Shown: positions 1 through 32,884 of the stretch, piece after piece
Layout: every line of letters starts with the position of its first letter
How positions within the stretch are numbered: the stretch's first letter is position 1
Virus record (IMG/VR): IMGVR_UViG_3300025311_000216
Coordinates: 1-32,884 of that record
Origin: a virus
DNA length: 32,884 nt
Direction: 5' to 3' (one strand)
The notes under the pieces: model-generated
Databases searched by the model: none
Told to the model about the DNA's origin: nothing
What the model saw: the letters and a program-made list of their open reading frames with translations, nothing else
Program-made: the position numbers and the translations under genes

Positions 1-72
1 TTGCTGACCCTGTTTTTGTTGCTGACCCTGTTTTTGTTGCTGACCCTGTTTTTGTTGCTGACCCTGTTTTTG
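1..72. repeat. 18-bp tandem repeat, four copies, at the window edge
   Basis: Four perfect copies of TTGCTGACCCTGTTTTTG. On the coding (minus) strand each encodes six residues (T-K-T-G-S-A) of the tail protein. The array may continue beyond the window. Copy-number changes would keep the frame because the unit is a multiple of three. Confidence 0.95.
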
Positions 73-1726
73 TTGCTACACCAGAACCCGTAAATGCCCC
101 TGTATATTTATAGGTACGGTCACAGCGGAGAGTATTAACATCTAAGAGATATGCCCCTCCGGTCATTATTACTTTTATATATATAGTTTGATTTGGGATG
201 GAATCAAAGGTGAGGGAGGGATAATATTCCCATGCAGAGGTGGCACTCTTCAAATAGGCAACCGTTACGAGCGTTGCATCATTAAAAGGGCCTGCCTTAA
301 TTTCAATAGTCCCATCTGAGGTAAAATATCCGATAAGGCTCAGATAGAGGTTGTATTGAAATTGAGATGACCCGGATGGGGGGTCATTAAAACCTACAAC
401 CAGTTTCCATTCACCATTCCCAATACTGGTATAATCATATATATATGCTGCATTTTGAGAGCCTTGAACTTGAGCTGTAGTGGACCCGGAGTCCGAATGA
501 GTAACACCTATCCCATCGCTTACCCCAATCAAATCTGACACCCCTATCCCATCGCTTACCTCAATCAAATCTGACACCCCTATCCCATCGCTTACCCCAA
601 TCAAATCTGATACACTTATTGTGTCATCAATCCCTATACCATCAATGACCGCTATAGTGTCACTAACTCCTATGGAATCAACTATCACAATTGCATCATT
701 TACACTAATCCCGTCACTTACCAGCATGTCTACTGCCTGACTAACTGTCACATATCCAGGGACGTTTATAACTGCCTTGCCACTATATTCAGATAGTTCA
801 TTCCCACTCTGCCCTGTGTATTTTGTGCAGATTGAGGTAATATTTATTTCTACATCTCCAACCCTTCCATATATATTACCTATAGTCTTTACTGGGTGGT
901 CGGCAAAGAGATAGACAAATTGTGTCTTCTTTTCCCAGACAACAGCACCTTTCAGGTGTGTTGCCGGTAATGTGGAGTTGTATCCCCGCGTGCAGCTTGT
1001 AATTGTATTTTCGGAGATTGTTGAGATATATATCTGCTCACCATCTATCTGAATAACCTTTCCTGATGAAAGTCTTGAACCGTCACTTACTGAAAAACTT
1101 GTAACTGAAGAATTTATATTGTTTGGTAAACTTGTCATTGCACCTGCATCTACAATATGTGCAGGACATTTTGTAACACTGCCATAGATTATGTTTTTAA
1201 TTTTACCGATATCATCGGGGTCAGCAGAGGGATAGGTAGATATATCAATCTTGCTGCCAACATATTTGTCTATTTTTATTACATTGTCTATTAATTGAAG
1301 TGTATACATTAATTCGTCTTCTTTTCTAAAATCAACGATATTTCCTACCCACATTTTTTGGGGTAGTATTTCATGGTAAAGTCCTAAAAAATAGAGATAT
1401 AATTCGCAATCTATTGTTTCAAGATTGTTTGAGGGATTCCAGAGTATTGATTCTAAATTTTGAATGTCATTGGGGTCATTTATGATTGTCAGCTCAAAAT
1501 CGGATATCTTTGAAGATGAAAGCTCTCCTGAAATGTCTTCATCTATTGTTCCCCAATCTTGCACCCATGATTTTGTGGTGATTCCGCCATCCCATCCAGC
1601 GACAGAAACCACCCTATCGGAGAGGTAGCGTGTCCCTGTCTGAAAAGGACATTTTAATATCCAGACAGGGGCAGCGCCAACCTTTTTGTTTTTTTCTCTT
1701 TCAAAATCAGATGAAAATGTTTTCAT
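1..1726 (-). CDS. Phage tail/baseplate structural protein, 3' end cut by the window
   Basis: The reading frame is open from an ATG at 1726 to the window edge (about 575 codons), so the C-terminus is missing. Its first codon overlaps the previous gene's stop (ATGA). It lies directly downstream of the tape measure, where distal tail and baseplate proteins are encoded. The first 350 residues look like a folded structural domain. They are followed by an aspartate/valine/isoleucine-rich stretch with three copies of a 12-residue unit (V-S-D-G-I-G-V-S-D-L-I-G), a second compact domain, and finally repeats of T-K-T-G-S-A that run off the edge. Low-complexity repeats of this kind are common in phage fibre and host-contact proteins. 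I do not recognise a catalytic motif. The tail role comes from position and repeat content. Confidence 0.75.
   Translation of the reverse strand, partial: MKTFSSDFEREKNKKVGAAPVWILKCPFQTGTRYLSDRVVSVAGWDGGITTKSWVQDWGTIDEDISGELSSSKISDFELTIINDPNDIQNLESILWNPSNNLETIDCELYLYFLGLYHEILPQKMWVGNIVDFRKEDELMYTLQLIDNVIKIDKYVGSKIDISTYPSADPDDIGKIKNIIYGSVTKCPAHIVDAGAMTSLPNNINSSVTSFSVSDGSRLSSGKVIQIDGEQIYISTISENTITSCTRGYNSTLPATHLKGAVVWEKKTQFVYLFADHPVKTIGNIYGRVGDVEINITSICTKYTGQSGNELSEYSGKAVINVPGYVTVSQAVDMLVSDGISVNDAIVIVDSIGVSDTIAVIDGIGIDDTISVSDLIGVSDGIGVSDLIEVSDGIGVSDLIGVSDGIGVTHSDSGSTTAQVQGSQNAAYIYDYTSIGNGEWKLVVGFNDPPSGSSQFQYNLYLSLIGYFTSDGTIEIKAGPFNDATLVTVAYLKSATSAWEYYPSLTFDSIPNQTIYIKVIMTGGAYLLDVNTLRCDRTYKYTGAFTGSGVATKTGSATKTGSATKTGSATKTGSA
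507..614. repeat. 36-bp tandem repeat, three copies, inside the tail gene
   Basis: Three consecutive near-identical 36-bp units, each encoding 12 residues rich in V, S, D, I and G. Degenerate units of the same flavour extend to about position 740. The unit is in frame, so expansion or contraction changes the length of the protein but not its frame. Confidence 0.9.
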
Positions 1727-1908
1727 GCTTTTATCACAGGGACATCTTGATCTCTACAGATGACTACTATAATGCCCGCCCTTGAGCCACCATTATTTGT
1801 TTCAACAGTATCGAGCAGTGTTCGTAATGTTTTTTGAATTACTTTTGCATCCGGGCAGGTCTCAATTTTCATACATTGTGAACAGCGATTCATTTCAAAA
1901 CTCCACAT
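1723..1908 (-). CDS. Small cysteine-containing phage protein
   Basis: A 61-residue protein with cysteines at 9, 12 and 18 (CxxC-x5-C) near the N-terminus, which could bind metal. The start at 1908 is preceded by GGGGG with suitable spacing. It sits between the tape measure and the large tail protein, with a four-base ATGA overlap into the latter, so it is probably translationally coupled and part of the tail operon. I do not recognise the family. A minor tail or assembly role is inferred from position only. Confidence 0.65.
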   Translation of the reverse strand: MWSFEMNRCSQCMKIETCPDAKVIQKTLRTLLDTVETNNGGSRAGIIVVICRDQDVPVIKA

Positions 1909-1925
1909 AGTCTTACCCCCTTTCT

Positions 1926-4256
1926 TTAATTGTTGATTATTTCAAGCCTCCCTAGCTCGTCTCTAAGCGGTTTTACTATCTTTTTTGCTAATATTTTTGG
2001 GTCAATATTGTTTCCCTTAATCTTTATCACGGGTGAAAAGATAATCTGATTTGAGTATTTTCTATTGTCATAATTTGCCGATTCATTGCGGTTTAAGACT
2101 CTCTCTCCCTGATGTAACTGGTATAACCCGGTTTCAGGGACATAGGATGTTCCTGAAGCGTAAGCGGGAGATGAGGCGTCTGCAACTTCTGAGATAGTCT
2201 TCATTACGATATATTTATATGAAAAATCAGGTATTGAATTTAATGCCTCTTGAACTTTTGATATTGCTCCAACAGCCTGATTATTATCAACATAGAAATT
2301 CAATGAACCAATTTGATTTGAGAGGGCTGTAATCTCCTCTCTATATTTTGCTATCTCCCCCTGTGCTGTATTCACTGCACTTTGAATTGAATCTGCCCAT
2401 TTCTTAGTTTGTTCTATATCACTAATCTTTTCATCTTTTACCCTTTGTTGCTCTAATAAAATTAACCCCTGTGCCTCTTTCACCTTATAGTAAGCTGCAA
2501 CTACTGAGTCCTGCATGCTTATTACAACTGAATCCCCCTCCTTAACCTCCTGTACAGAAGATGCAACGGCTTGTTGCCAGGCAGTAAGCACATCTATCTT
2601 TTCCTGACCGGATAACTGCATAGCTGCACTATATTTATCCTCTAAATTACTTTGTGTTAAATAATATTTTTCTGATTCTGTCATCAACTTTTGTTTGAGG
2701 GATAATTCAAGGTTAGCATAGCCCTGTCTCTGTTCCTTAATCTTTTGCTCAAGAGATAAAAGTTCCTGTGTCTTTTTTTTCTGTTCTTCTATTGCAGCAG
2801 AGTGGAGGGATTTCAGATTATTGTAATAGCCTATCCATGCAGAGAGCCTTTGCTCCGACTGTGACTTCTCTATCTCCAAAATTGCCTTATTCTGTTCCAT
2901 CATTGTTTTTGGATCTGCGCCAAGATTTTTCATCGCATCAGAGATGGATTTTTGAATATCGAGTTGCTGCGAATACACTTCATTAATAACCTCTATATAA
3001 TCCTTTAGTGCGGATTGCATACCTGTTATAGATTTTTTCTGTGCCTCAAAGTTCTTTGTAAAATCTTCACCTGCAAATTTAAGTATGTCCACCCCTAACT
3101 TCTGAATGGCAGATGAATAGCTCTCAAGTCCTTTTATAACTTCTCCTAATAACTCCTTTTCTTTCTTTGCCGATTCTGCGATGCTATTTGCCGATTCTGC
3201 GATGCTATTTGCCGATTCTTTAACTGCCGATGACACGGCTTTACTTGTTTTTTTCGCTGTTGATTCAATGGAAGAGAAGGCATTAGAAAAATTTTTTTCC
3301 GATTTAATATACAGGTCTGCGGCTGCCTCATAAGCCGCCTTTGCGTTTATTCTCCAGTTATCATAGGCGCCACTTGTAATATGCAGAAAATCTGTTAATG
3401 CACCTCCAGCAGAAATCATATCGTATATACCCCCTGATGTAATCAGAGCTGCACTGCTGATTTTTTGTAATACCGCATATAATGCATATGCACCCCTGAC
3501 TATATATTCACCTGTTTTTAGTTTTAAATCCTCAATCGTAATTCCAAATCTCTCCATCTTGTCTGCGGTTGAATCTCCCTGATCACCGAGCTGCTCAAGG
3601 ATGCTTGAGCCTTTGTCAAGTATAGTATTTACTGCTGCCTGCTGTTTTTCCTGTTCCGTTAACTCATCTACGGTTTTATTCACAGTGGAGGCATAGTTTT
3701 TATATGCACCATTGAGGTCAACTATTATCCCCATCTGTTTTAGTGTCCTCTCTCTCCCCGTTGCTGCTGCCTCGGTTATCTGCTCAAATGCCTGTGAGAC
3801 ACTCTGTCCTGTGATATTTGTTGTATCTTTGACTATTTTCATGAAATTTGTGATTTGTTCAGGGTTAAGCCCCATCATCAATGCTTTTGATGCTACCTTT
3901 GTTGAATCTGACATTGAGATTAGTCCATCAGATGCCTCTCGGACACTATTGATTATAGCGTCTGCGGTTGTATTGTATGATGAGGCAAGGTTATTTAGCG
4001 CTGCCTTCTGCTCCTGAAATTGCGCTGCCTGTTCTGCAAAATTCCACGCCTTTGATACTGTTACCCAGGCAGCAGTAATGGCTGCTGTAACACCGAGCCA
4101 GTGTTCTTTGAGCAGATTCCATGTAGATTTCGTCGTCTCCGCAGATTTGACCGCAGATTCGCCAATCTGATCAAATGCAGATTTTGAATTTTCTTTAACA
4201 GCACTAAAAACCTGTTGTGTTTTATCTTCAGCAGTTAGTATTAATTTAACTTCCAT
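1926..4256 (-). CDS. Tail tape measure protein
   Basis: A 776-residue, strongly helical protein that sets tail length and is ejected ahead of the DNA. It has an N-terminal alanine-rich coiled region with hydrophobic segments around residues 50-70, long coiled coils at about 480-640, and the characteristic C-terminal segment with a glycine/tyrosine-rich stretch followed by H-Q-G-E-R-V-L-N near residue 735. It follows the chaperone pair, overlapping the end of the second frame by 11 bases, as in most tailed phages. A 7-residue repeat (S-I-A-E-S-A-N) is present around residue 350. No Shine-Dalgarno precedes the start, which suggests coupling to the upstream gene. From a usual 0.15 nm per residue the tail would be roughly 115 nm, which is an inference. 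Confidence 0.92.
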   Translation of the reverse strand: MEVKLILTAEDKTQQVFSAVKENSKSAFDQIGESAVKSAETTKSTWNLLKEHWLGVTAAITAAWVTVSKAWNFAEQAAQFQEQKAALNNLASSYNTTADAIINSVREASDGLISMSDSTKVASKALMMGLNPEQITNFMKIVKDTTNITGQSVSQAFEQITEAAATGRERTLKQMGIIVDLNGAYKNYASTVNKTVDELTEQEKQQAAVNTILDKGSSILEQLGDQGDSTADKMERFGITIEDLKLKTGEYIVRGAYALYAVLQKISSAALITSGGIYDMISAGGALTDFLHITSGAYDNWRINAKAAYEAAADLYIKSEKNFSNAFSSIESTAKKTSKAVSSAVKESANSIAESANSIAESAKKEKELLGEVIKGLESYSSAIQKLGVDILKFAGEDFTKNFEAQKKSITGMQSALKDYIEVINEVYSQQLDIQKSISDAMKNLGADPKTMMEQNKAILEIEKSQSEQRLSAWIGYYNNLKSLHSAAIEEQKKKTQELLSLEQKIKEQRQGYANLELSLKQKLMTESEKYYLTQSNLEDKYSAAMQLSGQEKIDVLTAWQQAVASSVQEVKEGDSVVISMQDSVVAAYYKVKEAQGLILLEQQRVKDEKISDIEQTKKWADSIQSAVNTAQGEIAKYREEITALSNQIGSLNFYVDNNQAVGAISKVQEALNSIPDFSYKYIVMKTISEVADASSPAYASGTSYVPETGLYQLHQGERVLNRNESANYDNRKYSNQIIFSPVIKIKGNNIDPKILAKKIVKPLRDELGRLEIINN
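3169..3219. repeat. 21-bp tandem repeat in the tape measure gene
   Basis: Two full copies and a 9-bp partial third copy of a 21-bp unit starting GCCGATTCTGCGATG. It encodes seven residues per unit in the tape measure. Copy-number changes would alter its length in frame. Confidence 0.9.
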
Positions 4257-4503
4257 AATTCATCGGGACGGCTGTCCTTTTTTTTAATTCCTCTTCTAAT
4301 GCTGCAAGCATCTCAACATCCTCCATTGTTGCCTTATACATTTTTAGAATCACCTCTGCTGGCAGCAATTCTTTTAGTGTTATGAGCCTATCCTTTATCT
4401 CCATAATCCTCTGCCCTCTTTCGTCAAGGGGCGGGATGATACACCCCTTTTCTTTTTCGCAAGTAGGAATCTCATTAATCTCTCTACAAGAACCACAATT
4501 CAC
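4246..4503 (-). CDS. Tail assembly chaperone, second (frameshift) frame
   Basis: An 85-residue open frame with four cysteines near its start (C-G-S-C, then two more within 20 residues) and a helical C-terminus. A GTG at 4503 has no Shine-Dalgarno. The frame is open upstream through 4542, where it is in -1 register with the preceding chaperone at a slippery A AAA AAC. It is therefore probably made as the C-terminal part of a fusion of about 220 residues (122 + 13 + 85), like the lambda G/GT pair. The clustered cysteines may bind metal. The chaperone role follows from position just before the tape measure. Independent translation from 4503 cannot be excluded. Confidence 0.75.
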   Translation of the reverse strand: MNCGSCREINEIPTCEKEKGCIIPPLDERGQRIMEIKDRLITLKELLPAEVILKMYKATMEDVEMLAALEEELKKRTAVPMNYGS

Positions 4504-4514
4504 ACCAGGAAAAT

Positions 4515-4907
4515 CTAACCTTGCCCTGATGTGTTCAAGGAGTTTTTTTTAGCCGCTTCATGTTCTTGCTTCACTAACATATCAATATCTCCACATGTGT
4601 CATTTACAAATCTTGCAAATGCGTTCCATTTTGTCATAAGGAGATCGATATTCTCAGGTGTGCAGGGCAGGGGTTCACCCTTCATTGTAAAACCCCTCCA
4701 ATCTTTTACTGCCGCCCTTCCCAGCAAAATATCAGCCTTCAGGTCATCAAACTCCTCGAGCTTCTGATGATTCCTGTAAATGAATTTTTTTGCCTGCTGC
4801 CCTATTTCCCTCATTTTATCTCTCGATATATATCTTATTTCTACTTCTGCATCACCGAATGTAAACCAGACAGAAAAATCTTCTTTTTCTAAAAATTCAA
4901 AATCCAT
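4515..4907 (-). CDS. Tail assembly chaperone (G-like)
   Basis: A 130-residue protein located between the tail tube and the tape measure, the usual site for the chaperone that coats the tape measure during tail assembly. A strong GGAGG precedes the ATG at 4907. It is small and acidic with a helical middle. The last codons include Lys-Lys-Asn (residues 120-122), encoded by eight A's and a C, which form a -1 frameshift site leading into the next frame. Zero-frame translation ends eight codons later. No sequence family is recognised with certainty. The assignment rests on order and frameshift architecture. Confidence 0.8.
   Translation of the reverse strand: MDFEFLEKEDFSVWFTFGDAEVEIRYISRDKMREIGQQAKKFIYRNHQKLEEFDDLKADILLGRAAVKDWRGFTMKGEPLPCTPENIDLLMTKWNAFARFVNDTCGDIDMLVKQEHEAAKKNSLNTSGQG
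4542..4548 (-). promoter_or_regulatory. Probable -1 ribosomal frameshift site A AAA AAC
   Basis: On the minus strand the chaperone reads GCT AAA AAA AAC TCC. The heptamer A AAA AAC is a classic X-XXY-YYZ slippery site in the right register. A -1 slip continues as L-L-E-H-I-R-A-R-L-D-F-P-G and then into the 85-residue frame without a stop. The equivalent lambda G/GT signal sits at the same place in the gene order. Confidence 0.8.
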
Positions 4908-4946
4908 TTTTCCTCCTTAAATTAGGTGTTCGCTTCGCTCACACTA

Positions 4947-5019
4947 ACTTTGATTACAGAGATTAAGTTTAGATTACAGAGATTTTAATCTCCGGAATCT
5001 TTTTATAATCGCTGTAATC
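4947..5019 (+). repeat. Dispersed 73-bp repeat, copy 1 (inverted relative to copy at 13546)
   Basis: It lies in the 184-base gap between the tail tube and chaperone genes. It contains two direct copies of GATTACAGAGATT and, at the right, the inverted form AATCGCTGTAATC, so the element can fold. It matches the copy at 13546-13618 on the opposite strand at 70 of 73 positions. No coding potential is seen. It resembles a REP/MITE-like element. Confidence 0.9.
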
Positions 5020-5091
5020 AAGTATAGGATTGAAATTCCTATACTTTAAATTAGTTTTAGACAGGATAACAGGAAAAAATATTTTGTCCTT

Positions 5092-6150
5092 TTATGCCAG
5101 CGGATCTGTTGTTCTCCTATTAATCCCGCTAAGCCAGAATGGATCTGTTATCCCTGTCATCCCTGATGGCGCCGTTACTGCGCCATGACAGACGAATTCA
5201 AGGGGCTCCTTTATTATCCCCTGTTCATCTGCGGGGTCATCATTTACGAGCTGCAAGTGGGGCAGTTCTATCTTGAACTGCTTGTAATAACTCGCTTCTA
5301 TCAATCCCCCTGTGAAGGTAATATCCATCTTCTTCCTCGTATCCGACCCGAGCGCAGACAGATATGTCGTCCCTGTATGTCGAGGAAAATTCAACTTCAA
5401 TTTAATTTCTGGCTGCCCATCATTAGCCGGCTCATCAACCAAATCCTGAACATTACTCCCGCCTGTAAATTTATATTCCCCTGTATATTCTCCCTTTAAC
5501 TTTCTCATTGCTGACAGCTCAAAAGATGAAGGATATATCTTATCCACATCTGCAAGGGCTGCGCTTGACTGGTCATTTAATCTGAAAATGCCTTCCGACA
5601 TCTTTATCCTGTTCTGCTGTTCAAAATAACTTACATTATTGAAGGTGATAAGTGTATTCACAACAGAATCGTATTTCTTGTTTATGCTGATGCATTTAAA
5701 GAGTACCTGAATTGCCTTTCCCACATCTCCCTTGATTGTGATGCCTGCAACCTTCATAGATGGATGTTCTTCTATGTAGTTTTTCATGTGTTTTACAAAA
5801 GTCCCAAAAAATCCATCAATATCGTTTTTCCATTTATAAATATAGGCATACGCAGATGTCGCTCCCTGTTGTGTTGGTGCGCCTGCGATGCCCATGAACA
5901 TTGCGAGCAAGATATCAAGCCCATCGTAGCGGAGATATGCCGGTAAATCCCCCTCTACTTTAACTGGCCCCAGCAATCCATCTTTTGAGTGGTATGTCCC
6001 CAGAGAATCGTCTACATCCACCGGCGAATCCTTTTTGATACTCGATGGGAGTATGAGGAGCCCATTATTTACCCCACATGCTACTGCAGAATTCCATGAA
6101 GAAGCCTTTTTAAAGGCTCCCTTTACTTCTACTCCTGCCACACCTGACAT
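5092..6150 (-). CDS. Major tail tube protein
   Basis: A 352-residue protein with a strong Shine-Dalgarno (AAGGAGG) before the ATG at 6150. It lies between the gp37-type neck protein and the tail chaperones. Size and composition (beta-rich, few cysteines, no membrane segment) fit a long siphophage tail tube protein that carries an extra domain. It is too large for the roughly 118-residue Mu tube, and its N-terminus does not look like a contractile sheath. No other sheath candidate is present, so the virion is probably non-contractile. The identity rests mainly on position and length. Confidence 0.72.
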   Translation of the reverse strand: MSGVAGVEVKGAFKKASSWNSAVACGVNNGLLILPSSIKKDSPVDVDDSLGTYHSKDGLLGPVKVEGDLPAYLRYDGLDILLAMFMGIAGAPTQQGATSAYAYIYKWKNDIDGFFGTFVKHMKNYIEEHPSMKVAGITIKGDVGKAIQVLFKCISINKKYDSVVNTLITFNNVSYFEQQNRIKMSEGIFRLNDQSSAALADVDKIYPSSFELSAMRKLKGEYTGEYKFTGGSNVQDLVDEPANDGQPEIKLKLNFPRHTGTTYLSALGSDTRKKMDITFTGGLIEASYYKQFKIELPHLQLVNDDPADEQGIIKEPLEFVCHGAVTAPSGMTGITDPFWLSGINRRTTDPLA

Positions 6151-6177
6151 AATTATTACCTCCTTTTTAAAAAGTTA

Positions 6178-6534
6178 TTATAATCCCATGTTTAAATATA
6201 TCCCCTGACCACAATAGAAGATATTGCTACAGTGAATAGCTTTTAAATTTAATGGTTTTACTGCATCAGAGCAAACCCTTAATCCGACTGAAACCCCACT
6301 GCCGCAATAATGATTATCATTTGTAGAAACATCATCAAGGTTTGCAGTTGGATTGATTGTATATGCATATTTTGCATCCGGACACGGTTTGATTCTGATT
6401 ACTCCCGTATAACCGAATAATTCGGGGGCAAATTCCGTCTCATTGATTTCATATTGCTGTCCTGCAATAAGGGGACCTATCTTTTCATTTGCATGATAAG
6501 TATTGAGCTTTGCTGTTACGGTTATCTTTGCCAT
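6178..6534 (-). CDS. Small phage structural protein, unknown
   Basis: A 118-residue protein with GGAGG before the ATG at 6534. It is beta-rich, with cysteines clustered in the C-terminal half (around residues 52, 77, 88, 101 and 107). It lies between the gp37-type protein and the tail tube. I do not recognise it. A head-tail connector or tail accessory role is possible from position. The high cysteine number for so small a protein is notable and could mean disulphide or metal stabilisation. Confidence 0.65.
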   Translation of the reverse strand: MAKITVTAKLNTYHANEKIGPLIAGQQYEINETEFAPELFGYTGVIRIKPCPDAKYAYTINPTANLDDVSTNDNHYCGSGVSVGLRVCSDAVKPLNLKAIHCSNIFYCGQGIYLNMGL

Positions 6535-6543
6535 ATCCCCTCC

Positions 6544-6972
6544 TTAATATGACTTATCAAAATTCGTTTGAATCTCTACACTGTATATTGCTATCTCTTT
6601 TGAGATATATTCAAAAGAGATAAATAGTGGTTTAATCCTCTCTATATTCAGATTCAATGTCTTATTTGTTAGCGCTGAAAGCACATCCTCTATCATCTGA
6701 TAGCATCCCTGACTCCCTTTTATTCTATCGCTCTCACTTCGTAGATTTTTTGCAACACAAAAAACCATAAAACCTACTGATTCATTATAATTATCATTGT
6801 CAATCCATTCATACTTGCTCCTCTGATATGTGACATATATTGCAGGGAATAGCACAGAGATTTTTTTAATTTCATCCTCCAGTTGCCCTGCATATGTATC
6901 TACGGTTTTTACATATGTGATTGCATTTTTCAGCTCAAGTATTATCTTGTCTTCAATCGTTTTAAAGTTCAT
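6544..6972 (-). CDS. Mu gp37-like protein (DUF1834-type), head-tail/neck region
   Basis: A 142-residue protein whose start overlaps the gp36-like stop by one base (TAATG). Features include an N-terminal helix, a beta segment with V-L-F-P-A-I-Y-V-T-Y near residue 40, and a C-terminal strand around I-Y-S-V-E-I-Q-T. This pattern and the fixed position after gp36 match the Mu gp37 family, thought to be a tail terminator or completion protein. The exact role is inferred from family position. Confidence 0.75.
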   Translation of the reverse strand: MNFKTIEDKIILELKNAITYVKTVDTYAGQLEDEIKKISVLFPAIYVTYQRSKYEWIDNDNYNESVGFMVFCVAKNLRSESDRIKGSQGCYQMIEDVLSALTNKTLNLNIERIKPLFISFEYISKEIAIYSVEIQTNFDKSY

Positions 6973-7412
6973 TAATACCCTTCCATTGTATTTCTGGTAA
7001 AGACCCTATCATCTGATGTCTTATTTGTTTTTGGTCCGCCTGTCTCTGTCTGTGCGGAGGATGAGCCTTCGCCAAGGGATAATTTTCCTTCTGCTATTTT
7101 TTCGAGGGTCTTGATTGCATTCTCATATCTAAGCCTTTTTATATCTTCTGTGCTAAATTCAATCCCTCGTCTGCTATGCAGATAAAAGATTGTAATTGCG
7201 ATCGAGAAATCCCTAATCAGATTTGGCACAGGGGATAACGGGACTGACGCCTTCCTCACTTGAAGATAGCCGTCTATTGTTGCATCCGCAGAGGAGATGA
7301 CGGAGTCGAGGATGCCTGCATCCTCAACCCTATTCCCATCATCATCTGTCAGCTGAGTAAGTTCGTCCTGCGGGAGAAAATTCAAGATGTCTGTCTTTGA
7401 ACAGTATGGCAT
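6972..7412 (-). CDS. Mu gp36-like protein (DUF1320), head-tail adaptor
   Basis: A 146-residue protein beginning M-P-Y-C-S-K-T-D-I-L, with L-T-D-D-D-G at 22-27, A-D-A-T-I-D-G-Y-L around residue 46 and an L-I-R-D-F-S-I helix near 65. These are hallmarks of the DUF1320 / Mu gp36 family, structurally like other phage head-tail adaptors. It follows the capsid genes and precedes gp37, the standard Mu-like order. The C-terminal 30 residues are polar and probably disordered. Confidence 0.85.
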   Translation of the reverse strand: MPYCSKTDILNFLPQDELTQLTDDDGNRVEDAGILDSVISSADATIDGYLQVRKASVPLSPVPNLIRDFSIAITIFYLHSRRGIEFSTEDIKRLRYENAIKTLEKIAEGKLSLGEGSSSAQTETGGPKTNKTSDDRVFTRNTMEGY

Positions 7413-7589
7413 TTATTTTTTCTTCCCCCTTTTTTTCTCATCCGTGAGAGGCTCACTAACAACCCCCTCTGCAGATGCAGAGTTGCCTGCTATAAGCCTG
7501 TTTGCAATCTCGTCAGGCAAATCAACTGCATCCCCAGGCTTTAATTCCTTTCCATCATGTTTTACATGAGATGTCATCTTTACTTTCAT
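7413..7589 (-). CDS. Small phage protein (58 residues) between capsid and gp36
   Basis: An ATG at 7589 gives a 58-residue protein starting M-K-V-K-M-T-S-H-V-K-H-D-G-K, with the segment K-P-G-D-A-V-D-L-P near residue 22 and a lysine-rich C-terminus. AGGAGG lies a few bases upstream, and its stop directly abuts the gp36 start (TAAATG). Short proteins with this 'keep the parameter under' fold-like opening occur at this place in many Mu-like phages. No function is assigned. Confidence 0.75.
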   Translation of the reverse strand: MKVKMTSHVKHDGKELKPGDAVDLPDEIANRLIAGNSASAEGVVSEPLTDEKKRGKKK

Positions 7590-7645
7590 TATGCCTCCTT
7601 CCCCGCCCTGTCCCTCCCCTTATAAAGGGGAGGGGGGAAAAGGGA

Positions 7646-8584
7646 TTACGCTACTGCGTCCTGAATAAAGTATCCGAGATCGCTCGCAATGACCTTCTCA
7701 TCTGAGTTCCATGCTACCTTGATGTAATGGGCACCCTTGATTCCACGCTTCGTATCAAATTCCCTCTGTGCCTGCCTCAGCATCTCCGAGAATGTAAAAC
7801 CAAAAGAGATGCTCTTTATCCCCGGGCTTTTCTCTACATAGAGAACTGTACAGTGTTTACCCCAGAGCCTTGTATAGCTTGGTGTCTGCCCTTCTTTTGT
7901 GGAGATGTATCTGGCACGACCTATGAGGACATTCTCCACCTCAAGAAGTGAGGCAACTTCTGATGTAGTGGCAAGCCCCCCAGGTGAGCCTTGATACCTC
8001 GTAGAGCCTTTTACCGCATCGAGAACCTCTGGAAGCTTCCTGAATACCTGCCATGCATCCGCCCCAAAAACAAGGGTATTTGCGCGTATAAAACAGGATT
8101 CAACTGCCTTCAAAATATCCCCTATCGGGTCATCCGCAGAGCCGCTCCACTGTGAAGTTCCAGCGAGCTGCACCTTATTGCCCGTTGGATATGTGGCGGC
8201 GGCAAAGATAATATCTGCCACCCTCTTCTCCTGTGCAATATCCAGAAGGAGATTTAAGAAGTCATTCGTATCCACTTCTGGCTGCAAGGGGTTATCTGCA
8301 TTGTCTATAACCTCCTGAGGCAGATAATCTCCGAGGGCATGGTCTTTGACGGAGTAATTATCCTCTGCCACTCCCCAGTCTATTTCATTCGGCAGAGACT
8401 TTGGACCAATCTTATCATCTGATAGCTTGTAAGAATCTGCCTTGTTATACTTGAAAAATTTATCTGACCTTTTACCAACCTTGACTATCGGCATCAGTAA
8501 AGGCCAGAGCATTCCCTCATTTCTGTATTTAACAGAAAGATTTGATAGTGTTGCGTCTATGTGAAGCTGTTTAGTTTCTGGCAT
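7646..8584 (-). CDS. Major capsid protein
   Basis: A 312-residue protein with a strong GGAGG before the ATG at 8584. It follows the protease/scaffold and decoration genes and precedes gp36, the expected site of the major capsid gene. The N-terminal region with L-W-P-L-L-M-P-I-V-K-V and the helix D-F-L-N-L-L-L-D-I-A-Q-E-K-R fit the HK97-fold coat proteins of B3/D3112-like and related transposable phages. It forms the icosahedral shell. I cannot see a clear cleavage site. Confidence 0.87.
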   Translation of the reverse strand: MPETKQLHIDATLSNLSVKYRNEGMLWPLLMPIVKVGKRSDKFFKYNKADSYKLSDDKIGPKSLPNEIDWGVAEDNYSVKDHALGDYLPQEVIDNADNPLQPEVDTNDFLNLLLDIAQEKRVADIIFAAATYPTGNKVQLAGTSQWSGSADDPIGDILKAVESCFIRANTLVFGADAWQVFRKLPEVLDAVKGSTRYQGSPGGLATTSEVASLLEVENVLIGRARYISTKEGQTPSYTRLWGKHCTVLYVEKSPGIKSISFGFTFSEMLRQAQREFDTKRGIKGAHYIKVAWNSDEKVIASDLGYFIQDAVA

Positions 8585-8600
8585 TGTTTATTCCTCCTTT

Positions 8601-9029
8601 TTACATTATTCCCGGTGCTAAAAGCACAGGGATTATATCCCCTGTAACACCTGATGCAAGGGCTTTTCCGATGACTCTCACAGCGCTGGCAGCCGCTGTT
8701 GTAGCATTCTGCGCATATGTGCCTGCCGTATTTTCCGTGTGTGTATGCTGTGCCGCTGCAACACCCTGACCACTCGCATCCGATGAAATATGATTACCTC
8801 TTGTTACAGTGCCGCCGAGCTTGAGCTGTGATATTCCGCCGAGCATTACCCTTGCCTCATCGCCTGCATTATTTGTGGTGTGCTGAAATACTCCGACCAG
8901 CTCATCCGATGCCGCAGATGCCACTGACATCGTGTCATCATCAGCACCAAACTTTGCAATTACATAAGCGGTAGATACCGCTGCCGTGCATTTAACACTC
9001 TTTTCAATTCCCGATGTTTGTCCCATCAT
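8601..9029 (-). CDS. Capsid decoration/stabilising protein (DUF2190-like)
   Basis: A 142-residue protein with AGGAGG before the ATG at 9029. It has the glycine- and alanine-rich beta pattern of DUF2190-type capsid cement proteins: V-K-F-G-like N-terminal strand, G-V-F-Q-H-T-T near residue 48, then L-G-G-I-S-Q-L-K-L-G-G and G-N-H-I-S-S-D-A-S-G. It lies between scaffold and major capsid, where decoration proteins are normally encoded. It probably binds the outside of the capsid. Confidence 0.78.
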   Translation of the reverse strand: MMGQTSGIEKSVKCTAAVSTAYVIAKFGADDDTMSVASAASDELVGVFQHTTNNAGDEARVMLGGISQLKLGGTVTRGNHISSDASGQGVAAAQHTHTENTAGTYAQNATTAAASAVRVIGKALASGVTGDIIPVLLAPGIM

Positions 9030-9031
9030 AA

Positions 9032-9640
9032 CTATTCACCTCCTTTGAATAATTCTAAATGTTCTTTTGATACCGCTAACAGGGCATCTTTATAGGATGC
9101 ACCCTTGCTTTTTTCCATGAAGTCCGAGATTAGCTTCTCTGCCCTGTCAGAACCTTCACCGACATCCTTCTCATCCCCTGCAACCCCACCAAATTCTATT
9201 GACTTGTGCAGGTTAGAAAGGAATGACTGCATAAAGGCAATAGGGGTTTGTGATTCCTTTTTATCCCCCTCGCCGAATTCAATCATTGTTTCGATCCCTG
9301 ATACCTGTTCAAGAAAATTCTGCAATCCCATTCCATGCTTCATCATTGCAGGTGTGAGCCTGCCCTCTTTTAAAAGTCCTTCACAGAAATTTGCAACCTC
9401 TTTCTTCTGTGCCTCTGACTCTTTTGCCTTGATTGCATCTTCCCTCGCCTTAAGCTCTGCCTCTTTCTTCTTCCGTGCCTCCTCTATGGATGCAACCTTC
9501 TCCGAGAACTCCGCCTCCTTCTTCTTCAGCTCGGCATCAAGCATTACCTGAACATCTGCCTCGCTGAATGTCTGCGGCACATCCTCAAGTGTTACTCCAT
9601 CCTTAGCTGCTAATCCTTTAAGCCATTCAAAAAATTTCAT
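9032..9640 (-). CDS. Nested scaffold protein (Mu Z-like), internal in-frame start
   Basis: The ATG at 9640, codon 150 of the protease gene, is preceded by AAGGAGG with 8 bases of spacing. That is stronger than the site of the full-length gene. It would give a 202-residue scaffold beginning M-K-F-F-E-W-L-K, rich in lysine, glutamate and alanine. Mu makes its scaffold from the same kind of in-frame nested gene. Separate translation here is inferred from the Shine-Dalgarno and family precedent. Confidence 0.7.
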   Translation of the reverse strand: MKFFEWLKGLAAKDGVTLEDVPQTFSEADVQVMLDAELKKKEAEFSEKVASIEEARKKKEAELKAREDAIKAKESEAQKKEVANFCEGLLKEGRLTPAMMKHGMGLQNFLEQVSGIETMIEFGEGDKKESQTPIAFMQSFLSNLHKSIEFGGVAGDEKDVGEGSDRAEKLISDFMEKSKGASYKDALLAVSKEHLELFKGGE

Positions 9641-10087
9641 ACCTTTTTCCTCCTTCTGACTGCAATCTTCTGACCACTGACCACTGACCACTGACTCAAT
9701 TACTATCCCTTCCTTATCACTGAACGAAATATCCGCCAGCCCTTTGATTGCCGGCGGCAAGGCTCCAAGAAACCCGATATGCCTGAGAGACATATCAGGG
9801 TAAAGGCTGATGCTTCGCTTCTTATAAAGCCCTTTCCGAACCGTGTCAACAAATTCAGGGACTAAATCTTTAACCTGTGCATATAAAACACCTCCCTCCT
9901 TTTTTAATGTCTCTACCCAACCGAAGGCCGGGGCATTATCCTTTGGATGACCTATTACCACGGGGGCCTCATGCACCTGCGGATTGTAGGAATTGACAAT
10001 CTTACTCAAATCGTCTTCAGTCCATTCCCTTGTATTTCCATTTGAATCTGTATGTTTTCCAGTTTTAAAAATTTCAATGCGTTTCAT
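9032..10087 (-). CDS. Head maturation protease with C-terminal scaffold domain (Mu I-like)
   Basis: A 351-residue protein. Residues 1-125 form the protease part: A-P-V-V-I-G-H-P with H47, and K-K-R-S-I-S-L-Y with S92 as candidate catalytic residues, then the conserved G-F-L-G-A-L-P-P-A-I-K-G. Residues 150-351 are helical, with a long charged coiled coil at about 175-260, as expected for scaffold. Mu gpI is likewise a protease whose C-terminal part is also made separately as scaffold Z. Here an internal ATG at 9640 has an ideal Shine-Dalgarno. The segment S-V-V-S-G-Q-W-S at the domain junction is encoded by a heptanucleotide repeat array. The start at 10087 has GGAG at good spacing. Confidence 0.88.
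   Translation of the reverse strand: MKRIEIFKTGKHTDSNGNTREWTEDDLSKIVNSYNPQVHEAPVVIGHPKDNAPAFGWVETLKKEGGVLYAQVKDLVPEFVDTVRKGLYKKRSISLYPDMSLRHIGFLGALPPAIKGLADISFSDKEGIVIESVVSGQWSEDCSQKEEKGMKFFEWLKGLAAKDGVTLEDVPQTFSEADVQVMLDAELKKKEAEFSEKVASIEEARKKKEAELKAREDAIKAKESEAQKKEVANFCEGLLKEGRLTPAMMKHGMGLQNFLEQVSGIETMIEFGEGDKKESQTPIAFMQSFLSNLHKSIEFGGVAGDEKDVGEGSDRAEKLISDFMEKSKGASYKDALLAVSKEHLELFKGGE
9670..9697. repeat. Heptanucleotide array CTGACCA inside the protease gene
   Basis: Three perfect CTGACCA units followed by CTGACTC, a 28-base array. In the protease frame it encodes the linker between protease and scaffold domains. The unit is not a multiple of three, so only gains or losses of three units keep the frame. 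Confidence 0.9.
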
Positions 10088-10090
10088 TTG

Positions 10091-10579
10091 TTAAAACTCC
10101 AGATGTTTTAATATCACCGCTTTCATTATTCCCCAGTCCTCATCCTGAATGAGCATGAATGGACGGGCAGGAATATTTGAGCCGGGATGATTAACCCTCT
10201 TTCTAAAACCGATGCCTGGTATTTTTAGTGCTTTTGCATATATCGGCGTAATTACCGATGGTTTTGTCCTCCCCCCAAACTGATGTATCGCCGCATAAAC
10301 TACATTCGTCCCTACTACAACATTAGTGGAATCCGCCCTAACTGTAAAAGACCTCCTCAATCTTCCAGAATTAGAAAGTGTCTGCCCGACTTGAGCCTCT
10401 GCCCTTTTTGATTTTTTCCAATGAGAAGGTCTCCCTTCTGCGGCAAAATTTTTCTCAATGGATGCCCTGATGATTTCCCCTATATCCCTCATTACAGGTG
10501 TTAAGTCTCCCGTCTTTGCCTGCAGCTTTATAAAATTTTCTTTTACTTCCCTGTCATCTACCTTTACATTTATCTGCAT
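10091..10579 (-). CDS. Phage virion morphogenesis protein (Mu G-like)
   Basis: A 162-residue protein. The family signature is clear: an N-terminal helical stretch, then I-R-A-S-I-E-K-N-F and G-R-P-S-H-W near residue 55, L-S-N-S-G-R-L-R-R-S around 88, and V-Y-A-A-I-H-Q-F-G-G around 113-122. Mu gpG is involved in head-tail joining. The gene lies between the MuF-type protein and the protease, as in Mu. No Shine-Dalgarno is visible before the ATG at 10579. Confidence 0.9.
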   Translation of the reverse strand: MQINVKVDDREVKENFIKLQAKTGDLTPVMRDIGEIIRASIEKNFAAEGRPSHWKKSKRAEAQVGQTLSNSGRLRRSFTVRADSTNVVVGTNVVYAAIHQFGGRTKPSVITPIYAKALKIPGIGFRKRVNHPGSNIPARPFMLIQDEDWGIMKAVILKHLEF

Positions 10580-10589
10580 AAGTGATATA

Positions 10590-10682
10590 TTAGTTATGTC
10601 TTAAGTTGTGTGCCGTGCCACTATACAACTCAAAGACCGGTGAGCTGCTGCACGGGGTAGTGATCACCTCATCATCTTCCAT
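10590..10682 (-). CDS. Possible 30-residue peptide after the MuF-type gene
   Basis: An ATG at 10682 opens a 30-codon frame (M-E-D-D-E-V-I-T-T-P-C-S-S-S-P-V-F-E-L-Y) that overlaps the end of the MuF-type gene by 11 bases and fills most of the gap before the G-like gene. An AAGGG lies about 12 bases upstream. It could be a real small protein or chance. I do not recognise it. Its position directly behind a fused nuclease-like domain is the only contextual hint. Confidence 0.35.
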   Translation of the reverse strand: MEDDEVITTPCSSSPVFELYSGTAHNLRHN

Positions 10683-11871
10683 AAAGAAATATTCCCTTTC
10701 GTAAATTATCTATTGTGCTAAACTGGCTCACCGGAAAAAATGTATATGAAAGCCACTGTCCTTTACTTGCCTCGGCAATAAAGAGCAAAGGTTTTTCTTT
10801 GCCGACCTTAACAAAATCTACATACCTTTTTCTCAAAACAATTTTACCTGTTAGTTTTTCTTTTTCTGCCTGAAGCCAAATCTCATATGGGTCTGAAACT
10901 ATATCCTCAATAAGGGGGAGAAATCTCTCCCTCCCATCAAGATTAAGATGCGTTATAAATTCTTTGGTCATTATCAATGGTTCGTTTACTACATCTTTGA
11001 ATGTCTTGCCGAGAAGCGATTTATTGTATTTTTCAACTGCATCATTACCCCTATACCATAATTCTTTGTCACTGGTTTTATAATCCTTAATTTTCATCGC
11101 TGATTTTCGTTCCAAATCTTTAAATCCTTTTTTTATAAGTCCATCCCATCTGTCAGTATCGCTTTGTAATTCCCTGAATTGCTCATCTGACAGCCATTCT
11201 CCCCACTGCACCTTCCCCGGATTAAAATCAAATCCCCGGTCAGGCATCAAAGGTCTTGCCGGTAACCTTTGTTTTGTTACAGGGTCAATCGGCTCTATTA
11301 AACCGCCAGTCGGGTCTTTGCTCTCTATCTTTAATTTATCTCGGTCAATCTCACTCTGTGATAAGGTTACTACACCACACCGGCAGTTGAATCCATTTGG
11401 CGGATACCATTTATCCCAGAAGGGATGGTCTGCAGGAAATACCTTCCCGTGTAATGCTGCATGTGTCGGCCTTGTGCGGGAATCATTTACAGCGCTGTAT
11501 TGCCAGTATGGTCTTGTCGCCTTCACTGCCTGCATCTCTTTATATCTCCCAACACTGTATGCAGTCTGGATATTTGTCCTGAATATTGTCTCAACCCTCC
11601 ATCCCCTTTTGCCTGTCCATCCCCTTTTTTCAGTTATCTCCCTTATATCTTTTTTAAAGTCTGTAAATGTTGTCCCTTTATCTATTGCCCTCTGCATTGC
11701 ATCAAATACAGTTGTAAGCTCCTCTCCCTTTGCAATACCCGATACTGCAAAGGCTCGCACCCTTGCCTCATCAGAGAGCTTAGAAAACTCTGACGGGGAG
11801 AGTTTTGTTTTGTCTGCCCAGAATTTTTGAGATGCCTCCATCGGTAATGGTTCAAGTGTTATTTCTGGCAT
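10672..11871 (-). CDS. MuF-like head morphogenesis protein with C-terminal PBECR-type nuclease domain
   Basis: From the ATG at 11871 (GGAA upstream) the protein has 399 residues. Residues 90-170 form the MuF/SPP1 gp7 domain: F-R-T-N at 97, the helix around Y-S-V-G-R-Y, H-A-A-L-H-G-K-V at about 137, and P-P-N-G-F-N-C-R-C-G at 157-166. Residues 285-399 form a second domain (L-I-M-T-K-E-F-I-T-H-L-N at 299-310, D-P-Y-E-I-W-L at 327, K-I-V-L-R-K-R-Y-V at 343, A-S-K-G-Q-W-L-S-Y-T-F at 368-378). It resembles the PBECR barnase/EndoU/colicin-E5/RelE-like nucleases often fused to MuF. The MuF part acts at the portal during head assembly. The C-terminal part may be injected or act in the infected cell. 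A TTG at 11913 is a weaker alternative start. Confidence 0.88.
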   Translation of the reverse strand: MPEITLEPLPMEASQKFWADKTKLSPSEFSKLSDEARVRAFAVSGIAKGEELTTVFDAMQRAIDKGTTFTDFKKDIREITEKRGWTGKRGWRVETIFRTNIQTAYSVGRYKEMQAVKATRPYWQYSAVNDSRTRPTHAALHGKVFPADHPFWDKWYPPNGFNCRCGVVTLSQSEIDRDKLKIESKDPTGGLIEPIDPVTKQRLPARPLMPDRGFDFNPGKVQWGEWLSDEQFRELQSDTDRWDGLIKKGFKDLERKSAMKIKDYKTSDKELWYRGNDAVEKYNKSLLGKTFKDVVNEPLIMTKEFITHLNLDGRERFLPLIEDIVSDPYEIWLQAEKEKLTGKIVLRKRYVDFVKVGKEKPLLFIAEASKGQWLSYTFFPVSQFSTIDNLRKGIFLYGR

Positions 11872-13345
11872 TGTATTTTCCGTATAATCCTGCTGCGAGG
11901 ATTGACCTCTCAAGTATTGATGTGAGCCTATCCATATCCATCTGGGGATATAGCCCTAAAATCTTACCCATTGCATCTTCGTAGCTCTCTGCCTTTTGAA
12001 TTGCCTCTAAAATTTTTTCTTCGTTTAAATCCAAACTCTGAACTCCAGATTCCAGACTCTTATCTACAAGCTCCTCAACTGCCTGCTGTGCGGGCGTAAA
12101 CCTCTTTCCCTCCGCAAATTCTGACAGGCGGGACGGCTGTCCTGCCTCATTGCTCATTGCTCGTCTCTTCCACTTCCCTCCATAAGTCTCGTTTATATAA
12201 GATTCATCCTCCGGCTCAAATCCCATGTCATAAATAATTTTGTCCTTCTCGGCAAGGGGTTTTAAATCCTTCTCATCCTCTGTCCTTATCCAAAATTTCG
12301 GATATTTGCTCACATCTGAAAAGTTATAATCCACGAGCCATTTAATAATCTGTCCATTGAGAATTTCAGACAGCTCATCCGCATCTGCCTTTATATAATC
12401 CTGCCGGACTTTCTCATGGGTTTGCGATGCAGCATAACTGCCTTTATCGCCGACATCCGAAGTAAGCGTCTGCCCAAGTATCAACTTCGTCTTTTTCTTG
12501 TCAAGATAAGTGCAGAGGGTCTCATAAGTATTGACAGAACCCTGCCTCGCTGCCTCAAGCAGCTCAATTATCATTGTGTCGGGAATCTTGATTGCGGATT
12601 CCTGCTGTATTGCCTCTAAGGTAGAAAGCAAGACATCCTGCTGCTCTTTTGTCGTCCCCGTCGGATATTTGCCTACCGCAGTCGGCGAGCCAAATTTGTC
12701 CGCAAATATCAGCCAGAATTTGAGAGAGTTCTTTCCAAACCAGTCTAACCAATACAAAGACGAGCCGAGTCCGTGACCGAAAGGTGAGCCGTTATCACTA
12801 CCATATGAGAAGACTAAAAATTTTTTATTCGGCACCTCCTCCCCCTCTATCATATTTTTAATTGTGAGGAGTCTTAAATTCCCCTGTAAATCAAAAGTGA
12901 ATCGTTTGCTTGCCCTGCCAATTAATTTTTTTATTCTGATTCTCCCTCCTGTCTTCTGTCCTCTGTCCTCTGAATATTCCCACATAATCTCTACAACCTT
13001 ATATCCGAGGACTATTGCATTTAATAATGCCTTTCTACCGGCATCAAAATTACAATCAAGCAAAACCTCTTTAATAAAATCCGCTATCTCAATATCCTTG
13101 TCATCTTCGGATGCGGGGACAACCTCCCACTCCCTCCCGACAACTGCAAGCCTCCTCGTCTCCATCGCCTGCCTGATTTCAGGGTCACGCAAAAGGTCTT
13201 CATAAATCTCAATCCCTTTTCCCTTACTTTCGGATGAGAGAACCTTATCGGGATTCAGGAGAACCTTGCCGATATATCCGGTAAAAATATCCTTTTCTAC
13301 CCCTGCAATCTCATCTAAAATCGGTTTTTCTTTTGAATCTTCCAT
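11852..13345 (-). CDS. Portal protein (Mu gp29-like, DUF935)
   Basis: A 497-residue protein. N-terminal features include I-Y-E-D-L-L-R-D-P-E-I-R-Q-A near residue 47, R-R-L-A-V-V-G-R-E-W around 64, the L-G-Y-K-V-V-E-I-M-W helix near 113 and K-F-L-V-F-S-Y-G-S-D-N-G-S-P-F-G-H-G-L near 175. All are typical of the DUF935 portals that form the DNA entry ring. It follows the terminase and overlaps the MuF-type gene. Three stretches are encoded by heptanucleotide arrays: E-D-R-G-Q-K-T-G (126-133), A-M-S-N-E around 394, and S-G-V-Q-S-L near 430. They look like insertions in tolerant loops. Confidence 0.92.
   Translation of the reverse strand: MEDSKEKPILDEIAGVEKDIFTGYIGKVLLNPDKVLSSESKGKGIEIYEDLLRDPEIRQAMETRRLAVVGREWEVVPASEDDKDIEIADFIKEVLLDCNFDAGRKALLNAIVLGYKVVEIMWEYSEDRGQKTGGRIRIKKLIGRASKRFTFDLQGNLRLLTIKNMIEGEEVPNKKFLVFSYGSDNGSPFGHGLGSSLYWLDWFGKNSLKFWLIFADKFGSPTAVGKYPTGTTKEQQDVLLSTLEAIQQESAIKIPDTMIIELLEAARQGSVNTYETLCTYLDKKKTKLILGQTLTSDVGDKGSYAASQTHEKVRQDYIKADADELSEILNGQIIKWLVDYNFSDVSKYPKFWIRTEDEKDLKPLAEKDKIIYDMGFEPEDESYINETYGGKWKRRAMSNEAGQPSRLSEFAEGKRFTPAQQAVEELVDKSLESGVQSLDLNEEKILEAIQKAESYEDAMGKILGLYPQMDMDRLTSILERSILAAGLYGKYNARNNT
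12034..12061. repeat. Degenerate heptanucleotide array in the portal gene
   Basis: Four successive 7-base units (AACTCTG, AACTCCA, GATTCCA, GACTCTT) that differ at a few positions. They encode part of the low-complexity C-terminal region of the portal. This is the same period-7 design as other arrays in the window. Confidence 0.65.
12147..12160. repeat. Heptanucleotide repeat TCATTGC x2 in the portal gene
   Basis: Two perfect TCATTGC units followed by a diverged third (TCGTCTC). The same unit occurs at 19236, 22534 and 27026. It encodes the A-M-S-N-E stretch. Confidence 0.8.
12948..12968. repeat. Heptanucleotide array TCTGTCC in the portal gene
   Basis: CCTGTCT and two TCTGTCC units, followed by TCTGAAT. 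It encodes the E-D-R-G-Q-K motif of the portal. The same unit family lies at 27005-27083, where it forms the N-terminus of another phage gene. Confidence 0.85.
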
Positions 13346-13386
13346 TTTTATCCTTTAAGACCCAGCCCTATAATCAATTTTAAGGT

Positions 13387-13413
13387 GTTTATAAACATGT
13401 CAAGAGTTGTCAA
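13387..13413 (-). promoter_or_regulatory. Candidate promoter/operator region upstream of the portal gene
   Basis: On the minus strand two TTGACA hexamers lie 10 bases apart (13408-13413 and 13398-13403), followed at once by the perfect palindrome GTTTATAAAC (13387-13396). No convincing -10 at the usual distance is seen, so this may be a protein-binding site rather than a promoter. The half-sites GTTTA/TAAAC also occur at the repressor region near 29.7 kb. Confidence 0.35.
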
Positions 13414-13545
13414 GATTTTTTGGACGCAACTCTTATGTCTTTTTAAAAATCCCGACTTTAAACACCCTTTTTGTGCGTCATTTTTTTTGACTTTCCCTAA
13501 CTCCCCGACTCCCGACTCTGTCTTCTATCCTCTTACCTATACATG

Positions 13546-13618
13546 GATTACAGCGATTATAAAAAGATTTCGGAGATTAAAATCTCTGTAATCTGAACTT
13601 AATCTTTGTAATCAAAGT
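13546..13618 (-). repeat. Dispersed 73-bp repeat, copy 2
   Basis: Reverse-complement copy of the element at 4947-5019, identical at 70 of 73 positions. It lies in the 282-base gap between the terminase and portal genes. The rest of that gap holds no convincing gene. Two GATTACA-type half sites and an inverted third give it folding potential. Confidence 0.9.
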
Positions 13619-13627
13619 CTCTTTAAA

Positions 13628-14908
13628 TTAATTAAAGAATCCCGCCATCTGTGTGTAAGCCCTTCTGACACCTGTTGATTGAAATTCAATCGGCGCAATC
13701 GGATTACTCCCCGCATGGATCCCCAAAGCGCCACTCCAGAAGTGATCGCTATGTCCTGCCTCTGTCCTCTCCGAATCAAATCTTATATTTCCCGCAGATG
13801 TGGTAAACTTTTTTACACTGTGAAAATCCTCTCGTATCTCTCTATCAATGGGTATCCTCAATTGTCTGTCCTCAAATCTCCTTCGGAAAGTTACTGCCAA
13901 ATCCTCTTTAACCTTGTTTGTGAATGTTACCGCCTCTGCCTTGCTTCCGTATTTTTGCACTGCCTCCTCGGCAAGCTGCATACCTAAGCCTGTTGCATCT
14001 ATACAGCATCTCCGGATAAATGGGAGATAGGTATAAAGAATCTCCTGCTGTAGTCTGAACGGCGCCTTGTGTAATCTTTTTACCATTCTTGTCCAGTAAA
14101 CATCTCCAACCTTTTCCCAAAGCCATATAACTGTCAAATCCCTCTTTCTTCCAATATCAACCCCCATATAAAGCTCTCTGCCAGCAAAACTGAATCCGTC
14201 AGGCAAATCAGCCGATGCCATATCATCTTCTATTAAAGCAATCATGTCATAAGTAATATATGCAGTAGCCTCATCCACAAATTGACATTCGTATTCCTGC
14301 GCCCACGCATCGGGGTCTGATATCCTCTTTTTTAATTCCCCTACATTTATTTTCAGCCCTTCCCTTACTGCATCATATATGCCTGTTGTATGCCTTGATG
14401 CATCGCTGTGCTGCCAGAGTTCATAGAACATATTCGACTTTCCATTGGGTGTTGATGCCACCCTGATTTTATATCCTCGTGTAATTACAGGGAACATAGC
14501 GCGCCAGATTGCCCTGCTGTCCCGGTGAAAAGAAAACTCATCTAAAAACACATGCCCTGAAAAACCTCTCGTAGTATCGGGATTCGCAGGGAGGGATATT
14601 ATCCTTGAGCCGTTTTCTAACTTCAGTTCCGTTGCTGTTTCCTTTTCTGCCTTAAGCAAATCTTTTGTCATTGCCTTTAGCACCCGAAGATGTGTATATA
14701 CCTTCTCCATAACCTCTTTACTCTGTCTCTCCGATGCAGAGAGTATTAACACATTACATTTTTCTGTGAGAGCCATTACAACCGCCTCAAAAGATAATGC
14801 AAAACTTTTTCCAACCTGTCTTGCCGCAAGCCATATCTTTAGAGGACTCTTATCCTCCACCCACCTTTTTTGATAAAGTAAAAGTATTTTTTTTTTACGA
14901 GATTCCAT
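13628..14908 (-). CDS. Terminase large subunit (Mu gp28-like)
   Basis: I take the ATG at 14908 as start (426 residues, GGAAAG upstream, 14-base overlap with the small subunit). A longer version from 14968 would overlap that gene by 74 bases. The ATPase part has Walker A A-A-R-Q-V-G-K-S (28-35), Walker B V-F-L-D-E-F (120-125) and coupling motif A-S-T-P-N-G (151-156). The nuclease part has M-G-V-D-I-G (D251), C-I-D-A-T-G (D304) and a late aspartate in G-H-S-D-H-F, as in RNase H-fold terminases. It cuts and translocates DNA into the procapsid. As a transposable phage it probably packages headful from integrated copies with flanking host DNA. Confidence 0.95.
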   Translation of the reverse strand: MESRKKKILLLYQKRWVEDKSPLKIWLAARQVGKSFALSFEAVVMALTEKCNVLILSASERQSKEVMEKVYTHLRVLKAMTKDLLKAEKETATELKLENGSRIISLPANPDTTRGFSGHVFLDEFSFHRDSRAIWRAMFPVITRGYKIRVASTPNGKSNMFYELWQHSDASRHTTGIYDAVREGLKINVGELKKRISDPDAWAQEYECQFVDEATAYITYDMIALIEDDMASADLPDGFSFAGRELYMGVDIGRKRDLTVIWLWEKVGDVYWTRMVKRLHKAPFRLQQEILYTYLPFIRRCCIDATGLGMQLAEEAVQKYGSKAEAVTFTNKVKEDLAVTFRRRFEDRQLRIPIDREIREDFHSVKKFTTSAGNIRFDSERTEAGHSDHFWSGALGIHAGSNPIAPIEFQSTGVRRAYTQMAGFFN

Positions 14909-15335
14909 ATTCACTTTCCAATATCTCCTTGATTGTCCTCTGCATATCCTCTTTTGTTGTGTCTGCATCCGATACTACCTTTTCAATCTTTTTAAATATC
15001 TCCCGCTCTACCTTATCCCTCTGCTCTACAAGTGAGCCGAGCTTTGAGAGGGCATCCATCATCATTGAGCTGCGCTCTGAAGGATGGAGTGATTCCAGAT
15101 AAGCCATCTGCTCCTCATATAAATCTTTCAGCCTCTGTATCATCCCTCTCTTTTGCTGTTTAGCCCTATCCCATTCATCAATATCTTTGTCCGGGTATCT
15201 TGTGCTTGTCTTCCATTCCGATAGGGTCGTTATACTTACATTTAAAATCTTTGAAATCTCCGTAAGACTTTTCCCATCTGCATACATCCTTATCGCTATC
15301 GGCTCTTTACTCGCCCTATCCCCTTTTATCCCCAT
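14895..15335 (-). CDS. Terminase small subunit-like protein (DUF1804-type)
   Basis: A 146-residue protein with an N-terminal helix-turn-helix (residues 10-40: I-R-M-Y-A-D-G-K-S-L-T-E-I-S-K-I-L-N-V-S-I-T-T-L-S-E-W is split by the turn) followed by long charged helices. The HTH plus coiled-coil layout and position directly before the large terminase fit a DNA-recognition subunit for packaging. The ATG at 15335 is preceded by three AAAGGAT heptamers, which supply an AAGGA ribosome-binding sequence. Confidence 0.85.
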   Translation of the reverse strand: MGIKGDRASKEPIAIRMYADGKSLTEISKILNVSITTLSEWKTSTRYPDKDIDEWDRAKQQKRGMIQRLKDLYEEQMAYLESLHPSERSSMMMDALSKLGSLVEQRDKVEREIFKKIEKVVSDADTTKEDMQRTIKEILESEYGIS

Positions 15336-15337
15336 TT

Positions 15338-15358
15338 ATCCTTTATCCTTTATCCTTT
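15338..15358. repeat. Heptanucleotide array ATCCTTT x3 at the terminase small subunit start
   Basis: Three perfect ATCCTTT units (AAAGGAT on the coding strand) directly upstream of the ATG at 15335. They place AAGGA at usable Shine-Dalgarno spacing, so the repeat probably serves as the ribosome-binding site. Confidence 0.85.
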
Positions 15359-15396
15359 ATTTTCTCGTCCAAAAAACCAATCAAGATTTTTTTCAT

Positions 15397-15714
15397 TTAA
15401 CTTAATTTGTTTCTAACCATCTCATTTAATAATGAAAGACTGGTAATAGTTTTTGAACTTGCATCCGTTATTTCAACCTCATAGTAAATCATTCCTGCAT
15501 ATAATTCGGAAGCTCCAAACTGATATTCAACTACACCTCCTGTGGCATTAATAATCGTCATTGTTTTCGTGACGAGTGTTCCCGCAGAGTCTTTCCACTT
15601 TAATTTTACAGTTGCTCCCGTCAAATCAATTACTGTATTATTTGAATTATTCTTACAGGTAACTTGTAATTTTGTTCCCGTATCTCCTGAAACAAATTGA
15701 TATACTTCTGCCAT
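15397..15714 (-). CDS. Phage baseplate upper protein-like (BppU N-terminal domain)
   Basis: A 105-residue protein from the ATG at 15714, with AGGAGG 10 bases upstream. It is a beta-sandwich-like sequence: F-V-S-G-D-T-G-T-K-L near residue 6, I-D-L-T-G-A-T-V-K-L-K-W around 30, G-V-V-E-Y-Q-F near 62, and G-M-I-Y-Y-E-V-E-I-T-D around 76. This is the pattern of the BppU-N / phage Ig-like domain found in baseplate and receptor-binding assemblies. Its start overlaps the previous stop (TGATG). It is the last gene of the fibre cassette. Confidence 0.65.
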   Translation of the reverse strand: MAEVYQFVSGDTGTKLQVTCKNNSNNTVIDLTGATVKLKWKDSAGTLVTKTMTIINATGGVVEYQFGASELYAGMIYYEVEITDASSKTITSLSLLNEMVRNKLS

Positions 15715-15950
15715 CAAAATTTAACCTCCTGTGTCTGAATTTTCCCAAACAAAATATTTTCCATCTGAATTTTCCCAAACAAAATATTTTTCATTTGCAT
15801 AACTTGAAAATATGCTATTTCAGATACAATATTAAAAACCCCAACAATAGCAGAAACTACTCCTATATATCCCTGACTAATTATTCGGATACTATTCTGC
15901 CCACCTGCATCAATATGATACCCTTGCGTTATAATCCCTCTATAGTTCAT
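15714..15950 (-). CDS. Small fibre-cassette protein with tandem repeat
   Basis: A 78-residue protein. The first 40 residues are glycine- and isoleucine-rich (I-S-Q-G-Y-I-G-V-V-S-A-I-V-G-V). The C-terminal part is two copies of I-L-F-G-K-I-Q-M-E-N encoded by a 30-base direct repeat. It overlaps both neighbours by a base or more, indicating coupled translation. I do not recognise it. The N-terminal half resembles short 'spacer' proteins found among phage tail fibre genes. Confidence 0.6.
   Translation of the reverse strand: MNYRGIITQGYHIDAGGQNSIRIISQGYIGVVSAIVGVFNIVSEIAYFQVMQMKNILFGKIQMENILFGKIQTQEVKF
15734..15790. repeat. Direct repeat, 27 bases, period 30
   Basis: Two identical 27-base copies (15734-15760 and 15764-15790) separated by three bases. 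They encode the repeated ten-residue segment at the C-terminus of the 78-residue protein. They look like a recent in-frame duplication. Confidence 0.9.
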
Positions 15951-16969
15951 TAGACTGGCACCCTTTCGCTCACAGATGAATTATCTGTGAGATTAAATGT
16001 TTTTAAAACCGTTACCCCATCGGCTTTATACATCGTCAGGACACTCGTTGTCTTATTAATACTCCATTTTCCCATATTCACATTTTTAATATCTGTAATA
16101 TCTCCCCAAATAATTGTATCTGTCTTTGTTTTGATTGCTGAAGATGTAGCCTCTTTCGCTATTACTATAGATGCTTCTATCTCTCCAAGTGTTGGATGGC
16201 TTTGACTCTCTGTAAGGATAGAACTTATGCCAGCATTATCAGGGGCAATATAACCAGAAGTCGCAAATCTTGATGATATTAAAGCATCAAGATTATTTTT
16301 AACTTTTAACCCTATACTTGAAGCCGTAAGTATTGCAGTTTCAAGAACATCCCATACTGAAAGGGCAAGAGAGGTTGAAAACGCTGTGAGGGTTCGGCTT
16401 GAATTAGCCCATATATCTGATACAAGTGTCCCAAAAGAAGTAAGTGTCCTTGTCCCCACAGTCCAAACCGAAGCAGCGGTAATATCATTTAAGACATCTA
16501 ATGTGGTTTTAGTCCCACTGATGCTATACCCAGTTTTACTTGTTGCTGCTACTACTACTCCATTTGTTCCAGTATCATCAAGTATTGCAGTAGTATCAGT
16601 CTTTACCGCTGCAATATCTACGCTAACCGAAGCTCCTGCTGGTGCACCAAGTCTTAAATAAGTATCACTCTCAATATTTGCAACTATAGTAAAACAAAAC
16701 TCCGTTGCTACAGTTTTCGCTGTTGCTACTGTGCCAGCCATTCTGATAATATGTTGTCCTACGCTATATCCAGTAGTATCTATCGTTCCGCCATAATGCC
16801 CTGTTTTAGCATTTTGGATAGCAGGGGCAGTCAATACACTCCATACGCCAGCACTATTCCTGATTTGTGCTTCAGGGCTTGTAGGATTTTCTATCGTGCC
16901 AGTATCGTTATGAAAATTGGCAGCATAAAAAACTGTATCACCCGCTTTAAATTTTCCCAAATATATCAT
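15950..16969 (-). CDS. Tail fibre / baseplate protein
   Basis: A 339-residue protein. Residues 1-105 form a beta-rich domain starting M-I-Y-L-G-K-F-K-A-G-D-T-V, which looks like a baseplate attachment domain. Residues 105-290 are serine/threonine/alanine-rich with repeated W-T-V-G-T-R-T-L-T-S-F-G-T type motifs, typical of extended fibre shafts. The last part (K-W-S-I-N-K-T-T-S-V-L-T-M-Y-K-A-D-G-V-T) is the small strand motif common in phage fibre proteins. GGGGG lies upstream of the start. Its start overlaps the preceding gene (ATGA) and its stop overlaps the next. Confidence 0.7.
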   Translation of the reverse strand: MIYLGKFKAGDTVFYAANFHNDTGTIENPTSPEAQIRNSAGVWSVLTAPAIQNAKTGHYGGTIDTTGYSVGQHIIRMAGTVATAKTVATEFCFTIVANIESDTYLRLGAPAGASVSVDIAAVKTDTTAILDDTGTNGVVVAATSKTGYSISGTKTTLDVLNDITAASVWTVGTRTLTSFGTLVSDIWANSSRTLTAFSTSLALSVWDVLETAILTASSIGLKVKNNLDALISSRFATSGYIAPDNAGISSILTESQSHPTLGEIEASIVIAKEATSSAIKTKTDTIIWGDITDIKNVNMGKWSINKTTSVLTMYKADGVTVLKTFNLTDNSSVSERVPV

Positions 16970-18063
16970 CTAATCATCCCCCAAAGGTTTGAGTTTCCCC
17001 CGCCTGCCCCCTCATCTAAATCTATTGCAGGGTCATCAAATACAGGTATAATTACAGCAACCTCCGTAGTTTCAATCGTATATGTAGTTGGGTCATCTCC
17101 TGTGCCATATATGAATCTTACATCGGGTGAATAGATAGCTTCCATATAAGCACTCACAATGTCATAAATCATAATTCTATAAAGATTATTTGAATCTCCA
17201 CCATTAGCTACTTGAGAAAAAACTATATAAATATTAGTATTAGATGCTAAAAGAACGGGAGAGGCAAAATATATAGAAGCTGTGGTATTAGCTACTAAAC
17301 TTGTTAATAACAGTGTTTCTGAATATTTTAATGTAGAACCTTCATAAACCTTCACTTCAAGGGTATTGGGACTTCCAGCTATACCGATACGGAACTGAAT
17401 CCCCCTTAATATAACCTTACTCCCATATTTCATTTTAAGCCCTTGTCTTGCTGTGCCGTATATATTGCTCGCATTAGTAGGTGTTGTAGGAGATGAATTA
17501 ATCGGTAATCCTACATAAGTTCCATCAGCATGTTTTATTATCAATAATATAGGGCTACTAGTTATTGTTGTAGTTGTCCAATTCGTGCCGTTATAATGTC
17601 TTACTTTTTCGTTCATTGAAAAAACAGGATAACCGTAAATACGAGCCATTCTAATATAATTACTTGCGTCTAAACTTGCACCAGAACTACGAGATATGAC
17701 AACCCAGACGGGTTGGTTTAAAGTTAAATTCCCCGTATTGACTGCTAAAGTTTTTAAACCAATAAATCCGCCTACACTTGGGCCTGCAAATTCAGGAGTA
17801 GCACTGCCTAATACCGTTCCAGATGGAACATCACTTGAGTCTGTTTCAACTTGAATCTGGAAATTCACACCTGTTACAGCGCCAGTCGGGGTTAGATACA
17901 AATCTATACCCGTAATAGGCGAGGTTGTGGTAGGGTAATATTTATACGCTAATTTTTCAGTATTAGCATCTATAGTCATACCAGTATCGGTTAAAGTAAT
18001 ACTTTGGGATGCTAAAATTACAGGTGATGTTAATCTATTACATCTTATAAGTGAAATTGCCAT
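16966..18063 (-). CDS. Beta-rich tail/receptor-binding candidate protein
   Basis: A 365-residue protein composed of repeated beta-sandwich-like segments rich in threonine, serine, valine and isoleucine, with almost no cysteine. It is the largest of the fibre cassette and directly upstream of a fibre protein. Segments such as F-Q-I-Q-V-E-T-D-S-S and L-E-V-K-V-Y-E-G-S suggest carbohydrate-binding-like sandwiches, possibly two similar domains around 20-140 and 195-300. A role in host recognition is inferred from composition and location. Confidence 0.6.
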   Translation of the reverse strand: MAISLIRCNRLTSPVILASQSITLTDTGMTIDANTEKLAYKYYPTTTSPITGIDLYLTPTGAVTGVNFQIQVETDSSDVPSGTVLGSATPEFAGPSVGGFIGLKTLAVNTGNLTLNQPVWVVISRSSGASLDASNYIRMARIYGYPVFSMNEKVRHYNGTNWTTTTITSSPILLIIKHADGTYVGLPINSSPTTPTNASNIYGTARQGLKMKYGSKVILRGIQFRIGIAGSPNTLEVKVYEGSTLKYSETLLLTSLVANTTASIYFASPVLLASNTNIYIVFSQVANGGDSNNLYRIMIYDIVSAYMEAIYSPDVRFIYGTGDDPTTYTIETTEVAVIIPVFDDPAIDLDEGAGGGNSNLWGMIR

Positions 18064-18064
18064 A

Positions 18065-18307
18065 TTAAAGTTTAAATACCTTTTTCTCCAATTCTGTTTT
18101 AATTTGAGTCCAATCTGTTAATCCAGACTCTTTAATAAAATTTCTAATTAAAATAATAATTCCATCTTCCCATTCATCTTTAACAATTTGGAAATCAGAT
18201 TTATGAATAGTCATTTTTTTTGACATAGTTCCATCTTTTGTAACGGTTATATAAATATGCCCGCCGCTTGCACAAAACCCATCTATTTTAATTGTTATAT
18301 TTGGCAT
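18065..18307 (-). CDS. Small hypothetical protein at the head of the fibre cassette
   Basis: An 80-residue protein with GGGGG a few bases before the ATG at 18307. It starts with beta-strand-like I-T-I-K-I-D-G-F and ends in an amphipathic helix with W-T-Q-I-K-T-E-L-E. Two bases separate it from the large beta-rich protein, so it is likely co-translated. No family is recognised. Confidence 0.6.
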   Translation of the reverse strand: MPNITIKIDGFCASGGHIYITVTKDGTMSKKMTIHKSDFQIVKDEWEDGIIILIRNFIKESGLTDWTQIKTELEKKVFKL

Positions 18308-18326
18308 TTTAACCCCCTACTGTCTT

Positions 18327-18572
18327 TTATTTTAATTCCTTCTCCAGCCTCTCTATTTCTGTCTTTACTCCAAGCATCTCAGCATAAGTCTGCACCAACT
18401 CGTCAAAGAGCTGCACAATTATCGGCAGTTCCATCTCCTCAATAGGGGTCAATGCAGTATTCAATGACTGTCTGATAGAGCCGCACAGCCCCTCAGCTTT
18501 CAATTTTAATCTGCTTAACTTTGCCACTGCCTCTGCCAATCTTCCCTTCATCGCCGCCCTTTCAAGATCCAT
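18327..18572 (-). CDS. Small helical phage protein
   Basis: An 81-residue, almost entirely helical protein (M-D-L-E-R-A-A-M-K-G-R-L-A-E-A at the start, I-E-R-L-E-K-E-L-K at the end) with GGGGAA upstream. Such short coiled proteins lie between the lysis/membrane genes and the small terminase in many Mu-like prophages, at the place of Mu gp26. It overlaps the preceding membrane protein gene by 11 bases. The function is unknown. Confidence 0.7.
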   Translation of the reverse strand: MDLERAAMKGRLAEAVAKLSRLKLKAEGLCGSIRQSLNTALTPIEEMELPIIVQLFDELVQTYAEMLGVKTEIERLEKELK

Positions 18573-18873
18573 AAATATTCCCCTTCAATTCAATAATTGT
18601 TGTAAGTTTTGTCCATGCCTGAGTGTTCAGTGCAATTGTCGCGGACAACTCTCCAGCCAAAGCCTCATAATTTTTCACCAACCGCACATTATCCTCATAC
18701 CTTCGCACCGATTCCTCGTACATCTTAACAATAGACCGAAACCTCTCCTCCCATTTTTCATTGTCATTCTTTCTCTCTTTTTGCGCTTGCCACCACACAA
18801 AAAATAGGATGCCTAAAAACCCTAAAGATTGTGTTATTGTTGTAAACTCCTTTAATGCCGAGAATAATTCCAT
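18562..18873 (-). CDS. Small membrane protein with coiled-coil, lysis region
   Basis: A 103-residue protein with one N-terminal membrane segment (about residues 14-29, L-G-F-L-G-I-L-F-F-V-W-W) followed by a charged helical domain (30-85). GGAG precedes the ATG at 18873. It lies next to the endolysin and spanin-like genes. It could be a holin-like or spanin-like component, but a single transmembrane segment with a long coiled domain is also common in unnamed Mu-like phage proteins. No firm function. Confidence 0.65.
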   Translation of the reverse strand: MELFSALKEFTTITQSLGFLGILFFVWWQAQKERKNDNEKWEERFRSIVKMYEESVRRYEDNVRLVKNYEALAGELSATIALNTQAWTKLTTIIELKGNIYGS

Positions 18874-18916
18874 ATTTTTTCTCCGTGTCTCTGTGCCTCA
18901 GCGGTTAAATCAGGTT

Positions 18917-19141
18917 TTAGTTTTTACATTTTTTAAGTGCTTCTTGAATCCATCTCTCATACTCATACCTCTCTTTGAGCCAGAGAGGAGTAACCTCGTA
19001 GTTGCCATTAGGGAGTATCTTTATTATTCTGTCCGCTGAGAGAACTTTTATTTGCGATGCGCATCCTGTCAAAAAGAGCAGAGATAGTATCAGCATCCCC
19101 TTTTGCAATCGCCTTATCCAACTCCGCCACATCACCCTCAT
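18917..19141 (-). CDS. Small lipoprotein, o-spanin candidate
   Basis: A 74-residue protein with a lipoprotein signal: basic N-terminus, hydrophobic L-I-L-S-L-L-F-L and lipobox L-T-G-C-A with Cys at residue 27. The mature part is short and polar. It starts inside the previous gene in another frame (134-base overlap), the arrangement seen for Rz/Rz1-type spanin pairs that fuse inner and outer membranes at lysis. The starting codon is uncertain: ATGs at codons 1 and 4 both lack a good Shine-Dalgarno. Proline is not abundant, unlike classical Rz1. Confidence 0.68.
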   Translation of the reverse strand: MRVMWRSWIRRLQKGMLILSLLFLTGCASQIKVLSADRIIKILPNGNYEVTPLWLKERYEYERWIQEALKKCKN

Positions 19142-19229
19142 ATGTGTCTTTTACCTTCTGCCTCTCCTGAATATAGAATTTCAGGATAAATAAAATAATT
19201 GTTATAAGCCCCGCAATCCCTTCTACCAT
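19008..19229 (-). CDS. Small single-span membrane protein, i-spanin candidate
   Basis: A 73-residue protein with an N-terminal membrane segment (I-A-G-L-I-T-I-I-L-F-I-L-K-F) followed by a charged helix (I-Q-E-R-Q-K-V-K-D, V-A-E-L-D-K-A-I-A-K-G-D) predicted to face the other side. It overlaps the lipoprotein gene in a different frame. Together they resemble an inner-membrane/outer-membrane spanin pair. No Shine-Dalgarno is seen. A TCATTGC heptamer repeat directly precedes the start. Confidence 0.65.
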   Translation of the reverse strand: MVEGIAGLITIILFILKFYIQERQKVKDTYEGDVAELDKAIAKGDADTISALFDRMRIANKSSLSGQNNKDTP

Positions 19230-19249
19230 AATTGCTCATTGCTCACCGC
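19229..19249. repeat. Heptanucleotide repeat (TAATTGC, TCATTGC, TCACCGC)
   Basis: Three successive 7-base units around the start codon of the spanin-like gene, related to the perfect TCATTGC arrays elsewhere in the window. Confidence 0.6.
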
Positions 19250-19270
19250 TTTTGTCATTCTGCCCCCTTT

Positions 19271-19298
19271 TGTCATTCTGAGCCGAAGGCGAAGAATC
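19271..19298. repeat. Dispersed repeat, 28 bases, copy 1
   Basis: An intergenic copy of a 28-base sequence beginning TGTCATTCTGAGCCGAAG that is repeated exactly at 20826-20853, with a diverged relative near 28480. It lies in the roughly 100-base gap before the small holin-like gene. Confidence 0.9.
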
Positions 19299-19331
19299 TC
19301 ATTCTCTCATTTATCACTCATTGCTGTTTCT

Positions 19332-19505
19332 TTACCATGTAATCTCTTTATGCGTCACAAATCTTAGAACCGTATTCACTACACCCAGAATTACAACCTG
19401 TGTCGCGGCATCAAACATAAAGCCGGTATAACTCTGAACAATCATCCCTGCTATCGCAAGAACATTCACCCAGAAAGTCTTGCTCTCATAAAATTTCTTT
19501 TTCAT
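19332..19505 (-). CDS. Small membrane protein, holin-like
   Basis: A 57-residue protein starting at an ATG at 19505 and containing W-V-N-V-L-A-I-A-G-M-I-V and a second hydrophobic segment V-V-I-L-G-V-V-N-T-V-L. GGAGG lies about 10 bases upstream. Two short membrane segments with charged ends, next to an endolysin, are what is expected for a small holin or holin-like protein. The opening K-K-F-Y-E-S-K-T-F-W-V-N resembles other phage proteins of this kind. The function is inferred. Confidence 0.72.
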   Translation of the reverse strand: MKKKFYESKTFWVNVLAIAGMIVQSYTGFMFDAATQVVILGVVNTVLRFVTHKEITW

Positions 19506-19535
19506 CTTCAATCCCTCCTTTCTTTTGTATCCCTT

Positions 19536-19895
19536 TCAATACATCCAGCACACATCCTTATCCTTCAATGTATCCACATCCACATGGATGAAGGTTTTTG
19601 CAATGCCTATCCTGTAAAATCTATTAAGCAAAAAAATCAGCAGTTCGTATCTCTCCCTGCTATTACTTACTTGTATATCTGCCGCAAGCCCGCGAAGATG
19701 TGCGGAATCCTCCTTGCCTCCCGATGCCTCATTATGTTTCGCACATCTGCACCCGGATGTAATGAGTAGAGGCTCACAATACAACTCCCTCACAGCCTCG
19801 AGCCTTTCAATCAATCTCGGATGAACATCGTCAAACCCGCATCCGCATTTGCATGCAAATTCTTTTCTATCAAAATATTTGCTCAAATCTCCCAT
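19536..19895 (-). CDS. Endolysin, peptidase M15 family
   Basis: A 119-residue zinc peptidase. The metal ligands are visible: S-A-H-L-R-G-L-A-A-D supplies H66 and D73, and I-H-V-D supplies H104. Three cysteines at 15, 17 and 19, and a G-C-R-C motif at 48-51, match the Peptidase_M15_3 group. It cleaves peptide cross-links in peptidoglycan at lysis. GGAGG precedes the ATG. No signal peptide is present, so it needs a holin to reach the wall. It lies with the holin-like and spanin-like genes as a lysis cassette. Confidence 0.9.
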   Translation of the reverse strand: MGDLSKYFDRKEFACKCGCGFDDVHPRLIERLEAVRELYCEPLLITSGCRCAKHNEASGGKEDSAHLRGLAADIQVSNSRERYELLIFLLNRFYRIGIAKTFIHVDVDTLKDKDVCWMY

Positions 19896-19908
19896 AACAC
19901 CCTCCAGA

Positions 19909-19957
19909 AAGTCATTCCGTGCTCCAGACTGTCATTCCGTGCCTGACACGGAATCCA
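19909..19957. repeat. Dispersed repeat containing GTCATTCCGTG twice
   Basis: Two copies of GTCATTCCGTG, the second followed by CCTGACACGGAATCCAG, which pairs with it to form a hairpin (CCGTG...CACGG). It provides the last codons and stop of the secreted protein gene (L-D-S-V-S-G-T-E). It has the look of a host-type dispersed element. Confidence 0.75.
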
Positions 19958-20384
19958 GTTTTTTCTTGAGCTCTTTCTCATTATGCTCAATCACATACTC
20001 CGTGAATGACTCAATATCTTTTATCTTCCCCCTCTCCACAATAAACAATGCCTCCTGCCCCCTTAAAGTTGTATGCTGAAATCCTGATTCCTTCTCTTCC
20101 ATCCTGACTACAAACTCTAAATGAACGCTGTAAACATCCCTCCCATTAATCGTCTCCATACGATATAAATTTACTTTTAATAATTTGCGATGAACAATTA
20201 AATTCTCATCCGATATGTCTTCTTTGAATTTGTTTTGAATATACGGCTCAATTTCCCTGTCAAAAACTATTCCACTCCCAACTGTTCTTTCTGTTATATT
20301 GAGGGGTGTAGCAGAGGTAGGGGGTGCTACCCCTGCTACTATAAGGGAGATGGAGAGAAAAATCATGGTTGTTCTGGTGAGCAT
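19932..20384 (-). CDS. Secreted hypothetical protein, first gene after the Mor-type gene
   Basis: A 150-residue protein with an N-terminal signal-like segment (M-I-F-L-S-I-S-L-I-V-A-G-V-A). The mature part has alternating strands and helices, including the segment H-R-K-L-L-K-V-N-L-Y-R-M-E near residue 66. No family is recognised. The ATG at 20384 has no Shine-Dalgarno and lies seven bases after TATAAT, so the mRNA may be leaderless. The last residues derive from a dispersed repeat. As first gene of the lysis/late block it may be an accessory envelope protein. Confidence 0.6.
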   Translation of the reverse strand: MLTRTTMIFLSISLIVAGVAPPTSATPLNITERTVGSGIVFDREIEPYIQNKFKEDISDENLIVHRKLLKVNLYRMETINGRDVYSVHLEFVVRMEEKESGFQHTTLRGQEALFIVERGKIKDIESFTEYVIEHNEKELKKKLDSVSGTE

Positions 20385-20387
20385 GTC

Positions 20388-20437
20388 AGCGATTATATCG
20401 CTGCTATTTAAACTTGTCTGCCCAAGTGCTTGGACAA
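20388..20437 (-). promoter_or_regulatory. Candidate Mor-dependent middle/late promoter
   Basis: On the minus strand TATAAT (20392-20397) lies within the perfect dyad AGCGATATAATCGCT (20388-20402). A poor -35 (CAGACA, 20415-20420) sits 17 bases upstream. It overlaps a TTGTC...GACAA dyad (20414-20437) with inner CCAAG-TG-CTTGG, centred about 42 bases upstream of the ATG at 20384. A weak -35 and an upstream dyad near -42 are typical for Mor/C-activated Mu promoters. Mor is encoded immediately upstream. Confidence 0.55.
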
Positions 20438-20446
20438 AGTTCTTGG

Positions 20447-20460
20447 CTCAAGTTCTTGAG
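20447..20460. promoter_or_regulatory. Palindrome CTCAAGTTCTTGAG at the end of the Mor-type gene
   Basis: Perfect palindromic arms (CTCAAG/CTTGAG) around a two-base centre, overlapping the Mor stop codon. AAGTTCTTG is repeated directly just before it (20437-20445). It may extend the activator binding region or be a protein site. The role is unknown. Confidence 0.4.
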
Positions 20461-20807
20461 CAAGCCCCCTTAACAAAGGGGGCTGGGGGGTTGTTAGACA
20501 ATCCTTCCTTTTGCGTGGGAATCAAATCAATCTGGTCTTCATGGTCATGGACAATCTCCCGAATCTGTGTATGTGTTAAATTGAATTCTTTTGCAAGCAA
20601 GTGGATATTATGTTTTTTCCACTTCCGCCGGATTACCCTGTCTCTAACGGCTTTAAACGCACATTCAATCTTAGGGAAATATGGACGGCTCCCTTCAAAA
20701 TACTGAATTGTCTTGATGACATTCTCAAAACCGATTTTCTCCGCAAGCCCGGCGAATTCTTCAGGCAAATCTTCTTTTCTAATTTCCGCCATCCAACTAT
20801 CGTTCAT
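20448..20807 (-). CDS. mor: Mor-family transcription activator
   Basis: A 119-residue protein from the ATG at 20807 (AAGGAG just upstream, an ATG at 20831 has no such site). Residues 20-60 give the Mor dimerisation pattern (L-A-E-K-I-G-F-E-N-V-I-K, then F-E-G-S-R-P-Y-F-P-K). Residues 67-88 form the C-terminal HTH (L-L-A-K-E-F-N-L-T-H-T-Q-I-R). Mu Mor activates the middle promoter. Here no separate C gene is seen, so this protein probably turns on the late genes directly. The last residues (N-N-P-P-A-P-F-V-K-G) come from a dispersed repeat. Confidence 0.85.
   Translation of the reverse strand: MNDSWMAEIRKEDLPEEFAGLAEKIGFENVIKTIQYFEGSRPYFPKIECAFKAVRDRVIRRKWKKHNIHLLAKEFNLTHTQIREIVHDHEDQIDLIPTQKEGLSNNPPAPFVKGACSRT
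20465..20482. repeat. Dispersed GC-rich hairpin repeat (CCCCCTT-aaca-AAGGGGG), copy 1
   Basis: CCCCCTT and AAGGGGG arms around a four-base loop. Related copies lie at 27417 and 32838. This one is inside the 3' end of the Mor-type gene and encodes P-A-P-F-V-K-G. Confidence 0.85.
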
Positions 20808-20814
20808 AATCTCC

Positions 20815-21258
20815 TTACAGAACATTGTCATTCTGAGCCGAAGGCGAAGAATCCCTTTGTCTATTCATTTCCTTCAGCCTCTCCTTAATTGCCTTCATAA
20901 AAGTTACATTCAAAAATTTGTAATGCGTTGGTGTTTTCAAGCGAGAATTGATAAAGGCATTCAGGGGCCTTTCAAAACTCTCACCCCATCTCTCCCTCGC
21001 CGCATCCGTGAGCTCCTCCAATAACCCCTTTCTTGAAGGCTCATATTGTTTTTGATTGCCGACTGTCTTTCTAAACCCCAACTCCCTAAACCTCTTTAAT
21101 ATCTTCAAGAACCCTGAATATGTCAGGTCTTTAGAGGTGTTCACTTTTGCGGTATTCCAGAGGATGTCCCTGTATATCTCATCCGTCAAATTCAAGTTGT
21201 TTTTTGCAACATGAATAAGCGTCTTCTGTTTATTGTTTATTGTCTTTCTCTGTGCCAT
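20815..21258 (-). CDS. gemA: GemA-like regulatory protein (Mu gp16, DUF1018)
   Basis: A 147-residue protein with K-Q-K-T-L-I-H-V-A-K-N-N-L-N-L near residue 11 and Y-R-D-I-L-W-N at 29, the standard GemA opening. The C-terminal W-G-E-S-F-E-R-P-L-N-A-F-I region is also typical. In Mu, GemA modulates host gene expression and replication. It precedes Mor, as in Mu. No Shine-Dalgarno is seen before the ATG at 21258. Residues I-N-N-K-Q are encoded by two AATAAAC heptamers, and the last dozen residues by a dispersed repeat. Confidence 0.88.
   Translation of the reverse strand: MAQRKTINNKQKTLIHVAKNNLNLTDEIYRDILWNTAKVNTSKDLTYSGFLKILKRFRELGFRKTVGNQKQYEPSRKGLLEELTDAARERWGESFERPLNAFINSRLKTPTHYKFLNVTFMKAIKERLKEMNRQRDSSPSAQNDNVL
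20826..20853. repeat. Dispersed repeat, 28 bases, copy 2
   Basis: Exact copy of the sequence at 19271-19298. It encodes the C-terminal tail of the GemA-like protein and lies just before the Mor start. Confidence 0.9.
21228..21241. repeat. Heptanucleotide repeat GTTTATT x2 in the GemA-like gene
   Basis: Two perfect units within the first ten codons of the GemA-like gene, followed by a diverged unit. Confidence 0.75.
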
Positions 21259-21287
21259 CTGTGTTTATCTGTGTTTACCTGTGGTTA
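21258..21287. repeat. Decanucleotide repeat upstream of the GemA-like gene
   Basis: TCTGTGTTTA twice, then CCTGTGGTTA. It directly precedes the GemA start on the coding strand and leaves no Shine-Dalgarno there. The next 30 bases have CCTCTGTG twice. Confidence 0.85.
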
Positions 21288-21340
21288 TTTTTCCTCTGTG
21301 CCTCTGTGGTTAATTTTGTTTTTATCTTTAGCCTCATCAG

Positions 21341-21384
21341 TCACCGCGTCACGGTGAGACGGTAGCCGCAGGCTTTAGCCTGCG
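21341..21384. repeat. Two short palindromes between GemA-like and 169-residue genes
   Basis: TCACCG...CGGTGA (21341-21357) and the perfect hairpin CGCAGGCT-TT-AGCCTGCG (21367-21384). The second resembles common REP-like elements. They could slow or end transcription within the early operon. No T-run follows on the minus strand. Confidence 0.6.
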
Positions 21385-21398
21385 ACATCCGTTTCGGC

Positions 21399-21908
21399 TT
21401 ACGCCACCTCCTTTTTAATCTCCTCAAGCTCAAACCGTATGCTCGGAGATTTTTCTTTTACTATTAGATGCTTTGCAATCTCCTTTCCCCTGTCCCCAGC
21501 AGCAAGCTCTATGAGCTTCATTGTCCCCTCATACTTAATCTTTGTCCGAACCAAATCGGGAAATCTATCTCCGAGCAGCTTCTTAACCTCATCAACATGC
21601 TCCTCCTTAATTACACATTCATTGCCAAAGGTTACGCTGCACACAATCCCATCAACAATAAATCTCAATGTCCCGTTCTCTTCGAGATACCCTCTCGCTA
21701 TCTCAGATATATTCTCTTTATATTCCTTCAAGGACAGCTCCAGTTCTTTACTATCTCTACTAATCCCATACGCAGCCTTTATCCTCTCTACAAATCCTCT
21801 GTTATGTAAAATTATAGTCTCCCTCCCTTTTTTCAAAATAACCTCTGACTCCCGCCCTTCAACTCCCTGCTCATCCTTTCCTAAAAATATCTCCTTTATC
21901 GTTGTCAT
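21399..21908 (-). CDS. Early-region hypothetical protein
   Basis: A 169-residue soluble protein with GGGGTG before the ATG at 21908. It is highly charged and helical, with a beta segment L-R-F-I-V-D-G-I-V-C-S-V-T-F near residue 100. I do not recognise it. It lies among early replication/regulation genes, at the place where Mu-like phages carry small accessory genes. Confidence 0.7.
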   Translation of the reverse strand: MTTIKEIFLGKDEQGVEGRESEVILKKGRETIILHNRGFVERIKAAYGISRDSKELELSLKEYKENISEIARGYLEENGTLRFIVDGIVCSVTFGNECVIKEEHVDEVKKLLGDRFPDLVRTKIKYEGTMKLIELAAGDRGKEIAKHLIVKEKSPSIRFELEEIKKEVA

Positions 21909-21913
21909 TTAAT

Positions 21914-22135
21914 TCACCCCCTTTTTCTTTTTGCCTCTTTAATGCAAAGTTCTACAAGTTTTAGTATCTCTGCTTTTGAATAGCTGCAATTTACTAATAT
22001 ATTAATTTCATTGTAGAGTATTAAAAACAAGCTTATTTCATGCTGATTTGCAGCCTCTTTAATTGCCTTCTTCTCTTTCGTTAATCTCCTTACCACCTCT
22101 ACTTTACCTTTTAATTTTGCTGCCATTGTTGCCAT
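21914..22135 (-). CDS. Small early-region hypothetical protein
   Basis: A 73-residue basic protein with GGAGGG eight bases before the ATG at 22135. It has two amphipathic helices and ends K-R-K-R-G. No family is recognised. It follows closely on the neighbouring early genes. Confidence 0.6.
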   Translation of the reverse strand: MATMAAKLKGKVEVVRRLTKEKKAIKEAANQHEISLFLILYNEINILVNCSYSKAEILKLVELCIKEAKRKRG

Positions 22136-22197
22136 TTTTCATCCCTCCTTTTCATTAACAACTGACTTACACCCTGGATTGTTATTTCTATTTGCAT
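22111..22197 (-). CDS. Possible 28-residue peptide, perhaps a truncated gene
   Basis: The ATG at 22197 has AGGAGG nine bases upstream, an ideal site, and encodes M-Q-I-E-I-T-I-Q-G-V-S-Q-L-L-M before a stop that lies inside the next gene. The beta-strand-like opening reads like the N-terminus of a longer protein, so this may be a remnant or a leader peptide coupling the next gene. Confidence 0.35.
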   Translation of the reverse strand: MQIEITIQGVSQLLMKRRDEKWQQWQQN

Positions 22198-22223
22198 GAT
22201 TCATTACCTCCTTTAATAAAATT

Positions 22224-22682
22224 TCATTTTTCAACCTTATTTCCATATAGTTTTTTGTAGCATGTCCAATGGTTGGCATAACCATTCGCCAATGCCCATT
22301 TCAAAAGAAATATCTGCGCCTCTTTATCCTTCCATTTTAAGCCCTCCATCCCTGATTTTTCTGCCAGCCAGAGAAAGGTTGCTTTATGGAATTGTGCAAT
22401 TCCGAAGGCCTTTCCTCCATCCCCGTAAATATTGTGTCTACCGCCGCTCTCACACTTAATCACCTTCGCAAGTATCTCTCTGTTATTAAGCTCATCCTCC
22501 ATCTCCGTCAATTTTCTCTCTGCGCGCTTCAGCTCATTGCTCATTGCTTTTTTGTACTCTTTCATCTGAACATGGCTCCACACAAGCCCCAGCATTGCCC
22601 CGATAACAATTAGCATAAACCCCGCAATCACCTTATCAACCCATCCTGTAATCATCAAAATCATCACCCCCTTTATAATCAC
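22224..22682 (-). CDS. Membrane-anchored lytic transglycosylase-like protein
   Basis: A protein of 152 residues (GTG start at 22682 just after GGAGG, ATGs at 22664 and 22655 are alternatives). One N-terminal membrane segment (17-36), a charged linker, then a lysozyme-like domain: I-K-C-E-S-G-G-R-H-N with E78 as likely catalytic acid and F-G-I-A-Q-F-H-K-A-T-F at 93-103. These are hallmarks of soluble-lytic-transglycosylase-type enzymes. It would cut glycan strands in the wall while tethered to the membrane. Its place among early genes, away from the M15 endolysin, is unusual. The A-M-S-N-E linker is encoded by TCATTGC heptamers. Confidence 0.78.
   Translation of the reverse strand: MIIKGVMILMITGWVDKVIAGFMLIVIGAMLGLVWSHVQMKEYKKAMSNELKRAERKLTEMEDELNNREILAKVIKCESGGRHNIYGDGGKAFGIAQFHKATFLWLAEKSGMEGLKWKDKEAQIFLLKWALANGYANHWTCYKKLYGNKVEK
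22534..22547. repeat. Heptanucleotide repeat TCATTGC x2 in the transglycosylase-like gene
   Basis: Two perfect units, encoding A-M-S-N-E in the linker between the membrane segment and the enzyme domain. The same residues arise from the same repeat in the portal gene and in the DUF3102-like gene. Confidence 0.8.
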
Positions 22683-22767
22683 TTACCTCCATGAGAACTA
22701 TCATCAGCAAGCATCCCAGCACTGCCCCTAAAACTAACCCACCAATTAATATCCCTATGTTTTCCAT
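22636..22767 (-). CDS. Small membrane protein (43 residues)
   Basis: From the ATG at 22767 (GGAGG five bases upstream) the protein has a single membrane segment (I-G-I-L-I-G-G-L-V-L-G-A-V-L-G-C-L-L-M-I-V) and an acidic tail. A longer frame from 22893 would run into the preceding gene and lacks a ribosome site. It overlaps the transglycosylase-like gene by 47 bases. The glycine-rich membrane helix could mean oligomerisation. Function unknown. Confidence 0.6.
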   Translation of the reverse strand: MENIGILIGGLVLGAVLGCLLMIVLMEVSDYKGGDDFDDYRMG

Positions 22768-22837
22768 GTTATCCTCCATATTTCCTGCACCGGTGACTGT
22801 CTTTTCTTTTGCCTTCTGCCATAAATCCCCTGTCTTT

Positions 22838-24076
22838 TCATACTGACAACACAACCGCATCTGTAACCGCCTTCTCCCCCATCTCTGTTGCAAGATTCAT
22901 TGCCTTAGCACAATAATTGTTCACCAATAGCGGATATGCATGTGAAATGTTTTTATTGTTTCTATCCGTGGATGTAAGCCTTTTTGAGAGTGCATCAAAC
23001 GCCTCATCGGTAAAGATTTTCGTCACATCAACGCCAACTCTCTTAAATTTTAAAGCGAGATAGTCTTTTATATGCCCGTTCAACCCTTTGATTTCTGCAA
23101 TCTGCACCCTCCTGATTACCTCCCGCATATCAACATGCTGCGCCTCATTGAATAAGTGTTTTAGCTCCGTCTGCCCAACAAGGATAATCCCTAATAACTT
23201 TTTATACCCGTCCTCAAGTTCATAGAATCGCTTAAGATACTTGAGTGTGTGCGTATTCATGTCATGCGCCTCTTCAATTATCAGCACCGACCTGTAACCC
23301 TGTTTAGACCTCTCAAGCAGTAATTGTTGAACCTGCCTTGTCTTTTGCTCAAGCCTTATTTTTGCCTTCTGATCCGAAATATCCATAATCACCGCATCGC
23401 AGATTGATGCCGCTGTGAGCCTTGTCTTATCAATCATCTGCGGATATATGACAAGGACGTCTCCATCTTTCTTTAACTGCTCTACAACCTTTCTTCTCAT
23501 CACCGATTTTCCGCTGCCAACTTCCCCGATAACGGCTAAGAATCCGCCATGTCTTGCCGCATCTATCATTGCGGCTTCTATGTAGCGATGCTCATCGCTC
23601 ATGTAAATATCCGAGTCCTTTTGTATATCGTCAACAAAAGGACTCCTGAAAATTTTGAAATGCTTCATTGCCTCATGTGTAATCATCTCCACCTCCCATG
23701 ATATTGTTATTAGATTAGGATCAGCCGATACCAATGCAGGTGTTCTCCTTGTGAGAGCCATCCTTTTTCCGCTGCCCTTAGGATGAACCCTTCTTAAATC
23801 CTTCCCCAGAGGCTCCCATATGTCCTCCACCCTAAGACCCTTTTGTATCAGCCATTTCTGTGCCTCTTGATTTTTTCCCACAATTTCCTCTATAATCTTC
23901 TTGAAGTTTGGACATCTCGTAGGGATGTAGCCTCGATTAATTGCCAGATTAATTGTTGGTCTCTTAAGCCCTACAGCTTTTGCAAGCTCGCCCTGCGGGA
24001 TGTCACAGTCTAAAACAAGCCCTTTTAAGACGAGCGGTTTAAACTTAAGTTGATATGCCATTGCTCTATTTGTCAT
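22838..24076 (-). CDS. MuB-type AAA ATPase, target DNA activator
   Basis: A 412-residue protein with AAGGAGG nine bases before the ATG. The N-terminal part has an HTH (about 25-50, with L-A-K-A-V-G-L-K-R-P-T-I-N). The ATPase domain has Walker A G-E-V-G-S-G-K-S (184-191), Walker B V-L-I-I-E-E-A (264-270) and sensor L-V-G-Q-T-E (299-304). This is the ExeA/MuB group. In Mu, B binds target DNA and delivers it to the transposase. It follows the transposase gene in the usual order. Confidence 0.93.
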   Translation of the reverse strand: MTNRAMAYQLKFKPLVLKGLVLDCDIPQGELAKAVGLKRPTINLAINRGYIPTRCPNFKKIIEEIVGKNQEAQKWLIQKGLRVEDIWEPLGKDLRRVHPKGSGKRMALTRRTPALVSADPNLITISWEVEMITHEAMKHFKIFRSPFVDDIQKDSDIYMSDEHRYIEAAMIDAARHGGFLAVIGEVGSGKSVMRRKVVEQLKKDGDVLVIYPQMIDKTRLTAASICDAVIMDISDQKAKIRLEQKTRQVQQLLLERSKQGYRSVLIIEEAHDMNTHTLKYLKRFYELEDGYKKLLGIILVGQTELKHLFNEAQHVDMREVIRRVQIAEIKGLNGHIKDYLALKFKRVGVDVTKIFTDEAFDALSKRLTSTDRNNKNISHAYPLLVNNYCAKAMNLATEMGEKAVTDAVVLSV

Positions 24077-24128
24077 CCCTTATCACCTCCTTTTAATTCC
24101 CCCTTAATAAACTGTCCCCGAAAGCCTG

Positions 24129-24151
24129 CCCCCGAATGCTTCTATCGGGGG
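24129..24151. repeat. GC-rich hairpin between transposase and ATPase genes
   Basis: CCCCCGA and TCGGGGG arms around a nine-base loop, followed downstream by GCCTGT...ACAGGC. It lies in the 147-base gap between the two transposition genes. It resembles a dispersed host-type element and could act as an attenuator. No T-run is seen on the minus strand. Confidence 0.7.
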
Positions 24152-24223
24152 TATTAATCGGGGAGGGGGTTAGCCTGTTTGCCGTAGCACAGGCAAGGGG
24201 GTTGTCCCCCTTATCCCTTCCTT

Positions 24224-26038
24224 TCACCCCACAGCCTTTTTCACATCTTCACTCCCCGTTGCCCACTGTCCTCTATTTTGCATCTCTCTTATCACCTCCT
24301 CCGCCTTTGATATTTCAATTGAGTCCCCATACTCCGCCCTCAATTGCTGATTAATCTCAGGTGTTATCGCCCTAACCTCCTGAATCAATCGTTTTAAAAA
24401 TTCCGTAAATGAAATTCGTCTTGATATAATCCCTCTGTCAATCTGTTGTGCATCTGACTGAATGGCTTTGTTCATAGGCATTTCAGGCTGTTTAATTTCA
24501 AGCTCAGTCCCTTTTCTGTTTATGAATGCTACATTTCCAACCTTCTCCGCCTGATGCCCAAAGACCTGCAGCGGTGATTCATACCCCAGAGGCGGCGCAA
24601 CTGCAACCCTCTTATCCCCTGTCCCCTTCCATTTAAGCCCCCATCCCTCTGCTATCTTCTCAAAATCCTTCTTTGCGTTCTGTGTTTCAGTATTCTTTAT
24701 TGCCTTGTATTCTCCATACTCCACCCCAATCGTAAGCCTTCCGAACTGGTCTTTTGGTATTGGCTGCAGCAGCCAGACATATCCGTTGTAATGAGCCTCC
24801 ACTGCGGGATATTCGTAAGGGTGCCTGACAATCTTTACATACTGATTTGCAGCCATAGTATCGGGAACCTGGTATGAGTTCCCGTCAAGCCTGATAATCC
24901 TTGCCCCATCTGCCCTGCATTTTTTTACAGGCTCCCTTATTAACAGCCTATACACTTTTTCTTCCGGACATAATCGCAACTGCTCTGTTGTTATCATTGA
25001 CCACAGGGCAGAGCGGGGAGCAACATCCCTCATTTTTTTAACCGCATTAAACATGATGCACCAGTCCAATACCCAGCAATTCAGCTCTTCAAGATTTGAG
25101 GGCCTTCTAAATTTAAGCCTTGCATCAAAACGATTAATTAACTTCATCAATCCCTCTACCGCCCCTTTTGCACGCGGGTTGCCGGGGAGATGGGTATTAA
25201 TCTCTATTCTTAATGCATCAAAGAGTCCCTGATTTGCCTTAGCTGCCATAATGGATCCTCTGTCTGCAACGAGCATAAAAGGGACTCCGTGAAAGTGATA
25301 TTTTCCCTTCTTTGCCTTTTTTGCCTCGGCACTTCCATTGAATACCTTTGCAATAAGCTCATCCTTTGGACGCATCGCCTCTAACATGAATTGTGAGCCG
25401 TGTATTGCAAGCTCGCCTGAGGCATAAAAATACCGGACATAAAAGGCCCCGGTGCAATGGTCAACCGCTACATACCTGAGCAATTCCTTTTTAATTGTCT
25501 TTGCTGTCTGGACAATCTGATTCTTGCCAAGCTCCAGATTCGCATCCCTCTCCCCCATGCCTTTATTATCAAGAAAATATTGAAAACAGTTTGTAACGTC
25601 AAACTGCCAGACATGGTTTGGATGTTTGCTTAAGAGAATTTGATGAGGGGATGGCTCTAATAAATGTTTTGCTGAAATTCGTTTGTCCCGTAGAAGCTCA
25701 AGGACACGGCTTGTAGAAACCTCACCCGAATATAATCCTGAATCGGCTAAAATCTCTACCGCATCACAGGCAGGGAGGGGAATCTCATTTGATTTTCTTC
25801 GTGAGGAATAAAGAAGCGTGGCAACACTTCTTAATGTGTCATCAGATACCTTTGTCTGCCCCTTCGTTGCCTTCTCTTTCCGCCACCTCAGCCCCTTCTT
25901 CCCCGCCCATCTATATATAGTCTGAGGGGATACACCATAGTGAGCTGCAAGCCCCTGAACCTTCTCTTTAACATCCCCTTCTTTGATATCACGCAGACTG
26001 TTATATATATATTCAATGACGGTTTCGGATGCTTTCAT
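24224..26038 (-). CDS. MuA-type DDE transposase
   Basis: A 604-residue protein. There is an N-terminal HTH at about 28-50 (Y-G-V-S-P-Q-T-I-Y-R-W) and a catalytic core with D147 (V-W-Q-F-D-V-T-N), D259 (L-V-A-D-R-G-S) and E295 (G-A-V-E-G-L-M-K) with the integrase-like P-G-N-P-R-A-K-G before it. The C-terminal region (about 540-604) is charged, as expected for the part that contacts MuB. It catalyses insertion and replicative transposition of the phage. The start overlaps the upstream stop (ATGA). Q-N-R-G-Q-W near the end resembles the repeat-encoded segments of other genes. Confidence 0.95.
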   Translation of the reverse strand: MKASETVIEYIYNSLRDIKEGDVKEKVQGLAAHYGVSPQTIYRWAGKKGLRWRKEKATKGQTKVSDDTLRSVATLLYSSRRKSNEIPLPACDAVEILADSGLYSGEVSTSRVLELLRDKRISAKHLLEPSPHQILLSKHPNHVWQFDVTNCFQYFLDNKGMGERDANLELGKNQIVQTAKTIKKELLRYVAVDHCTGAFYVRYFYASGELAIHGSQFMLEAMRPKDELIAKVFNGSAEAKKAKKGKYHFHGVPFMLVADRGSIMAAKANQGLFDALRIEINTHLPGNPRAKGAVEGLMKLINRFDARLKFRRPSNLEELNCWVLDWCIMFNAVKKMRDVAPRSALWSMITTEQLRLCPEEKVYRLLIREPVKKCRADGARIIRLDGNSYQVPDTMAANQYVKIVRHPYEYPAVEAHYNGYVWLLQPIPKDQFGRLTIGVEYGEYKAIKNTETQNAKKDFEKIAEGWGLKWKGTGDKRVAVAPPLGYESPLQVFGHQAEKVGNVAFINRKGTELEIKQPEMPMNKAIQSDAQQIDRGIISRRISFTEFLKRLIQEVRAITPEINQQLRAEYGDSIEISKAEEVIREMQNRGQWATGSEDVKKAVG

Positions 26039-27093
26039 AATTTTTTGTCTCTGTGTTTTTTAATCATTTCATCCATCTTTTTCACATGCAGGGTATTTGC
26101 ATAAATTATTTCATCCGGCGGTATCTCGCCGGGCATTAAATCCCATGCCACATCATCACCGCCCTCATAAAACTGGCATAACTTGAGCTTCTCATCCTGC
26201 GCCTCCTTCTGGATAAAAATAAGGAGGTAAAAGAGATCCCTCAATGCCTTCTGAGGAACCTCATCTCGTTTCGGGTTGTCATACCCGATTTGCCCCTTAA
26301 TGCGGACCAAAATACTCTCAAAATCCATCCCGAGCTGGATGATAATATCCCTAAACTTCTGTTCCTCATCCGTATAAATCTTGGGGTTTTCGAGGCTGTA
26401 AATCTTTTGCTCAAGGGCCTTAACCCTCCCCTCCGCCTCCTGCAACTGTAAAATTCCCTGCTCAACCTGTTTGTCCTTCTTCTTCAGTCGCTCTTTTAAT
26501 TCCTTCACAGGCAGAGCGTCAATCTCATCAATAGTTAATCCCCTAAGCTCCCCCGTCTCCTCAAATTCCTTCAGCTCTTCATCAGGTATGTCTAAAAAAG
26601 CATAGAGTTTACCTATACCTTGTTTTAGATCCAGTATTTGTAGATGTTTCACGCGTGAAACATTGACTAGTTTATTTGCAATTGCCATAAACCGCCAGGC
26701 GGTTATACGAGAAATGCCTATTTCATCTACATTTTTACAAAAGTTTCCTTTCTCTTTTTCTTTTAAAACAATAAGCCTCTTGCCTATCTCTACAATCCCC
26801 TGAACCGTCTGATTCATGTAAAACCTAATCTCATCCATTACCCTAATACGGTCATAAGGCTGCCCATTTTGGTAGGGAGCTAATTCCTTGCTTTGGCTCA
26901 AGGATTCTTTATCCCTCTCCTCTATCTTTTTCTTCTCCTCCTCGTAATAGATTGCAGTCCTCGTGTCCGCATCAATATCCTCTTTATGCGATTGCTTTAT
27001 ATTCTCCGTCTTCTGTTCTCTGTCCTCATTGCTCATTGCTCGTTGCTTATTGCTTATTTCCTTTTGTCCTCTGTCTTCTGTCTTCTTTTTCAT
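26035..27093 (-). CDS. DUF3102-like protein with repeat-derived N-terminus
   Basis: A 352-residue protein. The first 34 residues (M-K-K-K-T-E-D-R-G-Q-K, later S-N-K-Q-R-A-M-S-N-E) are encoded by heptanucleotide arrays that follow directly on a good Shine-Dalgarno, so they appear to be translated. From about residue 85 the sequence fits DUF3102-like proteins: I-V-E-I-G-K-R-L-I-V-L-K-E, then an HTH-like G-I-S-R-I-T-A-W-R-F-M-A-I-A. A long coiled coil at 195-240 follows. Such proteins occur in phage and plasmid regions and probably bind DNA. It is translationally coupled to the transposase. Confidence 0.75.
   Translation of the reverse strand: MKKKTEDRGQKEISNKQRAMSNEDREQKTENIKQSHKEDIDADTRTAIYYEEEKKKIEERDKESLSQSKELAPYQNGQPYDRIRVMDEIRFYMNQTVQGIVEIGKRLIVLKEKEKGNFCKNVDEIGISRITAWRFMAIANKLVNVSRVKHLQILDLKQGIGKLYAFLDIPDEELKEFEETGELRGLTIDEIDALPVKELKERLKKKDKQVEQGILQLQEAEGRVKALEQKIYSLENPKIYTDEEQKFRDIIIQLGMDFESILVRIKGQIGYDNPKRDEVPQKALRDLFYLLIFIQKEAQDEKLKLCQFYEGGDDVAWDLMPGEIPPDEIIYANTLHVKKMDEMIKKHRDKKL
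27005..27083. repeat. Compound heptanucleotide array, N-terminus of the DUF3102-like gene
   Basis: Eight units in one phase (TCCGTCT, TCTGTTC, TCTGTCC, TCATTGC twice, TCGTTGC, TTATTGC, TTATTTC) over 27005-27060. After two extra bases there are three more (TTTGTCC, TCTGTCT twice) to 27083. Two different heptamer families are joined in the same phase. Confidence 0.85.
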
Positions 27094-27389
27094 CCTTCCC
27101 CTCCCTCCAGTTCTTTTAATTGGCTCTCAATCTTCATCCTGTCCCCCTCAAGAGTGCTTCTAACCCTTGCCCACATCAAAGACAGTCCCATCCCGAGCCT
27201 CCAAGAATCTCCCACATTCTGAACAAACCCTAACTCCTCAAGTGTAGTCAGGTGGCACATCACCGTCCCCTGTGGAAGCCCCACTGCGGTTGAAATATCA
27301 GCACTCCCCACCGGCCCTTTTTGCTGTGCCATACATTTCAGTATCTCCCCCGCCTTTCTCACAGCCTCTATCCTTTTGTATGTCTTCAT
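27090..27389 (-). CDS. IclR-type winged-helix DNA-binding protein
   Basis: A 99-residue protein with GGAGG before the ATG at 27389. It matches the N-terminal winged helix of IclR regulators: I-E-A-V-R-K-A-G-E-I-L-K at 7-18, A-D-I-S-T-A-V-G-L-P-Q-G-T-V at 30-43, L-E-E-L-G-F-V at 50-56. The IclR effector domain is absent, so it is DNA-binding only. Its stop overlaps the next start (ATGA). It is a likely early regulator. Confidence 0.8.
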   Translation of the reverse strand: MKTYKRIEAVRKAGEILKCMAQQKGPVGSADISTAVGLPQGTVMCHLTTLEELGFVQNVGDSWRLGMGLSLMWARVRSTLEGDRMKIESQLKELEGGEG

Positions 27390-27439
27390 CTCTCCCTCCC
27401 TCCTTTCCTTTTAATTCCCCCTTAACAAAAGGGGGGTTC

Positions 27440-27510
27440 ATCCCGCACCACTTTCCATCATAGAGGTTAGAAACCTCATCAGGCTTAAGTATCTGAAAGT
27501 GGTGCGGGAT
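27440..27510. repeat. 71-bp hairpin element with 16-bp perfect arms
   Basis: ATCCCGCACCACTTTC (27440-27455) pairs perfectly with 27495-27510. Inside the loop GAGGTT-AGA-AACCTC (27463-27477) forms a second hairpin. A GC-rich repeat (CCCCCTT...GGGGGG, 27417-27436) adjoins it. It lies between two early DNA-binding genes. It could be a MITE-like element, a terminator/attenuator or a structured RNA. Confidence 0.85.
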
Positions 27511-27511
27511 T

Positions 27512-27841
27512 CTACAACAAACTCAATTGCCCTTCCCCTTCCGTGAATTTTCCCTCTCCCCTTGTGGGAGAGGGCAGGGTGAGGGGGATAACCCCTTCCT
27601 CTGTCCCCTGCTTACAGCATGCAGGGGCAGGCTTCTGCAACTGATACTCATACCTCCCCCTGCCTACCGGTCTGCACTCAATCACAAACCCATTCTCCCT
27701 CAGTTCATCAACCGCTGTGCTTACCGCCATAATCTCCGCCCCATGCACAATATCCCTCGTAGTATGAGGCATCCCATCTAATAAAAATTTATATAACCTC
27801 TGCAGTCTCGGCGAATTTTCTAATTGCGCATAATGAATCAT
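27512..27841 (-). CDS. Small early DNA-binding-like protein with repeat-derived tail
   Basis: A 109-residue protein. Residues 10-65 look like a winged helix (L-Y-K-F-L-L-D-G-M-P-H-T-T-R-D-I, then A-V-D-E-L-R-E-N-G-F). The C-terminus (I-P-L-T-L-P-S-P-T-R-G-E-G-K-F) is the translation of a dispersed hairpin repeat that has a second copy at 28574. No Shine-Dalgarno is seen. An octanucleotide repeat lies just upstream. Probably an early regulator. Not recognised further. Confidence 0.7.
   Translation of the reverse strand: MIHYAQLENSPRLQRLYKFLLDGMPHTTRDIVHGAEIMAVSTAVDELRENGFVIECRPVGRGRYEYQLQKPAPACCKQGTEEGVIPLTLPSPTRGEGKFTEGEGQLSLL
27552..27597. repeat. 46-bp direct repeat with 9-bp hairpin, copy 1
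   Basis: Contains CCCTCTCCC-CTTGT-GGGAGAGGG. It is identical over 46 bases to 28574-28619. This copy forms the 3' end of the coding sequence of the 109-residue protein. Confidence 0.92.
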
Positions 27842-27850
27842 TTTTTATTC

Positions 27851-27874
27851 TCTGTGCCTCTGTGCCTCTGTGGC
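27851..27874. repeat. Octanucleotide repeat TCTGTGCC
   Basis: Two perfect units and one diverged (TCTGTGGC), between two early genes and directly before the repeat that ends the 179-residue gene. Confidence 0.85.
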
Positions 27875-28414
27875 TTATCCTTCCTTCCCCTTGTCATTGC
27901 GAGGCAAAGCCGAAGCAATCTCTCCTTTGCTTTCTATCTCCTTCAAAAATATCTCCCGCTTGTGCCTCTCCGTCCTTGCCTGTTTTTCCGTCTCAAGCAA
28001 TCTCTGTATCTCCGCCCTCAAAGCCTCTGGTCCCGGCAGGGCAAATAACCCCGACTTCCGTGAGAGAACCTCAAACACCCTCCTCTGCCCCGTTGCTAAT
28101 ATAAAAGACGGCAGAAATTGACAGGGGAACCTGTGTTTGTCGTGTGCCTCCGCCGTCCAGTTGTAGAGCATGGATGCGGTGATTTCCTGCCCTGCAAGCT
28201 CGGACATGCGGGCAGCTACTTCATATCGCGATAAGAGTTTACCGGTATGGTCTTTTGCATGTTTAATGTCTTCAGATACGGCACCCCTGAGCTCAGAATC
28301 AATATCAAGGCTGCCATTGGGAGGGTTTTCAGACTGGCGGGATAGCTCCTCTGCCTTTTTGAGCCAATCAAAAATATTTGTCTGCCTATTATCTTTTTTG
28401 GTGGGACTTGACAT
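27875..28414 (-). CDS. Early-region phage protein of unknown function
   Basis: A 179-residue soluble protein. The middle (about 60-115) has an HTH-like segment A-A-R-M-S-E-L-A-G-Q-E-I-T-A-S-M-L-Y-N-W and C-Q-F-L-P-S-F-I-L-A-T-G. Proteins of this kind occur at this place in other Mu-like prophages, without a known function. DNA binding is possible. No Shine-Dalgarno is visible. The C-terminus (G-E-I-A-S-A-L-P-R-N-D) is encoded by a dispersed repeat (27892-27921). It is the first leftward gene after the gap with the opposite-strand membrane protein. Confidence 0.72.
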   Translation of the reverse strand: MSSPTKKDNRQTNIFDWLKKAEELSRQSENPPNGSLDIDSELRGAVSEDIKHAKDHTGKLLSRYEVAARMSELAGQEITASMLYNWTAEAHDKHRFPCQFLPSFILATGQRRVFEVLSRKSGLFALPGPEALRAEIQRLLETEKQARTERHKREIFLKEIESKGEIASALPRNDKGKEG

Positions 28415-28518
28415 TTAAAAATCTCAATTAGTCATTGATTTTTAAGACAAGAAAATATATATTAGTTTCAAAAGTTACTGTCATTCTGAGTGAAACAAAG
28501 AATCTGTGTTTATTTTAA

Positions 28519-28564
28519 GGGATTCAGGCTCCCACGCCCTGGTAAGCTTTGAGAGCCTAATCCC
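28519..28564. repeat. Imperfect hairpin in the gap before the opposite-strand gene
   Basis: GGGATT-C-AGGCTC (28519-28531) pairs with GAGCCTAATCCC (28553-28564) apart from one bulged base. The rest of this 245-base gap holds a diverged copy of the TGTCATTCTGAG repeat near 28480 and the 46-bp repeat at 28574. I see no gene. Confidence 0.65.
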
Positions 28565-28573
28565 GTAAATTTC

Positions 28574-28619
28574 CCCTCTCCCCTTGTGGGAGAGGGCAGG
28601 GTGAGGGGGATAACCCCTT
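28574..28619. repeat. 46-bp direct repeat with 9-bp hairpin, copy 2
   Basis: Identical to 27552-27597. Here it is intergenic, about 40 bases upstream of the rightward membrane protein gene. Confidence 0.92.
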
Positions 28620-28659
28620 TCCCTTTATTCCCGCCCTTTTGAGGCAGGAGGCTTGAAAG

Positions 28660-28977
28660 ATGTTTAATGTTGACAAACTGCTGAGTAACCTAAAAAATGA
28701 ACTCTTAGTTGTTGTAGTTATCATTGTTGCTGACCTCTATCAGATTCCAAAGATTTTTGAACATCGTAAGAATTTTGGGACCCTTGAATTTTGGAATCTC
28801 TTTTGCTTTGTTCAGGTGATTGTCTTCGCCCTCGTCTTAAGAGTCCTTCAGGCATATGCTCTCCACATCCTCTCCTCCGCAACCTATAGAACAATGAAAT
28901 TATTGGATGAACAAATGCAGCAACTGCACAGCCAAACAAAAGAAATGCTTCAACAATTAAAGGAGAAAAGGCAATAA
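28660..28977 (+). CDS. Two-span membrane protein with coiled-coil tail, opposite strand to the early operon
   Basis: A 105-residue protein with AGGAGG eight bases before the ATG. Two membrane segments (about 15-32 with L-L-V-V-V-V-I-I-V, and 47-70) are followed by a glutamine-rich coiled coil (82-105). Its direction opposes the early operon on both sides, so transcripts from the early promoter would be antisense to it. A leftward frame over 28721-29038 looks hydrophobic only because it is antisense to this coiled coil. It may be a lysogeny-expressed moron. The function is unknown. Confidence 0.65.
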   Translation: MFNVDKLLSNLKNELLVVVVIIVADLYQIPKIFEHRKNFGTLEFWNLFCFVQVIVFALVLRVLQAYALHILSSATYRTMKLLDEQMQQLHSQTKEMLQQLKEKRQ

Positions 28978-29041
28978 TGAGAAGGGAAATTAAAAGAAGC
29001 CCAAATATAAATTCTATAGTCATAGTAACAATATTCATAAC

Positions 29042-29245
29042 CTATGCCACCCTCTCCTCTGCCTCATCCCACAATTCCTCAACGCTCAAACCCAGAGCAT
29101 TGGCTATAGCTTCCCTAACCCTCTTTGACTTTCCAAATCCACCTATTACAACAGATACAGTCACACGATTAACCTTTATTTTTTTTGCTATTGATGTCTG
29201 CGTAATCCCTTTTTCTACGAGCATAGCCTTAATTTTTCTATTCAT
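29042..29245 (-). CDS. Small HTH DNA-binding protein (Ner/Cro-like)
   Basis: A 67-residue protein with GGGAG before the ATG at 29245. The HTH covers about residues 13-45 (K-G-I-T-Q-T-S-I-A-K-K-I-K-V-N-R-V-T-V-S-V-V). The remaining L-G-L-S-V-E-E-L-W is typical of XRE-type proteins of phages. Mu Ner is a comparably small early negative regulator in the same position. It begins one base after the stop of the preceding early gene. Confidence 0.83.
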   Translation of the reverse strand: MNRKIKAMLVEKGITQTSIAKKIKVNRVTVSVVIGGFGKSKRVREAIANALGLSVEELWDEAEERVA

Positions 29246-29638
29246 TTATTTCTCCCTATTCAATATCAACCTAATCCCCTCACGGGTTATGCCGAACCTG
29301 TCGCCAATGGCTTGCAGGGTGTCCCCTTTTTCTCTTAACTCTTTTATTACCTGTGTAGTATCATGGGGAAGTCTTTTCAGTTTGTGTTTATTAACTTCCT
29401 TTCTTCTTACACCCTTAATCCAAAGGATTTTAAAGACATGGGCAGTGGTTAGACTAAACTTTTCTGCTATTTTTTCTACACTTACCCCGTCTAAAAATGA
29501 GAAAGCAATTTTTGTATTTCTCTCTTCCTTATTCGTAAAACGCCTTAAACCTAAACCGATATTAACTCTTAATTCTTTACCGAAAAGCCTTATTTTAAAG
29601 GCTTTTGATAAATTTTTTATTACTGTTTTTTTGCCCAT
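29246..29638 (-). CDS. First early gene: protein with two helix-turn-helix segments
   Basis: A 130-residue basic protein. The first HTH is near 49-76 (D-G-V-S-V-E-K-I-A-E-K-F-S-L-T-T-A-H-V-F-K-I), the second near 104-128 (K-G-D-T-L-Q-A-I-G-D-R-F-G-I-T-R-E-G-I-R), the latter like sigma-70 region 4. It is the first gene behind the early promoter. GAAGG lies nine bases upstream of the ATG. Likely a DNA-binding regulator of the early/lysogenic switch, unnamed. Confidence 0.78.
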   Translation of the reverse strand: MGKKTVIKNLSKAFKIRLFGKELRVNIGLGLRRFTNKEERNTKIAFSFLDGVSVEKIAEKFSLTTAHVFKILWIKGVRRKEVNKHKLKRLPHDTTQVIKELREKGDTLQAIGDRFGITREGIRLILNREK

Positions 29639-29642
29639 AAAT

Positions 29643-29658
29643 ATAAACCTTCGTTTAT
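29643..29658. promoter_or_regulatory. Dyad ATAAAC-CTTC-GTTTAT near the early start site
   Basis: Perfect six-base arms with four-base spacer, located just downstream of the predicted early transcription start (about 29660). Together with dyads at 29673-29687 and 29703-29717 it forms a possible three-site operator region. Confidence 0.6.
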
Positions 29659-29666
29659 GTAGGGAT

Positions 29667-29695
29667 AATATAGTTTAAATCTTAAACCTTGTCAA
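29667..29695 (-). promoter_or_regulatory. Early promoter (TTGACA, 17 bp, TATATT)
   Basis: On the minus strand TTGACA (29690-29695) and TATATT (29667-29672) are separated by 17 bases. The first early gene starts about 30 bases downstream. This is the best sigma-70 promoter in the window. Confidence 0.85.
29673..29687. promoter_or_regulatory. Operator candidate GTTTAA-ATC-TTAAAC in the early promoter spacer
   Basis: A perfect 15-bp dyad that occupies the spacer of the early promoter. A repressor bound here would block RNA polymerase. The repressor gene starts about 20 bases to its right. Confidence 0.75.
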
Positions 29696-29702
29696 GGGAA
29701 AA

Positions 29703-29717
29703 GTTTAATGACTAAAC
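29703..29717. promoter_or_regulatory. Dyad GTTTA-ATGAC-TAAAC over the repressor start codon
   Basis: Five-base perfect arms around the start codon of the repressor gene. It has the same half-site as the operator in the early promoter, which suggests autoregulation. Confidence 0.55.
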
Positions 29718-30151
29718 AGCTACCTTTTAGTGAAAAAGTTCGCAGTATTAGAAAATCAAGAAACCTCACGATGGAGGCTTTTGGAGAGATTATTGGCGTC
29801 TCAAAGGGGACAGTAAGTCTTTGGGAGAGCGGTAAAAATATACCTCCCAAAACCACAATAAGTTTGATTAATAAACTTTTTGGCGAAGGGGAAATAGGGC
29901 GGGGAAAAACCGCTATATATAATGAAGGGGGAGTTCAAGAAATGGAGTTAAGGGAGTCGCAAGTATCTTATGAGGCTATCTCCAAATCCCCCCTCTCCTC
30001 CCTTCATAAAAAACTTGAACATATATATAAGGAAGGAACTCGTGAAGAAAGGGCATGGGTTAGGGGAGTTATAGACGAAGCCTATGATGAAACTAAAAAA
30101 AAGGAAACCCTGCCAGGGAAGGAGGTGATAGAACAAAAGAAAGTTGGTTAG
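29708..30151 (+). CDS. XRE-family phage repressor
   Basis: A 147-residue protein with AAGGG upstream. The HTH is at about 8-60: V-R-S-I-R-K-S-R-N-L-T-M-E-A-F-G-E-I-I-G-V-S-K-G-T-V and L-W-E-S-G-K-N-I-P-P. The C-terminal part is helical and charged, with no LexA-type peptidase Ser/Lys motif, so induction is not by self-cleavage. Its divergence from the early genes around dyads identifies it as the lysogeny repressor (Mu c analogue). It is more AT-rich than the late genes. Confidence 0.88.
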   Translation: MTKQLPFSEKVRSIRKSRNLTMEAFGEIIGVSKGTVSLWESGKNIPPKTTISLINKLFGEGEIGRGKTAIYNEGGVQEMELRESQVSYEAISKSPLSSLHKKLEHIYKEGTREERAWVRGVIDEAYDETKKKETLPGKEVIEQKKVG

Positions 30152-30175
30152 AAGTTTGTAGTAGAGCAGTCCAGA

Positions 30176-30259
30176 ATGGTTTCGGCGTTATTAAACGAGT
30201 TAAAAAAGGCTGTAAGGGAATATCTTTTTAAGCCCTGCACCTGGCTAACAGGGTTATAA
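30176..30259 (+). CDS. Possible 27-residue peptide
   Basis: An ATG-started frame (M-V-S-A-L-L-N-E-L-K-K-A-V-R-E-Y-L-F-K) between repressor and cassette. It forms an amphipathic helix if translated. There is no good Shine-Dalgarno, so support is weak. Confidence 0.2.
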   Translation: MVSALLNELKKAVREYLFKPCTWLTGL

Positions 30260-30262
30260 ATT
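30231..30262 (+). terminator. Weak hairpin between repressor and cassette
   Basis: AGCCCTG pairs with CAGGGTT (one G-U pair) around an eleven-base loop, followed by TATAAATTTT. It may end repressor transcription or only attenuate it. Confidence 0.3.
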
Positions 30263-30280
30263 TTGATAGAGGAGGTATAT

Positions 30281-30601
30281 ATGGAATCATTTATGGGAAT
30301 TTTCATGCTTGTTGGTCTTATTCTAATAATCTTTCTTTACAATGTTTATAAATGTTATACAGAAGAGGAATGGATTTGCCTAAATTGCGGCTTTAGAGGG
30401 AATAGAAAAAAGATTACAAAAGGGAGTAGTTTAATTGAATTAATTCTTTGGATCTGTTTAATTGTTCCGGGCTTGATATATTCAATATGGAGGATTACAA
30501 CAAAATTTTTTGCTTGCCCTAAATGCAATACTCCAAATATGATTCCCATAGATTCTCCGAAAGGAAAAGAATTGTTACAAAAATATGGTATCAAAGAATA
30601 A
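30281..30601 (+). CDS. Membrane protein with zinc-ribbon cysteine pairs
   Basis: A 106-residue protein from the ATG at 30281, with AGGAGG at good spacing (a TTG at 30263 would start inside that site). One membrane segment (5-22, I-F-M-L-V-G-L-I-L-I-I-F-L), then C-L-N-C (34-37), a second hydrophobic segment (about 53-72) and C-P-K-C (79-82). The two CxxC pairs probably bind zinc. No family is recognised. Its end overlaps the nuclease gene by 17 bases, which links it functionally to the two nucleases. AT-rich codon use suggests recent acquisition. Confidence 0.72.
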   Translation: MESFMGIFMLVGLILIIFLYNVYKCYTEEEWICLNCGFRGNRKKITKGSSLIELILWICLIVPGLIYSIWRITTKFFACPKCNTPNMIPIDSPKGKELLQKYGIKE

Positions 30602-31004
30602 TTTAATTTTTCTCTTTTTTTTTATCCTCTGCATCCGTGTGATTGATGGAGACACAATTGTCCTTGAGAGTGGCGAAAAGGTAAGGTTAATTGGTGTTGA
30701 TACTCCTGAACTCCATCACCCTAAAAAACCTGTCCAATATTACGCTAAAGAGGCTAAAGAATTTACAAAAAGTCTTGTTGAGGGGAAAGATGTTCGGCTC
30801 AAATATGACTGGCAAAGGAAAGATAAATATGGACGCGCCCTTGCTTATATCTATCTTAAAGATGGAACCTTCTTAAATATAGAGATTATCAAACAAGGTT
30901 ATGGATTTGCTTATACAAAGTTTCCCTTTAAATATATGGAAGATTTTAGACGCTATGAACGAGAAGCACGAGAAAATAAAAAAGGTCTGTGGGGTGAGAA
31001 GTAA
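30585..31004 (+). CDS. Staphylococcal-nuclease-like (thermonuclease) protein with hydrophobic N-terminus
   Basis: A 139-residue SNase-fold nuclease. The key residues are visible: D21 and D23 (V-I-D-G-D-T) for calcium, R34 (V-R-L-I-G-V), D39 and E42 (D-T-P-E), and R84 (Y-G-R-A). The C-terminal N-K-K-G-L-W is typical. The first 17 residues include L-I-F-L-F-F-F-I-L-C, which could be a signal or membrane anchor, though it abuts the first strand unusually closely. Such nucleases cut DNA and RNA, usually outside the cytoplasm. It overlaps the zinc-ribbon gene. Confidence 0.85.
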   Translation: MVSKNNLIFLFFFILCIRVIDGDTIVLESGEKVRLIGVDTPELHHPKKPVQYYAKEAKEFTKSLVEGKDVRLKYDWQRKDKYGRALAYIYLKDGTFLNIEIIKQGYGFAYTKFPFKYMEDFRRYEREARENKKGLWGEK

Positions 31005-31101
31005 GTTAAATAAAAACCTCTTGAAGTCGTCCATGATAGGGTATATTAAAGATGCTTGTAAGGTTTTGGTCTCAAAAATCTTTTAACAGAGGAGGGATAA
31101 G

Positions 31102-32502
31102 ATGGCTATTTTTATTGTTCCAGTGATTGGTGTTGTAGTAATTGTTCTGTTGATAATTCAACTTATCAATAAGATAAAAATAAATGCAGAATTGAAGAAA
31201 TCACTGACCAAGTATAAGGATATTATTGATATTGACTCGGAAGTTTCTAAAAGGAAGGCTGACTTTGAAATATTAGAAAGTAAACTTTCCGAATTAGAAA
31301 AGGGATATAAGGAAAAGGATTTTGCTCTAAATCAAGACTATCTACAACATAAAGCGATTTATGAAAACCTTCTAAAAGAGGTATCACTGCTTGAAGAAAA
31401 CCTCGAAAATATTTCGTATGGACTTTATAAGCCACACTATGATTTTAAAACATCTGAAGAATATAAACAGAGATTGGAAAATATCATCAATAATGAAAAA
31501 CAAATGATTAGGAACGAATCAGCTATTAATTGCTTTATTAAATGGGAGGTTAGTGGTAGCAGGGTAGAAGGAGCTAAAATGACAAAGCAGTATTCTAAGT
31601 TAATGCTTCGCTCATTCAATGGAGAATGTGATGCTGCTGTTGCTAAAGTTAGATGGAATAATATAGGTAATATGGAAGCTCGAATTGAAAAGGCATATGA
31701 ATCTATAAATAAATTGGGGGCTACACATCAAATTATAATTACCAAAGATTATTTTGATTTAAAACTGCAGGAACTGCAACTTGAGTTTGAGCTTCAAGAG
31801 AAACTTTATCAAGAAAAAGAGGAACAGAGAAAAATTAAAGAACAGATGAGAGAAGAAGAAAAAGCACAACGAGACATTGAAAAAGCCAGAAAGGAAGCCG
31901 AGGAAGATGAGGAAAAAAATGAAAAGGCACTACAAAAAGCCAAAGCAGAAATAGATAAAGTAAAGGGGCAAGAATTAGAACTATTGACCGAGAAGATTAA
32001 GCTATTAGAAGAAAATCTTCAAAAGGCACATGAACTAAAAGAAAGAGCAATTTCACGAGCACAACTTACAAAATCTGGATATGTTTATATTATCTCTAAT
32101 ATTGGCTCATTTGGTGATACTATTTATAAGGTTGGGATGACAAGACGATTAGAACCAATGGATAGAATAGATGAACTTGGGGATGCTTCTGTGCCATTTG
32201 ATTTTGATGTGCATGGTATGATTTACTCCAAAAATGCACCAGAATTGGAAAATATAATACATAAAAAGTTGGACTTAAAACGAGTTAATCTTGTAAATCT
32301 ACGGGCAGAGTTTTTTAATACAACGATTGATGAAATTAAGATATTTATGAATGAATTAAATTTAAACATACAACTAACAAAAATAGCTGAAGCAAAAGAA
32401 TATAGAAAAACACTATCACTTAGAGAAGCTCAAGGTGGAGCAACTCTAAAAATAGAGAAAGAAATAAAAGAAAATACCAAATTTCCAGATACATTAATTT
32501 AG
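31102..32502 (+). CDS. SNIPE-like membrane-anchored DUF4041/GIY-YIG nuclease
   Basis: A 466-residue protein with GGAGGG at good spacing before its ATG. The order is: membrane segment (about 3-24), coiled coil (30-105), DUF4041 domain (about 106-225, with Y-G-L-Y-K-P-H-Y near 106 and the strand W-N-N-I-G-N at 185), a highly charged helix (225-320), then a T5orf172-type GIY-YIG domain (326-415). The nuclease motifs are Y-V-Y-I-I (327-331), Y-K-V-G (342-345), R348/R349, R355, H371, E381 or E383, and E-F-F (403-405). E. coli SNIPE has this layout and cuts phage DNA at the membrane during injection. Function here is inferred from the architecture. Confidence 0.88.
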   Translation: MAIFIVPVIGVVVIVLLIIQLINKIKINAELKKSLTKYKDIIDIDSEVSKRKADFEILESKLSELEKGYKEKDFALNQDYLQHKAIYENLLKEVSLLEENLENISYGLYKPHYDFKTSEEYKQRLENIINNEKQMIRNESAINCFIKWEVSGSRVEGAKMTKQYSKLMLRSFNGECDAAVAKVRWNNIGNMEARIEKAYESINKLGATHQIIITKDYFDLKLQELQLEFELQEKLYQEKEEQRKIKEQMREEEKAQRDIEKARKEAEEDEEKNEKALQKAKAEIDKVKGQELELLTEKIKLLEENLQKAHELKERAISRAQLTKSGYVYIISNIGSFGDTIYKVGMTRRLEPMDRIDELGDASVPFDFDVHGMIYSKNAPELENIIHKKLDLKRVNLVNLRAEFFNTTIDEIKIFMNELNLNIQLTKIAEAKEYRKTLSLREAQGGATLKIEKEIKENTKFPDTLI

Positions 32503-32528
32503 GCAAGCGGACAAAAATATTTACTCTA

Positions 32529-32555
32529 TAGTAATATACTAATAGTAATATACTA
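32529..32555. repeat. Two tandem dyads TAGTAATATACTA
   Basis: Two identical 13-base dyads (32529-32541 and 32543-32555), period 14, right after the SNIPE-like gene. They could be a protein-binding site. Confidence 0.85.
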
Positions 32556-32699
32556 TAAAGTAGGTGTCGTTGATGGGGAGGGGTAGGTCTGGGATAAAAA
32601 TTTTAAAAAGGGTTTAATTTTTAAGGGTGTCAAAAATCCGTCAAAATAGGGGGGTTGTTTAGTAAAACCTTTCAAATTAAGTTTGAAAAAGCCTCTTTT

Positions 32700-32730
32700 T
32701 TAAACCATCCTTAAACCATTCTTAAACCAT
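32700..32730 (+). repeat. Three TTAAACCAT repeats at 11-bp spacing
   Basis: Copies at 32700, 32711 and 32722, one helical turn apart. The motif TTAAACC also lies at the early operator (29682-29688). Candidate binding sites for transposase or repressor. Confidence 0.8.
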
Positions 32731-32795
32731 CGTAACCTACTTATCACATTTTTCAGCCTATCCCCATCTCAATCCCCCACAATGAGAGAAAGTGC

Positions 32796-32825
32796 TTGAC
32801 ATTATTCATGTAGGGAGAGTATATT
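32796..32825 (+). promoter_or_regulatory. Rightward promoter candidate (TTGACA, 18 bp, TATATT)
   Basis: TTGACA at 32796-32801 and TATATT at 32820-32825. The spacer contains ATGTAGGGA, which also precedes AT-rich -10-like sequences at 29657 and, with one inserted base, at 31033. It would transcribe off the window edge. Confidence 0.6.
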
Positions 32826-32837
32826 TTACCATAAATT

Positions 32838-32855
32838 CCCCCTTAACAAAGGGGG
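32838..32855. repeat. Dispersed GC-rich hairpin repeat, copy 3
   Basis: CCCCCTT-AACA-AAGGGGG, as at 20465. Another related copy lies at 27417-27436. Copies are found inside and between phage genes and at the window end. Confidence 0.85.
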
Positions 32856-32884
32856 TAAGGGGGTTGTTGTCTTCTACCTCCCCT

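Follow-up and report, generated by a model that had tools for sequence, protein, structure and literature searches.

The nuclease SNIPE (PD-lambda-1) acts on phage DNA at the moment of entry into the cell. E. coli SNIPE is constitutively located in the inner membrane and makes contact with the tape measure protein and with host proteins used for entry; DNA is cleaved during injection and resident prophage DNA is not cut, and the protein works alone (PMC13190303). Since the resident prophage is spared, a prophage-borne copy would not harm the induction of its own phage, which fits the locus described here. SNIPE as prophage cargo is already known. It is present in 34 records of the phage collection, and in the P2-like phages 813R9 and KP12 as well as in EJ-1, PMBT9, Poushou, PLE3, Javan633, and MPV1 it follows the repressor and in most cases precedes the integrase. 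The SNIPE of ES18 (gp19) is annotated as a possible moron and lies 5' of the tape measure gene. Other integrated elements carry DNases that inhibit natural transformation, namely, CJIE1, a Mu-like prophage of Campylobacter jejuni, and Vibrio ICEs, with the nucleases IdeA and SxnA (PMC7291426, PMC11472951, PMC7693049). T4 Imm and P22 SieA, both made by phages and located in the inner membrane, affect the entry of DNA (PMC11436027). No report of a prophage staphylococcal-nuclease-type protein (SNase) acting in exclusion was found in the literature searched, whose coverage excludes most subscription journals.

The DNA analyzed here, called the window, is one whole IMG/VR record of 32,884 bases. 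Besides the leftward features listed here along with the repressor side of the record, the leftward genes encode a portal, a terminase, a protease, the major head protein, and a tape measure protein.

20815-21258, leftward: GemA (match at 3.5e-8)
22838-24076, leftward: AAA partner of the transposase (phrog_296, 5e-53)
24224-26038, leftward: Mu-type transposase (phrog_310, 2e-57)
27875-28414 and 29042-29638, leftward: CII-, Cro-, and sigma-like regulators
29654-29695, no strand assigned: early promoter region separating the repressor from the lytic genes; contains the element ATGTAGGGATAATATA (29657-29672)
29708-30151, plus strand: HTH_3 (Cro/CI-type) repressor (PF01381, 6e-11), heading the rightward lysogeny-side block and divergent from the leftward lytic genes
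30281-30601, plus strand: gene 1, zinc-ribbon membrane protein of 106 aa (N-terminal TM, CxxC, hydrophobic hairpin, CxxC)
30585-31004, plus strand: gene 2, SNase of 139 aa (PF00565, 3.3e-29)
31102-32502, plus strand: gene 3, SNIPE (PD-lambda-1) nuclease of 466 aa (PADLOC PD-Lambda-1, phrog_1847, Pfam)
32503-32884, no strand assigned: non-coding right end of the record, with TTAAACCAT three times and a second operator-like copy

Because a transposase, its AAA partner, GemA, head genes, and a tape measure gene are present, the phage is by gene content of the Mu-like transposable type, with a tail of the tape-measure kind. The record begins inside an 18-nt tandem repeat (TTGCTGACCCTGTTTTTG, window 1-80), and it therefore probably lacks the tail-fibre end. 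A 62-nt GC-rich hairpin element (CCCTCTCCCCTTGTGGGAGAGGG...) occurs twice in the early region (27541-27602 and 28563-28624), in copies that are 94% identical; its 35-nt core was found once, in 1 of the 77 genomes of the phylum searched.

The early promoter region holds a leftward promoter-like site (TTGACA-17-TATATT) at 29695-29667. The element ATGTAGGGANANTATA has only two mismatch-free copies, one at the lytic early promoter (29657-29672) and the other at 32808-32823, within a promoter-like site that points outward, close to the record's right end. With up to two mismatches allowed, there are 4 matches to this operator-like element versus 0.4 expected, and the two exact copies are possible candidates for repressor operators. 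At the right end, TTAAACCAT is present in three copies with 11-bp spacing (32700-32730), and a palindrome-like sequence, ATAGTAATATACTA, is duplicated at 32528-32555. Both repeats are possible candidates for transposase sites by the left end of a Mu-like genome. We infer that the right end of the record is probably close to the left, repressor-side end of the phage. The stretch 3' of the repressor in Mu-like phages presumably runs, as in Mu, up to this left end.

The three genes are on the repressor strand, opposite to the lytic genes. The preliminary description had placed three rightward genes on the lysogeny side, with a 17-base overlap between the first two, and the open reading frames agree on both counts. 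This side is commonly the place of phage exclusion genes. The repressor and gene 1 are separated by ~130 nt and genes 2 and 3 by 97 nt, and these gaps are roomy enough for further promoters. A terminator scan found no terminator-like site between the repressor and gene 1, and the idea of a terminator in this gap was also rejected by RNA folding, which gave a structure no better than that of shuffled sequences (z 0.26). Ribosome-binding sites are strong before gene 1 (GAGGAGG) and gene 3 (GAGGAGGG), and the site for gene 2, inside gene 1, is weak. Gene 1 most likely starts at the ATG at 30281, after GAGGAGG, rather than at an upstream TTG. It is plausible that the three genes form a single operon and plausible also that they are coexpressed with the repressor.

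Gene 3 is clearly a SNIPE on every sequence feature, as the preliminary description had proposed. Two PADLOC PD-Lambda-1 models match it (2e-161 and 6e-157), as does phrog_1847 (2e-145), and Pfam recognizes DUF4041 (PF13250, 7e-25, residues 166 to 221), T5orf172 (4e-14), and MUG113 (1e-15). The order of its parts is a TM segment at residues ~1 to 22, a coiled coil, DUF4041, a second coiled coil, and a GIY-YIG domain at residues 326 to 417. Aligned to the 500-residue PD-lambda-1 protein of PhiR26_1, E383 corresponds to the catalytic E414, and this residue is invariant in alignment A1. The hydropathy of residues 1 to 19 is 3.38, which predicts the membrane segment expected of a SNIPE. The closest relative (84% identical) is chromosomal and comes from a groundwater MAG labelled Nitrospinota (L103:9121-11186). 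That SNIPE gene is preceded by DUF4258-like and YgiT-type zinc-finger genes, named by eye, which are a possible toxin-antitoxin pair. A related-phage contig with CII and Cro homologues (L098) carries, on the same side, a SNIPE that is 71% identical to gene 3, and the cargo before it differs, consisting of zinc-containing proteins and a DUF4236 protein. A search of viral contigs with the gene 3 protein alone returned no close relatives.

We surveyed the best 80 SNIPE loci from 84,980 genomes, with flanks of up to 10 kb, using tblastn, motif, and HMM searches. Detection of SNases relied on motif and HMM; tblastn missed diverged copies such as L083. By these methods, none of the 80 loci has an SNase within 10 kb, and none was found near the 13 annotated phage SNIPEs (L004-L007 and L193-L201). 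Only a few of the surveyed SNIPE loci have a zinc-ribbon membrane protein nearby, and the closest SNIPEs, those with 84% and 71% identity, have neither partner beside them. Within one phylum, relatives of the SNase and of the zinc-ribbon protein are located elsewhere. The preliminary description had named the absence of the trio from every other genome as a result that would refute its layered barrier. Within the searches made the trio indeed recurs in no other genome (0/80 best genome loci and 0/13 phage loci), and on these data we rejected a conserved defence system. A dedicated three-protein system is not supported. Of the layered barrier proposed with it, the two nuclease families and their lysogeny-side position are real; the three-gene unit is not supported, and the tie of gene 2 to the membrane is doubtful.

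Gene 2 is a member of the SNase family with its fold and catalytic residues intact, as judged from its sequence and its structural model, and here too the preliminary description was right. The catalytic and calcium-binding set is complete (D21, R34, D39, E42, and R84, based on a PDB alignment at 2e-23 and on conserved columns). The AF2 model (pLDDT 84.5) leads Foldseek to staphylococcal nuclease with an E value of 2e-11. The start of the protein is atypical. The hydrophobic stretch has ~11 residues and continues into strand beta1, and the signal-cleavage region is absent. Thus, MVSKNNLIFLFFFIL passes directly into CIRVIDGDT, whereas relatives have a signal peptide, a cleavage region, and a full beta1. 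Because its hydrophobic start overlaps beta1 and no signal-cleavage region is present, membrane association of gene 2 is doubtful. N-terminal hydrophobic segments had been claimed for all three proteins. This holds for genes 1 and 3 (mean hydropathies of 2.5 and 3.4) but not for gene 2. Gene 2 would have either a very short anchor or an export signal that was lost by deletion, and any model of a layered membrane barrier is weakest at this start. As the signal-cleavage region found in relatives is missing, the protein may be cytoplasmic or decaying. In its strongest form, this means that a deletion took the signal-cleavage region and the start of beta1 and left a remnant with no role in a barrier. 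Compared to seven phage relatives, gene 2 lacks ~10 residues of the segment that links the hydrophobic core to DGDT, and this points in the same direction, as do the AF2 model, in which beta1 comprises residues 14 to 21 and residues 1 to 13 are outside the fold at low confidence, and the weak ribosome-binding site. However, the reading frame is open throughout, no catalytic residue is missing, and an SNase fold is retained in the structural model. We consider a remnant rather unlikely. With the gene 2 protein alone as query, no close SNase relatives were found in viral contigs.

Gene 1 encodes a split zinc ribbon (CLNC ... CPKC, with the zinc knuckles WICLNCG and ACPKC) that encloses a hydrophobic hairpin, LIELILWICLIVPGLIYSIWR, and has an additional N-terminal TM segment. 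Its AF2 model is weak (pLDDT 64; helices at residues 2 to 25, 50 to 61, and 65 to 76), too weak for a fold search. Searches of Pfam, PHROGs, PADLOC, and NCBIfam gave no match above the cut-off, the best weak one being Pmp3 at 2e-4, and assignment to a known exclusion family was rejected on this result. Relatives of the core are present in 11 of the 77 genomes of one phylum and in two viral contigs, and there were none among the phage or plasmid records searched. The gene 1 family is widespread. The relatives in the viral contigs (L002:8007-8369 and L003:22-348) are 43 to 49% identical and are encoded directly 5' of the tape measure gene. This site is close to the position of the SNIPE moron in ES18.

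A weaker form of the proposed arrangement does survive. In a set of phages gathered from relatives of the transposase and of the nucleases, partly by following earlier observations, a nuclease of the exported kind adjoins the repressor in seven phages other than the one in the window. They are mostly Mu-like, the nuclease is an SNase in all but one, and in 3 of the seven a zinc-ribbon membrane protein is next to it. What recurs is thus the exported nuclease, sometimes with a zinc-ribbon membrane protein, and not the trio with SNIPE. The gene orders in these phages, and in one further phage with a similar pair in its tail-gene region, are as follows.

L242: repressor followed by a signal-peptide SNase and a zinc-ribbon membrane protein
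L243: zinc-ribbon membrane protein between an S24 repressor and an SNase, its gene and that of the SNase overlapping or 1 nt apart depending on start choice
L244/L245 and L246: repressor, membrane or secreted protein, SNase, lipoprotein
L324: HTH protein followed by an SNase that carries an Excalibur domain
L266: S24 repressor, then a one-TM protein and an anchored SNase (55% identity to gene 2)
L235:2250-3098: repressor, zinc-ribbon/TM2 protein, exported PLD nuclease, with 0 nt between
L279:4929-5610: exported SNase and 68-aa zinc-ribbon membrane protein with a 17-nt overlap, in the tail-gene region

L235 is a close relative by transposase (61%), and its layout is the same as in the window, built from unrelated parts. 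In sequence, gene 2 and the SNases of L242-L246 are distant, which suggests separate acquisition. SNases with N-terminal hydrophobic membrane segments also lie behind tail genes in L275:4539-5597 and L307:4545-5594, which may be another cargo slot. A zinc-ribbon membrane neighbour was found at none of 33 chromosomal SNase loci. On the repressor side, zinc-ribbon membrane proteins occur at about 16 of 64 Mu-like loci regardless of any nuclease, and the pairing could therefore be due to chance. A Fisher test comparing zinc-ribbon neighbours of exported and other viral SNases gave p = 0.003, a value that carries no weight, as the set was pre-selected and includes the window and L242/L243. Another zinc-ribbon membrane family, starting with GxNNRVAxRDYYE, is commonly encoded on the repressor side in other Mu-like phages (L050:6681-7112, L057, L059, L061, L093, and others), and its L050 member had no match in the phage collection.

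These results bear on the idea of a dedicated, multilayer DNA-entry barrier in which the zinc-ribbon protein would be the membrane hub for the SNase on the outside and SNIPE on the inside. The 17-nt overlap of genes 1 and 2, the common strand, and the membrane segments are consistent with such a barrier, and so is the occurrence of a zinc-ribbon membrane protein by an exported nuclease in L242, L243, L279, and L235, whose sequences are unrelated. However, the trio was absent elsewhere in our searches, the nearest SNIPEs lack both partners, and E. coli SNIPE acts alone (PMC13190303). Moreover, with zinc ribbons at a quarter of Mu-like repressor sides (~16/64), adjacency may be fortuitous, and we regard this explanation as quite improbable. 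Slightly less so, yet still unlikely, is a two-gene DNA-entry exclusion module of the Mu-like repressor slot. In such a module, the zinc-ribbon membrane protein would anchor or license an exported nuclease, the fold of the nuclease (SNase or PLD) and the partner would be exchangeable, and in the window it would have been joined with SNIPE, giving a nuclease on the outside and the inside of the inner membrane.

The target of the SNase may also be different from that of SNIPE. It may be an exported prophage DNase directed against natural transformation, which would shield the prophage from removal by recombination, with SNIPE alone handling phages. The DNases of CJIE1 and of the Vibrio ICEs provide a precedent for this role, and it agrees with the recurrence of exported nucleases, SNase or PLD, at this position in Mu-like phages. 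On the other hand, the export signal of gene 2 is atypical, and its sequence does not separate transforming DNA from phage DNA as the target. We consider this a real possibility, at somewhat short of even chances.

The explanation that we favour, and hold to be probable, is that of exchangeable, lysogeny-expressed cargo in the slot that extends from the repressor to the left end, namely, a stand-alone SNIPE together with a zinc-ribbon protein and an SNase that arrived separately. As strand and position suggest, the dormant prophage would express the three genes from the repressor side. SNIPE would reside in the inner membrane with DUF4041 and GIY-YIG facing the cytoplasm and, by analogy with its E. 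coli homologue, would, when a siphophage infects, detect the injection apparatus (the tape measure protein) and cut the phage DNA on entry. Blocking of superinfecting phages is the most likely role of this protein. Given its intact catalytic residues, the SNase would cleave DNA without sequence preference. If it behaves like its exported slot relatives, although export of this copy is doubtful, it would most likely act on the outer face of the inner membrane and destroy incoming DNA, from phages or from transformation, before entry into the cytoplasm. Degradation of incoming DNA of either kind outside the cytoplasm is moderately likely. As their genes overlap, one may speculate that the zinc-ribbon protein holds the SNase at the membrane. 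In this reading, the three proteins do not form one obligatory system.

Compared to the known SNIPE (PD-lambda-1; Saxton et al. 2026, PMC13190303), gene 3 has the same N-terminal TM segment, DUF4041, coiled coils, GIY-YIG domain, and catalytic glutamate (E414, here E383). It shares 48% identity with the PD-lambda-1 copy of phage PhiR26_1 over 79% of the protein. Its N-terminal region is different, and other phage or host partners are therefore expected. Its setting differs as well, with a zinc-ribbon gene and an SNase gene before it and a Mu-like phage as carrier. The SNIPEs of temperate phages (ES18 gp19, EJ-1 ORF3, and those of P2-like 813R9 and KP12) are likewise prophage genes, in most cases placed immediately behind the repressor and in lysogeny orientation, but they have no SNase-type nuclease alongside. 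The CJIE1 DNase, IdeA, and SxnA resemble gene 2 in being DNases on integrated elements, and CJIE1, like the phage in the window, is Mu-like. Those enzymes are exported, whereas gene 2 belongs to the SNase family and has an incomplete export signal; the comparison is one of published descriptions. The SNases of L242, L243, L244/L245, L246, L324, and L266 occupy the same slot on the repressor strand, and in L243 and L266 the order of repressor, membrane protein, and SNase is that of the window. In contrast to the window, no SNIPE was seen alongside in these phages, their SNases have a full signal peptide or anchor, and the partners are unrelated in sequence; identity to gene 2 falls from 55% (L266) to ~30% among these slot relatives. 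Gene 1 has no family match to T4 Imm or P22 SieA. A newly characterized SNIPE beside a second, unrelated nuclease in a Mu-like phage illustrates how prophages may stack DNA-entry barriers. The exported nuclease that recurs by Mu-like repressors is a candidate for a widespread trait that blocks superinfection or transformation, and such a trait would escape searches based on defence islands. Set against the known systems, the locus holds a genuine SNIPE in a new setting, together with a probably separate nuclease and a zinc-ribbon protein.
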